Assembly (NCBI GenBank): GCA_021787845.1
Contig: JAJYLH010000042.1
Coordinates: 1-52,687 of the forward strand
Source of the DNA: Myxococcales bacterium
GTDB lineage: Bacteria; Myxococcota; Myxococcia; Myxococcales; JAJYLH01
DNA: 52,687 bases
Direction of reading: 5' to 3'
Part shown: one piece after another, positions 1 to 52,687 of the stretch
Layout: the number at the start of each line of letters is the position of its first letter
Position numbering within the stretch: position 1 is the first letter of the stretch
Notes under the pieces: model-generated
The model's input: only the letters and a program-made list of their open reading frames with translations
What the model was told of the DNA's origin: nothing
The model's database searches: none
Made by a program: the position numbers and the translations under genes

Positions 1-93
1 ACCGTCGCCGGCGCCGACGCGATCATCGCCCTGCGCTGCTGCATCCTCAGCGGCCGCTTCGAGGGCTTCTGGGAACGCCGGGCGGCCGGATGA
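1..93 (+). CDS. C-terminal end of an ISKra4-family-like transposase (partial, 5' end outside window)
   Basis: Frame 1 is open from the first base and stops at 91-93, giving 30 residues that include GADAIIALRCC and end GRFEGFWERRAAG. This matches my memory of the conserved tail of ISKra4-type transposases (a GADA-I-ALR-CC stretch followed by GRFEDFW). Only the tail is visible, so I cannot say whether the element is intact, and no terminal inverted repeat was identified in the 220 bases that follow. It suggests that the left edge of the window is an insertion-sequence boundary. Confidence 0.6.
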   Translation, partial: TVAGADAIIALRCCILSGRFEGFWERRAAG

Positions 94-315
94 CCGGGCG
101 GCTCCTCATTTTTCTGACGCACGCCCTTCGGCGGGCGGTCCGCCCGGGCCGGGACGAGCCGGTGTGCCAGGCCGCCGGCCGGGCGCCCAGTCCGCCGGCT
201 CGAACACCGCCACCTGACGGCCGCCCCGGGCACGCCTCGAGCGCCGTCGGCGCGAAGTGGACTCTGCGCGCCGGCCTCGGGTCGGCGTTGACGCGGGCCC
301 GGACCGCCGCCGAAA

Positions 316-3048
316 ATGCCGGCCTTCGCGCAAAGGCGAGACCTCTTGTCGCTCCTGGGACATCGCGCCGGCTTCCTTCTCGCGACCGCCCTGGCGGTGG
401 GGCTTTCGTGCCCGCTCGCCGACGCTCAGAGCATGACCTTCCTGCACACGCCGCCCGCGCGCTGCGACCCGCACCGGCCGCTCGTCCTCTCGGGCAACGT
501 GTTCGGCGTCGAAAGCCTCGCCCGGGCGACGCTCGTCTACCGAGTCGGCGATGGCCCCTGGGAGAGGCTGCCGTTGACCTGCCACGGCGCGGACACCTAC
601 GAGGCGACCATTCCCGCGTCCGAAGTGACCGCGCCCGTTTCCTACTACGTCGTCGCCACCGACTGGTCCGGCCGGCAGAGCGCCATCTTCGCGTCGAGAC
701 GACGCCCGCAGCGGGTGGGCGTCGCCGGCGCCGGCGAACCCGCCGGCTCCCCTCCTGCCCTCCCGGCGCCGGGTCCCGCCTCGTCCGTCACACCGGCACC
801 GGTGCCGCCCGCCGGAACCGCTCCTTCTGAGCTGAGCCCCGCGGCGGGCCCGCCGAGCTCGACCGCTCCCGGGGAGGGCTTGGGCACGCCGATTCCGTCG
901 GGCGGCCGGCCGGTGCGCATCGAGACCTGGCAGCCTGGGGGAGCGCCAGCGGCGCCGTCCGGAGGAACCGCTGCCGGATCCTCCGCCGCCCTCGCCGAGG
1001 ATCTCTCGCTCTACGCGGCGGAGGACGCCGCCTATCTCGCGGGCCGGCACCGGCAGGCGGCGAGCGACAGGCCGGCGATCGAGTCGGTGGTGACCGGGGC
1101 CGAGATGCGCGCGCTCGGGCTGCACACGCTCATCGACGTGATGAAGATCCTCCCGGGTTTCGACACCCGCCGCGACGTGCAGGGCTTCTGGGAGGTCACG
1201 GTCCGCGGCATCACGAGCGACCCGGAAATCCTGGTCCTCTTCGACGGCCAGCGGATGAACGACCCCTACGACGGCCGCGTCCTCTGGGAGCGGCCGGTGG
1301 ACGACCTCGCCCGCATCGAGGTGATTCGCGGTCCCGGCAGCGTCCTTTTCGGCAGCGGCGCGTTTTCGGCGGTGGTGAACCTGGTGCCGCGCCGTAACGA
1401 TGGCTTCGCCGCGCGCGCGTCGTACGGCTCCTTCGGCGAGGTGCAGGCGAGCGCGAACGGCGGGCACACCTTTGGCGGGTTCTCGCTCGATGGCTCCGCC
1501 GACTTCGAGCGGCGCGACGGGTATCAGAAGACGATTGCCCACGACGCGCTCACGACCGACCCCGACGTTCCCGCGGGGATGACCGACGACCACCGGCAGG
1601 GGTTCGACGCGACTCTTCGGGGCCGGTACCGCTTTGGGAAGGCGGGTTCGCTCCTGAAGGGCTCCGCGCAGGTGCTGCACGAGGACCGCGGCGCTCTCGT
1701 GGGGCTCATCGACGTGGTGGGCCCGGGCAGCGACCTCGGCTGGAACGAGGAGCTCGCGAACCTCGGCCTCGAGGCGCCGGTCGGAAGCTGGAAGCTCGGC
1801 TTCGACCTCGACCTGGACCTCGACCAGACCGACCGGCTCTTCGTTCTCTTCCCGGACGGCTACACCCAAGGCGCGACGGTCTTCCCGGACGGGGTGCGCG
1901 AAGAAACCAAGATCGGGATGGAGTCGTTCGGCCTGCGCGCGGGCGCGTCGGGCGCGCTCTTCCCGGGGAATCGCCTGACCCTGGGGGGCCAGGTCGAGCG
2001 CCAGGCGATCGCGGACTTCGGGCTCACCGCGAACCTGAACGGCGACAAGCCGACGGGCGGCGAGATGGTCGCCCCGGCGGGGATCGCCTTCCCCCAGCGA
2101 AACCCGGCCGACGACGCGAGGCTGGTGGCGGGCCTCTTCGCCCAGGACGAGTGGCGGCTAGCGCAACCGCTCCTGCTCACCGTAGGGCTGCGCGGCGACT
2201 ACGTCTCGGGCTTCGGCCTCTCCCCGAGCCCGCGGCTCGCGCTCGTCTACCGGCCGACCCGCGCCCTCTCGTTCCAGGCCCGGTTCTCCCGCGCGTTTCG
2301 GGCGCCCACGTTCCAGGAGTACCTCTCCATCGTCGCGGTGCCGCCGACGCTCGACAGCGGCCAGGCGACGGGGTTCCAGGTCGACTCCCGAGGCAAGCAC
2401 GTCGACCCGCTGAGGCCGGTGGTCCTGACGACGATCCAGGTCGGAGGCGAGGCCGCGGGCGCCGTCGCCGGCCAGCGCGCGACCTTGGGCGTCGACGGGT
2501 TCTGGAACGAGTTTCAAGACCCGATCTCGGCCGTCGACTCCACCGGCTCGCCGCTCATCGTCAACCGCGACAAGGGAGTGCGCGTCGTCGGGGTCGAGGC
2601 CGAAGGGCGCTACGACCTGCCGGCCGGGGGCTTCTCGTTCGCCAACGCGAGCTGGTTTCGCGCCTTCGATCTCGAGACCGACGAGGTCACGCCGGCGTTC
2701 GCGCTCTTGACCGACGCGCCGCAGCTTCGCGCGAACTGGGGAATCGTCCTGCCCGTCCTGGGCCTCGGGAGCTTCACCCTCCTCGCCGAGTTCGGCTCCG
2801 AGCGGCGTAACGACGATCGCACCGAGCTCGAGGCGACCCGGCGCTACCAGATTCCGGCCTACGGCCTCTTGTCCGCGTCGGTGCGCACCCGGCCGCTCTT
2901 CTCCCACCTCGTCATGAGCGTCGAGGTCTGGAACGTCACCGACTTGAGCTACTTGGACCCGGTCCCGCGGCCCGACACCAGCGAGATGCCGGGGCTGTTG
3001 CCGGGCGAGGGCATCCACGGACTCGTCTCGCTGCGGATGGGTTACTGA
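316..3048 (+). CDS. TonB-dependent outer-membrane receptor with an N-terminal Ig/CBM-like domain
   Basis: The 910-residue product begins with a signal peptide (hydrophobic run AGFLLATALAVGL, cleavage near ADAQS). Residues about 45-130 look like an all-beta Ig or carbohydrate-binding-like domain, with conserved W and Y around YRVGDGPWERL and VSYYVVATDW. A Pro/Ala/Gly-rich linker follows to about residue 230. The TonB plug begins near residue 256 and contains DVMKILPGF, TVRGI, LVLFDGQRMND and IEVIRGPGSVLFGSGAFSAV. The rest is a beta-barrel ending in an aromatic residue (LRMGY). Such receptors import siderophores, cobalamin or oligosaccharides using TonB energy; the substrate is not readable here. 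The extra N-terminal domain and linker are unusual, because plugs normally start soon after the signal peptide. The stop overlaps the next ATG (ATGA), so the two genes are probably co-translated. The start is the first ATG before the signal peptide; bases 94-315 show no other gene. Confidence 0.9.
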   Translation: MPAFAQRRDLLSLLGHRAGFLLATALAVGLSCPLADAQSMTFLHTPPARCDPHRPLVLSGNVFGVESLARATLVYRVGDGPWERLPLTCHGADTYEATIPASEVTAPVSYYVVATDWSGRQSAIFASRRRPQRVGVAGAGEPAGSPPALPAPGPASSVTPAPVPPAGTAPSELSPAAGPPSSTAPGEGLGTPIPSGGRPVRIETWQPGGAPAAPSGGTAAGSSAALAEDLSLYAAEDAAYLAGRHRQAASDRPAIESVVTGAEMRALGLHTLIDVMKILPGFDTRRDVQGFWEVTVRGITSDPEILVLFDGQRMNDPYDGRVLWERPVDDLARIEVIRGPGSVLFGSGAFSAVVNLVPRRNDGFAARASYGSFGEVQASANGGHTFGGFSLDGSADFERRDGYQKTIAHDALTTDPDVPAGMTDDHRQGFDATLRGRYRFGKAGSLLKGSAQVLHEDRGALVGLIDVVGPGSDLGWNEELANLGLEAPVGSWKLGFDLDLDLDQTDRLFVLFPDGYTQGATVFPDGVREETKIGMESFGLRAGASGALFPGNRLTLGGQVERQAIADFGLTANLNGDKPTGGEMVAPAGIAFPQRNPADDARLVAGLFAQDEWRLAQPLLLTVGLRGDYVSGFGLSPSPRLALVYRPTRALSFQARFSRAFRAPTFQEYLSIVAVPPTLDSGQATGFQVDSRGKHVDPLRPVVLTTIQVGGEAAGAVAGQRATLGVDGFWNEFQDPISAVDSTGSPLIVNRDKGVRVVGVEAEGRYDLPAGGFSFANASWFRAFDLETDEVTPAFALLTDAPQLRANWGIVLPVLGLGSFTLLAEFGSERRNDDRTELEATRRYQIPAYGLLSASVRTRPLFSHLVMSVEVWNVTDLSYLDPVPRPDTSEMPGLLPGEGIHGLVSLRMGY

Positions 3049-3902
3049 TGCGAAGAGCACCGGCCCTGCTGGCGATCGCGCTCGCCCCGACGGCGCTCTC
3101 CTGTATCCAATTCAACGCCGACTGTTCGCAGCCCGTCGCCGACCCCAGCTACACCGTCACCTACCTCGCTTCCCCGGTGCCCGTCGACCACACCGTCGTG
3201 CGCACCCAGGAGAGCGCCCTGGGCGACCGGATGACCGACGCCTTCCTTAAAGCGCTCCAGGACAGCGGCAGCCCTCCCGACGTCGCCGTCGACAATGCCG
3301 GCGACATCCGCGACCTCGGCCTGTGCGTCACCCGGACCGAGCTCGCCAAGGGACCCTTGACGAGAGCGGTCCTCAAGGACGTGATTCCCTTCTCCGACGA
3401 GCTCGTCACGGTGCGGGTGACGGTGCAGGAGCTGTTCCACCTCCTGGAGCACGGCGTCGCGACCCTCGCGACCCCGGGCAACCATCCGGGCGGCCAGTTC
3501 CTGCAGGTGTCGGGGTTGAGCTACGAGGTCGACTGCTCCAAGCCCGCCGAGCAGCTCTCCACCGTCGGCGGCAACCTCGTGCGCACCCAGGACGGCCAGC
3601 GCGTCCGGTCGATCACCCTCGCCTCGTTCGAGGGCGAGCCGAACGTCACCATCACCCGCGACGAGGCCGATTCCGACGCGGTCGGCGGAGACATCGTCGT
3701 CGCGCTCTCGAGCTACCTCGGAGGAGGCGGCGACAAGTTCATCGATCTCGACGGCAAGACCATGACCAAGGCGAACCCCGAGCGCTACACCTACACGGTC
3801 CTCGAGGCATACCTGCACGCCTTGCACGCGACCGCCGGCTCTCCCGCCACCCTGGCGGTGGACCCGCATCATCCTCGCATCGTGTTGAAGAATTGCGGGT
3901 AA
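3048..3902 (+). CDS. lipoprotein with a 5'-nucleotidase C-terminal-like domain
   Basis: The 284-residue product starts with MRRAPALLAIALAPTALSC, a lipoprotein signal with the modified Cys at residue 19. Residues about 55-255 resemble the 5_nucleotid_C domain: LGDRMTDAFLKAL, a DVAVDNAGDIR motif (family form ALVNAGGIR), VLKDVIPFSDELV, ELFHLLEHGV and QFLQVSGLSYEVD. In full 5'-nucleotidases this domain binds the nucleobase, while a metallophosphatase domain upstream does the hydrolysis. That catalytic domain is absent here, so the protein may be a binding lipoprotein rather than an enzyme. It starts inside the stop codon of the TonB receptor gene, which suggests a receptor/surface-lipoprotein pair, possibly for a nucleoside-like or phosphorylated ligand (inference). 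Confidence 0.75.
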   Translation: MRRAPALLAIALAPTALSCIQFNADCSQPVADPSYTVTYLASPVPVDHTVVRTQESALGDRMTDAFLKALQDSGSPPDVAVDNAGDIRDLGLCVTRTELAKGPLTRAVLKDVIPFSDELVTVRVTVQELFHLLEHGVATLATPGNHPGGQFLQVSGLSYEVDCSKPAEQLSTVGGNLVRTQDGQRVRSITLASFEGEPNVTITRDEADSDAVGGDIVVALSSYLGGGGDKFIDLDGKTMTKANPERYTYTVLEAYLHALHATAGSPATLAVDPHHPRIVLKNCG

Positions 3903-3988
3903 GATGGCTCGTTTTTCGGGCGTGCCTCGAGGCCGCTCGACGAAGGTCCGCTCGTTGAGCTCGAGAGACCTGAAGGCGAAGGACGACG

Positions 3989-5122
3989 ATGGCGAAGACC
4001 CAGGCTGGTCGCTTGAAGGAAGACGAAAAGGGCGTTCTCGAGGCGGAAAGCGCGCTCGCCCGCGAGGAGCAGCGGCTCTGGCAGAAGCTGGACCGGATGC
4101 CCTCCGACGGCACCGACGGCCGGCGCAAGGCCCTGGAGGCCCGGCTCGACTCGCTCGCCAGCCACTCCCAGGCGAACGCCGCCGACGTGCGCCGCGCGCG
4201 CGACCTGTGGGCGTCCGCGTCGGAGCCCAGCGGCCCATATGCCGAGGAGGAGCGCTCCGCCTCGGTTCAGGCCCGGCGGGCGGCGCTCCAGGCCCGCGAG
4301 CTCGCGCAAAAGGCGCTCACCTCGGCGCTCGCCCGAGCGGAAACCGCGCGCCAGCAGCGCCTGTCCGCTCTCGACCAGGCCGAGAAGCTCGTCCAGGGCA
4401 TCGAGAACGACGCCGAGGCGGCCGCTGGGGCCGCTCGGGCCGCCAAGGAGAGGGCCGAGGCGGAACAGCGGGCGGCCGAAGAGGCGCGACGCGCCGAGGA
4501 GGCGGCCCGCTCCGAGCGCGAACGAAAAGAAGCGCAGCGCCGCTCGCAGACCGATGACTTTCTCTCGCACCTGCGCACTGAGCGCGAAGGGCGGGAGGCG
4601 GACCAGAGCGCGTCCGACGCGGCCTCGGTCGCGGCGGCACCCGGCAGCGCTGCCGCTCCTCAGGGGACCGCCGATCCGCGGGCGTTCCCTGCCGCGGCGC
4701 CCGCCGCCGGCCGCCCGGCCGCCCAGGCGCCCCAGACGCTGTCGACCGGCACCCTGAAGAAGCTCTCCCGGCGGCGCCGGGTCAAGCTCGCTCCACCGCC
4801 GAAGAAGATCGAGGTCGAGGTCCAGACCTACGGCGAGAACACCTTCTACACCGGTTTTTCGCAGACCCTCGACGACGGCGGGCTGTTCGTGGTCTCGCTC
4901 GAGACCTTGCCGGAGGGGCACGAGCTCGACCTCGACATCGTGCTCGAGGGGCAGCGGATGAAGAGCCGCGGCAAGGTCGAGTTCGTCCGGGTGGACAACC
5001 TCGCGAATCCGGAGTGCACCCAGGGCGCGGGCATCCGCCTGTCGGGGCTGTCGCGCGAGGCCCAGCGCAACATCGAGACCTTCTTCCAGAAGCGGCCCCC
5101 GATGTTCTTCCTGCGCCTGTAG
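3989..5122 (+). CDS. PilZ-domain protein with long N-terminal coiled coil
   Basis: The product has 377 residues. Residues about 1-200 are Ala/Glu/Arg-rich heptads predicted to form a coiled coil (for example EEARRAEEAARSERERKEAQ). An Ala/Pro linker follows to about residue 250. The C-terminal roughly 110 residues form a PilZ-like domain: ENTFYTGFSQTLDDGGLFV, LPEGHELDLDIVLEG, KSRGKVEFVR and GAGIRLSGLS. PilZ domains bind cyclic di-GMP through an RxxxR and (D/N)xSxxG pair. Here the second motif reads DDGG, and RRRRVK lies just before the domain, so c-di-GMP binding is possible but not certain; many myxobacterial PilZ proteins of this type lack the ligand residues. GAAGGA lies upstream of the ATG at 3989. 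The next gene is convergent, with a strong palindrome between. Confidence 0.85.
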   Translation: MAKTQAGRLKEDEKGVLEAESALAREEQRLWQKLDRMPSDGTDGRRKALEARLDSLASHSQANAADVRRARDLWASASEPSGPYAEEERSASVQARRAALQARELAQKALTSALARAETARQQRLSALDQAEKLVQGIENDAEAAAGAARAAKERAEAEQRAAEEARRAEEAARSERERKEAQRRSQTDDFLSHLRTEREGREADQSASDAASVAAAPGSAAAPQGTADPRAFPAAAPAAGRPAAQAPQTLSTGTLKKLSRRRRVKLAPPPKKIEVEVQTYGENTFYTGFSQTLDDGGLFVVSLETLPEGHELDLDIVLEGQRMKSRGKVEFVRVDNLANPECTQGAGIRLSGLSREAQRNIETFFQKRPPMFFLRL

Positions 5123-5217
5123 CGAAAGCGCTCCCGGTCGGTGAGAGCGATGGGGCTCCTCGTTCCCGCCGCGGCGTCGTGTTGGCGCGCCCGCGGACCG
5201 AAGGCACCGGTCAGGAC

Positions 5218-5259
5218 CGATCGGACCGATCCGACGGATCCGACCGATCGGTCCGATCG
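5218..5259. repeat. 42-nt near-perfect palindrome between convergent genes (copy 1)
   Basis: The outer arms CGATCGGACCGATC and GATCGGTCCGATCG are perfect reverse complements (14 bp). The centre holds GGATCC, and 19 of 21 pairs match overall. It lies between the ends of the PilZ gene (+) and the thioredoxin-TPR gene (-). A second copy at 26523-26564 also lies between convergent genes. Relative to that copy, position 6 is G rather than A and its partner, position 37, is C rather than T, which preserves pairing. There is no T tract, so it is not a textbook intrinsic terminator. It could be a bidirectional transcription block, a REP-like element or a protein-binding site. Confidence 0.7.
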
Positions 5260-5336
5260 GCTAGAGGCAGCGCCGGGTGAGGGTCAGGCTGCTGAGCGGC
5301 TGCGCTTTCGATGGCACGCGCCGCTGCCGCTATGCT

Positions 5337-6191
5337 TCACCGGTACAGCTCGGCGGCGAGCCGCGACCGGTACTCGTCGGACAGCTCGGAGCGGCTGCCG
5401 GCCGCCTCGAAGACGTCGAGCATCGCCTGGCGCGCCCGCTCGCCGGCGCCCTCCCGGCGAACCTGTCGCACCACCCCGAGCAGCGTCTCCAGCGCCTCCT
5501 CGTGCCGTCCCGCGCTCCCGAGCGCTCGCCCGAGCTCGACCTGCAGCTCGAGGTCGCCCGGCCTCTCCCGCGCGTTCGCTCGCGCCTCTTCGAGGCTCCC
5601 CGCGCTCGCCGTCCGAAGCTTGAGCCGCACGCTCGCGACCTGGGGCGCCAGCCGCGTCCGGTCGTCCGGGCTCAACCGATCGAGGAGCGCTCCCGCCTCC
5701 TTCGCCTCGCCCCGATCGATCGCCAGCTGCGCGAGCGCGAGGAGCGACGGCCCGTGGCCCGGCTTCAGCTCCAGCGCCCGCGTGAACGCCTGCTCGGCTT
5801 CCGCGGTCATGCCCTCCGATAGCGCTCTTGCCCCCTTCTCGGCCAGCTCGTCCGCCGGCCCGGGCACGAACCGCTCCAGCCACCGGCGTACCTCCCGTTC
5901 CGGGAGCGCGCCGGTGAACTCCTCTTCCACCCGCCCGTCGACGAACGCCTTCACCGCCGGAATCCCGGTGATCTCGAACTCGCGCGCCAGCGCCTGGTTC
6001 TGGTCGGTGTCGAGCTTCGCGAGCAAGAACCGCCCGCCGTATTCCTCCGCGAGCTTCTCCAGCACCGGCCCCAGCATCCGGCAGGGCGCGCACCAGGCCG
6101 CCCAGAAGTCGACCACCACCGGCCGGCGGCGGCTCTCCGCCACGACCTGGGCGCCGAAAGTCCTCTCGTCGACCTCGATGACGTGCGGCAT
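5337..6191 (-). CDS. cnoX: thioredoxin-TPR protein, CnoX/YbbN type co-chaperone
   Basis: The 284-residue protein has an N-terminal thioredoxin fold with the active-site motif W33-C-A-P-C37 and the cis-Pro region ITGIPAVKAF. A C-terminal helical TPR region contains ALSEGMTAEAEQAFTRALEL and GRALGSAGRHEEALETLLG. This layout is that of CnoX (YbbN), a chaperedoxin that protects substrates from irreversible oxidation and hands them to GroEL or DnaK. E. coli CnoX has lost the CXXC pair, whereas this protein keeps both cysteines and so should be redox-active like the Caulobacter protein. There is no signal peptide, so it is cytoplasmic. It is transcribed convergently with the PilZ gene and probably as a single gene. 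Confidence 0.88.
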   Translation of the reverse strand: MPHVIEVDERTFGAQVVAESRRRPVVVDFWAAWCAPCRMLGPVLEKLAEEYGGRFLLAKLDTDQNQALAREFEITGIPAVKAFVDGRVEEEFTGALPEREVRRWLERFVPGPADELAEKGARALSEGMTAEAEQAFTRALELKPGHGPSLLALAQLAIDRGEAKEAGALLDRLSPDDRTRLAPQVASVRLKLRTASAGSLEEARANARERPGDLELQVELGRALGSAGRHEEALETLLGVVRQVRREGAGERARQAMLDVFEAAGSRSELSDEYRSRLAAELYR

Positions 6192-6457
6192 CGCTTCTGC
6201 TCCACTCCAGGAAACCTAGGCGCTGCCGTTGGAGTCCTGCCACCGACCGGGGATTCGCCGTACCGCGCCACGAGCGAGGAAGCCGCAGTGACGGCCCGCC
6301 TCTGGCCCGTATCCGGGCGAGGATACCGGCGCCACTGTCCTGAAAAAGGTGGTGTCGGGCCGCTGTCCCGACGCCATGCCGGCAGGCCTGGCACCGCCGA
6401 CTCCTTTCATGGGCGGCGGCCGGCAGGCCATGCGTTGTTCTGAGGGAACAGAAGCGG

Positions 6458-6697
6458 TCAGACGTTGCCCGGCGCGTCGTGCCGCACGTCGCCCGCCACC
6501 AGGTCGACCAGCGAACCCGCGAGCTCGAGCACGTCGGTCCGGTCGAAGCCGTGCGCGAGCAGGAGCTCGTAGAGCGCCCGCGCGGAACCCGACGGCAGGT
6601 CCTCCACCGGCCGCGCCCGGAGCGCCTGGTCGATGCGCGCGCGCACCTCGTCGGTCATCCGCGTCTCCCCCGGCCGCGTGCTGGTGCTCGGTGCCAT
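6458..6697 (-). CDS. small hypothetical protein
   Basis: The open frame extends further upstream, but the upstream part is compositionally odd. I chose the ATG at 6697 (MAPSTSTRPGETRM...), giving 79 residues; a later ATG (MTDEVRARID) would give 66. The product is helical and acidic, with VRARIDQALRARPVEDLPSG and LLLAHGFDRTDVLELAGSLVDLV. It has no recognised domain, signal or membrane segment. Amphipathic helices with regular Leu spacing and a compact length support a real gene over a shadow. The function is unknown. Confidence 0.5.
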   Translation of the reverse strand: MAPSTSTRPGETRMTDEVRARIDQALRARPVEDLPSGSARALYELLLAHGFDRTDVLELAGSLVDLVAGDVRHDAPGNV

Positions 6698-6918
6698 CTT
6701 CAGGACGCCTCCCGCCGGAATCCCTTCCGGCCGGTCGCTCGATGCAAGCAAATTGCCGGCCAGCCCCCGCTTCGGCACGCCGAGCCCTGGGCCATCCTTC
6801 GGGCTCCGAATCCTGCCACCCGTTCGACGCACCTGGAAGGCCGCCCCTGCCACGAAGCCGACGCACCCTCCCCTCGATTCCGCGTCGGCGACGCCAGGCG
6901 TGGGTTATCGTGGAACCC

Positions 6919-7200
6919 ATGAAGATCTACGTCCGCCACGGCGACGGCGAGCTGATGTGCCCCTCGTTTCGCGACTTCCAGAACCTGTACCGGCTGAAGT
7001 TCGTCGCGCCCGACGACCTGGTCCGTCGCGAGAATAGCACCCGCTGGATGCGGGCGGGCGACCTGCCGGAGCTGCGCTCGATGCACCTGTACGACCGCTC
7101 CGGGCGCCTGCGGACGCTCACCTATCTCCTGTGGGCGATGGTCGGCGTTTTCGCCCTGGCCGTGGTGGTCCAGCTCTTCCTCACCCTGAGCCACCCCTGA
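6919..7200 (+). CDS. GYF_2-like domain protein with one C-terminal membrane helix
   Basis: The product has 93 residues. Residues 1-55 (MKIYVRHGDGELMCPSFRDF, then APDDLVRRENSTRWMRAGDL) resemble the short GYF_2-like domain, which typically ends in a W--A/W--P-L motif after a D-LV position. Residues about 68-90 (YLLWAMVGVFALAVVVQLFL) form one membrane helix, so the protein is probably anchored with the domain in the cytoplasm. Related proteins are common in myxobacteria as small membrane adaptors. A GTG nine bases upstream (VEPMK) is an alternative start. Confidence 0.65.
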   Translation: MKIYVRHGDGELMCPSFRDFQNLYRLKFVAPDDLVRRENSTRWMRAGDLPELRSMHLYDRSGRLRTLTYLLWAMVGVFALAVVVQLFLTLSHP

Positions 7201-7243
7201 CCGGTTTCTGGCGTTCGTCCCGCGCCGATCTAGAATTCTCCGC

Positions 7244-7744
7244 ATGCGCCTGACCCCCCTCGACATCCAGCAGAAACAGTTCGACCGCGCCTTTCGCGGG
7301 CTCGACCCCCACGAGGTGCGCCAGTTCCTCGAGCTGTGCGCCGACGAGCTGGAAGACCTGGTGCGGGAGACCATCGCGCTCAAGGAGGAAGTCCGCGCCC
7401 GCGACGCGCTCCTCGCCGACACCCGCGACCGCGAGCGCGCGCTGCAGGAGGCGCTGGTCAGCGCCCAACGCCTCGCGCAGGAGATGAAGGCGCAGGCCCA
7501 GAAGGACGCCGAGGTGGTGGTCGCTAAGGCCGAGGCCCAGGCCGAGGCGATCGTCCAGGACGCCCACCGGCGCCGGACCGAGGTGCTCGAGGAGCTGGCC
7601 GAGCTCAAACGGATGAAGGTGACGTTCGAGGCGAGCGTGCGGGCGCTGGTGGAAGGCCACGTCAAGCTCCTCGACGCCTTCCAGGAGAGCGACCGGCTCA
7701 AGGCGGCCGACGCGGCCGTCCTCCTCGCGAAGCGGGAAGCTTGA
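7244..7744 (+). CDS. DivIVA-domain coiled-coil protein
   Basis: The product has 166 residues. The N-terminus MRLTPLDIQQKQFDRAFRGL followed by DPHEVRQFLELCADELE is the DivIVA N-terminal membrane-binding domain (usual form: TPLDI-xKxF---RGYD--EVD-FL). Residues 45-165 form a continuous coiled coil. DivIVA proteins bind negatively curved membrane and recruit partners to poles or septa. In Gram-negative myxobacteria the family is present, but its role is less clear. TAGAAT at 7229-7234 could be part of its promoter. It is followed by the regulatory gap before the export operon. Confidence 0.85.
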   Translation: MRLTPLDIQQKQFDRAFRGLDPHEVRQFLELCADELEDLVRETIALKEEVRARDALLADTRDRERALQEALVSAQRLAQEMKAQAQKDAEVVVAKAEAQAEAIVQDAHRRRTEVLEELAELKRMKVTFEASVRALVEGHVKLLDAFQESDRLKAADAAVLLAKREA

Positions 7745-7927
7745 AGAGACGAGCGGCGGCTCTCGTCCGGGCGACACCGCAAGTCGGGAGGGGGCGTAAA
7801 GATTTTCCCGGGGTGCCGACACCAAGAGGACGACACGGTCGGGAAACCCGATGCTGGGTAGGAGCGCTAGCCCTCAGCCTCGGATCCGGATCGAGGAGGT
7901 TCGTGCGTGGCCGGCGTGGGACGGTGG

Positions 7928-7957
7928 TTGACACGTTTTTCGGCGGGCCCGTATACT
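7928..7957 (+). promoter_or_regulatory. sigma70-type promoter of the polysaccharide-export operon
   Basis: A perfect -35 TTGACA (7928-7933) is followed by an 18-bp spacer with a T5 tract and by a -10 TATACT (7952-7957). It lies about 100 bp upstream of the first gene, at 8064. Such a consensus match is rare in this high-GC DNA. The 319-bp gap 7745-8063 also holds small GC-rich hairpins (GGGTAGGAGCGCTAGCCC near 7855) upstream of this promoter, with no other identifiable feature. Confidence 0.65.
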
Positions 7958-8063
7958 CCGCCGCCCATGACGGCCGGCGACGCGCCTGTTCGGCTCGGGC
8001 GCGCGGTTCTCGCGGCTGCTCTTCCCGGACGGGCGGCGTTTCTTTCGAGGGGATGACGCATCC

Positions 8064-8603
8064 ATGCGCCTTTTTTCCACCGGCCCCTGTCTCGCCTTGG
8101 CGCTCTTCTTCCCGGGCGCTCTCGCCCGGGCCCAGGCTCCGGCGAGCGACCAGCGGAGTCTGACGGACCGGCAGATGGAGAAGGTCGGCGAGAGGGACAT
8201 CGTCGCGATGCGCGGGGTGCTGGGCGCGGTGGACAAGCTCGCCGCCGAGGCCCGCAACGAGAAGGACGTCATCCGGCTCCAGTGCGTCAACGAGCGCAAG
8301 ACGCAAATCTCCGGCCTCCTGAAAGTGGCGGAGCTCTCCATCGAGGACATGCGCGCGGCGATCAAGGACCGCGAGGAAGAGGCGGTCGAGCACGAGTTCG
8401 ACAAGATCGGCCTCGCCAAGAGCAAGGTGCTCTCCTTCAAGATCGAGGCCCAGCAGTGCATCGGCTCCCTCGCGTTCTACGACTCGAACAAGACAAAGGT
8501 CGAGGTGACGGTCCCGGCCGACCTCCCCCAGGAAGACACCATCAGCCCGCAGCCCGTGGAGAGCACGTTCTTTCGGCCTCCGCCGGCGAGCCCGTTGCGG
8601 TGA
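8064..8603 (+). CDS. secreted hypothetical protein, first gene of export operon
   Basis: The 179-residue product has a cleavable signal peptide (LALALFFPGALARAQA). The mature part is highly helical and charged (GERDIVAMRGVLGAVDKLAA, EDMRAAIKDREEEAVEHEFD), with two cysteines, in RLQCVNERK and AQQCIGSLAFYD, that may form a disulphide. The C-terminus is Pro-rich. I do not recognise the family. Its position directly upstream of an outer-membrane barrel and an OPX lipoprotein suggests a periplasmic accessory of polysaccharide export (inference). The translational start is the first ATG before the signal peptide. Confidence 0.7.
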   Translation: MRLFSTGPCLALALFFPGALARAQAPASDQRSLTDRQMEKVGERDIVAMRGVLGAVDKLAAEARNEKDVIRLQCVNERKTQISGLLKVAELSIEDMRAAIKDREEEAVEHEFDKIGLAKSKVLSFKIEAQQCIGSLAFYDSNKTKVEVTVPADLPQEDTISPQPVESTFFRPPPASPLR

Positions 8604-8636
8604 GGACTTCGTGACCCTTTGGGGTGAGCTAAACGG

Positions 8637-9983
8637 GTGATGGCCGCGGGACACGATCGCTCGAACAAAGGAGGAGCCCTCCTGCACCACTTGCCGCGGC
8701 GGCGGGGAACCGTCGCCCTCCTGGTCCTAGGAGCGGTCCTGCTGAGCGCGAGCCCTGCCGAGGCCGGGCTGGGGGACGGCATCCGGTTCGGGCCCGGCCG
8801 GCTCAAGCTCGGGGTCGAGGCGGGAGCCCGCTACGACAGCCTGGCGGCGGTGGGGGTGGTCGGAACCCTCGGCGGCACCACGACCGATCCGGGCGACGGC
8901 CTGGGCGTCTTCACCGGCGCGTTCGACCTCCAGGTCCCGGGCGAGTCGGCGCGGATCTCCCTGCGGGGCCACCTCGACTGGAACCAGTACATGGACCTCC
9001 AGGCGGACCTCGCCGCTTTCTCCTACGCGAGCGCGGCGGTGGAGGGGACGGCGGCGTTCAACCCCGACGGCGCTTTCGGTCTCGACCTGGGCGAGACGTT
9101 GAACCGGAGCGACCAGACCGACAATCCGCTCTTCGGGGTGGGCGTGCTCGGTCTCCAGAACACTTCCAACGCGCGCCTGCGCCTGCGCCCCGGGGGCGGC
9201 GCCATCGAGATCGGCCTCGGCTACACCTTCGGGGCCGACCTCTTCTCGCCGCAGGTCGGGGTGACGAACAGCGACAAGTACGCCGCCTGCGACAACGACC
9301 CCACCTGCGACCCGCTGGTGGCTTCCGCCTACAACACCCTGTCGAGCACGGTCGCGCTCGACGCCAAGTGGCACCTGTTTCCCAAGACCGGTTTTACCCT
9401 CCAGGTGAGCTACGGCTGGTGGTCGTATATGTACGGCTCGAGCGTCCAGGGCACCCAGGCGGCGAGCCCCCTCCAGGCGATGCTCGGGTTCGGGACCCTT
9501 CTGAACACGCGCTTCACCTTCGCGATCCGGGCCGGCTACGAGGCGATGTTCTTCGCTTCCTCGCAGACCGCGCGGCTCGACGACGCCATCGGCCAGGCGG
9601 AGATCGGTTATCGGGTGAGCGAGACGCTCTCGACCCGCGTCGGTTTTCAACGCTCGGACCAGCCGCTGGCCGGCAGTACACTCTTTTTCGGGGATAATCG
9701 GCTGTACTGGGACCTGCGGGGCGAGTTCAACCGGTTCGTCCTGACCGCGAGCGCCTCGCTCGACTTCGTCGGCTACGGACCCGCAGGGACCTCGAGTGCC
9801 CGCCAGGACACCGGGGGGTCGGGCACCCTGGAGGCGGACTACCACCTGAACGACTGGCTCAGGGTGACGAGCAACGTCGGCCTGTCCACGAGGAGCGTGG
9901 CCAACGTGGCGAACGCCTCCTCGAACCTGGCGTACGACTACACCCGGTGGGAATTCGGTCTGGGCCTGGCGACGTTGTTCTAG
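8637..9983 (+). CDS. outer-membrane beta-barrel protein, EpsX/Wzp-like polysaccharide translocon candidate
   Basis: The 448-residue product has a signal peptide with cleavage near SPAEAGLG. Alternating beta strands with aromatic girdles run through the mature part (LKLGVEAGARYDSL, LSTRVGFQRSDQPLAG, LYWDLRGEFNRFVLTASASLDFVGYG), and the protein ends WEFGLGLATLF, a classical C-terminal barrel strand. The family resembles outer-membrane proteins beside exopolysaccharide genes. In Myxococcus the 18-stranded barrel EpsX pairs with a short OPX protein to form a composite translocon, and the gene order here, barrel then OPX, fits that. The strand number cannot be measured by eye. GTG 8637 and ATG 8640 are both usable starts. 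Confidence 0.75.
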   Translation: MMAAGHDRSNKGGALLHHLPRRRGTVALLVLGAVLLSASPAEAGLGDGIRFGPGRLKLGVEAGARYDSLAAVGVVGTLGGTTTDPGDGLGVFTGAFDLQVPGESARISLRGHLDWNQYMDLQADLAAFSYASAAVEGTAAFNPDGAFGLDLGETLNRSDQTDNPLFGVGVLGLQNTSNARLRLRPGGGAIEIGLGYTFGADLFSPQVGVTNSDKYAACDNDPTCDPLVASAYNTLSSTVALDAKWHLFPKTGFTLQVSYGWWSYMYGSSVQGTQAASPLQAMLGFGTLLNTRFTFAIRAGYEAMFFASSQTARLDDAIGQAEIGYRVSETLSTRVGFQRSDQPLAGSTLFFGDNRLYWDLRGEFNRFVLTASASLDFVGYGPAGTSSARQDTGGSGTLEADYHLNDWLRVTSNVGLSTRSVANVANASSNLAYDYTRWEFGLGLATLF

Positions 9984-10152
9984 CCCGCACGAGGTCGCGA
10001 AGGCGTCGAGGGCTCGACTCGAGACAGGCGCGGCTCGAAACAGGAGGCGCGCCGGACGCCTGGCGCGGTCCGAAAACGGTCGGCGCCGGGCGCGCCGTCC
10101 GGCGGCAGCCGTCGGCCGACGAGGGCGACCCCGTGCGAGCGGTCGGGCCGGG

Positions 10153-10794
10153 GTGCGGGAGACGAAGGCGGTGCGGGTGACGAGACCAAGGGGCGAGGTC
10201 GCCGCGGTGCTCTTGTGCGTCGCCGGCCTCACCGGCTGCCCGCGACCGCAAGCGGAGTCCTCGGTTCGCCTCCAGTCGCTGAGCCCTCCGGCGGCGCAGC
10301 CGCTCGGCGACGAGCTGGGGCCGGGCGACGTCTTCGAGGTGCGGGTGTTCGGCGAGCCGGACCTGTCGGGCGCGTTCCGGGTCGGGCCGGACGGGACCAT
10401 CGACTTCCCGTTCTGCGGGCGGCTCGAGGTGCTCGGGGAAACGACGAGCGCCCTCGCCACCCGGCTCACGACCTGCCTCGCGAAAGGGTACCTGCGCCAC
10501 CCGCAGGTGACGGTGACCGCCAAGGAGTACAACTCGAAGAAGGTGCTGGTGTTCGGGAAGGTCCAGAAGCCCGGCGCTTTCCCCTACACCGACAACATGA
10601 CCGTGGTGGAGGCGATCGTTCTCGCGGGAGGGTTCGCGCAGTTCGCGAGCGAGAACTCGACCCGGGTCATCCGGCCGGCGAAGAACGGTGAAGAGCGCTT
10701 CACGGTCCCGGTCGAGGACATCGGGGTCGGCCGCGCCCCAAACTTCTACCTGCGTCCGGGCGACGTGGTGTACGTCCCGGAATCGTGGAAGTAG
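10153..10794 (+). CDS. short OPX polysaccharide-export lipoprotein (Wza/EpsY-like, D1-D2 only)
   Basis: The product has up to 213 residues. A lipobox, VAGLTGC, is preceded by a short basic n-region. Next come a Poly_export domain (GPGDVFEVRVFGEPDLSGAF, then VGPDGTIDFPFCGRLEVLG, ATRLTTCLAKGYLRHPQVTV) and a SLBB-type domain (VLVFGKVQKPGAFPYTDNMT, EAIVLAGGF, LRPGDVVYVPES). There is no C-terminal extension long enough for Wza's helical outer-membrane pore, so it needs a separate barrel, which the preceding gene could supply. GTG 10171 has GGAG nine bases upstream and gives a cleaner signal peptide than GTG 10153. No glycosyltransferase or Wzc-like gene is in the window, so the rest of the pathway is elsewhere. 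Confidence 0.88.
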   Translation: MRETKAVRVTRPRGEVAAVLLCVAGLTGCPRPQAESSVRLQSLSPPAAQPLGDELGPGDVFEVRVFGEPDLSGAFRVGPDGTIDFPFCGRLEVLGETTSALATRLTTCLAKGYLRHPQVTVTAKEYNSKKVLVFGKVQKPGAFPYTDNMTVVEAIVLAGGFAQFASENSTRVIRPAKNGEERFTVPVEDIGVGRAPNFYLRPGDVVYVPESWK

Positions 10795-10811
10795 GCGAGG
10801 CCCGGCGGAGT

Positions 10812-10840
10812 TTGCGCCAGACGGCGCGCTGCGTTAGATT
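10812..10840 (+). promoter_or_regulatory. possible promoter of peptide deformylase gene
   Basis: TTGCGC (10812-10817), a 17-bp spacer and TAGATT (10835-10840) lie about 100 bp upstream of the ATG at 10941. The match is modest: the -35 has three of six consensus bases in order. It is offered only because spacing and location fit. Confidence 0.3.
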
Positions 10841-10940
10841 GCGGGACCCGTGATTCGCCTGCCGGCGCTGCGGCGGCGGGTCGCCGTTGGAGCGGTCGCC
10901 CGCCTTTGCTTCGGGTGGACGCCTCTTGAGGGCCAGAGCC

Positions 10941-11492
10941 ATGGTGCGTGAGGTGCTCATCTACCCAGACCCAGCTCTCAAGCAGAAGTCCAAGCCGGTC
11001 GCCAAGGTCGATGACCAGGTCAAGAAGCTCGTCAAGGACATGGTCGACACCCTCTACGCCGAAGAGGGCGTGGGGTTGGCGGCGGTCCAGGTCGGCGTCT
11101 CGCGCCGGGTGCTCATCACCGACACCTCCAGCAAACAGGAAGGCGAGAGGTTGCGGGTGTTCATCAACCCCGAGCTGGTCAGCGCCGAGGGACGCACCAA
11201 GTACCAGGAAGGCTGCCTGTCCCTTCCCGGCGAGGCCGAGGAGATCGAGCGCTTCGCCAGGGTGACCGTCCGGGCGCTCGATGAGAAGGGCCAGCCGTTC
11301 GAAATCGACGCCGACGGCCTTCTCGCCATCGCCCTCCAGCACGAGATGGATCACCTCGACGGCGTGCTCTTCGTCGACCGGCTCTCCAGCGTCAAGCGCG
11401 GCCTCATCCGCAAGCGGATGCTCAAGGTCATCGAGGAGAAGAAGGCCGCGCTGCGCGCCCGCAAGCCCGCCGAGCCGCGCGCCGGCCTCTAG
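10941..11492 (+). CDS. def: peptide deformylase
   Basis: The 183-residue product contains all three metal-site motifs: GVGLAAVQVG (G-x-G-x-A-A-x-Q), EGCLSLP with the Cys ligand, and QHEMDHLDG with the two His ligands and catalytic Glu. It removes the formyl group from the N-terminal Met of new proteins in the cytoplasm. The C-terminal basic tail (KRGLIRKRMLKVIEEKKAAL and onwards) is longer than in E. coli. An upstream in-frame TTG (10887) exists, but MVREVLIYPDP is the usual start of the family. A strong intrinsic terminator follows immediately, so the gene is probably monocistronic. Confidence 0.95.
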   Translation: MVREVLIYPDPALKQKSKPVAKVDDQVKKLVKDMVDTLYAEEGVGLAAVQVGVSRRVLITDTSSKQEGERLRVFINPELVSAEGRTKYQEGCLSLPGEAEEIERFARVTVRALDEKGQPFEIDADGLLAIALQHEMDHLDGVLFVDRLSSVKRGLIRKRMLKVIEEKKAALRARKPAEPRAGL

Positions 11493-11522
11493 CCCCCGAG
11501 GCCCCGGGGCTTCTTTTCTTTC
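11491..11522 (+). terminator. intrinsic terminator after def
   Basis: AGCCCC and GGGGCT arms, with an inner GGCCCCGG palindrome, are followed by TTCTTTTCTTT directly after the def stop codon. The stem and U-rich tail are typical of a rho-independent terminator on the + strand. Confidence 0.7.
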
Positions 11523-11542
11523 GCCCGATCGGCGAGTCGCGG

Positions 11543-11590
11543 TTTACTGCATGTTCTCGGGCCGCCTCGCGGAAACATGCAATATGCTGC
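11543..11590 (+). repeat. 48-bp repeat upstream of hsp20 (inverted partner downstream)
   Basis: The ends TTTACTGCATGTTC and ATGCAATATGCTGC match, in inverted orientation, the repeat at 12494-12541 (TTTACCGCGTGTTC and ATGCAGTATACTGC when reversed). By hand alignment 31 of 48 positions agree, mostly at the two ends. It also contains an internal inverted pair GCATGTT/AACATGC. The rest of the gap 11523-11926 holds no gene I can support and no CIRCE-type heat-shock operator. Confidence 0.5.
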
Positions 11591-11926
11591 CGGCCGCGAT
11601 TCTTCGTTGGACGAGGAGCCCCCGACCGCGGGTGGCACGGGGCATCGGGGACGCCCTCGCCTCGCGGCTGCGGCAGGGGAGGGTGCGTTCCCATCGGGCG
11701 CGCGCCGGCTCGGCAGCGCTTTCGGCAATCTGCACCGCTCCTGGATGACATCTCGTGGCGCGAGCGATCGACGTGCCCGCCGTCGCCCGTCGGGCCGCGA
11801 CCCTCAGCCGCCCGGGGCGCCCGCCGTCCGCGCGTTCCGCCGTTTCTTGGAGTCGCGCCCCGCGATGGCTAGCAAAGAAATGAAAGGTTCGACGCGTTGT
11901 CCGCGCCGACCAGAAAGGGGGAAGTC

Positions 11927-12406
11927 ATGGCCAATATCTTGCGACGAGGCGAGAGCGTTCCGAGCACCCTCGGCCGGTTCGATCCGTTCGAGATGATCCG
12001 CGATCTCGCGCGCTGGGATCCCTTCCGGGAGATGGTCCCGACCGCGACCCGCGAGCTGCAGTACGTCCCGCAGTTCGACGTGCGCGAGACCAAGGACGGG
12101 TACGTGTTCAAGGCGGACCTGCCCGGCATCGACGAGAAGGACCTCGAGGTCTCCGTCAGCGGCAACCGCTTGAGCGTCAGCGGCAAGCGCGAGGCCGAAA
12201 AGGCTGACGAGAGCGACACCTGGTACAGCTACGAGCGCAGCTACGGTTCGTTTTGTCGCTCGTTCACGCTGCCCGAGGACGTCGACCAGAACGCCTGCAA
12301 CGCCGACCTCAAGAACGGGGTCCTGACCCTGGTGCTCGGGAAGAAGCCGGAGAAGCAGCCGAAGAAGATCTCGATCCACTCGACCGGCAAAGCCGTCAAA
12401 GCCTGA
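11927..12406 (+). CDS. small heat-shock protein, Hsp20/alpha-crystallin family
   Basis: The product has 159 residues. An N-terminal arm (RRGESVPSTLGRFDPFEMIR) is followed by an alpha-crystallin domain, residues about 45-145: VPQFDVRETKDGYVFKADLP, GNRLSVSGKREAE, SYGSFCRSFTLPEDVD and the hallmark A-L-NGVL form ADLKNGVLTLVL. The C-terminal extension carries ISIHS in place of the I-x-I anchor. It is an ATP-independent holdase that keeps unfolding proteins soluble. A strong ribosome site, AAAGGGGGAAG, precedes ATG 11927, which decides this start over the upstream ATG at 11897. It has its own terminator and is flanked on both sides by related inverted repeats. Confidence 0.93.
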   Translation: MANILRRGESVPSTLGRFDPFEMIRDLARWDPFREMVPTATRELQYVPQFDVRETKDGYVFKADLPGIDEKDLEVSVSGNRLSVSGKREAEKADESDTWYSYERSYGSFCRSFTLPEDVDQNACNADLKNGVLTLVLGKKPEKQPKKISIHSTGKAVKA

Positions 12407-12426
12407 ATCGAAGCGGCGCCGGCCTG

Positions 12427-12473
12427 GGGGCCCCGACCGCTGGATCTCGCGCGGCGGCCCGGGGCCCCTTTTT
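12427..12473 (+). terminator. intrinsic terminator after hsp20
   Basis: GGGGCCCCG (12427-12435) and CGGGGCCCC (12460-12468) form a 9-bp GC stem followed by TTTTT. It is the clearest rho-independent terminator in the window. Confidence 0.85.
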
Positions 12474-12493
12474 CGACGGCGATTGCGCCTCTT

Positions 12494-12541
12494 GCAGTAT
12501 ACTGCATTTCATCGCGCGAGCCGGCCGGAACACGCGGTAAA
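12494..12541 (-). repeat. 48-bp repeat downstream of hsp20 (inverted partner of 11543-11590)
   Basis: It contains the perfect 14-bp palindrome TGCAGTATACTGCA at 12494-12507. Read on the minus strand it aligns end to end with the upstream repeat. A separate perfect 10-bp inverted pair, ATTTCATCGC (12506-12515) and GCGATGAAAT (12548-12557), overlaps it. Possible roles are an operator or the remains of a small mobile unit around hsp20. Confidence 0.5.
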
Positions 12542-12579
12542 GTGCATGCGATGAAATCGGGCTCGAAAAAGGGCACCGG

Positions 12580-12900
12580 TCACCCGGCGGGGCCGAGACG
12601 CGGGCAGGCGCGCCGACAGCCGCCGCATGCCCGCAAGGCTGGAGCGCCGCCGGGATGCGACGGGGCAGCCGCCGGGCGGCTGGGGTCCCGAACGGCGTAG
12701 CCGAGCCGCTCGATCGCCGAGCGGCTGAGGTGCCGGATGGCGGAAGCGCTCACCCGGGTTCCGCACTCGAGACAGCGCTCGAGGGGGGAGCCGTCTTCGG
12801 CGAATTCCAGATAGACGAGCGTCTGCTGCCGGCAAGCGGGGCAGTCGGCGATCGGCAGCACGGTTCGATCGATCGTGAGGGGCACGACCGGCGCCGGCAT
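12580..12900 (-). CDS. small zinc-ribbon protein
   Basis: The product has 106 residues. CPAC (residues 20-23) and CLEC (residues 43-46) are spaced like a zinc ribbon, with LVYLEFAEDGSPLER between. A short helical part follows (ASAIRHLSRSAIERLGYAV). The last 30 residues are low-complexity and include extra cysteines. The ATG at 12900 lies 16 bases after the stop of the RHH gene, so the two form an operon. The function is unknown; a regulatory or nucleic-acid-binding role is plausible from the pairing. Confidence 0.55.
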   Translation of the reverse strand: MPAPVVPLTIDRTVLPIADCPACRQQTLVYLEFAEDGSPLERCLECGTRVSASAIRHLSRSAIERLGYAVRDPSRPAAAPSHPGGAPALRACGGCRRACPRLGPAG

Positions 12901-12916
12901 CTCGGGCGGCGCGGCG

Positions 12917-13132
12917 CTACTCGTCGCGGCCCTTGGGGTCGTCGCGCTCGTCGCGGGGGTTGAGCACGTCGTTGACCGACGGGAACCGGGCGACGTCCGC
13001 GCGGGCGATGCGCCAGGCTTGCTGGACGATCCACGAGAGCGACCGGTCCTGTCGGGTCGCCTCCTCCTGGATTTCCCGGAGCATGTCCTCCGGGAAGTAC
13101 AGGCTCTGCTTGCGTTTGTCCGTCAGGGCCAT
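12917..13132 (-). CDS. ribbon-helix-helix protein of the Myxococcales TIGR04563-like type
   Basis: The product has 71 residues. KQSLYFPEDMLREIQEEATR gives the beta strand and first helix of an RHH fold, followed by QDRSLSWIVQQAWRIAR as the second helix; FPSVNDVLNP follows. The pattern (K-K-QSLYFPE-ML-EI, RSLSW-VQ-AW-IAR, FPSVN) agrees with my memory of the TIGR04563 family, found as multiple paralogues in Myxococcales. Such proteins bind DNA as dimers. It heads a two-gene operon with the zinc-ribbon protein. GGAG lies upstream of the ATG. Confidence 0.7.
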   Translation of the reverse strand: MALTDKRKQSLYFPEDMLREIQEEATRQDRSLSWIVQQAWRIARADVARFPSVNDVLNPRDERDDPKGRDE

Positions 13133-13295
13133 CGGCCGAAGCTCCAGGGGAAGCGGTGAACGCGCTCGCCGCTTCTAGTCGAGCGGCGCCAGCTCAGTCA
13201 ACAGCCCCGAGGGGCTTTCTCATCCGACCTCGGCGGCGGCCGTGGACGGCTGGCGTCACCGGTCGGTCCGGGGCCTGCCTATCCGGTGGACAGAC

Positions 13296-13323
13296 TTGGA
13301 GCCGGACAGCTCAGTGTCCGGGT
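13296..13323 (+). repeat. solo CCGGACA/TGTCCGG hairpin repeat
   Basis: TTGGAGCCGGACA then GCTCAG then TGTCCGGGT: a 7-bp stem with a 6-nt loop, closely matching the terminal repeat of the element at 29175-29350 and a hairpin at 47269-47292. It lies in the 421-bp gap 13133-13553. That gap also has a GCCGCT/AGCGGC stem (13168-13187) and a GCCCC-GA-GGGGC stem followed by TTTCT (13204-13220), which could be a weak terminator. No gene is supported there. Confidence 0.6.
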
Positions 13324-13553
13324 GAGGCCGGCACCGTGCCCGACCGACGACACCGACCCGTCCGGCTCGGCGCTCTCGGTCGGAAGCGCCGATCGGAGGG
13401 CAGGGTCCGGCCGAGCCGCGCCGAGGCGGCGACGGGCGGGCTCTTCCACTCGGCGTTCGGCGGTTCGCGCTTCCGGCGACGTCGAGGGCCTGGGGTCGTG
13501 CCTAGGTTAGCGACCGGCGGACCGGCGAAGCGCCGGTCGGCGTCGGGGGGGAC

Positions 13554-15659
13554 ATGTCGAAGGGACGCCGCGGGTGGTGGGCGTGGGTGGCGGCCAGCCT
13601 CGGTCTTCTCGGCTGCGGCGGCACGCCGCCCCCCGGCTGCGGTCCCGGACGGCAGACCTGCGCCTGCCTCGCCTCTGAGGCCGGCTGCCCGCAGCAGCCC
13701 GCCTGCCCTGCTTCGAGGCAATGCGGCGCGGCCTGCTGCGAACCTGGAGAGACGTGCTCGCACGACGCCTGCGTCGTGCCGACGCACGCGTGCACGTTCG
13801 TCCCGGAGCCGGCGGATTTCCAGACGCCGGCGACCGTCTGGTGGTGGCCGTATCTCGACCCGCAGCGTTCGACCGAGCGCGTCATCGAGCTGCCGGACTT
13901 CGACGAGGTGATGTCGACGCCCGTGGTGGTGCGCCTCGACGGGCGCCAACACCCGACCGAGCCGCCGGCGGTGATCTTCTCGACCTTCGTCGACGGGGGA
14001 ACGACCGACGTCGAGGGCGTCTTGCGAGCGGTGCGAGGGGATACGGGAGCGCCGCTGTGGACCGTGACCGATCCCGCTCTGCGGGTGAACGCGGTCAGCT
14101 CGCCGGCGGCGGGGGACCTCGACGGCGACGGCAAGCCGGAAATCGTCACCGGCGGGTGGGATCCGACGGGCGGGGACGCGGGCGGCCTCATCGCCTTCCA
14201 CTCCGACGGCAGCTTCTACTGGCGCGCGCCGGGGCTCTACGTCGGCTGGGGCGGGCCGGAGATCGCGGACCTCGACGGCGACGGGCATCCCGAGGTGATC
14301 CTCGGCAACACGGTGCTCGACGGGAGGACGGGACGGGTCCTGTGTAGCGGCGGCGCTTCCGGCACCGGCGACAACGGCGAGGGACCGCTCTCGGTGGTCG
14401 AGGATCTCGGCAACGGCTTTCCGGAGATCCTCACCGGCGACATGGCCTACGAGATGACCCGCGACCGGCAGGGGAACGCGCGGTGCGAGAAGCTGTGGCC
14501 GGACGACCTGCGTACCCAGGCGGGCACGCGGCTGTGGGATGGCTTCCCGGCCGTGGCCGACCTCTTCGACAACCCGAGCATCCGAACGACGGTGGGCAAG
14601 GCGGAGGTCGCGGTGGTCTCGAACGGACGGGTGCGGGTGCAGGACTGGACCGGGGGGGTGGTGATGAACCCGGTGCCGATCCCTGGCGGCGGGAGCGGAG
14701 GGCCTCCGACCATCGCGGACTTCGACGGGGACGGCCAGGCGGAAATCGGGGTCGCCGGCCGCGGCAGCTACACCGTTTTCAAGCCGGGGCGGCCGGGCAA
14801 CATCCTCTGGACGGTCAAGACGCAGGACTTCTCGTCCTCGGTCACCGGCTCCAGCGTCTTCGATTTCGACGGCAACGGTCGGGCGGAAGTGGTCTACGGC
14901 GACGAGTGCTACGTGCACGTCTTCGACGGCGCCACGGGGTTCGAGGACCTGGCGATTGCGAACTCGTCCTGCACCGCCTACGAGATGCCGGTGGTCGCGG
15001 CGGTGGACGGCTCCGGTGCCGCCAACCTCCTGGCGGTCAGCAACGACATCTGCAACATCACCTGCCCCTGGGGCACCCACCACGCGAACGGGATGCACGG
15101 AGTCCGCCTCTTCGCGAGCCCGACCGACGGCTGGGTCGAAAGCCGCCCGGTGTGGAACGAGCACAGCTTCCACCTGACCAACGTCGACGACTTCGGCGGC
15201 ATCCCGACCCGCGAGAAGCCGAACTGGGGACCGGGGACGACCAACTCGTTCCGGGAGAACCACCAGGGCCACGGCACCTTCGACGCCCCGGACTTCGTCG
15301 TGACGCGGGTGTGGGCGGACGGAACCCGGTGCCCCGAGGAGCTGACGCTCGACGCGACGGTGGCGAACGAAGGCGCGCGCGGCGTCCGAGCCGGGTTGCA
15401 CGTCGCGTTCTACGACGATGAGGCGTCGGGGCGGTCGCTCCTCGGAGTGGCGACGGTCCCGCGACCGCTGCCGCCTGGCGGCACCGCAGACGTCTCCCTG
15501 GACTGGAGCGGCCCCCCGACAGTGCACCCGGTCCACGTGACGGTGATCGCCGACGATCCCGGCACGCCGGGCATGACCCCTCCCGGGGAGCATCACGAGT
15601 GCGACGAGCAGAACAACGCCGCCGACTTCGGCGACGTCGTCTGCCGCGATCCGGGATAG
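13554..15659 (+). CDS. FG-GAP/VCBS repeat surface lipoprotein with C-terminal CARDB-like domain
   Basis: The 701-residue product has a lipobox, LGLLGCGG, near residue 20. A Cys-rich stretch follows (about 12 Cys in residues 20-80, spaced like small disulphide modules). A beta-propeller follows, with repeated calcium-binding-like FG-GAP motifs: AAGDLDGDGKPEIV, EIADLDGDGHPEVI, TIADFDGDGQAEIG and VFDFDGNGRAEVV. The C-terminal 110 residues (DFVVTRVWADGTRCPEELTL, LDATVANEGARGV, DEQNNAAD) resemble a CARDB cell-adhesion domain. It is predicted to be exported and lipid-anchored, with a role in adhesion or surface display. The neighbouring gene is convergent, across a structured gap. Confidence 0.8.
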   Translation: MSKGRRGWWAWVAASLGLLGCGGTPPPGCGPGRQTCACLASEAGCPQQPACPASRQCGAACCEPGETCSHDACVVPTHACTFVPEPADFQTPATVWWWPYLDPQRSTERVIELPDFDEVMSTPVVVRLDGRQHPTEPPAVIFSTFVDGGTTDVEGVLRAVRGDTGAPLWTVTDPALRVNAVSSPAAGDLDGDGKPEIVTGGWDPTGGDAGGLIAFHSDGSFYWRAPGLYVGWGGPEIADLDGDGHPEVILGNTVLDGRTGRVLCSGGASGTGDNGEGPLSVVEDLGNGFPEILTGDMAYEMTRDRQGNARCEKLWPDDLRTQAGTRLWDGFPAVADLFDNPSIRTTVGKAEVAVVSNGRVRVQDWTGGVVMNPVPIPGGGSGGPPTIADFDGDGQAEIGVAGRGSYTVFKPGRPGNILWTVKTQDFSSSVTGSSVFDFDGNGRAEVVYGDECYVHVFDGATGFEDLAIANSSCTAYEMPVVAAVDGSGAANLLAVSNDICNITCPWGTHHANGMHGVRLFASPTDGWVESRPVWNEHSFHLTNVDDFGGIPTREKPNWGPGTTNSFRENHQGHGTFDAPDFVVTRVWADGTRCPEELTLDATVANEGARGVRAGLHVAFYDDEASGRSLLGVATVPRPLPPGGTADVSLDWSGPPTVHPVHVTVIADDPGTPGMTPPGEHHECDEQNNAADFGDVVCRDPG

Positions 15660-15748
15660 GAGCCTGCCTCGAAAGGTCGGAGCGAATCGTCCTCAACCCT
15701 CGCGCCCGCGCGCCTGGTTCTCTCGTCCCGACGCTCGCCCCAGTAGGT

Positions 15749-15911
15749 TGGACGGTCCGGCCCAACGCCGACAGGCGCTGGACGCGGCTGTCCGACGTTC
15801 CAGAGCGATCGACTATGGGACGATCCCTCGATCGATCGCGCTGGAACGACGGACGGACGGTCGCGTCATCGTTCCAGCGCGGGAGCCAGCCGATGGCGGC
15901 CGGACCGTCCA
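15749..15911. other. nested inverted-repeat region with alternative stems
   Basis: In the 326-bp gap 15660-15985, outer arms TGGACGGTCCGGCC (15749-15762) and GGCCGGACCGTCCA (15898-15911) are perfect 14-bp reverse complements. Inside, GCGCTGGAACG (15838-15848) can pair with CGTTCCAGAGC (15796-15806; one mismatch) or perfectly with CGTTCCAGCGC (15870-15880). The two inner hairpins are mutually exclusive, as in switch-like RNAs. The region sits between a + gene and the 3' end of a - gene. No T tract is evident. It could be a structured RNA, a non-autonomous element or a double-sided terminator. Confidence 0.5.
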
Positions 15912-15985
15912 TCCTCCTGGGGCTCGCGCGCGCTGCCGGTGAGACGAGGAGCGCGCGCCTTCCGGGTGACGAGGCCGATCGGTCG

Positions 15986-17047
15986 TCAGGGTCGCAGGTC
16001 GACCGCGACGACGGACGGGTCGGCGGCAGCGGTGCCGTCGACCATCACGAGCAGCGTCGTTCCGGCGATGCCGGCCGCGAGCCAGTGGCGGCTCGACGCG
16101 GTGCCCGCATCGCCGACCGAAAAGCGCGTGATGCCGCCCGACGCATGCTCGATCACCACGCGAGGATTCGCGTAGCCCGTCGCGCCGCCGTCGCTTTCGA
16201 CGCTCGCCAGGCCGTCGGGGGCGAACGCCAGGTACACGGGCGAGTCCGGCGGCGCCGAGAGTGGCGAGAGCGCTTTCCCATCCCAGAAGCGCATCCCGTC
16301 AACCGCGATGAACGCCGCGTCCGGTCCCGTCGGCATCAGCGGGCTTCCCATCTGGCCCGGCAGCGAAACGGCGGCCGAAAGCGCGTGGCCGTCGAAGCGC
16401 GCCATCCGATAGAGGCCGCTCCGGTCCGCGCCGAGCAGGAGCGCTTGCGTGGAGGACACCGCGACCGCCTGCCAGGTCACCAGGTCGGAGGGGACGTCGA
16501 ACGCCGGACCGGTGGCGAGCGCCCGTCCATCCCAAGAGACGAACGTCAGGTGGCGGGAGTCCGTCGCCGCGTGGATCAACGCCACCATCTCGCCCGACGG
16601 CGTACGGCGCAGGTCGGCGACCCGTTCGAACGCCGTCCCCGACCCCGCCAGCGCCACCGTCAGGTCCTCGACGCTCCCGTCCTTCCAGTGGACGAGCTTC
16701 TGGCTCCCGTTCGCGAGGAGCACGGTGAAGAAGGCGTCGCCGCTCGAGAGGAAGATGGGGTTCGCCAGCGGTCCGCCGATCCGGGAGGGCTCCAGCTCGG
16801 CGACGCGCATCGGCAGCCCTTGGTGGCGCGAGCGCAGCACCCCTCCGGTCGAGGGCGCGAACCAGAAGTCATCCGCGGAGAAGCCGCTCAGCCAGCTCGG
16901 CCGGTTTGGCGCGGGCGTGAACTGCGCCTGGGTCAGCACCACCCGCGACGGCGTCAGGTGTTCGGTCGTCGCGGAAGTGCCGTTCGAGGGGCTGGCCGGT
17001 CCGCACCCGAGCGCCACCAGCCCGACCGCCACCCACGCTCGTCGCAT
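15986..17047 (-). CDS. hypothetical lipoprotein, beta-propeller-like
   Basis: The product has 353 residues. The start MRRAWVAVGLVALGC gives a lipobox with Cys at residue 15. The body is a series of beta-rich blades with W and D/G turns (KLVHWKDGSVEDL, LTFVSWDGRALA, MRFWDGKALSPLS, VYLAFAPDGLASVE). No catalytic motif or named domain is recognised. It is probably a surface or periplasmic sensor or display lipoprotein. It is transcribed away from the htpX side and ends at the structured gap. Confidence 0.7.
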   Translation of the reverse strand: MRRAWVAVGLVALGCGPASPSNGTSATTEHLTPSRVVLTQAQFTPAPNRPSWLSGFSADDFWFAPSTGGVLRSRHQGLPMRVAELEPSRIGGPLANPIFLSSGDAFFTVLLANGSQKLVHWKDGSVEDLTVALAGSGTAFERVADLRRTPSGEMVALIHAATDSRHLTFVSWDGRALATGPAFDVPSDLVTWQAVAVSSTQALLLGADRSGLYRMARFDGHALSAAVSLPGQMGSPLMPTGPDAAFIAVDGMRFWDGKALSPLSAPPDSPVYLAFAPDGLASVESDGGATGYANPRVVIEHASGGITRFSVGDAGTASSRHWLAAGIAGTTLLVMVDGTAAADPSVVAVDLRP

Positions 17048-17179
17048 CGGCCCCTCCGCCGGCCGGCCGCCGGCTTCGGCTCACGATGCCCACGCTGGCC
17101 ACGGTCGGCGAGGGAAGCGCCGCCCCGCTCGATGGCGTGTCCTCTTTCCCGGCCGGACCTTTGCGGCACACCGGTCGCT

Positions 17180-18127
17180 TCAGCGCACGGTCATCGACAT
17201 CTTGCGCAAGCGGGCGATGCGCTCCTCCGTCGGAGGGTGGGTCGACAGAAGGCGCATCACCTTCCGGCCCGAGAACGGGTTGACGATGAAGAGGTGGGCG
17301 GTCGCCATCCCGGCGTGCTCGTAGGGAATGCGCTGGACGCCGACCTCCAGCCGCTCCAGGGCGTCGGCGAGGGCGTCGGGATCGCCGCAGAGCTTGGCCC
17401 CGGTCTCGTCGGCGCCGTATTCGCGGGAGCGGCTGATCGCGAGCTGCACCAGCATCGCCACCAGGGGCGCGACGATGCCCATCACGAGGAGGCCGATGAT
17501 GTTGTCGTCGCGGTCGCGTCCGCCCCAGCCGCCGAAAATCGCGCTCCAGCGCACGCCGATGCCGACCGCGCTGATGAGGCCGGCGATGGAGGCGGCGATG
17601 GTGGAAATCAGGGTGTCGTGGTTACGGACGTGGCTCATCTCGTGGGCGAGGACTCCGCGGAGCTGGCGCTTGTCCAGGATGCGCAGGATGCCCTGCGTCA
17701 CCGCTACCGCCGCATGGGAGGGGTTTCGCCCGGTAGCGAAGGCGTTGGGGGTCATCGACGGGATGATGTAGACCCGCGGCATCGGGAGGCCGGCGCGGCC
17801 GGCGAGCTCCTCGACGATTTCGTAGAGGAACGAGAACTGCGACGGATCGGCCGGTTGGGCGCGGTGGACCGCGAGGGCGAGGCGGTCGGAGAACCACCAG
17901 GCGCCGAGGTTGAAGAGGACGCCGAGGACCCCGAACAGCACCATCCCGTCGGCGGCGCCCAGGTGCGTCCAGCCGCCGACGAGCCGCCCGACGAAAACGA
18001 GCAGGGCGACGAGCCCCGCCATCAGGATGCTGGTGCGCAGAAACTGCGAGAACCCCAGGCCGCGCGCCCGGGGGACGTCCCAGCGGCCGCTCTGGCCGTA
18101 GCCGTGGAAGCCGGAATCGGTGCTCAC
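17180..18127 (-). CDS. htpX: membrane zinc metalloprotease HtpX (peptidase M48B)
   Basis: The product has 315 residues. Two N-terminal membrane helices (SILMAGLVALLVFVGRLVGG and MVLFGVLGVLFNLGAWWF) are followed by the catalytic HEMSH motif, residues 162-166. Two further helices follow (STIAASIAGLISAVGIG and NIIGLLVMGIVAPLVAMLVQ). The third zinc ligand lies in SREYGADETGAKL. The C-terminal STHPPTEERIARLR is typical of the family. HtpX degrades misfolded membrane proteins with its active site facing the cytoplasm. The frame is open to a GTG at 18175, but GGAGG six bases before GTG 18127 (VSTDSGFHG) decides the start. It is divergent from the topoisomerase VI operon. Confidence 0.93.
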   Translation of the reverse strand: MSTDSGFHGYGQSGRWDVPRARGLGFSQFLRTSILMAGLVALLVFVGRLVGGWTHLGAADGMVLFGVLGVLFNLGAWWFSDRLALAVHRAQPADPSQFSFLYEIVEELAGRAGLPMPRVYIIPSMTPNAFATGRNPSHAAVAVTQGILRILDKRQLRGVLAHEMSHVRNHDTLISTIAASIAGLISAVGIGVRWSAIFGGWGGRDRDDNIIGLLVMGIVAPLVAMLVQLAISRSREYGADETGAKLCGDPDALADALERLEVGVQRIPYEHAGMATAHLFIVNPFSGRKVMRLLSTHPPTEERIARLRKMSMTVR

Positions 18128-18341
18128 GAGAAACCTCCGCGCCGCTCGAAGGGCGCCCTCGTTCACGTAACGCACCGGCGGCGACGGTCAATCCCAGCGC
18201 TCGCCCGATTGCCTCGAAATCGCCCGGAGGCGAGCACCGGCGCCCTTCGCCCGGCGCGATGAAGAGTATAAGCCGCGCCTTGAACGACGGGCCGCGCGTT
18301 GTTACAGACGGCGACCCGACGCGCGATCGACAGGGACGGCC

Positions 18342-20426
18342 ATGGCGAAAAGTCCGCGCGGCTCCGCGCCGCAGCTCAGCTTGATCGATTCGCCCCGGGC
18401 GGCCCGTCCGGCGGCGGCGCCGCCCGCCCGAAAGTCGGTCGCGGTGCCCGTGACCGCTGCCGTAGAGCCTGCCGAGCCGCCGGCCCAGACGTCCGTGGCG
18501 CCGCCGTCCGTGCCCGAGCCTCCGCCCAAGCCGGCCCGGCGGGCGACCGCCGAGTCGATGGCGCAGAAGCAGCGGGAAATCTCCATCTCGGAGTTCTTCA
18601 CCAAGAACCGGCACCTCCTCGGGTTCGACAACCCCTCGAAAGCGCTTCTGACCACCATCAAAGAGGCGGTGGACAACTCGCTCGACGCCTGCGAGGAGGC
18701 GGGCATCCTCCCGGAGGTCGAGGTCGAGATCGTGGAGCTGGGCGGCGACCGCTACCAGGTCGCGGTGGAGGACAACGGTCCCGGCATCGTCAAGGCGCAG
18801 ATTCCCAAGGTCTTCGGCAAATTGCTCTATGGTTCTAAGTTCCATCGATTGAAGCAATCGCGGGGGCAGCAGGGCATCGGGATCAGCGCGGCGGTGATGT
18901 ACGGGCAGCTCACCACGGGAAAGCCGGCGCGGGTGCTGTCCCGGACCGAGCCGGGGAAGCCGGCGCACCAGTTCCTCATCCGCATCGACACCCGGAAGAA
19001 CGCGCCCGACGCGGACGACCGGGAGGTGAAGTGGCAGCGGCCGCTGAACCCGATGCTGACCGGCACCGCTTCTCCCGAGGCGAAGCTCGACCCGGATTTC
19101 ATGGTCGACAAGCCCCACGGCACCCGGGTGGAAATCGAGCTGACCGCGAACTTCGTCAACGGGCAGCGCAGCGTCCTGAGGTACCTGGAGCAGACCTCGC
19201 TCGCCAACCCGCACGCGACGATTCGCTATTTCCGCCCGAAGACGCCGCCCCTGGAGCTACCGGCTTCGACCCACGAGCTGCCGCCGGAGGCGACCGAGAT
19301 CATGCCGCACCCGCACGGCATCGAGCTCGGGGTCTTGATGTCGAAGCTGCAGGAGACCGACGAGAAGACGCTCACCACGTTCTTGCAAAAGAGCTTTTCG
19401 CGGATCTCCTCGCGAACCGCGGAAGACATCGTCCGCGTCGCCGGCCTGGGCCCGCGCGTCGCGCCGCGCAGGATTCCGCAGGCGCAGGCGGAAGCGCTGC
19501 ACAAGGCGCTCGTCGAGTCGAAGGTGCCGCCGCCGCCGACGAACTGCCTCGCGCCCATCGGCGACCTGCTGATGCGGCAGGGCTTGAAGTCGTTCCTCTC
19601 GGTGATCGACCTCGAAGACGAGATGGACCAGGAGGCGATCGCGCGCGAGGCGCAGCTCTCGATCGCGAAGGCGCGCGATAAGCAGCAGCCCTCCAGCATT
19701 GCGGAAGCGCCGGCGGAGGGTTCGGCGGCGGCCGGGGCGCCCGCGCCCGAGGCGACGGGCCCGACGCTGGAAGAGGGCGAGGAGCAGATCAAGGGGCGGC
19801 GCTACTTCCTCGCGACGGTGACCCGGCCACCGAAGGTGTACCGGGGGAACCCGTTCCAGGTGGAGGTGGGGCTCGCGTACGGCGGCACCTACCCGGCGGA
19901 CAAGACCGTCGAGCTGTACCGGATGGCGAACCGGGTCCCCTTGCTCTTCCAGCGCGGCGCCTGCGGCATCACGGAAGCGGTGACGAAGACCGACTGGCGA
20001 AACTACGAGCTTACGCAGCCCAAGGGCTCCCTTCCGGTGGGGCCGATGGCGGTGCTGGTGCACATCGCGAGCGTCTGGGTGCCGTTCACCAGCGAGTCGA
20101 AAGAGGCGATCGCGCACTACCCGGACATCCTGAGCGAGGTGAAGCTCGCGCTCCAGGATTGCGGCCGCAAGCTCGGGACCTACCTGCGCAAGATCAAGCG
20201 GGCCCGGCAGGAAGGCGAGCGGCGGGATCGCTTCCAGCTCTACATCGACGAGCTCGCGCGGTCTCTTCATCACTTGACCGGCCTGGCGGAATCCGACCTC
20301 CGAGAGGTGTTCACCGCGATGTCGGTCCAGGTCACCGCGGGGGCGGATTTCGAGAAGATGCTGGAGGAGGCCGAGCGCAAGAGGACCTCCAAGAGTAGGG
20401 AATCGTCGGTCGAAGCTGACGAATGA
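18342..20426 (+). CDS. top6B: DNA topoisomerase VI subunit B (GHKL ATPase)
   Basis: The product has 694 residues. After an Ala/Pro/Arg-rich extension of about 70 residues comes the GHKL fold. The N-box is [14 protein letters not shown], the G1 box is DNGPGI and the G2 box is [14 protein letters not shown] helix-turn-helix-like middle (RPGIP-type region) and a transducer follow, with the WKxY-like motif WRNYEL and the ATP-lysine switch loop [15 protein letters not shown]. The C-terminus is a charged helical tail. With subunit A it forms an A2B2 type II topoisomerase that passes one duplex through another using ATP. The family is standard in archaea and plants but patchy in bacteria. A low-complexity Ala/Pro/Glu insert (near residues 450-480) is unusual. 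Confidence 0.94.
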
Positions 20427-20437
20427 CTTGAGGGAAC

Positions 20438-21655
20438 ATGGCTGCGAAGAAGACCACCGGCCCAGCGAAAGCGTCGCCGAAGGCCAAGAGCCCGACCCGT
20501 TCGCCGAGGACGCCCCCGCGCAAACCGGCAGCGCTGCCGGAACCCATCGCTTCGGTCGCCCTTTCGCCGCGCGCGGAGAAGACCCGCGCCAAGATCAGAA
20601 AGCTCGCGAGCGACGTGGTCTCGCAGGTCCAGCGAGCCAAGAACCCGACGCTGATGATTCCTTCGCGCTCGCTGTCCAATGCCTTCTTCGATGAGAGCAA
20701 GCGGGTGATCCAGCTCGGCGACGCCAAGAGCGCGCGCGCCTTCTTCAACGCCTCGATGGCCAAGAAGTTCATGCAGACGTTTCTGGTCGCCGACGGCTGC
20801 CGCAAGCTCATCGAAAGCGGAAAGACGGCGAGCATCCGAGACCTGTACTACGTGATGAAGCACACCCTCGGGACGACCAAGGTGAACACGTTCGACGACC
20901 AGTCGGAGTCCGACCCCATCATCGAAGACCTCGAGGTCACGGTCGATGCTCTTCGGGAGGAGCTGCACCTGGCGGCGGAGACCAAAGGAGCGATGATCGG
21001 ACCGCTCACCATCCGCGACCGCGGAGATCAGATCGACTTGCGGCGAATGGGCTCCGGCGGCTGGTCGATTCCGTCGATCGTGGAGCCCGATACCATCGAG
21101 TTCGTCAAGCACGAAGCGAAGTTCGTGCTGCTCATCGAGAAGGGTGCGGTGTGGTCTCGGTTCAACGAAGACAAGTTCTGGAAACGGACGGGGGCGATCA
21201 TTCTGCACGGCGGCGGCCAGCCTCCGCGGGGCGTCCGCCGGTTGCTCCAGCGACTCCACCGCGAGCTGCGCCTTCCGGTCTACGTGCTGGTCGACAACGA
21301 TCCCTGGGGGTTCTACATCTATTCGGTCGTCAAGCAGGGCTCGATCAACCTCGCCTACGAGTCGATGCGGATGGCGGTGCCCGACGCGAAGTTCATCGGC
21401 CTCTCCTCCTTCGACGCCCACCGCTACGCGCTTCCGAGCGACGTCGCGATCGCGATGAACGACAAGGACGTCCAGCGGGCCAAGGAGATGCTCGCGTATC
21501 CGTGGTTCAAGGACTTGAAGTGGCAGCGAGAGATCAACGAGATGGTCCGCTCGGGGAAGAAGTACGAAATCCAGGCCCTCTCGAACCGGGACATCAGCTT
21601 CGTGACCGAGCAGTATCTCCCGAAGAAGCTGCGGGACCGCGACTGGCTCGACTGA
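20438..21655 (+). CDS. top6A: DNA topoisomerase VI subunit A (Spo11-like)
   Basis: The product has 405 residues. The first 45 residues are Lys/Pro/Ala/Thr-rich with KSPTRSP-type motifs, resembling a histone-H1 or AT-hook-like DNA-binding tail. The winged-helix CAP domain carries SIRDLYYVMKH; by analogy with Spo11 the catalytic tyrosine is Tyr138. The Toprim domain has the acidic Glu region LLIEKGAVWSRF and the metal-binding DND motif D286-x-D288 in VLVDNDPWGFYIY. This subunit makes the double-strand break with covalent 5'-phosphotyrosine links. The ATG lies 11 bases after the subunit B stop, with GAGGGA before it, so the pair is an operon. Confidence 0.94.
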   Translation: MAAKKTTGPAKASPKAKSPTRSPRTPPRKPAALPEPIASVALSPRAEKTRAKIRKLASDVVSQVQRAKNPTLMIPSRSLSNAFFDESKRVIQLGDAKSARAFFNASMAKKFMQTFLVADGCRKLIESGKTASIRDLYYVMKHTLGTTKVNTFDDQSESDPIIEDLEVTVDALREELHLAAETKGAMIGPLTIRDRGDQIDLRRMGSGGWSIPSIVEPDTIEFVKHEAKFVLLIEKGAVWSRFNEDKFWKRTGAIILHGGGQPPRGVRRLLQRLHRELRLPVYVLVDNDPWGFYIYSVVKQGSINLAYESMRMAVPDAKFIGLSSFDAHRYALPSDVAIAMNDKDVQRAKEMLAYPWFKDLKWQREINEMVRSGKKYEIQALSNRDISFVTEQYLPKKLRDRDWLD

Positions 21656-21669
21656 GCTGCCCCGAGGCT

Positions 21670-21694
21670 CGCGAAAGTCCAGTAGACTTTCGCG
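21670..21694. other. perfect hairpin between top6A and the nucleoside kinase gene
   Basis: CGCGAAAGTC (21670-21679), loop CAGTA, GACTTTCGCG (21685-21694): a 10-bp perfect stem 15 bases after the top6A stop. No T tract follows. It may terminate or process the topoisomerase mRNA before the kinase gene. Confidence 0.6.
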
Positions 21695-21762
21695 GAGGCC
21701 GCGTCCAAGCGGTCGACGGGCTCCGAGGACCGGCAGCACCGCCCTTGGGTAGGAGCGCTGAC

Positions 21763-22389
21763 GTGAAACGCAAGCTCTTCATCGCGCTCGCGGGGAACAT
21801 CGGCGCCGGGAAGACCACCGCGGCGAAGATGCTGAGCCAGGAGCTGGGGCTCGAGCTGTTCGACGAGCCGGTGGTCGACAACCGCTTCCTGAGCGACTAC
21901 TACGCCGACATGCGCCGGTGGAGCTTCACGCTCCAGCTCGAGTTCCTGATCAAACGCATCGAGCACCACGAGCTGATCGTCAAAGTCCCGAAGAGCTGCA
22001 TCCAGGACCGGACCCTGCTCGAGGACCCCGAGGTGTTCGCGAAGTACCTGCACGGCCTCGGCCACATGGACGACCGGGAGCTCGACCTCTATTTCGAGTA
22101 TTTCCACAAATTGAACAAAAACGTCGCCCAGCCGGACAAGGTGATCTGCCTCGACGTGCCGAACGTGGAGGTGCTGACGAGCCGCATCAAGACCCGCGGG
22201 CGCGCCGAGGAGCAGGGCATCTCGCGCGATTTTCTGGTCGGCCTCTCCGGCTACTATACCACCCTGCCGTTGATTCTAAAGAACAAGTATCGGCTGGACA
22301 CGCTGGTCGTCGACGTCTCGCAAGTCGACATTCGCGGCGCCGGGCGGACGCAGTTTCTCGACACGGTGTCGACCTTCCTCAGAGCCTGA
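21763..22389 (+). CDS. deoxynucleoside kinase family protein (dGK/dAK/dCK type)
   Basis: The product has 208 residues. The P-loop GNIGAGKTT (residues about 10-18) is followed by FDEPVVDNRFLSDYYADMRR, where the Glu and Arg contact the nucleoside. QDRTLLEDPEVFA carries the DR (catalytic DRS/ERS) motif, and RIKTRGRAEEQGIS is the LID region with several Arg. The family transfers phosphate from ATP to deoxynucleosides for salvage. Base specificity cannot be told from the sequence by eye. The start is GTG 21763, chosen because AGGAG lies at 21751-21755 and VKRKLFIALAGNIG begins exactly at the fold. The reading frame is open far upstream inside top6A, but that part is a shadow. Confidence 0.9.
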   Translation: MKRKLFIALAGNIGAGKTTAAKMLSQELGLELFDEPVVDNRFLSDYYADMRRWSFTLQLEFLIKRIEHHELIVKVPKSCIQDRTLLEDPEVFAKYLHGLGHMDDRELDLYFEYFHKLNKNVAQPDKVICLDVPNVEVLTSRIKTRGRAEEQGISRDFLVGLSGYYTTLPLILKNKYRLDTLVVDVSQVDIRGAGRTQFLDTVSTFLRA

Positions 22390-22396
22390 GGTGACG

Positions 22397-22870
22397 ATGA
22401 GCACGAGGACCGCGGCGGCGACGCGGGTGGAAGCGACGCACGTCGTTCTGCCGGGGCAGGCGAACGCGCTCGGGACGGTGTTCGGCGGCGCGGTCTGCGG
22501 CTGGCTGGACCTCGCCGGCGCTGTCGCTGCCCAGCGGCACTGCCGCAAACCGGTGGTGACCGCGAGCATGGACGACATCCATTTCCACGCGCCGATCAAG
22601 GTCGGGCACATCGCGGTGGTGCGGGCGCAGGTGAACGCGGTCTTCCGGACCAGCCTCGAGGTGGGCGTCGACGTCTTCAGCGAGGACCCGCTGACCGGCG
22701 AGCGGCACCACACGACCACCGCCTACCTCACCTTCGTGTCGTTGGACGAGGCGGGGCGCCCGGTGCCGATGCCCCCGCTCGTGTGCGAGACGGCCGAGGA
22801 GCGGGAGCGCGAGGCGGCGGCCCACGGCCGGCGCGAGGCGCGGCTGAAGAAGCGCGAACGAGAGGGGTAG
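22397..22870 (+). CDS. acyl-CoA thioesterase, hotdog fold
   Basis: The product has 157 residues. VVLPGQANALGTVFGGAVCG and WLDLAGAVAAQRHCRKPVVT, with TASMDDIHFHAPIKVGHIAV, are the YciA/BFIT-type acyl-CoA thioesterase pattern (N-x-x-G-x-x-F-GG, and D--F--P---G). The Asn, Gly-Gly and Asp in these motifs form the usual active site of the hotdog dimer. It hydrolyses acyl-CoA in the cytoplasm; chain length is not predictable. The C-terminus is a charged helix. It starts 7 bases after the kinase stop with GAGGTG before ATG 22397, so both are probably co-transcribed. Confidence 0.88.
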   Translation: MSTRTAAATRVEATHVVLPGQANALGTVFGGAVCGWLDLAGAVAAQRHCRKPVVTASMDDIHFHAPIKVGHIAVVRAQVNAVFRTSLEVGVDVFSEDPLTGERHHTTTAYLTFVSLDEAGRPVPMPPLVCETAEEREREAAAHGRREARLKKREREG

Positions 22871-23005
22871 CGGGCGGACGCGGGTGAACCGCGTCTGGCG
22901 CGCGTTCCGGATCTCGCCTGGAGCCGACGGCCGGGGCGGTTCGGGTGACCGCAAGCCCCGGGTTCTTTCGATGGCCGCGCGTGCGGGCGGTGTTACAGGT
23001 GAAGG

Positions 23006-23419
23006 ATGAACGCCCGCGCCGAACGCCGGCATGCCGCGATGATGGCCCGGGGAGCGCCGCAGCCCGTGATCTTGAGCGCGGGCGACCGGCGCACGACCGG
23101 CGAGGCGCGCGTCGCGACCTGGGATCGTCCGGCGCGGATGGGTCGACTCGCCAATGCCTGGGCCGCCTGCTGGGGACTCGCCGTCGCGTCGGTGCTCCTC
23201 CCCGCCGTCCATTTCGTGCTCGTGCCCGCGTTCCTCATCGCCGGGCCGGTCCTCGGCATCCAACGGGCGCGCCAGAAGAGCGGCGTCCTGGGCGGCGAAG
23301 GCCCCTGTCCCTCCTGCGGCGAGCGGATGGACATCGACTCGCACCCCGACGACTGGCCCCTGTTCGATGCCTGCGCCGCGTGCCAGGCGCAGGTGGTCGT
23401 CGAAAAGGCCCCCGCGTAG
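23006..23419 (+). CDS. membrane protein with cytoplasmic zinc ribbon
   Basis: The product has 137 residues. Two closely spaced membrane segments (ANAWAACWGLAVASVLLPAV and HFVLVPAFLIAGPVLGI) precede a C-terminal CPSC...CAAC pair (26 residues apart) that fits a zinc ribbon. I do not recognise a named family. The gene stands alone on the + strand after the thioesterase. Confidence 0.65.
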   Translation: MNARAERRHAAMMARGAPQPVILSAGDRRTTGEARVATWDRPARMGRLANAWAACWGLAVASVLLPAVHFVLVPAFLIAGPVLGIQRARQKSGVLGGEGPCPSCGERMDIDSHPDDWPLFDACAACQAQVVVEKAPA

Positions 23420-23512
23420 GCGCCGCGCGCGACCCGAGCCATCTCGCGCCGGCGGCGAGCCTTCGCGCCCAGCGGAAACTCGGCTATCCTCCGGCCGCCT
23501 GGAGGAGGCCGC

Positions 23513-23815
23513 ATGCCCCGCTCGCCCACCGCGCGCCCGAGCCCCGAGGGGCTTCGCTCGCTCGTCGTCCAGGCAGCGTTCGCTGCCTTCGTCGCCATCG
23601 TGGTGTTCGTCGTCGGCACCGGCTTCTTCATCATCCCCCGCGAGCTGTCGCAGCAGCACCGCGTCACCGCTCTCGAGGGGCAGGTGCGCTCCCTCCAGGC
23701 GAAGGTCGACGCGCAGGTGGCGAAGATCGCGAAGCTCTCGGCGCGGGTGCCCACCGCGACGGCGCCTGTTCGGCCGACCACCGTGCCCGCGATGGCGCCC
23801 AAGCCGGCGAAGTAG
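23513..23815 (+). CDS. small single-pass membrane protein with coiled coil
   Basis: The product has 100 residues. One membrane helix (AAFAAFVAIVVFVVGTGFFI) is followed by a heptad-patterned coiled coil (HRVTALEGQVRSLQAKVDAQ, VAKIAKLSARV) and a Pro/Ala-rich tail. GGAGG precedes ATG 23513. It ends four bases before the PAD lipoprotein gene and is probably in the same transcript. The function is unknown; the shape suggests a membrane-anchored oligomerisation factor. Confidence 0.6.
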   Translation: MPRSPTARPSPEGLRSLVVQAAFAAFVAIVVFVVGTGFFIIPRELSQQHRVTALEGQVRSLQAKVDAQVAKIAKLSARVPTATAPVRPTTVPAMAPKPAK

Positions 23816-23819
23816 CCCG

Positions 23820-25622
23820 ATGGCGCCGCGACGACTGGCCGTGCTCGGCGTGCTCCTGCTCGCCGCTTGCGCTTCCTCCCCCAAGCAGAAGAGCTCCTCG
23901 GCACCGCACCCGCCCAACGTCGACCTGGTCGTGGACGCGAACCGCGACGGCGCGCTCGACCTCCAGGGAATCACCGACGAGGCGGGCAAGAACGACTTCA
24001 CCGCCAAGGCGGGAGCGGTGGTCCTCGCGAACCTCGACGACGACGACCAGGACGGCCAGCCCGACGCGACCGAGTCTCACGTCGCGGGCGATGCCGACAC
24101 CCAGGATCTCTCGCCCATCGCGGTGCGCGCCTTCCCGAGCGCTCCCAATGGGGCGGTGGGCGTGCTCTCGGTCGACAGCCTCGGCGCGGCTCATGCGAAG
24201 CTCTTCCGCGTGACGGGGTCGCGCGACCTCGCCGCCGACTACACGTTGGTTCCGGATCCGTCGCACGTGTCCCTCGCCACCGGGGACGTGCGCGCCGGCG
24301 AGGCGTTCGCCATCGAGGCCACCGCGTTCGTCGGCACGACCAATGACGGCTGGGACGGGACCTTCCATCTCACGTACGAGGTCGACGGCGCGACAGGCAA
24401 GCCCCTGGGAATCGACCACGCGATGCTGCGGGTCGCGCCAGTGCTCTTTCAATGGAACACCGCGAAGACCGAGCGCGTGTACTACACGGGTGACGCCGAT
24501 GCGCAGGACACCTCGACGGACTCGCTGCGCGACGGGGTGAAGCCGGTCTGCACCGGCGGCATCGAGGAAACTCCGATCGAGCTGGGCGACACCGACTACG
24601 ATCAGTGGGCGCAAGACTTCTTCGACGTCGCGTACACGTCGCGTCCCGGACCCGGCGGCAAGCCGATCGGGATGAAGGTCTACACGCGCTCGCCGCAGCC
24701 GGACCGCCCAGCCGGCGGCGACGTGCTCAAGGCGGTGTTCGGTCCGAACGTCGCCACCGTCTACCTCCACGGGCCGTCGATGGCCAACGGGAGCGGCAAC
24801 GGTTACAGCATGAGCTCCTTTGGCAACTTCGACGTGGTGCCGCCCTACGACAAGGGAAGCGAGCACTACCCGCTCGGCCGCAACTTCTGGGGCAAGGGCC
24901 CGACCCCGGCCGACCAGCCGGACCCGGTCTACACGGCCTTCGTTTCCGCGCAGCAGGTGCAGCCCGAGATCCACATCGACACGACGTTCCTGCTCGTCGG
25001 CCACGTCGATGAGATCACTTCGTTCGTCGAGACGAACACCCCGCGCGGCTGGGGCCTGCTCGCGGCGAAGCCCGCGCTCGCGCGCTCGATGCTGCAACAG
25101 ATGCAGGCGGCCGGCGACGGCTCGACCCAGATGTTCGTGGGCAAGGAAGATTTCGACTACATGAGCTGGGACGGATCCGGCAATCCGCGGCAGATCAACG
25201 GCGCGGTCAGCATCGACGACGTGCTCGGGAACGCCGACCTCATGGCCGAAAGCCAGAAGGCGGAGGTGGCGATCGACGCGGCGGTGAGCTCGTTGCAAAG
25301 CGAAATCGGGCTCGCCGACAGCGAGATCACGCCGATGCCGTTCCTCTTCGAGCCGGTGCTGGGCTCGGCGCTCGCCTACCAGCCGGGGACGGTCAACCTC
25401 TTGCACGTCGACGGCCGGGTGGTGGTGCCAGAGCCGTTCGGACCGATGATCAACGGCGTCGACCCGTTCAAGGCGGACGCAGTCTCGCGCCTGTCCGCGC
25501 TCGGGCTGGACGTCTTCTTTGCGGACGACTGGGACACCTATCACATCGAGATGGGCGAGGTTCACTGCGGCACCAACGTGTCGCGCGACCTGGGCGTCAA
25601 GTGGTGGGAGTCGGGACGATGA
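23820..25622 (+). CDS. protein-arginine deiminase (PAD) family lipoprotein
   Basis: The product has 600 residues. The lipoprotein signal is RRLAVLGVLLLAAC. Residues about 35-80 hold two Asp-rich calcium-binding-like motifs (DANRDGALDLQG, DDDDQDGQPDATE). The C-terminal 340 residues match the animal-type PAD catalytic domain: YDQWAQDF (D266, equivalent to human PAD4 Asp350), SFGNFDVVPP, VSAQQVQPE, VGHVDEITSFV (H395, D397), VPEPFGPMING and GEVHCGTNVSRD with the nucleophile Cys583, then VKWWE. Every catalytic residue I know for PAD4 is present, so citrullination of protein arginine, with calcium control, is a reasonable prediction outside the cytoplasmic membrane. This is not the Porphyromonas PPAD type (agmatine-deiminase-like). 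The stop overlaps the next ATG. Confidence 0.92.
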   Translation: MAPRRLAVLGVLLLAACASSPKQKSSSAPHPPNVDLVVDANRDGALDLQGITDEAGKNDFTAKAGAVVLANLDDDDQDGQPDATESHVAGDADTQDLSPIAVRAFPSAPNGAVGVLSVDSLGAAHAKLFRVTGSRDLAADYTLVPDPSHVSLATGDVRAGEAFAIEATAFVGTTNDGWDGTFHLTYEVDGATGKPLGIDHAMLRVAPVLFQWNTAKTERVYYTGDADAQDTSTDSLRDGVKPVCTGGIEETPIELGDTDYDQWAQDFFDVAYTSRPGPGGKPIGMKVYTRSPQPDRPAGGDVLKAVFGPNVATVYLHGPSMANGSGNGYSMSSFGNFDVVPPYDKGSEHYPLGRNFWGKGPTPADQPDPVYTAFVSAQQVQPEIHIDTTFLLVGHVDEITSFVETNTPRGWGLLAAKPALARSMLQQMQAAGDGSTQMFVGKEDFDYMSWDGSGNPRQINGAVSIDDVLGNADLMAESQKAEVAIDAAVSSLQSEIGLADSEITPMPFLFEPVLGSALAYQPGTVNLLHVDGRVVVPEPFGPMINGVDPFKADAVSRLSALGLDVFFADDWDTYHIEMGEVHCGTNVSRDLGVKWWESGR

Positions 25623-26464
25623 GCGCCATCCTCTGCGCGTTGGTGCTGACCGCGTCCGTGGCGCCGTCCGCGTCTCCCGCGTCTCCCGTGCCAACGGCGA
25701 TGTCCACCTCGCAGGCTCCTGATTACGGCGCGATCGTCGATGGGCTGGCCCAGCGTACGAGTCGGCTGCCGCGCGACCGACGGGGCATGATCGTTCCGCT
25801 CCTCGTGCGCCTCGGTCCCGCCGCGGTGCCGGCGATGCTCGCGCGCTTGTCCCAGGAATCACCGATGATGGCCAAGGTTCGCGCGGCGGACCCTGACGCG
25901 GCGCGCTTCTTTCGCGAGGCCCTGACCGACGCGTTGGGGCGCGACCGGGACGCGCGCGCGCTCCCGCTCTTGACTGAGATCTTTTTCAGCGGCTCCTCCG
26001 ACCACCGACTCGTGCGGGCGGCGGCGCAGGGTCTCGGCCGCCTGTGCGACCAAGGAAGCTTTGAGACCCTCGCCTCGCACCTCGCCGACGCGGGCGACCT
26101 CGCGCTCGCGGCGATTTCGGGGTTGGGCCAGTGTCGCGAGGAGCGATCGGTCGCGCTGTTGGCGGCGCGGCTGGCGAACACCTCGGACCCGATGGCGATG
26201 AAGGACATCGCCGATGCCCTCGGGCAGGCGGCGTCGAGCTGGGCGTGGGTGGCGATGGGTCCGACGCGGGCCGACGAAGGAGCTCGCGCGCGTCATCTCG
26301 CGGCGGAGGCGCTGCTTGGCGCATACGTGCGCGCGCCTGCGCTCGCGCGCGAGACCATCGCTGAGTCGCTCGTGATGACCGATGACCCGTCGGTTCCCGC
26401 CGCGCTCACCGACCAGCGATTTGCCGCCATCGCGCCGCTCTGGCGCCGCGCGCATCTGCGGTAG
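25619..26464 (+). CDS. exported HEAT-repeat protein coupled to PAD
   Basis: The product has 281 residues. It starts with a signal-peptide-like sequence (MSAILCALVLTASVAPSASP). The remainder is helical repeats of HEAT/PBS-lyase type: PLLVRLGPAAVPAMLARLSQ, ALPLLTEIFFSGSSDHRLVR, AAQGLGRLCDQGSFETLASH, AAISGLGQCREERSVALLAA. HEAT arrays usually bind other proteins. ATG 25619 overlaps the PAD stop (ATGA), implying coupled translation and a possible partner or substrate-docking role for the deiminase (inference). The end is followed by the second 42-nt palindrome. Confidence 0.75.
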   Translation: MSAILCALVLTASVAPSASPASPVPTAMSTSQAPDYGAIVDGLAQRTSRLPRDRRGMIVPLLVRLGPAAVPAMLARLSQESPMMAKVRAADPDAARFFREALTDALGRDRDARALPLLTEIFFSGSSDHRLVRAAAQGLGRLCDQGSFETLASHLADAGDLALAAISGLGQCREERSVALLAARLANTSDPMAMKDIADALGQAASSWAWVAMGPTRADEGARARHLAAEALLGAYVRAPALARETIAESLVMTDDPSVPAALTDQRFAAIAPLWRRAHLR

Positions 26465-26522
26465 CTTGGTCGTGCCGGTTCGCTGCTCCCGGCCGCGCCC
26501 ATCGCTCGTTCAGTGCCGAGGA

Positions 26523-26564
26523 CGATCAGACCGATCCGTCGGATCCGACCGATCGGTCTGATCG
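26523..26564. repeat. 42-nt near-perfect palindrome between convergent genes (copy 2)
   Basis: The arms CGATCAGACCGATC and GATCGGTCTGATCG are exact reverse complements. The centre around GGATCC also pairs, giving 20 of 21 pairs. It is the same element as 5218-5259, with an A-T pair where copy 1 has G-C. It sits between the HEAT gene (+) and the Cys-rich lipoprotein gene (-). Confidence 0.75.
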
Positions 26565-26611
26565 CGGGAACACCCACGAGCGCGCATGATCTCGCTTGGC
26601 CTTGCCAGCGT

Positions 26612-27037
26612 CTACGGGCTCGCCCAGGTGCCATGGCTGTTCTTGCAAGCCCTCTGCATGGCCGCGAGCGGCGAGGGTCGGTAGTAGTAGTTCACCGGTC
26701 CGAAGGACGTCGTGCACTTGCCGACGAGGTCTTTTGCCGTGCAATGTCCAGCCGAGTAGGATGTCTTGGCGTTCTTGTCCACGGCCTGAGTACACCCCTT
26801 CTGCACCGTCGCTGCATCCTCGAAGTAATCGGTGCAGACCGTGGTTCCGTACACGGTCACGGTGCACGAGCCGCCGAAGCTGTGCGTGACCGCCACGTGA
26901 GGGAACACCGGCCTCTGAACCGCCGGCGCCTTGGCGACCGCCGCGGGCACTGCCGGCGCCGGGGCCGGAGCCGGCGTTGCCTTGTGACAGGCCGCGCTGA
27001 TGATCAGAAGAGCCACGCACAGAACCGCATTCCTCAT
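26612..27037 (-). CDS. Cys-rich hypothetical lipoprotein
   Basis: The product has 141 residues. The lipobox is LLIISAAC (Cys at residue 17). An Ala/Pro-rich spacer is followed by a compact domain with six further cysteines (GSCTV, TVCTDYF, KGCTQ, GHCTA, GKCTT, RACKN), suggesting three disulphides. The family is not recognised. It is convergent with the PAD-HEAT operon and in the same direction as the C25 protease gene, 67 bases downstream of that gene's stop, so the last two may form an operon. Confidence 0.65.
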   Translation of the reverse strand: MRNAVLCVALLIISAACHKATPAPAPAPAVPAAVAKAPAVQRPVFPHVAVTHSFGGSCTVTVYGTTVCTDYFEDAATVQKGCTQAVDKNAKTSYSAGHCTAKDLVGKCTTSFGPVNYYYRPSPLAAMQRACKNSHGTWASP

Positions 27038-27104
27038 GTCTTCGCTCCCAGGCCGAGGCGGACGCCCGCCTCGACGGCTTCGGTGCTGGTCCCCACCTCA
27101 GGTC

Positions 27105-28955
27105 TCAGTTCAACGACGCGGTCGCGTAGTCGTCGAGCGTCGAGAGCGACGAAAACCCGTAGGTCACCGAGCTCGGCGCGCCGGCGACGGTCAGCACCAC
27201 GGGCGCGCCGCTGGCGTCGAGGTCGAGCTCGTAGATGTCGCTTCCGACCGCCACTTCGAGCGTGCCCTCCACCGCGAACGACGGCGTGAACGTCACTTGG
27301 GAAAAGTTGCCAATCGCCTGCCGCGAGACGGTAAAGGTCGGCGCCGGAATCAGCGTCGGGTCGGTGTAGACCGGCAAGAGGCCGTCGCCCAGGTAGGTCG
27401 CGGCCTTCTGCGTCCAGCGCCAACTGTCGGCGTCGATCACCGACGCCTGATAGGTGCCGATGATCGGAACCGGGATGCTGATGGCGTCGCTCGTCGGCAG
27501 GTTGGCGTGCGCCGCCTGCACCGCCTCGCCCGCGAGCACCTGGCCGCCGGAAAAAGCCTTGCGCAAGAAGCCGTCGAGGAGCTGCATCCCGCCCGCGATG
27601 CCGAGGCCGATGGTGCTGTTGCCCAGATATCCGACGCCGCCCCCAGCAGGAGCGGTGATGTACTGCTGGCCAGCGCACCTGTCGCCGTCGGCGAACGTCG
27701 CGGCCTCGCAGGCGCACGAAACCATGATCGGGTATTGCGTGTTCGTCAGCGCGTAGGCCATGTCGCCTGAAAACTCGTTCGAGCCGTCCTGCTCGACGGT
27801 CAGGTCCCATTCGTCGCCGTGACCGGAGTGGACCACCAGGCTCGACCCGGCCTCGAGCGCGGCCTGCTCCGCGGGCACCGTGAGCTGCTGGGCGCCCGCC
27901 GCGGTGCTGAACGTCGAGTCCGAGTAGAGCTTGGTGATGTCCCAGTCCGTCGGCAGGATCGACAGCGTTCGTCCGGGGGCCTCGAAGTAGAAGGCTGAGT
28001 CGACCGGCACGTCTCCCACGAGCGGGACGCTCAAGGTGGTCGCGATGTTCGAGAGGAACAACGCGGTCGCGATGCGCGAGGTGTCGTACGCGGTCAGGTA
28101 CTGCGTCGCCTTGGCGATGTAGGTCTGCAGCTCGTCCTGCGACGACACCGACACCCGCGTGATGCCCACCACCGGCGAGTAGGCGGGCGTGTCGGTCGTC
28201 GGATCGCCGTAGACGCAGTCGTGGTTCGTGTCCCACTCGGAAAAGTCGCCGTAGTAGTCGTCGGAGAGGAACGTCTCCTGGTAGTCCGCGCCGACCAGGG
28301 CGTTCGAGAAAGCGTCGCTCGTCGAGCGCGAGGGCACGATGGTCGCGTCGCCGCCCAGCACGACCTGCGTGACGCCCGCGAGATGCTGCGCTTCGAGGTA
28401 GGTCTTGATCGCCTTGGGCGTGTCGTTGCAGGGGTCGGAGTCGTCGCAACCGCCCGGCGTCGCGGCGCAGATGTCCTCGATGGTCTCGACGCGGGTGGGC
28501 ACGCCGGTCAGCGTGTGCAGGAGCGCGAGCTGCTCGAAGCCCGGCGCGTAGGCAGCGTTCGTCACGATGAGCGCGTCGTAGGAGAGGCTCGCCTTGGCGG
28601 TCAAGGTCGGCGCGGTGCAGGTGTGCGAGCCGTCGCAGAGCGGCACCGTTGCCGGGCAGTCCGCATCGGACGCGCAGCGGCCGGGGCTCGGCACGCAGGC
28701 GCGCAACTGGCAGGTCTGCCAGTCGGCGCACGTCGGAGCGCACAGCGAAGCCTGGCACTGGCCCGTCGCCGCGTTGCAGACCTGGCCCGGGCAGTCGGTG
28801 TCGGAAGAGCACCCGGTCGTGACGGGCGAGCCCGCGTCGGGCGACGAGCCCGCGTCGACGTAGGTGTTCGAGCTTCCGCTTCCGCCGTCTCTGCCCGGCT
28901 GCCCTCCTACCGAGCATGAGGCCAGCAGGACTGCGATGAGAATCGATGCGCGCAA
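27105..28955 (-). CDS. gingipain-like C25 family cysteine protease lipoprotein
   Basis: The product has 616 residues. GGAGG six bases before TTG 28955 and the lipobox RASILIAVLLASC place the start here; the frame is open further upstream without a signal. Residues about 40-125 are Cys-rich, with DTDCPGQVCNAATGQC-type knots. The C25 catalytic domain follows: LSYDALIVTNAAYAPGFEQL, VLGGDATIVPSR, VGITRVSV, then SGHGDEWD with His379 and SCACEAATF with Cys416, which fits the spacing of the gingipain R catalytic Cys to the next conserved Cys. An Ig-like beta domain closes the protein. C25 enzymes are secreted endopeptidases; Arg specificity is possible but not shown. The antisense frame is also open, a GC artefact. 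Confidence 0.88.
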   Translation of the reverse strand: MRASILIAVLLASCSVGGQPGRDGGSGSSNTYVDAGSSPDAGSPVTTGCSSDTDCPGQVCNAATGQCQASLCAPTCADWQTCQLRACVPSPGRCASDADCPATVPLCDGSHTCTAPTLTAKASLSYDALIVTNAAYAPGFEQLALLHTLTGVPTRVETIEDICAATPGGCDDSDPCNDTPKAIKTYLEAQHLAGVTQVVLGGDATIVPSRSTSDAFSNALVGADYQETFLSDDYYGDFSEWDTNHDCVYGDPTTDTPAYSPVVGITRVSVSSQDELQTYIAKATQYLTAYDTSRIATALFLSNIATTLSVPLVGDVPVDSAFYFEAPGRTLSILPTDWDITKLYSDSTFSTAAGAQQLTVPAEQAALEAGSSLVVHSGHGDEWDLTVEQDGSNEFSGDMAYALTNTQYPIMVSCACEAATFADGDRCAGQQYITAPAGGGVGYLGNSTIGLGIAGGMQLLDGFLRKAFSGGQVLAGEAVQAAHANLPTSDAISIPVPIIGTYQASVIDADSWRWTQKAATYLGDGLLPVYTDPTLIPAPTFTVSRQAIGNFSQVTFTPSFAVEGTLEVAVGSDIYELDLDASGAPVVLTVAGAPSSVTYGFSSLSTLDDYATASLN

Positions 28956-29174
28956 CTCAAGCCTCCGACCGGCGACGGTCGACGTCGCGCCGTCGCGGGC
29001 AGAGCATGCACCGTTTTGGGGGGGCGGACAACTGCTTATCCGGTTGGTGCCGCGAATCGTCGAAAGAGCGGGACCCGCTTGCTCCGCGGACCGAAAAGAA
29101 CTGGCTCTGCGCCGTTTCGCGTGGGTGGCGGGGAACGAGATGACGTTCATGATCATGCTCTTTCTCGGCCGAAA

Positions 29175-29350
29175 TTGGAGCCGGACACGTCAGTGTCCGG
29201 GTGCAGGCACGGCAACGCGAATGAGGATTGCAGGGCGGGGGTTTTCCCCCGCCGTTGGGGGCGGCGTCAGCGTGCGGCGGGGGGCAAGCCCCCGCCCAAC
29301 GGTTCTCGAAGTCCCTGCCTGCACCCGGACACTGGGGTGTCCGGCTCCAA
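29175..29350. mobile_element. 176-bp MITE-like element with 35-bp terminal inverted repeats
   Basis: The left end 29175-29209 begins TTGGAGCCGGACAC, and the right end 29316-29350 ends GTGTCCGGCTCCAA. The 35-bp ends are reverse complements except in the 4-nt loops. Each end is itself a CCGGACAC/GTGTCCGG hairpin, and the interior holds GGCGGGGG-TTTT-CCCCCGCC and a second G/C stem. There is no coding potential and no clear target duplication. It fills most of the gap 28956-29416; near its left side TGCTTATCCGGTTG (29033-29046) resembles an end of the other MITE family. Confidence 0.7.
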
Positions 29351-29416
29351 CTCCAATTCCGATTCCCATTTGAAACAGCGCGGAGCCAAAGAACCTCGGT
29401 CCGCTCCACGCGCGGC

Positions 29417-29995
29417 TCATGGTGACCGCCGCGAACCTAAGCGAAGCGGAACGCCCTTCAGTATTTCTTCGACCACACCGGTCTTGGCGTCGGCGTAGTG
29501 CTGGACATACTTCCATGTCTTTCGAGCGAGCTCGCGCTTGGTTCGAGCGTAAAGCTCTCGATCCCGCTCATGGCTACGCAACCAGTTGCGAAACGCCAAC
29601 ATGCGCCCGATCTCGGGACAGCCCTTCGAGAAGACGTGCAGATTGATCGCGACGCGCCGACCTCCAAACATCCGATGCTCGTGCCAGTTCCGCTCGCGAA
29701 TCCGGAGCGTATACCCCGCAGCTTCCATCTCTGGAACATACGCCGGCTCGTCCGCGGAATCGACCACGACCAACAGCATGTCGATGATCGGTTTCGCGGG
29801 AAGCCGCGGCACCGAGGTCGAGCCGACGTGCTCGAGATGGAGGACTCGGTCGCCCAGGACAGCCCGGACAGCCGCCGCCTCGACCGAGAACTGCTCCGGC
29901 CAGCGCGGATCGTAATCGAAGATCTTGACGGGCCCCGCCGAGGGTTCGTTGCCTCCGACCTGCGCCTCGCGAAGCTCCTCGTCTCGCCTGGTCAT
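29417..29995 (-). CDS. GrpB family protein (nucleotidyltransferase-like fold)
   Basis: The product has 192 residues. IFDYDPRWPEQFSVEAAAVR, LHLEHVGSTSVPRLPAKPII and DMLLVVVDS are the GrpB/UPF0157 hallmark (HVGSTSVPGL-AKPIIDI). INLHVFSKGCPEI and LAFRNWLRSHERDRELYART complete the domain. The family has a nucleotidyltransferase-like fold, and its function is poorly defined. The usual Gly after VP is Arg here. Its ATG overlaps the stop of the upstream hydrolase gene (ATGA), so they are co-translated. Confidence 0.92.
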   Translation of the reverse strand: MTRRDEELREAQVGGNEPSAGPVKIFDYDPRWPEQFSVEAAAVRAVLGDRVLHLEHVGSTSVPRLPAKPIIDMLLVVVDSADEPAYVPEMEAAGYTLRIRERNWHEHRMFGGRRVAINLHVFSKGCPEIGRMLAFRNWLRSHERDRELYARTKRELARKTWKYVQHYADAKTGVVEEILKGVPLRLGSRRSP

Positions 29996-30627
29996 CGACG
30001 TTCCGCCGCGCTGTCAGCCCGAGCTCGGCGGTCAGGCGCGCAGCGCAGCGCCGCGACCACGTCCGCGCAGGTCACGACCTCGGCTTGGCGCGGGAACACC
30101 TTCTCCAACAACATCCGATGCACTTCGGGGTCGGCGTCGGCGCAGCCGTCGGAAGCGACGACGCAAGCGTAATCGGCGTCGGCGGCGTGACGAAGCGTGC
30201 TCAGTACCACGCCGCTCGTGGCGATGCCCGTCAGGACGAGCGTCTCGAGTCCGTTCGCGCGCAGGATGAGGTCGAGGTCGGTGCCGAAGAAGCCGCTGAC
30301 CCGGTGCTTGGTCACCACCACCTCGCTCTCGCGCGGAGCGACGTCGGGGTGAATTTCGATCTCCGGCGAGCCCGGCACGAACCGCGCGGACTGCCGGAGC
30401 GCACTGAACGACTTGTTGCGCGCGCTCACTTCGGGGTAGCCCGGCCGAAAGCCGACGACCACGTAGAGGACCCGGACATCGGCCTCGCGCGCCGCCGCGA
30501 TGACGCTCGCCACCCGCGACGTCAGCCCCGCCGCGTTCGCCGCGAACCGCTCCACCACCGTGCTCTGAAAATCCATCACCAGCAGCGCGCTCGTGGCGCG
30601 GTCGAGCTCGAGCCTCTTCTCCGTCAC
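29992..30627 (-). CDS. isochorismatase-fold cysteine hydrolase
   Basis: The product has 211 residues. TSALLVMDFQ carries the catalytic Asp, VVVTKHRVSGFFGTDLD the Lys, and TLVLTGIATSGVVLSTLRHA the region where the nucleophilic Cys usually sits. Here that motif reads GIATSGVV, not G--T--CV, so the usual Cys is replaced (Ser or Gly in place), which questions normal amidase activity. The fold is otherwise complete (VVASDGCADADPEVHRMLLE). GTG 30627, preceded by GGGAGG, is the start. The open frame further upstream belongs to the broken cytochrome gene. Confidence 0.85.
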   Translation of the reverse strand: MTEKRLELDRATSALLVMDFQSTVVERFAANAAGLTSRVASVIAAAREADVRVLYVVVGFRPGYPEVSARNKSFSALRQSARFVPGSPEIEIHPDVAPRESEVVVTKHRVSGFFGTDLDLILRANGLETLVLTGIATSGVVLSTLRHAADADYACVVASDGCADADPEVHRMLLEKVFPRQAEVVTCADVVAALRCAPDRRARADSAAERR

Positions 30628-30704
30628 GTCGGCCTCCCGGCAAAGGACAGCCCGATCTACACAGTCACGGGCCGCCTGGCAAGAAGCTGGCGTCGACCGG
30701 AACT

Positions 30705-31349
30705 TCAGCTGTGCGGGCGCGCCGCGGCGTGGACCATCGCGTCCGTCGCCTTGCCGATGGCCTCCATCGCGTGCGGGTCGACTTTCGGCGGCGGCACCGG
30801 GTTGCGGATGGGCTCGAGCGACTGGAGATAGGCGAAAAATCGCCCGCAGGTCCCGGTCGGACAGGTGCGCGATGTCCGGCCATGGCATCGGCGGGAGAAT
30901 CGGCCGCCCGGTGCCGAACTCGCGGCCGGTGCGCATCGAGCGGATGAAGTCGGCCGCGCTCCAGCCGCCGAGGCCGGTGTCGCGGTCGGGCGTCAGGTTC
31001 GCCGCGTAAACGGCGAAGAAACGGTGCCAAACGGCGCCTTGAACGACGTGAACGTCGGACCGATGAGCGCCTGGTCCCGCGGCCCCAGCGTTCCCGCCGG
31101 GTCGGGTCCCTTCGCCGGTTGTCCGCTGAGCGCGCGGCTCTCGTCGGGAACCGGCATTCCCAGCTTCGGGTCGAACTTCTGCGGCGTGTGACAGTCCCCG
31201 CAGCCGCCGAAGTCGACGAGGTACTTCCCGCGGGCGATCTCCGCCTTGGGCGCGCGGCGATGTGGCCTCGCGCTCCCTCGGGCACCCGCCGAACCCGCCG
31301 CCAGCACCACCGCGGCCGTCAAGACCCATGCTTCGATCGCCGTCTTCAT
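30705..31349 (-). pseudogene. c-type cytochrome gene with two compensating frameshifts
   Basis: ATG 31349, with GGAGG before it, opens an exported protein (TAIEAWVLTAAVVLAAGSAG) with the haem motif FGGCGDCHTPQ. Near 31000 the frame breaks after KAPFGTV; homology resumes in another frame as VYAANLTPDRDTGLGGW, DFIRSMRTGREFG and ILPPMPWPDIAHLSDRDLRA, which holds the probable distal Met. At a T5 run near 30834 it breaks again and returns to the first frame as FAYLQSLEPIRNPVPPP, ending at TGA 30705-30707. The pieces together make a normal class I cytochrome c subunit of dehydrogenase type. Either the gene is dead or the assembly has two indels in short repeats. Confidence 0.75.
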
Positions 31350-31439
31350 CGCGCCTCCACCTGAACGTTCGAAGCTAGGTCCCGCGCTCCGAAGCGCAAG
31401 CGGGCGGCGCCTTCCCACCAAACACGAGCGTCGGCGGTC

Positions 31440-31500
31440 TGCTCACCGGGTCGACGCCACCAGCGACTCGCTAGCTCGGTGGTCGCTAGCCGCCGGCGCC
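31440..31500 (-). repeat. partial copy of the 158-bp MITE family
   Basis: It starts TGCTCACCGGGTCGACGCC and continues CCAGCGACTCGCT. Over about 50 positions it agrees at roughly 41 with the reverse complement of the right half of the element at 35074-35231. The opposite end is not found at the expected distance, so the copy is truncated. Bases 31350-31439 and 31501-31616 show nothing else. Confidence 0.6.
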
Positions 31501-31616
31501 GAATCGGCAAGCGCGGTCTGCGTCAGGGCTTCTGTTGAACGCTTGCGCTGCATCCGAGCGCGGGGCGATGGCGTCGCTTTTCGGGCCCGCCGGTGCCCGC
31601 GGCGGCGTTCATGCGC

Positions 31617-32513
31617 CTACGCGCGGCGGCCCATGCGGGCGCGAACTTCCTCGGCGGCGAGGTAACGCTTCTCGATGAGCAGCTCGGTGAACGCCCGCAG
31701 GAGCGCCGAGGACGCATCCTGGGTCTTGTGCAGCGCGCTCACCTGCTGCTCGAGGGCGGCGAGCCGGGCTTCCAGCGCGGTCACCGCCGGAGCCGGCGCG
31801 GCCACGGGATGGCCGGTGATGGCGGCGAGCGGGTCGATGGCCGCCAGGCCAGGGGCGGTCGCGTTCCCGCCCGGGGGTCCGAAGCGCTGCGCCATGCGCT
31901 CGGCCGGCGACGGTCCTTTCGGCGCCTGCACCGGCTTCGAGCCGCTCAGATGGACGACCGGCGCCTGGACGCCGGCCATCGTGATGTCGTTCACGTCGAC
32001 CAGCTTCATCTCGTCCATCTCGGCGATGGTCGTCTCGTCCACGACCTGCAGCTCGACGTTGGCCCCGCGGTAGAACTTGTCGATCGCCTTCTCCACGAGC
32101 TGCTCGCACGCGACGAAGGGCTTGACCCGGCACCGGCCCCGGGCGGCCGTCAGGTCGATGGCCTCGACGTCGGTCGGGTCCGCCATCGCGAGAAAGAGCG
32201 TCCGCGACCCAGCCTTCTCGCGCACCGCCAGCGGAAAGACCCCGCGCTCGGCGCAGAAGGCCTCGTCCAGGTAGGGCCTGGCCGACGGCTCCGGCGGGTT
32301 CGACGTCAGGTCGATGAACGGAAAGCCGGTCGCGTCCGCAATCGCCTTCGCCACCTGCTCCTCGTGGACGAAGCGCATCCGCACGAGCGTCTTCCCCAAG
32401 CGGAAGCCCCACTGCTCGGTGTTGCCGAGCGCGGCGCGCATCTGCATCTCGTCGATGACGCCAGCCTTGACCAGCGCCTGCCCCAGCTTGGTGTTCCGCC
32501 CGGAAACCGCCAT
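31617..32513 (-). CDS. MshEN/GspE N-terminal domain protein
   Basis: The product has 298 residues. Residues about 5-135 form an MshEN-like domain (GspE N-terminus): LGQALVKAGVIDEMQMRAAL, GFRLGKTLVRMRFVHEEQVA, KAIADATGFPFIDLTSN, LFLAMADPTDVEAIDLTAA and VACEQLVEKAIDKFYRG. MshEN domains can bind c-di-GMP through RLGxx and L--G motifs, here FRLGKTL and LGQALV, so binding is plausible. There is no ATPase domain: after a linker comes a coiled coil (VTALEARLAALEQQVSALHK) and a short helical end. Such stand-alone proteins are frequent in myxobacteria. AGGAGG precedes ATG 32513. Confidence 0.82.
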   Translation of the reverse strand: MAVSGRNTKLGQALVKAGVIDEMQMRAALGNTEQWGFRLGKTLVRMRFVHEEQVAKAIADATGFPFIDLTSNPPEPSARPYLDEAFCAERGVFPLAVREKAGSRTLFLAMADPTDVEAIDLTAARGRCRVKPFVACEQLVEKAIDKFYRGANVELQVVDETTIAEMDEMKLVDVNDITMAGVQAPVVHLSGSKPVQAPKGPSPAERMAQRFGPPGGNATAPGLAAIDPLAAITGHPVAAPAPAVTALEARLAALEQQVSALHKTQDASSALLRAFTELLIEKRYLAAEEVRARMGRRA

Positions 32514-33327
32514 CGCCACCTCCTAGAAAAGCCTTTCGTCGGATCGAACCGTACTCGAAGCCGGGCGATCGATCCAATCGTGAAAAGCCAGGCGCCCGGT
32601 CGCGCGCTCTCGCCGGCGCCGCGGCTGGCCGGTCCTCTCTCGCCCAACGATTCCGCTTTCGAAGGAGCGCTGCGCTCCCGCTGGGAAAGGAGAAGGCCCG
32701 CCGGGCTGGCGCGGATTGGTGGATTTCCGACAGCCGGCGCGCGCGAGAGGCCGGTCGCCTTCGCCCGCCGACCCGCAGCTCGATGCATACGCTACCCGGG
32801 AGCGCTCATGTCTGGCAACCGAGACGCCCTACTGGACCCCAAGCGCAGGCCGGCACCGCTTCCCGCCCTACGGCAACCAGCGCCCGCAACCCGACGAGCG
32901 ACCCGACAAGCAGTCCGCTGCCATCGATCATCACCAAGCACGCGGTGGGTCGGCGTCGATGTGAAGCTCACCACCGCTCCCGCCCCCCGGAACCGGTTCG
33001 GCTGGCTGTCGCGAGTTACCCGACGACGCTGCTGCTCATCGGTTGCGGTGCTGGGGCCGATCGGGTTCGCGGTGCGCTCCGTCGGCGCCCGAGATCCGCC
33101 GGCGCTCCTGCCCAGCGGAACCCTTACCGCTGTCGATCCGAAATCGAGCCGTTCGGCCGACCTTTCGTCGCCTGGTTGCCGGCCGCTTGACAGCCCCTGC
33201 ACGACCTGCTACAGCGCCCGACCGAAATCACCCTTCCGAGGAGAACGGCAGCGGCGCCCCCCGGAGGCTTCTCCGCCGGAAGGTCGTGGCGCCGGCGATT
33301 CCTGCCGCGCGAAGAGTGGAGACGAAG
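32514..33327. other. 814-bp gap without a supported gene
   Basis: It lies between the divergent MshEN gene and the hypothetical gene at 33328. Open frames exist in several phases, but their products are Pro/Arg-rich with no domain, typical of GC-rich non-coding DNA. No convincing promoter, hairpin with T tract, tRNA or repeat was seen. Confidence 0.5.
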
Positions 33328-34554
33328 ATGGCAACGGGTTCTGGCAAGGGAGGCGCGAAGTCGACGGTCGACCCGGCGGTCGAGAGCTCCGTTTCCGCGA
33401 GAATCGAGGCGCTGGTGGCGAAGCATAAGGAACGGGGGCCGACGTATTCCTTGGACTCGCTGCGCACGTCGCGGGCGGAGTTTCGCAAGGAGGTGATGCT
33501 GCTGCACGACCAGCTCGTGGCGGAGCTGGCGTTGCCGGCCGGGGCGCGCGGGGCGCCGAGCCCGGCGCGGCGAAAGCTGCTGCAGGAGTTGGTGCCCGAG
33601 CTCGAGGTCCTGATCAAGATCGGCGATGCGGCGGAGAGCGCCATCGAGGCCGCGCTCGTTTCCGCGGGTCACGCGATGGCGACGCAGCGGGTCTACACGC
33701 CGACGCAGGTCGCGCTCGCCGACGACGTGCTCACCGCCATCAAACCCTTTCGCACGGCGATCACCGACATCCTGACGGCCACCGACAAGGAAACCGTCGA
33801 CGCGCGCACCGCTTGCAGCGTGGGTGTGGTGGTCCGGGGCGATCCGTTCAAGGTCGCGGACCTCGGCCGGAGCACCGTGCGGGCGGTGCGGGGGCCGTTC
33901 CCCGACGAGCCGCTCACCGACGCCGAACGCGAGGCGGCGACGGAGAAGGCGGCGATGATCCGAAGCGTCCTCGAGGCGGCGTTCATCAAGGTCGAAGCCT
34001 TCTTGCCACCGATCGAGGCGGCGCTCGCGGCGCTCGCGCAAGAGCTGAAGATCACGCAGGCGAAGAAGGCGAAAGCGCTGGAAGCCCGGGACAAGGCGCA
34101 CCTCCAACTGGAGCAGACGGATTCCTCGATTCTGGTCCTCGCCGGTGCCGCGCTGGGCCTCCCGGCGCGCAACGCGCTGCGAGCGATTCTCCCGACGACG
34201 AGCCACACGCCGCAGACCACCGACCAGCCCACGAACCCGCCGTCGGATCCGCCGCCGGAGCCGCCCTCCAACCCGCCGCCGGCGACGAAGAAGGCGAACC
34301 CCAGCAAGCCCCCCGCCGAGCCCGAGAAGAAGACGGACCCGCGGCCGGAGCAAGCCGAGGGCGCCGAGCCGACGCAGACGGCGGGCGCGCCGGCCGAAGC
34401 GGAGACCTCGGAGTCGGATGCCGGGAAGAAGGCCGACGACGCCGGGACCGCGCCGGCCGAGACGGCAACGGCCGGCAAGGATCAAGCGACCGCGAAGCCC
34501 GCACCGACCGCGAAGCCCGCACCGACCGCGCCGAAGAACGGAAAGCGCCGCTGA
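33328..34554 (+). CDS. hypothetical protein with helical domain and Pro/Ala/Lys-rich tail
   Basis: The product has 408 residues. Residues 1-260 are helical with no named domain (ARIEALVAKHKERGPTYSLD, EFRKEVMLLHDQLVAELALP, ELEVLIKIGDAAESAIEAAL, KKAKALEARDKAHLQLEQTD). Residues 275-290 form a short hydrophobic patch (SSILVLAGAALGL). Residues 295-408 are disordered Pro/Thr/Ala/Lys-rich sequence, ending in a tandem KPAPTA repeat and KNGKRR. GGAG precedes ATG 33328; the frame is open further upstream, but without a credible start. It is predicted cytoplasmic, function unknown. Confidence 0.7.
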   Translation: MATGSGKGGAKSTVDPAVESSVSARIEALVAKHKERGPTYSLDSLRTSRAEFRKEVMLLHDQLVAELALPAGARGAPSPARRKLLQELVPELEVLIKIGDAAESAIEAALVSAGHAMATQRVYTPTQVALADDVLTAIKPFRTAITDILTATDKETVDARTACSVGVVVRGDPFKVADLGRSTVRAVRGPFPDEPLTDAEREAATEKAAMIRSVLEAAFIKVEAFLPPIEAALAALAQELKITQAKKAKALEARDKAHLQLEQTDSSILVLAGAALGLPARNALRAILPTTSHTPQTTDQPTNPPSDPPPEPPSNPPPATKKANPSKPPAEPEKKTDPRPEQAEGAEPTQTAGAPAEAETSESDAGKKADDAGTAPAETATAGKDQATAKPAPTAKPAPTAPKNGKRR

Positions 34555-34935
34555 CCGCGGAAGAGGCGAACGCCGCGAGGTCGACAAGATTCGCCACGAG
34601 GACCACGGCCTGGTGAAAGGTCGGCCACTTCGTGCGCAGGTCGCGAAGCGGATACGTCGGGCCGCGCTCATTGTGCGACTCGACGTTCGCCGCGACCGTC
34701 GACCTCGCGCTGGAGATCGATCGGCGCGGCTACGTCGGCTCCTCGCCCGGCGCGGGCCACGGACGCTCGACGCACTCGGGGCGTGCGCTCCGGAGGAGCG
34801 TCGACGAGGACGGCGAGAGCGCTCCGGCGCGGCGCTCTCGCTGCCGCCCACCGGGAGAGCTTCATCTCGACGCCGGCCCGAGGCGCTCGACTTGACGCAT
34901 CCGGGCGCGACCGGTACGCTCCGCGCCCCAGAACG

Positions 34936-35073
34936 ATGCCGACCACCCTCGCCTGCAAGCACGATTACGACGCCACCGCGGCCGGCTTCCTCATCCGCGA
35001 CTGCTCGGGCGTCTTGCGCGTGCGCGACGCGGGGCGACCGGATCGCCGACCCCGATGACGAATTCACGTCGAC
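34936..35073 (+). pseudogene. possible gene remnant cut by a MITE-like element
   Basis: ATG 34936 opens MPTTLACKHDYDATAAGFLI, then RDCSGVLRVRDAG. Near 35030 the sense moves to another frame as GDRIADPDDEFTSTAYRDD, which runs into the left end of the 158-bp element. The two parts read as one protein with a frameshift. I do not recognise the family. The rest of the 745-bp gap 34555-35299 shows no gene. Confidence 0.3.
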
Positions 35074-35231
35074 TGCTTATCGGGATGACCGCACCTGGAC
35101 GGGAGCGCCTCCCCAAGTCGGTGGTGGCGGGCCGCTGGTCCGCCAGAAAGGCACCCTTGTCGTCATCTCGCGAGCCAGCGGCCCGCGACCACCGAGGGAG
35201 CGAGTCGCTGGTGGTGTCAACCCGATATGCA
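35074..35231 (+). mobile_element. 158-bp MITE-like element upstream of the defence operon
   Basis: The left end TGCTTATCGGGATGACCGCA and the right end (reading TGCATATCGGGTTGACACCA on the minus strand) form imperfect terminal inverted repeats of 22 bp. The left end differs at one of 22 positions from that of the element at 47318-47479. The interiors differ, but both copies measure 158 bp between the outer TGC/GCA bases and have the same orientation. The right half is repeated at 31440-31500. It lies 68 bp upstream of the helicase start, so it could also influence operon expression. Confidence 0.65.
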
Positions 35232-35299
35232 TCTTCGGGTCGTTCGACGGGCGACCGCGCGATGCCCTCGGGCCGCTTCGCCTTGGAGGCAGACGCACC

Positions 35300-38200
35300 G
35301 TGAGGCTCGTCCGGAACGCGGCCGACGACCGGGTCATCGATCTCGTCCAGACGACGCTCGCGCCCGGCGCCCGTCTCGACGTCGTGAGCTCGTCGTTCTC
35401 GCTCTTCGCGTTCGCCGCCCTGGAGGCAGGTCTCGCAGGGCTCGGGCCGACGCGGCTCGTCCTCCCTGCGGCGAGCACCGATCTCGGGCTCCTCGGCGAC
35501 GAGCGCGACCGGGCTTCGCGCAACCGGCTCCATGCGCGGGCGCTCGCGAGGCGATGCGCGGCGTGGCTACGGCAAGCGGTCGAGATCCGCTCGGCGCGCA
35601 GAAGCATTCCACAGGGGACGCTCGTCACCCGCGATGCCGAAGGGCGCCCACAGCAGGCCGTGACGGGCTCGCTGTCGTGGACGACGCACGGCCTCGGCCT
35701 GACGCAGGCGGAGGAGCTGAGCCTCGTCCAGGCGTCGGAGTCCGCGCGCGAGAGTGAGACGGTCGCGGCGTGGTTCGATGCCCAGTGGAACGCGCTGTCG
35801 GCCCACGCGCCGGACCCCGCGGGGCTCCTCGGCGCGCTCGACCGGCTCGCGGCGCACCGCGATCCCCTCTCGGTCTACGCGCTCGTCCTCCACCACCTCT
35901 TCGGGGCACGAGGCGACGAGCTCGACGAGGACCGGGTCGTCAACGCGGCGACCGGAATCCGCAACACGGTCGTCTGGAAAAAGCTCTTCAAGTTCCAGCG
36001 TGACGGCGCCATCGGGGCGATCGACAAGCTCAACCGCTATGGCGGTTGCATCATCGCGGACAGCGTCGGTCTCGGAAAGACGTTCGAGGCGCTCGCGGTC
36101 ATCAAGTACCACGAGCTGCGCAACGACCGGGTGCTCGTCCTGTGTCCGAAGCGCCTGCGCGACAACTGGACCCTCTACAAGGCGAACGACCGTCGCAACA
36201 TCCTCGCCGCCGACCGCTTCAATTACGACGTCCTGAACCACACCGACCTGTCGCGCGACGACGGGCTCTCCGGCGACCTCGACCTCGCGCACGTGCACTG
36301 GGGCAACTACGATCTCGTCGTCATCGACGAGTCCCACAACTTCCGTAACAAGAAGACCCCGAAGGCCGGCAGCGAGACACGGTACGACCGGCTCATGCGG
36401 CGCATCATCCAGGAAGGCGTGAAGACCCGCGTCCTCATGCTGTCGGCGACCCCGGTGAACAACCGGATGGCTGACCTGCGAAACCAGATCGCCTTCGCGA
36501 CCGAGGGTGACGACACCGCGCTCAAGGCGCACGGCATCGAGAGCATCGACGCGACGACGCGGCTCGCGCAGAAGCAGTTCAACCGCTGGCTCGATCTCGA
36601 GGAGCAGGACCGGACGCCGGCGCGCCTCATCGACATGCTCGGGTTCGACTACTTCAACCTCCTGGACCAGCTCACCCTCGCGCGCTCGCGAAAGCACGTC
36701 GCGAAGTACTACGGCACTGACGAGACGGGCCGGTTTCCCGAGCGGCTCCCACCGATCAACATCAAGGCCGACGTCGACCTCGCGGGGCAGTTCAGCTCCA
36801 TCCGCGAGATCAACAACGAGATCCGAAAGCTGAACCTCGCCTCGTACGCCCCGCTGAAGTACGTGCTTCCGCACAAGCAGGCCGCTTACGACGCGAAGTA
36901 CAGCACGGAGGTCCGCGGCGGGACCAGCTTCTTCCGCCAGGTCGACCGGGAGGAGAGCCTCATCCACCTGCTCCGGGTCAACGTGCTCAAGCGCCTCGAG
37001 AGCGCCGTCAGCTCGTTCGCCCTGACCGTCGAGCGGCAGCTCCGCGACGTCGAGCGGATGCTGGAGCGCATCGAGGCGCAGTCGGAGGTGACCGAGGAGC
37101 TCGACCTCGAGGCGCTCGACTTCGACGACCCCGCGCTGGAGCCCTTGCTCGTCGGTCGCAAGGTGAAGGTGCTCCTGCAGGATGTCGACCTGCACCGGTG
37201 GCGACAGGACCTGCGCGAGGACCGCAACCGGCTCGCGACCCTCCTCGCTGCCGCCCGCCAGGTCACCGCCGACCGCGACGCGAAGCTCGCCGCCTTGCGA
37301 GAGGTCATCGAGAACAAGTGCCGCGCGCCGCGCAACCCGGATAACCGCAAGGTCCTGGTCTTCACCGCGTTCGCCGATACCGCCCGCTATCTTTACGAGC
37401 AGCTCGCCCCGTGGGCGAAGGCGCAGGGGCTAGAAAGCGCGCTCGTCACCGGCACTGGCGCGAACCGGACGACGCTCCCCGGGCTGCGGCACGATCTCGC
37501 GTCGATCCTCACCGCCTTCTCGCCGCGCTCCAAGGAGCGGCCAGCGGACCTGAGCGACGAGGGCGAGCTCGACCTCCTGATCGCGACCGACTGCATCTCC
37601 GAGGGGCAGAACCTCCAGGACTGCGACTGGCTCGTGAACTACGACATTCACTGGAACCCGGTGCGCATCATCCAGCGCTTTGGCCGCATCGACCGCATCG
37701 GCTCGCCGAACCGATGCATCCAACTCGTGAACTTCTGGCCGAACATGCAGCTCGAGGAGTATATCAACCTCGAACAGCGGGTGAGCGGCCGGATGGTGCT
37801 GCTCGACATCTCGGCGACCGGCGAGGAGAACCTCATCGAGACGCAGTCCGGCGATCAGATGAACGACCTCGAATACCGCAAGAGGCAGCTCCTGAAGCTC
37901 CAGGATGCGGTCATCGACCTCGAGGACCTGTCGAGCGGCATCTCCATCACGGACCTGACGCTGACCGACTTCCGCATCGACCTCGCCGACTTCCGCCGCG
38001 CCCGCCCGCGGCTCGTCGAGTCGCTCCCGCTCGGTACCATGGCGGTGACGACCACGAGCGACGCCGACCTCGAGCCGGGGATCATCTTCTGCCTGCGTGC
38101 CGAGGGGGACGCCGCCCGTCCGGACTACCCGCTCGCGCCGCACTACCTCGTCCATGTCGGCGACGACGGCACCGTGCTCCTGCCCTACCCGCAGGCGCGC

Positions 38201-38482
38201 CGGGTGCTCGACCGCCTCAAGCGCCTGTGCGTCGGACGGGACCTGCCGGACGAGGAGGCCTGCGCGCGCTTCGACCGGCAGACCCGGCGGGGCGAGGAGA
38301 TGGCAAACGCCCAGAAGCTCCTCGCGGCGGCGATGGCGAGCGTCGTCGGCAAGCGGGAGGAGCGCGCCGTCGAGAGCCTGTTCACACCGGGCGGCACCCA
38401 CGCGCTCGCCGGCGAGTTCGCGGGGGTGCGGGACTTCGAGGTGGTCGCGTTCCTCGCGGTGCTGCCCGACGGGGCGCCATGA
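35300..38482 (+). CDS. PLD-like/SNF2-type DEAD-box helicase of the type III R-M-associated operon
   Basis: The product has 1060 residues. GTG 35300 with GGAGG ten bases upstream is chosen; the frame is open far upstream, but that part crosses a MITE. The N-terminal 150 residues (LDVVSSSFSLFAFAALEAGL, SLSWTTHGLGL) look like a degenerate phospholipase-D-like fold without a clear HKD. The superfamily 2 helicase core follows: motif I DSVGLGKTFEAL, motif II VVIDESHNFRN (DESH), motif III LMLSATPVNNR, then CISEGQNLQDCDWLVNYDIH and the arginine-finger motif QRFGRIDRIGSPN. It is probably an ATP-driven DNA translocase in anti-phage defence. The stop overlaps the next start (ATGA). It is the first gene of a seven-gene coupled operon. 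Confidence 0.9.
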   Translation: MRLVRNAADDRVIDLVQTTLAPGARLDVVSSSFSLFAFAALEAGLAGLGPTRLVLPAASTDLGLLGDERDRASRNRLHARALARRCAAWLRQAVEIRSARRSIPQGTLVTRDAEGRPQQAVTGSLSWTTHGLGLTQAEELSLVQASESARESETVAAWFDAQWNALSAHAPDPAGLLGALDRLAAHRDPLSVYALVLHHLFGARGDELDEDRVVNAATGIRNTVVWKKLFKFQRDGAIGAIDKLNRYGGCIIADSVGLGKTFEALAVIKYHELRNDRVLVLCPKRLRDNWTLYKANDRRNILAADRFNYDVLNHTDLSRDDGLSGDLDLAHVHWGNYDLVVIDESHNFRNKKTPKAGSETRYDRLMRRIIQEGVKTRVLMLSATPVNNRMADLRNQIAFATEGDDTALKAHGIESIDATTRLAQKQFNRWLDLEEQDRTPARLIDMLGFDYFNLLDQLTLARSRKHVAKYYGTDETGRFPERLPPINIKADVDLAGQFSSIREINNEIRKLNLASYAPLKYVLPHKQAAYDAKYSTEVRGGTSFFRQVDREESLIHLLRVNVLKRLESAVSSFALTVERQLRDVERMLERIEAQSEVTEELDLEALDFDDPALEPLLVGRKVKVLLQDVDLHRWRQDLREDRNRLATLLAAARQVTADRDAKLAALREVIENKCRAPRNPDNRKVLVFTAFADTARYLYEQLAPWAKAQGLESALVTGTGANRTTLPGLRHDLASILTAFSPRSKERPADLSDEGELDLLIATDCISEGQNLQDCDWLVNYDIHWNPVRIIQRFGRIDRIGSPNRCIQLVNFWPNMQLEEYINLEQRVSGRMVLLDISATGEENLIETQSGDQMNDLEYRKRQLLKLQDAVIDLEDLSSGISITDLTLTDFRIDLADFRRARPRLVESLPLGTMAVTTTSDADLEPGIIFCLRAEGDAARPDYPLAPHYLVHVGDDGTVLLPYPQARRVLDRLKRLCVGRDLPDEEACARFDRQTRRGEEMANAQKLLAAAMASVVGKREERAVESLFTPGGTHALAGEFAGVRDFEVVAFLAVLPDGAP

Positions 38483-39249
38483 TCCGGCTGGTCGATGCGC
38501 TTCAGCTCCCGCCCGAGACGCGCGTCGACAAGCGGGTGACGAAAGAGCTGCTGCTCGAGCGCGGGGTCCGGACCACGACCGACCGCCGGCGCATCCGCGA
38601 GGACCTGGACAAGCTCGTGTGGGTCGCCGCGCTGAAGCCGGACCTCATCGGGATCCCGGCCAATCGGGGCGACGGTCGCGGGTACGGCGAGATCGCGGTG
38701 CTAGAAATCTCCGCCCGGCCGGACGCGAAGCTTGCGCCGCTCGCGACCCTTGTGCATCGCGCCGTCCCATACCCGGTGCTGCTCGTCTGTGCGCGAGGAG
38801 AGGCGTTCGGTCTCTCGCTCGCGCACAAGCGAAGCGCCCTGAACGAACCTGGCCGCGTGGTGCTCGACGCCGACCTGCGAACGGTCGAGCTCTCGTCGGG
38901 TGCCCTCGTCGAGGATGACGAGCCGCGCCTCGTCGAGGCGCTCGCGCTCGCGCGCCAGCCGCTCGACTCGCTCGACGCCCTCTACGATGGGTGGATGCGG
39001 GTCGTCGACGCGCTCGCCGTCGCGCGCCGTACGGGCCGGTTTTTTATACCCAGGTCGCCCGAACAGGCGTCCCGGCAAGCCGAGGCGATGGCCGCGTGCG
39101 ACGAGCTGGAGAAGCGGCTCGCCAGGCGCCGCCGCATCGCCCGACGAGAGAAACAGCTCGCCAGGCAGGTGGCGCTGAATCTCGAAATCAAGCTATTGGA
39201 ACGGCGACTCGCGGAGGCGAGCGCCTCGCTGTCCTCGCCGGAGACGTGA
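38479..39249 (+). CDS. DUF4391 family protein
   Basis: The product has 256 residues. It starts MIRLVDALQLPPETRVDKRV with TKELLLERGVRTTTDRRRIR, then LDKLVWVAALKPDLIGIPA, and contains YPVLLVCARGEAFGLSLAHK. These are features I associate with DUF4391, a family usually found between a helicase and type III Mod/Res genes. The C-terminus is a basic coiled coil (KRLARRRRIARREKQLARQV). The biochemical role is unknown. ATG 38479 overlaps the helicase stop by four bases, so a stoichiometric partner role is likely. Confidence 0.8.
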   Translation: MIRLVDALQLPPETRVDKRVTKELLLERGVRTTTDRRRIREDLDKLVWVAALKPDLIGIPANRGDGRGYGEIAVLEISARPDAKLAPLATLVHRAVPYPVLLVCARGEAFGLSLAHKRSALNEPGRVVLDADLRTVELSSGALVEDDEPRLVEALALARQPLDSLDALYDGWMRVVDALAVARRTGRFFIPRSPEQASRQAEAMAACDELEKRLARRRRIARREKQLARQVALNLEIKLLERRLAEASASLSSPET

Positions 39250-39250
39250 G

Positions 39251-40474
39251 ATGGGACACCTGCTCGGCATCCGCATCCAGCGCTACAAGGCATTGCACGA
39301 CGTCGTCCTGGGCAAGCCCGAGCACGACCGGACGAAGGACGACCTGCCGCCGATGGCCTGCCTCATCGGGCCCAATGGCAGTGGGAAGTCCACCCTCCTC
39401 GACGCCTTCGGGTTCCTCGCCGACTGTCTCGCGGAGAATGTCGAGGCGGCCTGCGACAAGCCCCATCGGGGAGGCTTCGAGACGCTGCGGACCCGCGGCT
39501 CGAGCGGGCCCATCGCGTTCGACCTCTACTACCGGGAAGACCCGAAGTCCCGGCCCATCTCCTATTCCATCGGCATCGAGCTGAAGCAAGGTATTCCGGT
39601 CGTCGCCTGGGAGGAGATTCGGCAGCGCCGCCTCGGCCAGAAGCGCGGTCGCCCCTTCCCGTTCGTCAAGCTCGCGCATGGCAAGGGCGAGGCCTGGTCC
39701 GGGCAGTCGACCAAGAACGAAGAGGGCAGCGAACGGGTGGAGGTGACCCTCGACGACCCTCGTAAGCTCGCCCTGACGTCCATCGGCAACATCAAGGACC
39801 ACCCGAGGCTCAACAAGCTGCGGGCGTTCATCGAAGGCTGGTATCTGTCGTACTTCCTTCCGGACGCCGCCCGCGCCATCCCGGTGGCGGGCGCGCAGAA
39901 GCACCTCAATCGCAGCGGCGACAACCTGGCGAACGTCGTCCAGCACATGGAACGGCAGAACGGGGGCGAGGCCTTCGCGCGCATCCTGAAGGACATCGCC
40001 CGGCGCATCCCGGGCATCCAGAGCATCCGGAGTCAGAAGAGCGCTGATGGGCGCCTGCTGCTTGCCTTCAACGAGAAGGGCTTCAAGGAGCCGCACTTTG
40101 CCGCGAACGTGTCCGACGGCACCCTAAAGATGTTCGCTTACCTCATCCTGCTGAACGACCCCGAGCCGCGGCCGTTCATCGGCATCGAGGAGCCGGAGAA
40201 CGGCCTCTACCACCGGCTGCTGAACCGCCTCGCCCACGAGTTCAAGCGCCACGCCGCGAACGGCGAGATCAACGTCCTGGTCACCACGCACTCGCCGTAC
40301 TTCGTCGACGCGCTCGCCCCCGAGGAGGTGTGGCTCATGCAGCGCAACGAGCAGGGCTACGCCGAGGTGCAGCGGGCGGCCGACATTCCCACCATCCGAG
40401 AGCTGGTCGACGAGGGCATGCCGCTCGGCAGCCTCTGGTACAGCAATCACCTGAACGACCGGGTGTCGCCGTGA
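39251..40474 (+). CDS. AAA15-type ATPase, AriA/OLD-like
   Basis: The product has 407 residues. Walker A GPNGSGKST is at residues 40-48. The ABC-type signature region is NVSDGTLKMFAYLILL, Walker B plus catalytic Glu is FIGIEEPENGLYH, and the switch His is in VTTHSPYFVDAL. There is no long coiled-coil insertion, so it is a compact COG4637/AAA15 ATPase. Such ATPases pair with Toprim-type nucleases in defence systems (PARIS AriA-AriB; OLD has both in one chain). The next gene, overlapping by four bases (GTGA), is a Toprim-like DUF4276 protein, which makes this a plausible two-gene effector module inside the operon. ATG follows the DUF4391 stop after one base, with GGAGACGTGAG as ribosome site. 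Confidence 0.88.
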   Translation: MGHLLGIRIQRYKALHDVVLGKPEHDRTKDDLPPMACLIGPNGSGKSTLLDAFGFLADCLAENVEAACDKPHRGGFETLRTRGSSGPIAFDLYYREDPKSRPISYSIGIELKQGIPVVAWEEIRQRRLGQKRGRPFPFVKLAHGKGEAWSGQSTKNEEGSERVEVTLDDPRKLALTSIGNIKDHPRLNKLRAFIEGWYLSYFLPDAARAIPVAGAQKHLNRSGDNLANVVQHMERQNGGEAFARILKDIARRIPGIQSIRSQKSADGRLLLAFNEKGFKEPHFAANVSDGTLKMFAYLILLNDPEPRPFIGIEEPENGLYHRLLNRLAHEFKRHAANGEINVLVTTHSPYFVDALAPEEVWLMQRNEQGYAEVQRAADIPTIRELVDEGMPLGSLWYSNHLNDRVSP

Positions 40475-41151
40475 GGCTGCACTTCTTGGTCGAAGGACCG
40501 GCTGAGGTCACATTCCTCGAGGCGCTGCTGCCCCGACTGCTCCCGGCGCACTCCTTTCAGGTCTACCCGCATCAGGGTAGAGGCCGGCTCTCGACGGATC
40601 CGAACAAAGAGCCGGCGCCCACCCAGCGCGGGCTCTTCGACAACCTCGCGACGACGCTCCGGGTGTGGGGCCGTCATTTCGATCCCGCCGTCGACCGGGT
40701 CGTCGTCCTCGCCGACGTGGACGAAGACGACTGCGCCGAGCTGCTCGGGCGGCTCGAGTCCCTGCACAAGAAGATCAATCCAAGACCACGGACCATCTTC
40801 CGCCTGGCCATCGAAGAGACCGAGGCCTGGTATCTCGGCGATGCCGCCGCGGTTCGCAAAGCGTTCCCCGAAGCCAGTCGCAACAAGCTCGCCGCTTGGA
40901 AGCCGGACCGGGTCGGCCGCACCTGGGAGCTGTTTCAGGAGATCATCGGGGCCCAGAGCGAAGACAAGCCCGGCTGGGGCGAGGCCATGGGCGCCGTGCT
41001 GGCCGTCGACGAGCCCCTCGAACGAAAGAACCGCTCTCCGAGCTTTCGCAAGTTCTGCCGTCGCGTGCGGGAGCACGCCGGCGAACCTTCCGTGTCCAAA
41101 CGTCCGTCGTCAACGAAGACCCAGTCGCGCCGCCAAGGGACCCGCCGATGA
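40471..41151 (+). CDS. DUF4276 Toprim-like protein, partner of the AAA15 ATPase
   Basis: The product has 226 residues from GTG 40471. LHFLVEGPAEVTFLEALLPR (Glu of the Toprim-like first motif), VVVLADVDEDDCAELLGRL (D-x-D acidic motif) and IEETEAWYLGD match DUF4276, which belongs to the Toprim-like group. The acidic residues are intact, so metal-dependent nuclease activity is plausible. The C-terminus is basic (SKRPSSTKTQSRRQGTRR). Both ends overlap neighbours by four bases. By analogy with PARIS, the ATPase would sense a phage trigger and release this subunit (inference). Confidence 0.78.
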   Translation: MRLHFLVEGPAEVTFLEALLPRLLPAHSFQVYPHQGRGRLSTDPNKEPAPTQRGLFDNLATTLRVWGRHFDPAVDRVVVLADVDEDDCAELLGRLESLHKKINPRPRTIFRLAIEETEAWYLGDAAAVRKAFPEASRNKLAAWKPDRVGRTWELFQEIIGAQSEDKPGWGEAMGAVLAVDEPLERKNRSPSFRKFCRRVREHAGEPSVSKRPSSTKTQSRRQGTRR

Positions 41152-43055
41152 TGAAGCTTAAGCCCGCCGACCCCGAGACCCGCTCGCCGGACCTCGTCGC
41201 CGAGAACATCGAGAAGCTCAAGGCGCTGTTCCCCGAGCTCGTCACCGAGGGCGAGAAGGGCACGGTCCTCAACCTCGACGTGCTCAAGCAGCTCGTGGGC
41301 GACCAGACGGTCACCGACGTCGAGGAGAAGTACGGTCTGAACTGGCACGGAAAGCGACGAGCCCGCCAGCTCGCGCTCACGCCCTCCACCGGCACCCTGC
41401 GGCCCTGCCCCGAGGAGAGCGTCGACTGGGAGAAGACGCAGAACATCATGATCGAGGGCGACAACCTCGAGGTGCTGAAGCTTCTGCAGAAGAGCTACGC
41501 AGGGAAGGTCAAGCTCATCTACATCGACCCGCCGTACAACACCGGCCGCGACTTGCTTTACCCGAACAACTACCAAGACGGAATAAAGACATATCTGGAG
41601 GTGACGCAGCAGACGGAGGGCGGCGCAGCGCTCGTGAGTAACCCGGAAGCGGGAGGCCGGTACCACACCAATTGGCTTAACCTCATGTACGCCCGACTCA
41701 AGGTTGCTCGAGACCTATTGCAGTCCGACGGCGTTCTCATCTGCACGATCGACGAGAACGAGCAGGGCAATCTCGCTTGCCTGCTCAAGGATGTGTTCGA
41801 GGAAGGTTCGTATGATCATGTATGTGTCACGATCGTACACAACCCTCGTGGAGTACAGGGTACCAATTTTTCCTACACTCACGAGTATGCGATATTTGTT
41901 CTGCCGGCAGGAACAAAGGTTATCGCAGATCGGCAGATCCCTCAGGGGGACATTACATGGTCACACCTGAGGAATTGGGGGACGGAGTCGGAACGCGGCG
42001 ATGCGAAGAACTGCTTCTATCCAGTCCTGGTCAAAGACGACCAGATTATCGGTTTTGGAGAGGTCTGCGACGACAGCTTTCATCCCGAGCAGACTGTCCT
42101 GGTCAAGGGGACCTACCACGTATACCCCATCGATCGGAGTGGTGTTGAACGAAAGTGGCGATATGCGCGTCAGTCAGTCGATCGAGTTCGACACCTTCTT
42201 CGCGCTCGCAAGATTTCTGACGGATACGAGATCGAGATTGGCAAAGACTTCGAAACGTACCGAACGGTCTGGACCGATACCCGGTACGATGCGAACGAGT
42301 ACGGCACAAAGATTCTGAAAGCGCTTGTGCCGAACTCGCCATTTACCTTCCCTAAGAGTCTGTGGGCTGTACACGACTGCGTTCAGGCGGTCACCGCCGA
42401 GGACCCCACCGCGATCGTTCTGGACTTCTTCGCCGGCAGCGGGACCACCGGTCACGCAGTATTAGAATACAACAAATCCGATAACGGCAGTCGTCGATAC
42501 ATTCTGGTTCAACTTCCGGAGGTAATCGGTGGTCCCTTCGGCACCATCGCCGATATCACAAAGGAGCGGCTCCGCCGCGCCGGCCAGAAGATCCGCGCCG
42601 AAAACCCGATGTTCGCGGGCGACACGGGCTTCCGGGTCTTCAAGCTCGACAGCACGAACATCCGCGAGTGGGACCCGGCGACCAAGGACCTGGAGAAGGA
42701 CCTCTTCGACCACACGCAGGCCATCAAGGACGACCGCACGGAGCAGGACGTGCTGTACGAGCTACTGCTGAAGCTCGGCCTCGATCTCTGTGTGAAAATC
42801 GAAAAGAAGAAGATCGCCGGCAAGACAGTCCACAGCGTCGGCGGCGGCGTCCTCTTCACCTGCCTCGACAAGAGCATCGCCGTGGCGGACGCCGAGCCGC
42901 TCGCGCTCGGCATCGCGGACTGGCATAGTCAGCTCGCGCCCGAGACCGAGTCGACGTGCGTGTTTCGCGACGCGAGCTTCAAGAACGACGTGGCGAAGAC
43001 GAACCTCGCCGAGATCCTGAAGCAGCACGGCATCGAGAAGGTGCGAAGCCTATGA
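41148..43055 (+). CDS. mod: type III DNA adenine methyltransferase (Mod), beta class
   Basis: The product has 635 residues. The catalytic motif IV IDPPYNTG is at residues 126-133 (D127). The AdoMet motif DFFAGSGTTG lies at residue 426, after the target recognition domain, which is the beta-class order expected for type III Mod. The C-terminus (RTEQDVLYELLLKLGLDLCV and onward) is a Res-interaction-like region. It methylates N6-adenine on one strand and also guides Res. The middle, about 41800-42540, has clearly lower GC than both flanks: 41821-41940 counts 59 of 120 G/C against 39 of 60 for 41401-41460. This suggests that the recognition domain was exchanged. ATG 41148 overlaps the previous stop. 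Confidence 0.95.
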   Translation: MMKLKPADPETRSPDLVAENIEKLKALFPELVTEGEKGTVLNLDVLKQLVGDQTVTDVEEKYGLNWHGKRRARQLALTPSTGTLRPCPEESVDWEKTQNIMIEGDNLEVLKLLQKSYAGKVKLIYIDPPYNTGRDLLYPNNYQDGIKTYLEVTQQTEGGAALVSNPEAGGRYHTNWLNLMYARLKVARDLLQSDGVLICTIDENEQGNLACLLKDVFEEGSYDHVCVTIVHNPRGVQGTNFSYTHEYAIFVLPAGTKVIADRQIPQGDITWSHLRNWGTESERGDAKNCFYPVLVKDDQIIGFGEVCDDSFHPEQTVLVKGTYHVYPIDRSGVERKWRYARQSVDRVRHLLRARKISDGYEIEIGKDFETYRTVWTDTRYDANEYGTKILKALVPNSPFTFPKSLWAVHDCVQAVTAEDPTAIVLDFFAGSGTTGHAVLEYNKSDNGSRRYILVQLPEVIGGPFGTIADITKERLRRAGQKIRAENPMFAGDTGFRVFKLDSTNIREWDPATKDLEKDLFDHTQAIKDDRTEQDVLYELLLKLGLDLCVKIEKKKIAGKTVHSVGGGVLFTCLDKSIAVADAEPLALGIADWHSQLAPETESTCVFRDASFKNDVAKTNLAEILKQHGIEKVRSL

Positions 43056-44071
43056 GCGAGGTCGGACAGTTCATCGTCTACCGGACCGAGGACGGCCGCG
43101 CGCGCATCGAGTGCCGGTTCGAGGGCGGGTCGCTCTGGCTCTCCCAGGCCGGGATCGCCGAGCTGTTCCAGACCACACCACAGAACGTCACGCAGCACCT
43201 GAAAGCCGTCTACGCGGAGGGCGAGCTCGTCGAGGAGGGAACTTGTAAGCCGTACTTACAGGTTCGAACCGAGGGGGCCCGGACCGTCCGTCGGCAGGTG
43301 CTCCACTACTCCCTCGAGGCGATCCTCGCGGTCGGTTACCGGGTCCGGTCGCCCCGAGGCACGCAGTTCCGGCAATGGGCGACCGAGCGGCTGCGCGAGT
43401 ACCTGACCAAGGGCTTCGCTCTCGACGACGAGCGACTGAAGAACGACGGCCAGCCCTCATACTTCGAGGAGCTGCTCGCCCGCATCCGGGACATCCGTTC
43501 GTCGGAGAAGGTGTTCTATCGGAAGGTGCTCGACATCTACGGCGAGGCGGTCGACTACGATTCAAGGTCCGAGGTGTCGAAGCGCTTCTTCGCGACGGTG
43601 CAGAACAAGCTGCACTGGGCGGCCCATGGTCACACGGCCGCGGAGGTGGTCGCTGCCCGCGCCGACGCCACGAAGCCGAACATGGGGCTGACGAGCTTCA
43701 CCGGAGCGACGCCGCGTCGTTCCGAGGTGACGGTCGCGAAGAACTTCCTGAGCGCGGACGAGCTCGATACGCTCAACCGCATCGTCACGGCCTACCTCGA
43801 GTTTGCGGAGCTCCAGGCGAAGCAGCGAAAGCCGACGACGATGGCGATGTACGCCGCCAAGCTCGACGACTTCCTCCGCCTCGGCGACCGCGAGGTGCTC
43901 ACGCACAAGGGCAAGGTGTCGCAGGAAGAGGCCAGGGAGCTCGCCGAGGAGCAGTACGACCTGTATCGCCGCGAGCGCGACGCGCTGCCGACCCGAGTCG
44001 ACCGAGACATGGCGCGCGCCCTCGAAGAGGCGGTCGCGAAGGTTCCGCGGAAGAAAGGGAAGAACCGATGA
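43052..44071 (+). CDS. RhuM family protein
   Basis: The product has 339 residues. IVYRTEDGRARIECRFEGGS, LWLSQAGIAELFQTTPQNV and QHLKAVYAEGEL are the RhuM start; YSLEAILAVGYRVRSPRGTQ, FRQWATERLREYLTKGFALD and DERLKN follow. AAELFVVRADATKPNMGLT-like text (AAEVVAARADATKPNMGLTS) and a C-terminal helical region also match the family. RhuM was named as a Salmonella pathogenicity-island protein but is common beside restriction-modification genes. It has a winged-helix-like N-terminus and may act in regulation or in the Mod-Res complex. It overlaps both neighbours (ATGA), so it is an integral operon member. Confidence 0.9.
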   Translation: MSEVGQFIVYRTEDGRARIECRFEGGSLWLSQAGIAELFQTTPQNVTQHLKAVYAEGELVEEGTCKPYLQVRTEGARTVRRQVLHYSLEAILAVGYRVRSPRGTQFRQWATERLREYLTKGFALDDERLKNDGQPSYFEELLARIRDIRSSEKVFYRKVLDIYGEAVDYDSRSEVSKRFFATVQNKLHWAAHGHTAAEVVAARADATKPNMGLTSFTGATPRRSEVTVAKNFLSADELDTLNRIVTAYLEFAELQAKQRKPTTMAMYAAKLDDFLRLGDREVLTHKGKVSQEEARELAEEQYDLYRRERDALPTRVDRDMARALEEAVAKVPRKKGKNR

Positions 44072-47000
44072 AGCTGCACTTCGAGTCGGACCTCCCGTAC
44101 CAGAAGGACGCCGTCGCGGCCATCTGCGACCTGTTTCGCGGACAGGAGACGGGGCGGACCGAGTTCACGGTGCTCCGCGCGGGGCAGGACACGCAGCAAG
44201 GGCTCGCGTTCAACGGCAACGACCTCGGCATCGGCAACCGGCTGAAGCTGCTCGACGACGAGCTCTTGAAGAACCTCAACGAGGTGCAGCTCCGCAACGC
44301 GCTCGAGCCGACGCAGAAGCTCGCTTCCGGGGACTTCACCGTCGAGATGGAGACCGGCACCGGCAAGACCTACGTGTACCTGCGGACCATCTTCGAGCTG
44401 AACAAGAAGTACGGGTTCACGAAGTTCGTCATCGTCGTGCCGTCGGTCGCCATCCGCGAAGGCGTCGCCAAGACGCTGGAGATGACGAAGGACCACTTCT
44501 GCGGTCTCTACGCCGGTGCCCCCTACGACTGGTTCGTCTACGACTCGTCCGAGCTCGGGACGGTCCGCGACTTCGCGACGAGCCCGCACATCCGGGTCAT
44601 GGTCGTGACCGTTGGCGCGATCAACAAGTTCGGTGACGAAGAGGAGGCCGCGGCGGAGGAGGCGGACGAGGCGAAGCGGAAGGAGAAGTCGAAGAACGTG
44701 ATGTACCGCGCGAGCGAGAAGACGAGCGGCGAAAAGCCCATCGACCTCATCCGCGCGACGCAGCCGATTCTGATCGTCGACGAGCCGCAGAGCGTCGACG
44801 GCGGTCTCGAAGGACGCGGCCGCCAGGCTCTCTCTCGGATGAACCCGCTCTGCACCCTGCGCTATTCGGCGACCCACGTCGACAAGCACCACATGGTCTA
44901 TCGGCTCGACGCGGTGGACGCCTACGAGCGCCGTCTGGTGAAGCAGATCGAGGTCGCGGCGGGGACCATCGAGCAGGCCCACAACAAGCCCTACGTGCGG
45001 CTCGTATCGACGAGGAACCAGCGCGGAGCGATCACTGCGACCGTCGAGCTGGACAAGAGGACGCCGACCGGAGCGGTGCAGCGCACGACGGTCGTCCTCC
45101 AGGACGGGGACGACCTCGAGCAGACCACCGGACGCGCCGTCTACCGCAACCTCCGCATCGGCGAGATCCGCACCGGCAAGGGCCAGCAGTTCGTCGAGCT
45201 GAGGGTGCCGGGCGATGTGGTCTACCTGCGCCCCGGGGAGGCGTACGGCGACGTCGAGCCGCTCGCGCTGCAGAGGGAGCTGATTCGCCGGACGATCAAG
45301 GAGCACCTCGACAAGGAGCGGCTGCTACGCCCGCGCGGCATCAAGGTTCTGAGCCTCTTCTTCATCGATGCGGTGAACAAGTACCGGCTGTACGACGCCG
45401 ACGGCAACCCGCAGATGGGCGAGTACGCGCGTCTCTTCGAGGAGGAATACGCGCGCTGGGCGAAGCATCCCGACTACGTGACGCTGTTCAAGGAGGTGGA
45501 CCTGCACCATGCGGCCCACGAGGTGCATGGCGGCTACTTCTCCATCGACAAGAAGAAAATCGCCGGCAAGCAGGTCGAGGTGGTGAAGGACACATCCGGC
45601 AGCACGAAGGCCGACGACGACACCTACGCGCTGATCATGAAGGACAAGGAGCGGCTGCTAAGCCTGGAGACGCCGCTCAAGTTCATCTTCAGCCACTCGG
45701 CGCTGCGCGAGGGCTGGGACAACCCGAACGTCTTCCAGATCTGCACGCTGCGCGAGATTCGTACCGAAGGCGAGCGACGTCAGACCATCGGCCGCGGCCT
45801 GCGCATCTGCGTGAACCAGCAGGGCGAGCGCGTGCGCGGCTTCGACGTGAACACGCTGACGGTCATCGCGAACGAGAGCTACGAGGAGTTCGCCGAGAAC
45901 CTGCAGAAGGAGATTGAAAAGGACACGGACATCCGGTTCGGCGTGGTTCAGACGTACCAGTTCGCCGCCATTCCCGTGCCCGGGACGGACGGCGTCGCCC
46001 CGCTCGGAGTCGAGCGGTCGAAGGAGGTGTGGGAACACCTTCACGAGAAGGGCTACATCGACGCGCACGGCCGGGTGCAGGACGCGCTGCGCCGGGCGCT
46101 CCATGAGAACCACGTCTCCGTGCCGGCCGGGTTCGAGGCGCAGCGGCAAGCGATCATGGCCGTCTTAGAAAAGCTCGCCGGCAAGCTGAACGTCAAGAAC
46201 GCCGACGAGCGGCGCCGGGTCCCCACGCGGCGAGCGGTGCTCGACAGCCCCGATTTCAAGGAGCTGTGGGAGCGCATCAAGCACAAGACGACGTATCGGG
46301 TGCACTTCGACAACGACAAGCTGCTCGCCGACTGCACGAAGGCGCTGCGGGCGATGCCGCCGGTGACCCGCACCCGGCTCGAGTGGCGCAAGGCCGATGT
46401 GAAGATCGGAAAGGGCGGCGTCGACATCGAGGAGCAGGACCACGGGGCGGAGACGCGCGTGCTCAACGAGTCGGACGTCCTCCTGCCCGACCTTTTGACG
46501 AACCTCCAGGACCGCACGCAGCTCACCCGGCGCAGCCTCTACACCATCCTCACGCAGAGCGGCCGCCTCGGCGACTTCCGCAAGAACCCGCAGCAGTTCC
46601 TCGACGAGGCGGCGAAAGCCGTCAACCGCTGCAAGCAAATCGCAATCGTAGAGGGCATCAAGTACGAGCGCCTCGGGAGCGACGCGTACTACGCCCAGGA
46701 GCTGTTCGAGAGCGAGGAGCTGAATGCCTACCTGAAGGAATCGCTCGAGAGCCGCAAGTCGGTCTACGAGCGGGTGCGCTACGACTCGAACGTCGAGCGG
46801 GACTTCGCCGAAGGGCTCGAGAAGAACGACGCGGTGAAGGTCTACGCGAAGCTGCCGGGCTGGTTCCAGGTGAAGACGCCGCTCGGGAACTACAACCCGG
46901 ACTGGGCGGTGCTCATTACGACCGACGAAGGCGAGCGACTGTATTTCGTCGTCGAGACGAAGGACACGCTCTCGATCGAAGCGCTGCGCGACACCGAGCG

Positions 47001-47109
47001 TGCCAAGATCGCCTGCGGCGAGAAGCACTTCGCGGCCCTGGAGTCGGGCACGCGCTACGTCGTGGGGCGGACCGTGGAAGAGCTCCTGGCGGCGCACGTG
47101 ACCACCTGA
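44068..47109 (+). CDS. res: type III restriction enzyme, Res subunit
   Basis: The product has 1013 residues. Helicase motif I METGTGKTYV is near residues 94-103, motif II VDEPQ (D238), motif III LRYSATH, and motif VI QTIGRGLRI starts at residue 572. The C-terminal PD-(D/E)xK nuclease is complete: NPDW (D945) and VVETKD (E963, K965). With Mod it translocates or slides from asymmetric unmethylated sites and cleaves DNA about 25 bp away. All motifs are intact, so the enzyme is probably active. It is the last gene of the seven-gene operon; no strong terminator is seen in the 150 bases after its stop. Confidence 0.95.
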   Translation: MKLHFESDLPYQKDAVAAICDLFRGQETGRTEFTVLRAGQDTQQGLAFNGNDLGIGNRLKLLDDELLKNLNEVQLRNALEPTQKLASGDFTVEMETGTGKTYVYLRTIFELNKKYGFTKFVIVVPSVAIREGVAKTLEMTKDHFCGLYAGAPYDWFVYDSSELGTVRDFATSPHIRVMVVTVGAINKFGDEEEAAAEEADEAKRKEKSKNVMYRASEKTSGEKPIDLIRATQPILIVDEPQSVDGGLEGRGRQALSRMNPLCTLRYSATHVDKHHMVYRLDAVDAYERRLVKQIEVAAGTIEQAHNKPYVRLVSTRNQRGAITATVELDKRTPTGAVQRTTVVLQDGDDLEQTTGRAVYRNLRIGEIRTGKGQQFVELRVPGDVVYLRPGEAYGDVEPLALQRELIRRTIKEHLDKERLLRPRGIKVLSLFFIDAVNKYRLYDADGNPQMGEYARLFEEEYARWAKHPDYVTLFKEVDLHHAAHEVHGGYFSIDKKKIAGKQVEVVKDTSGSTKADDDTYALIMKDKERLLSLETPLKFIFSHSALREGWDNPNVFQICTLREIRTEGERRQTIGRGLRICVNQQGERVRGFDVNTLTVIANESYEEFAENLQKEIEKDTDIRFGVVQTYQFAAIPVPGTDGVAPLGVERSKEVWEHLHEKGYIDAHGRVQDALRRALHENHVSVPAGFEAQRQAIMAVLEKLAGKLNVKNADERRRVPTRRAVLDSPDFKELWERIKHKTTYRVHFDNDKLLADCTKALRAMPPVTRTRLEWRKADVKIGKGGVDIEEQDHGAETRVLNESDVLLPDLLTNLQDRTQLTRRSLYTILTQSGRLGDFRKNPQQFLDEAAKAVNRCKQIAIVEGIKYERLGSDAYYAQELFESEELNAYLKESLESRKSVYERVRYDSNVERDFAEGLEKNDAVKVYAKLPGWFQVKTPLGNYNPDWAVLITTDEGERLYFVVETKDTLSIEALRDTERAKIACGEKHFAALESGTRYVVGRTVEELLAAHVTT

Positions 47110-47268
47110 GGGAACTGTCCGCCGGACCGGACCCGAGCACGGGCGGCTGTTCGAGGACGTGGAGGGGTGTGCATCTCGTCCACGAACCCGCCGAGCTGAT
47201 GTCGTTCGGGCTCCGCGAGACTTCGGACTCTCCGACAGAATCTGTGCGTGGAAAGCACCTCGCGGGAA

Positions 47269-47292
47269 GCCGGACACGTGAGTTTCCGGGTT
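47269..47292 (+). repeat. CCGGACAC hairpin repeat (diverged copy)
   Basis: CCGGACAC-GTGA-GTTTCCGG, with one mismatch in the stem, embedded in AAGCCGGACACGTGAGTTTC. It matches the end of the 29175-29350 element and the copy at 13296. It lies in the 754-bp gap 47110-47863, which contains no gene I can support. Confidence 0.5.
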
Positions 47293-47317
47293 GTCTCGCC
47301 CGTATTGATCGTTGCGA

Positions 47318-47479
47318 CTTGCTTATCGGGTTGACCGCACCTCCCTCGAATTCCCGGCCGCTCGTCCTGAGCGCAGTCGAAGGACGGGCGGTTTCCGCTT
47401 CACCGCGCTCGTCCCTCGACTGCGCTCGGGATGAGCGGCATTGCCCCCGTGGCCTGGTGTGGTGAACCCGATAAGCAGT
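47318..47479 (+). mobile_element. MITE-like element downstream of the defence operon, with 9-bp target duplication
   Basis: Terminal inverted repeats: left TGCTTATCGGGTTGACCGCA (from 47320), right end reading TGCTTATCGGGTTCACCACA on the minus strand (47477 inwards). TCGTTGCGA occurs at 47309-47317 and again at 47480-47488, directly outside the element, consistent with a 9-bp target-site duplication. The interior holds a GTCCTGAGCGCAGTCGAAGGAC-like stem in two opposed copies and no coding frame. It has the same length class and orientation as 35074-35231. Confidence 0.7.
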
Positions 47480-47481
47480 TC

Positions 47482-47612
47482 GTTGCGAAAGTAGTCGCAG
47501 TCGGAGTCTCGTGGCACAGGCGTCCCCGCCTGTGAAAGCCACAACGAAGGCTACACGGGCGGGGACGCCCGTGCCACGACTGATGATGCGAGGTGCAGAT
47601 ACTTTCGCGACG
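47482..47612. mobile_element. about 131-bp inverted-repeat element, probable insertion target of the preceding MITE
   Basis: CGTTGCGAAAGTA at the left is mirrored by TACTTTCGCGACG at the right, with one mismatch. Inside, GTGGCACAGGCGTCCCCGCC and its partner GGGCGGGGACGCCCGTGCCA form a second inverted pair (47511-47534 and 47554-47578). Its left end overlaps the target duplication of the 47318-47479 element, so that MITE seems to have inserted at its edge. No protein is encoded. Bases 47613-47863 show nothing else. Confidence 0.55.
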
Positions 47613-47863
47613 ATTAATAACACGCACAGATTCCCTCGGAGAGCCCGAAAAGCTGGTGCGCGATGTCGCGCAGCTCGCGGGTCCGAACGGTTGCACCTCG
47701 CGCGCGTTCGGCCAATCTATGGAGCCCAAATGAGCAGTTGCCACAGGTCCAAGTTCGAGGCTGGCACCGAGGCCCGCCCCGCGCGAACGGGTGGATGAAC
47801 GCGCGTCCGGGGCCAGAGCTCGGCGCCGCCGCCATCACTCCGACCGCGGAGGGCAAAGCGCGC

Positions 47864-48393
47864 TCAGTGAGACAAGAGAAGATCCCCTTCGACCTCGACA
47901 CCCAACGAGAATTCGAGATACCCTGACGGTCCCGCTGGATAGTGATAGTAAGGCGTCCCATCGTCGGCGTAACAGCTCTCGGAGTCCCCGCCACAGTCGA
48001 AGTAGGCGTTCATCCACCAGTCGAATCCCACGAGCAGGCCGACCCGCACCGGACCCGAGATCCAGCGCGGCCCCGCGCGAAGTCGAACCGTGAGGCCACC
48101 CGAGGGTTGATAGATCTCGATGATCGCGTCATCGCTCGGCGACGCTTCGTCGAGCTGCCCGAATCCGATCCCTCCGGAGATTGAGAAGACCAACCCCTTC
48201 CCGCCGAAGTCGCCTCCGACCTCCGGGATGACCGACCAACCGGGCACGGCGCCGTGCCGCCATGGGCCCAGCGCGTACTGCGCGCGCGCGACCGCCCGAG
48301 CGCGACATCCCTGTCGCGGATGCGCTCGCCGGCCATCGGCGTGCGCAGGGGAAGGTTCTCGGAAATCGGCTCATCCGTTCGGTCGCCCAACAT
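47864..48393 (-). pseudogene. outer-membrane-type protein gene broken at a CG dinucleotide tract
   Basis: ATG 48393, with GGAGAG before it, opens MLGDRTDEPISENLPLRTPM and then AGERIRDRDVALGRSRA. At the (CG)5 run 48281-48290 the frame is lost. Two bases fewer would continue as QYALGPWRHGAVPGWSVIPE, GDFGGKGLVFSISGGIGFG, GPVRVGLLVGFDWWMNAYFD and a strand-rich end. The joined product, about 176 residues, looks like a small beta-barrel or beta-sandwich exported protein, though no signal peptide is seen at this start. The break is either a real slipped-strand mutation or an assembly indel. Confidence 0.5.
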
Positions 48394-48929
48394 GGTGCTC
48401 TCTCCGACTCCGACCGAGTGCGCTCGAGTGCTCCCGGAACATGATCGAGCTTCGGAAGCCTGCGAAACACATGCCAGGCCGTGAGCGTGATGCGAAGGCA
48501 CGCGCCAGGCATCCGACACCGCACCGGAGGACGCTCATGGCTCGGCGCCGCCATCCCCGAGGCCCGAAAGCGTCGGGCATCGGACAAGCGAGTCGCTGTC
48601 GAGGTCTTCCGCCGGGGTGCGGACTTCTTCCGGACCGCTGCGAGGGTTTTTCCGGAGGGGTTCCGTCCAGGCCGACCTCATGCGCCGGTCGCAGCGGGAT
48701 CCGGCCTACCGCGCGGGCGGGCCCGGTCGGTCCGTTCTCGAATTTCGAACGTTTTCAACGCGTTGCCGCCCCAGCGATACGCCGCGCGCGCCTCGACGAG
48801 CCAACGCACCCGGCCGAACGTCGCGTCCGACAGCCGCTCCGCGAGTGCCGCCTCCGGCACTCTCCCGCGCCCGCAGGTCCATGTCGAACTCCGGCGCCTG
48901 CGAGCCCGCCCGCGCCGCCGCCGCCAAGC
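48394..48929. other. gap without a supported gene
   Basis: Several long frames are open here in both directions, but their products are Arg/Pro/Ala-rich with no domain. No promoter, terminator or repeat stood out. It is probably decayed DNA between two remnants. Confidence 0.4.
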
Positions 48930-49136
48930 GATTGGTGCGTTCTCTTCGTTACCCTCGGCCGCCACGACTACCGGAACCACCTGGACCACGACAAGCTGAC
49001 GATGGAGGGCAACGACAGCGACGAGTCGGTGAACCAGTGGCTCCTCGACAGCAAGTCCGCCGGGCACCGGGTTGGCCTCCTCCTGCGCGACCACGACGAC
49101 CAGCCGTTCACCTACTTCGGCGAGGTCACGGGATGA
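48930..49136 (+). pseudogene. C-terminal remnant of a DUF3427-like helicase/nuclease protein
   Basis: The frame reads DWCVLFVTLGRHDYRNHLDH, DKLTMEGNDSDESVNQWLLD, HRVGLLLRDHDDQPFTYFGE and then VTG-stop. This resembles the end of DUF3427 proteins (LF-TL-K--Y, W-S---T---S-----I, --LFVR------PF-YLG-V). The upstream part of the frame is Arg/Pro-rich and lacks the domain, so only the tail remains. DUF3427 proteins are usually fused to PLD-like helicases in defence islands, in keeping with the neighbourhood. Confidence 0.4.
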
Positions 49137-49218
49137 CCCTCCAAGTTGCCAAGGCGGTAGCTCGCGCATCTTTCGCGCCTTCGAGGAGCTGCGACCAGCT
49201 CTGGAGGATGGTGAGCAA

Positions 49219-49239
49219 CCGTAGTGCGCTGCACTACGG
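49219..49239. other. perfect 9-bp hairpin
   Basis: CCGTAGTGC-GCT-GCACTACGG, a perfect stem with a 3-nt loop, lies between the DUF3427-like remnant and the RHS fragment. There is no T tract. The remaining bases of 49137-49373 show no gene. Confidence 0.5.
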
Positions 49240-49373
49240 GGTCTTTCGGGCTGTTGACATCAGACCGGTCACACCGAAGAAGTCTTCGCGATGACCTGCG
49301 CGCGCGTTGTCAGTCGACGATGCGAACGCACGCGGAATGTCGCTCGAAGTTCTTGGCGACGTGCTGACGATAA

Positions 49374-49556
49374 GACCCGGACGGCGACGGGAACGTGACG
49401 AAGTTCGACTACGACACGCTCTGGCGGCTCGTGGCGACGACCGACGCGCTGGGGAACTTGCAGCGTACCGACTACGACGCGGAAGGCCGGGTAACGGCGA
49501 AGATCGACGCGGCTGGACATCGGACGGAAATCGCGTATGATGCGGCCGGAGGCTGA
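49374..49556 (+). pseudogene. 5' RHS/YD-repeat fragment in a different frame from the following RHS ORF
   Basis: After the in-frame stop at 49371-49373 the frame reads DPDGDGNVTKFDYDTLWRLV, TTDALGNLQRTDYDAEGRVT and AAGHRTEIAYDAAGG, then stops at 49554-49556. These are YD repeats. The second RHS copy reads GCGGCCGGGAGGCTGAGC here, while this copy has one G fewer (49548-49553), which shifts the frame. The repeats start abruptly, so the 5' part of the gene has been lost. Confidence 0.75.
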
Positions 49557-49567
49557 GCGAGACGACG

Positions 49568-51067
49568 ATGCCGGACGGGTCGCAGACGAGCGTCGGCTAC
49601 CGCGCGGACATGTCCGCATCGCAGCCGTGCGAGTCGATCGACGCGGACGGCAACGTGACGACCACCGTGTACGACGCCCTCGGCCGGCCGACGCGCGTGA
49701 CCGATGCGCTCGGGCACGTGACGACCACCGGGAACGACGTCCTGGGGCAGGTCACGAGCCGGACCGACGCCAACCGGAACACGACGACTTATGGCTACGA
49801 CGGCGACGGGCGGCTAGCGGACGTTCTCGACAGCGTGAACGGAAATCTATGGTACCGCTACGTCAACCGCTTCAGCTACGAGGTCGCTCAGCGCACCAAC
49901 GTCAACAATGCGGTCGTCGAGGCATACACCCACGACAACAACGGGAACCTGCTCGCGGTGACGCGCTACCAGCCGACGACGCAGACGACGACGTACACCT
50001 ACGACGCCGACAACCGGATGCGGACGATGACGCTCCCGAGCGGGCAGGAGGACACGTACGACTACGACGCCAACGGCCTGCGCGTGCGCAAGTCGGACAG
50101 CAGCGGCACGACGCGGTTCCTGCTCGACGGTTCGAGCGTGGTCGCCGACTACGACGATGCCGGGACCACTCGCACCGCGTACTACGTCACCAACCCGCAA
50201 CGCATCGACGAGATCTTCTCAGCGACGGTGCTGGTCGACGGTCAGCCGCAAAAGCTCTACCCGATGACCGACGCCCTCGGAAGCATCTACGGCCTCGGCG
50301 ACAGCCAGGGACACCAGACCAGCACCTTCCAGTACGACGTCTACGGTGCTCGCACACAGACCTCCGGGAGCCTCGCGCTGAGGTTCGGTTACACCGGCCG
50401 CGAGCACGACGACGGCGGCCTCAATTACAACCGAGACCGCTACCTCGCTACCTGGCTCGGCTTGTGGACGCAACCGGATAGGCTGGGCGTCGAGGGCGGG
50501 CTGAACGACTATGCCTACGCCCTGGAGGATCCGACCGCAGTCGCTGATCCTTCCGGTCAATTTGTTGCCACAGGGGTAATCCTCGTTCTGAGACTTGAGG
50601 CATTCCTTGAAGGGATTGGGCTCATAGGCCTTGCAATGCACTACTTGCGACAAGGAGCATTGAGTATCGCTACAGGCGATCTCGACGTTGGCAGATTCGA
50701 GATCGACTACGCCGTCATACTCGTCGGCTACGGCGCGGAACTCATCGCGCTTTCGCTTCAAACGGCGTGCGAGATGGCGAAGGCCGAGATAATCGAGGAT
50801 GCGGAGAGGAACCAAGGCGTTGGCCCCGAACTCACAGACACTCGCTCGGTCACTCCAGGACAAGCGGAGGAAATCGGAGAGGAGTGGGTCGGTTCTGGAG
50901 CCCGCTGGTCAAAGACAGCAAAGGACCCCACAAGGATCAGCGCAGATGAACTTCGCCAGTATCGCATTTCGTACAAGCCGCAATACCAGAGGACCATCAT
51001 GAATCTTGAGTGGCGTCCCCAGCCGTCGGGAAAGTTCATCAACAACTTTCATGTGAACGTGAGATGA
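49568..51067 (+). CDS. RHS-repeat polymorphic toxin: C-terminal core plus variable toxin domain
   Basis: The product has 499 residues from ATG 49568. Residues 1-310 are YD/RHS repeats (GNVTTTVYDALGRPTRVTDA, TYTYDADNRM, YDYDANGLRV), ending in the core-closing motif LRFGYTGREHDDGGLNYNRD, RYLATWLGLWTQPDRLG, NDYAYALEDPTAVADPSG. After this boundary (about 50555) the toxin half is lower in GC (50581-50640: 30 of 60, against 39 of 60 at 50401-50460) and has two hydrophobic segments and an acidic, then aromatic/basic end (RISADELRQYRISYKPQYQR, NLEWRPQPSGKFINNFHVNV). The toxin class is not recognised. The true gene begins upstream in another frame, so expression is doubtful unless the indel is an error. 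The stop overlaps the immunity gene. Confidence 0.85.
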   Translation: MPDGSQTSVGYRADMSASQPCESIDADGNVTTTVYDALGRPTRVTDALGHVTTTGNDVLGQVTSRTDANRNTTTYGYDGDGRLADVLDSVNGNLWYRYVNRFSYEVAQRTNVNNAVVEAYTHDNNGNLLAVTRYQPTTQTTTYTYDADNRMRTMTLPSGQEDTYDYDANGLRVRKSDSSGTTRFLLDGSSVVADYDDAGTTRTAYYVTNPQRIDEIFSATVLVDGQPQKLYPMTDALGSIYGLGDSQGHQTSTFQYDVYGARTQTSGSLALRFGYTGREHDDGGLNYNRDRYLATWLGLWTQPDRLGVEGGLNDYAYALEDPTAVADPSGQFVATGVILVLRLEAFLEGIGLIGLAMHYLRQGALSIATGDLDVGRFEIDYAVILVGYGAELIALSLQTACEMAKAEIIEDAERNQGVGPELTDTRSVTPGQAEEIGEEWVGSGARWSKTAKDPTRISADELRQYRISYKPQYQRTIMNLEWRPQPSGKFINNFHVNVR

Positions 51068-51417
51068 GCAAACAAGAACACCCGAGACTGCTTCTTATCG
51101 ACGCGTGGAGTCCCGACCTCGATGGAACGAGCTCCGACGTGCCGCCCGACCCGGCACACTTCTCGGTCTTTGTCCAGATGACTATTGGTCGAGAAGGGGA
51201 ACGCGGCGGGGAGGTATTTGAGCTTACCGTTGCATCGCCCGACAAGTTGGTTCCCGATGAGCTTGGGTTCGTTCCTCCGACACTCGTCCTGAACACGTTT
51301 TCTTGGCTAGATGTTCACTCCAGGATCGAGAAAGCGTTGGAGGGTGTTCGTTCCCATTCCTGGGCGTCGATCTTCTACGACTTGCGTCATCGGTTGGCCC
51401 GCTCGGACTGGTTCTAG
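51064..51417 (+). CDS. Imm8-like immunity protein for the RHS toxin
   Basis: The product has 117 residues. The pattern SPDLDGTSSDVPPDPAHFSV, FVQMTIGREGERGGEVFELT and VASPDKLV resembles the Imm8 family (-SPD------PDDP--F---L---IGP-GE-G-E-F---V-TP--L). The end, SRIEKALEGVRSHSWASIFY, then a helix, is typical too. It is cytoplasmic and should neutralise the toxin half of the preceding RHS protein. ATG 51064 overlaps the toxin stop (ATGA), the usual toxin-immunity arrangement. GC is lower than average, like the toxin part. Bases 51418-51550 hold nothing recognised. Confidence 0.78.
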   Translation: MSKQEHPRLLLIDAWSPDLDGTSSDVPPDPAHFSVFVQMTIGREGERGGEVFELTVASPDKLVPDELGFVPPTLVLNTFSWLDVHSRIEKALEGVRSHSWASIFYDLRHRLARSDWF

Positions 51418-51550
51418 CCGTGTTCTCGGCACCCGTTCGACCAAGGTCGTTTTCCGGCCGGGCTACGGTCAACTGCTCGCGGGCGGAAAAAGGTGGCGAC
51501 GAGGTGGGAGTGGGCGCGGCTGGGTCGAGTGATGGCGTTCGAGCGAGCCG

Positions 51551-52687
51551 ACGGCGCAGGTCGACGCGGCTGGACATCGGACGGAGATGGCGTATGATGC
51601 GGCCGGGAGGCTGAGCGAGACGACGATGCCAGACGGGTCGCAGACGAGCGTGGGCTACTGCGCGGACATGTCCGCGTCGGAGCCGTGCGAGTCGATCGAC
51701 GCCAACGGCAACGTGACGACGACGGTGTACGACGCCCTCGACCGGCCGACGAGCGTGACGGACCCGCTCGGGCATGTCACGAAGACGAGCTACGACGCGG
51801 TGGGGCACGTCACGAGCCGGACCGATGGCAACGGAAACGTGACGACCTACAGCTACGATGCCGACGGGCGGTTGAGCTCGTACCAGCCGCCGCCGGCGGG
51901 CAACAGTGAGCGCAGGACTGTTTCGTACGATGGTCGGGGCAACCGGACCGGCATCGGCTTCCCGCCCTACGCGCAGTGGAGCTACGGCTACGATCTCGCG
52001 AACCGGCTGATCTCTGAAACGGACATGGCCGGCAAGGTGACGACCTACGGCTACGACTCGGCGGGGAACCGCGTCTCGAAGACCGACCCGAACGGGCACA
52101 CGACCAAGTACGTCTACGACGCCGACCGGCGTCTCAAGGAAGTCGATTTCTACGACGGCACCTCGTACCAGTTCGACTACGACGCACGCGGCGATCGGAC
52201 TCTGGAGAAGGACGCGAGCGACGAGCGGCAGTTGGCCTACGACGCGCTCGGCCGGGTGCAGACGAGCACCGACGCCACGCTGAACAAGGTCATCGGATAC
52301 ACCTACGACGCCGACGGGAATCGCAAGACCCTGACGGTCGATGGGCTCGTGACCAACTACCGCTACGACTCGATGGACCGGCTGATGGAGGTGAAGGATC
52401 CCGACGGCGATCGGACGGAGCTGAGATACGACCCGACTGGCAACCGCGCGTCGCTGAGGCTCGGGAACGGCGTGGAAGCGACCTACGCGTACGACAACGC
52501 GGAGCGGCTGACCGGCATCACCTGGACCGCGCCGGACGGCAGCGTCCCGCAGAGCTTCCAGTACGCGCTCGACTCCGTGGGCAACCGCTTGTCGAAGACG
52601 TTCGCGAACGGCTCTCGCGAGGACTACCAGTACGACGCCGACAACCGGCTCGTGAACGCGCTTTACCCGAGCGGCCGGAACGTGCAG
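51551..52687 (+). CDS. second RHS/YD-repeat core, running off the window (partial)
   Basis: The frame is continuous to the last base, 379 codons. It begins abruptly with TAQVDAAGHRTEMAYDAAGR, nearly identical in DNA to the RHS region at 49494 onwards (for example TCGACGCGGCTGGACATCGG and the shared MPDGSQTSVGY stretch). It then continues with many more YD repeats than the first copy (YGYDSAGNRVSKTDPNGHTT, YTYDADGNRKTLTV, YAYDNAERLTGIT). There is no start with a ribosome site, so it looks like a displaced or duplicated core whose toxin tip lies beyond the window. Confidence 0.8.

Follow-up and report, generated by a model that had tools for sequence, protein, structure and literature searches.

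To our knowledge, protein citrullination has been studied almost only in vertebrates and Porphyromonas. The vertebrate peptidylarginine deiminases (PADs), represented by human PAD1-4, possess PAD_M and PAD_C domains, the catalytic residues Asp, His, Asp, and Cys, and the Ca1 and Ca3-5 calcium ligands. The PAD encoded in the stretch of DNA analyzed here (the window, 52,687 nucleotides) has all of these in common with them, as well as the fold. Unlike the vertebrate enzymes, the window PAD has no PAD_N domain, Ca2 ligands, or calcium-switch Asp, is a predicted exported lipoprotein, and is partnered by a HEAT-repeat gene.

Porphyromonas gingivalis PPAD is a bacterial enzyme that citrullinates outside the cytoplasm, as is predicted for the window PAD. 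PPAD is a distinct, agmatine deiminase-like enzyme without PAD_M (PMC8826395), whereas the window PAD matches the Pfam families PF03068 and PF08527 only. Membership of the window PAD in the PPAD/gingipain type was rejected on these matches and on the lack of a conserved link to C25 peptidases.

PADs have been divided into a three-domain clade, found in animals and cyanobacteria, and a two-domain type, found in fungi, actinobacteria, and proteobacteria (PMC8826395). The Cyanothece cyanoPADI is bacterial, contains PAD_M and PAD_C like the window PAD, and citrullinates proteins with a strict need for calcium (PMC8826395). Its PAD_N, which is degenerate, and its Ca2/Ca4 features are not found in the window PAD, and the same paper does not mention a lipoprotein, a signal peptide, an operon, or a HEAT partner. 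In Streptomyces, a PAD reportedly deiminates peptide arginine in vivo, with a lasso peptide as its substrate (PMC9266682); PMC9266682 and PMC12971885 credit this citrulassin PAD to Harris et al. 2020. Bacterial PADs of the PF03068 family can therefore be active, given the Streptomyces (PMC9266682) and cyanobacterial (PMC8826395) reports. The actinobacterial PADs examined here, a comparison that does not include the citrulassin PAD sequence itself, are two-domain and exported-looking like the window PAD and, unlike it, none is followed by a HEAT gene.

The window PAD is thus an enzyme of a known kind, and as far as searchable papers show, its exclusive pairing with a HEAT gene is undescribed. 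The literature searched contained no description of a PAD with a dedicated, gene-encoded partner of the HEAT kind, and no report of a protein-arginine deiminase in Myxococcota, with or without a HEAT repeat. The features of the locus are as follows.

23820..25622, + strand: PAD gene, ATG start, 600-aa peptidylarginine deiminase and predicted lipoprotein with PAD_M and PAD_C
23820..23870, + strand: predicted type II signal peptide MAPRRLAVLGVLLLAAC, residues 1-17, by sequence pattern
23919..24335, + strand: PAD_M domain, residues 34-172 (PF08527, E 2e-7)
24030..24107, + strand: calcium cluster of the Ca3-5 type, residues N71-D96, by alignment to human PAD3 N153-D179
24414..25610, + strand: PAD_C catalytic (pentein) domain, residues 199-597 (PF03068, E 2.5e-78)
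24615..24617, + strand: catalytic Asp266 (human PAD3 D350), by alignment with human PAD3
25002..25010, + strand: catalytic His395 and Asp397 (human PAD3 H470 and D472) in a VGHVDE motif, by alignment
25566..25568, + strand: catalytic Cys583 (human PAD3 C646) in a GEVHCGTN motif, by alignment
25619..26464, + strand: HEAT-repeat partner gene, 281 aa, with an export-signal-like N-terminus (HEAT_2, E 1.5e-9)
25619..25622, + strand: ATGA, the HEAT start codon overlapping the PAD stop TGA, from the sequence and the -4 offset in relatives
27108-29156, - strand: C25 peptidase gene (E 2.5e-40)

The source of the PAD gene is a soil-type myxobacterium. Its 6.24 Mb genome has a single PF03068 match, the window PAD. 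In a Pfam scan of the 600-aa protein, both domains exceed the curated cut-offs, and PF03068 scores 264 bits against a cut-off of 25 with profile positions 5-395 of 395 covered. A sequence search of the PDB returned PADs only (PAD3, PAD4, PAD1, PAD2, and PAD6), and the hits to human PAD1-4 sequences with solved structures range from E 1e-51 to 1e-34. The human PAD3 sequence and the part of PAD4 used for comparison are those printed in the search alignments. Pfam and the human matches thus agree on the family that the preliminary description had assigned by motif.

That description had also named D266, H395, D397, and Cys583 as the catalytic tetrad, and all four align with their human PAD3 counterparts. 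They are kept in 65 of 65 aligned relatives of the HEAT-linked type, and they are also invariant among 7 PADs from actinobacteria and 10 distant ones from Myxococcota. The mature protein was modeled with AlphaFold2 from 60 aligned sequences, at a mean pLDDT of 91.9 and a pTM of 0.90. The top Foldseek match of the model is human PAD4 (E 2.7e-52, TM 0.81 over the query), and each of the 50 best PDB matches is a PAD structure or a complex containing PAD6. A displaced active site is unlikely because the model matches inhibitor-bound PAD4 over the domain. Judged from its sequence, the window PAD is very probably an active peptidylarginine deiminase.

The calcium sites are retained in part. Membership of each site is taken here to be as in the PAD4 and PAD2 structures. 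Residues N71, D73, D75, D82, E85, D93, and D96 align with PAD3 N153, D155, D157, D165, D168, D176, and D179; all of these positions but E85 are invariant across 65 relatives. The Asp-rich, calcium-like motifs noticed earlier (residues 71-96) are therefore the PAD_M calcium cluster by this alignment. The Ca1 site is retained with conservative changes (Q265, D269, F334, F337, and D338), and the swaps at ligands are E85 for D168, D269 for E353, and D338 for E411. The Ca2 ligands are gone, with F267, R290, and P294 in place of E351, D369, and N373, and the calcium-switch Asp (PAD2 D389) is N310. With the Ca1 and Ca3-5 ligands kept, calcium dependence is likely. Given the missing Ca2 ligands and the Asn at the switch position, calcium control may differ from that of the human enzyme or be weaker. 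The calcium sites kept by each PAD type are those given in PMC8826395.

The Pfam scan found no PAD_N in the window PAD, in which about 16 residues separate Cys17 from PAD_M. The lack of PAD_N and of the Ca2 ligands is shared with the two-domain PADI type of fungi and actinobacteria (PMC8826395). Without PAD_N, the Ca2 site, and the switch Asp, the window PAD probably falls outside the animal/cyanobacterial clade, a relation that rests on PMC8826395 and the site comparison. The earlier label "animal-type" therefore stands for the PAD family, the catalytic residues, and the Ca1 and Ca3-5 ligands, and is not supported for the clade. The His-rich motif that marks the PAD_M/PAD_C linker of this two-domain type (PMC8826395) is not found in the window PAD, which has QWNT instead; HH or HHH is present in three of the four Streptomyces-type rows shown and in several Myxococcota relatives.

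The closest relative of the window PAD is L095, which is 52% identical and has a HEAT gene. In a tree without cyanobacterial or fungal sequences, the two form a deep branch whose split from the animal side has only 68% support. Actinobacterial PADs, found above the cut-off in 8 of 297 genomes, are placed beside the majority of the HEAT-linked PADs of Myxococcota; they are 29-34% identical to the window PAD, and human PAD3 is 30.5% identical. A second PAD type occurs in other Myxococcota classes, is about 28-31% identical to the window PAD, and forms a fully supported separate group in the tree. Most PADs of this second type also have HEAT-type genes downstream. HEAT genes beside both types make the association an old one in the Myxococcota phylum.

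Within the class, 43 of 147 genomes contain PF03068; within the phylum, 54 of 195 do. Genera with relatives include Myxococcus, Pyxidicoccus, Archangium, Polyangium, and Labilithrix, along with many uncultured lineages. Myxococcota thus carry PADs more often than cyanobacteria, for which a figure of 11% of species is given (PMC8826395), and the earlier account of bacterial homologues as reported mainly in cyanobacteria and a few other groups understates this.

The signal sequence of the window PAD contains a lipobox, LAAC (L14-A15-A16-C17), found by pattern, in which Cys17 is the predicted lipidation site. Ala follows the Cys at +2, and there is no Asp retention signal. An equivalent lipobox is present in most relatives with a complete 5' end. 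Export signals of both PAD and HEAT proteins were judged by simple rules rather than by a trained predictor. On this pattern, the enzyme would be exported and lipid-anchored, with the outer membrane as its predicted site. The lipoprotein signal proposed in the preliminary description is thus present, and its placing of citrullination at the surface or in the periplasm accords with a location predicted from the family and the signal. We hold with high confidence that the PAD/HEAT system lies outside the cytoplasm.

An overlap of the HEAT gene with the PAD gene had been noticed at the outset; with the corrected start it is the four bases ATGA. The list of open reading frames starts the HEAT gene at GTG 25601. 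The likeliest start is ATG 25619, because the same 4-base overlap is used in 92 of 100 downstream pairs. The modeled protein (pLDDT 91.1) is an all-helical solenoid of 16 helices and 0 strands, and its structure matches are alphaRep and HEAT/PBS-type solenoids. Its N-terminus is signal-like, although it has no basic n-region. The simple signal-peptide rule is passed by 87 of 91 HEAT partners, including that of the window; a lipobox-like motif is present in 3 of the 91.

CpcE/F, NblB, and other HEAT_2-type proteins have HEAT_2 repeats and a solenoid model in common with the window HEAT protein. It scores only 24 bits against the NblB cut-off of 300. In contrast to the HEAT/PBS-lyase-type proteins, it is exported-looking and, at the profile threshold used, found only beside PADs.

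The pairing was followed in 117 distinct PADs, which are contained in 58 loci from the phylum survey, 80 from a contig scan, and the window. The contig scan used a profile from the PAD alignment, and the best 80 of 404 relatives were taken; these lean towards window-like PADs, whereas the 58 survey loci do not. When the same contigs were scanned with the single window PAD as query, no match was obtained. A gene that matches a profile made from the HEAT partners adjoins 104 of the 117 PADs, after the PAD in 100 and before it in 4, so that gene order is reversed in those 4 loci and adjacency retained. The start offset is exactly -4 in 92 of the 100 downstream genes. The HEAT partner, first regarded as unusual, is rather the rule in Myxococcota.

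The association also holds from the HEAT side. When the class was searched with a HEAT alignment, 35 of 142 genomes yielded a total of 38 matches at E up to 1e-15, and all 38 adjoin a PAD when coordinates are compared by eye. The search scored the best candidates per genome only, and exclusivity here means that of strong matches. None of the 117 PAD loci has a second HEAT-profile match elsewhere in the locus. The other window neighbors (topoisomerase VI genes, a kinase, a thioesterase, and the C25 peptidase) are absent beside other PADs at E 1e-4, and the pairing is therefore not a by-product of general synteny. Recurrence in more than 100 distinct loci, with other neighbors not conserved, also rules out chance.

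The identity matrices of PAD and HEAT proteins correlate with r 0.89 over 91 pairs, part of which is explained by shared descent, as the value comes without a neutral-gene control. One genome carries two pairs (L037 and L087), and both L037 proteins are closest to a foreign locus, L088, rather than to L087, which indicates that the two genes of a pair are moved or duplicated together. L152, in a genome (G196) from another phylum, represented by 8 genomes, also has the pair. In the tree, the L152 PAD groups within the Myxococcota PADs, which suggests joint transfer of both genes. No natural PAD-HEAT fusion was found in 139 PAD open frames.

Thirteen of the 117 PADs have no HEAT-profile neighbor. 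Beside two of these (L058 and L060), the gene of a different HEAT_2 protein starts at the -4 overlap, and a third PAD (L068) is next to a signal-bearing protein without a Pfam match. A Streptomyces PAD (L167) and two PADs without a signal peptide (L070 and L071) are also among the 13, as are a PAD fragment (L074), an odd PAD copy (L069), and a homologue that has lost the catalytic Cys (L072). The remaining four are L059, L062, L083, and L139, and most of these come from genomes with a further PAD. The HEAT protein is dispensable for PAD fold and chemistry as such, because active-looking PADs (L059/L173, L062, L083, L139, and the actinobacterial ones examined) exist without it.

Our favored reading, held with moderate confidence, is that the two genes form one functional unit, in which an extracytoplasmic, probably calcium-dependent PAD is held, regulated, or fed by a dedicated periplasmic HEAT partner. 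The lack of a HEAT gene beside L072, the homologue without the catalytic Cys, speaks for it. The sequences show the family, the residues, the overlap, and the exclusive pairing, whereas export and anchoring, activity, the need for calcium, and physical binding are inferred. Sec would export the PAD, Cys17 would receive the lipid, and the protein would be anchored, with the outer membrane as the predicted site. Calcium at the PAD_M cluster and the Ca1 site would order the active site. Asp266 and Asp397 would hold the guanidinium of a peptidyl arginine, and Cys583 would attack it with His395 as the general acid/base; ammonia would leave, and citrulline would remain. The HEAT solenoid would be translated in coupling with the PAD and then exported into the periplasm; it would bind the PAD and control its activity or the protein substrate that reaches the active site. 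Physical partnership of the two proteins is likely. For the HEAT protein as an adaptor or regulator, rather than a substrate or a pure chaperone, the chances seem about even. Only tentatively do we extend the reading to a dedicated extracytoplasmic citrullination system of Myxococcota, in which an obligate HEAT protein provides substrate recognition or switching for the calcium-dependent lipoprotein PAD and arginines of surface or secreted proteins, of the cell itself or of its prey, are modified as a regulated post-translational modification.

The strongest competing explanation, though still an unlikely one, is that the HEAT protein is a PAD-specific periplasmic chaperone or maturation factor that serves folding or delivery and has no part in activity or substrate choice. 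The 4-base overlap and the strict one-to-one pairing fit a co-folding partner, and HEAT solenoids generally bind proteins. The exported-looking actinobacterial PADs and some myxobacterial copies manage without a HEAT gene, and for this reason an adaptor or regulator is preferred.

The HEAT protein could instead be an inhibitor or immunity partner, with the PAD acting on prey or competitors from the cell surface or after transfer as a lipoprotein. In its favor are the tight downstream gene, the lipoprotein nature of the enzyme, and the presence of predators in the phylum; Myxococcus is known to have lipoprotein toxins whose immunity genes follow downstream. This explanation is improbable, as the PAD is well conserved across the phylum and not polymorphic, the HEAT protein has an export signal, and some PADs have no HEAT gene. 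We also know of no case in which citrullination kills bacteria. The conservation pattern likewise speaks against a Sit-like, contact-transferred lipoprotein toxin with immunity. A role in anti-phage defense was considered separately and rejected; PADLOC gave just one weak, generic HEAT match.

Slightly less probable again is that the HEAT protein is the main PAD substrate and that citrullination of its conserved arginines alters what it binds. Among 53 homologues, R55 and R225 hardly vary, and R173 is invariant within a set of 17. Against this, these arginines may be structural in HEAT repeats, and outside them the protein and its homologues share only about 22-33% identity.

A gingipain-like coupling, in which the C25 peptidase would cut after Arg and the PAD would citrullinate the new ends as in P. 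gingivalis, is highly improbable and, as a general mechanism, largely refuted, since the C25 gene, although tail to tail with the HEAT gene, is on the opposite strand, and at E 1e-4 the loci searched show no counterpart of its product next to any other PAD. In a smaller locus set, one partial, weak C25 match was found at L067.

PADs are present in over a quarter of the Myxococcota genomes searched; they are mostly lipoproteins and have a partner found only beside PADs. Control of the enzyme by the HEAT protein, if confirmed, would make that protein a natural regulator of PADs. Moreover, bacterial citrullination and its purpose would become directly testable in culturable Myxococcus by gene deletion and mass spectrometry. 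Carriage of the PAD by phages or other viruses was rejected, with no match in phages or viral contigs. In the plasmid search, a few Streptomyces and Embleya plasmids were found to carry PADs.

The PAD-HEAT pair, a peptidylarginine deiminase (PAD) gene with an adjacent HEAT-repeat gene, occurs in reversed order at loci L096, L097, L118, and L165, where HEAT lies immediately 5' of PAD and adjacency is kept. Two pairs per genome are found in G048 (L078/L089), G105 (L081/L117), and G136 (L037/L087). The two pairs of G136 are dissimilar to one another. The pair is also present at L152 in G196, a genome of another phylum that is represented by only 8 genomes. Because the L152 PAD falls inside the Myxococcota PADs in the tree, this pair was likely acquired by transfer of the pair.

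Some PAD genes have no HEAT neighbor. Those at L070 (7023-9206, +) and L071 (7542-9782, -), from two genomes of one common order, encode proteins without a signal peptide whose catalytic domain carries a long insertion, and are perhaps a cytoplasmic PAD type. A HEAT neighbor is likewise absent at L072 (7538-9559, -), where a PAD-like lipoprotein no longer has its catalytic Cys region, reading GGVRDAM in place of GEVHCGT, and is a possible pseudo-enzyme. 

At the N-termini of some distant PADs (L062, L066), long Gly-Asp (GDGDGD) repeats lie between the lipobox and the PAD domains.

Further genes in the window are as follows:
18342-21655, +, two adjoining genes, read from translations only as topoisomerase VI subunits B and A
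27108-29156, -, gingipain-family (C25) peptidase, whose 3' end faces that of the HEAT gene

The C25 gene near PAD is reminiscent of the Porphyromonas gingipain-PAD pair; it is not conserved adjoining other PADs. Its product also weakly matches a myxobacterial Cys-rich repeat.
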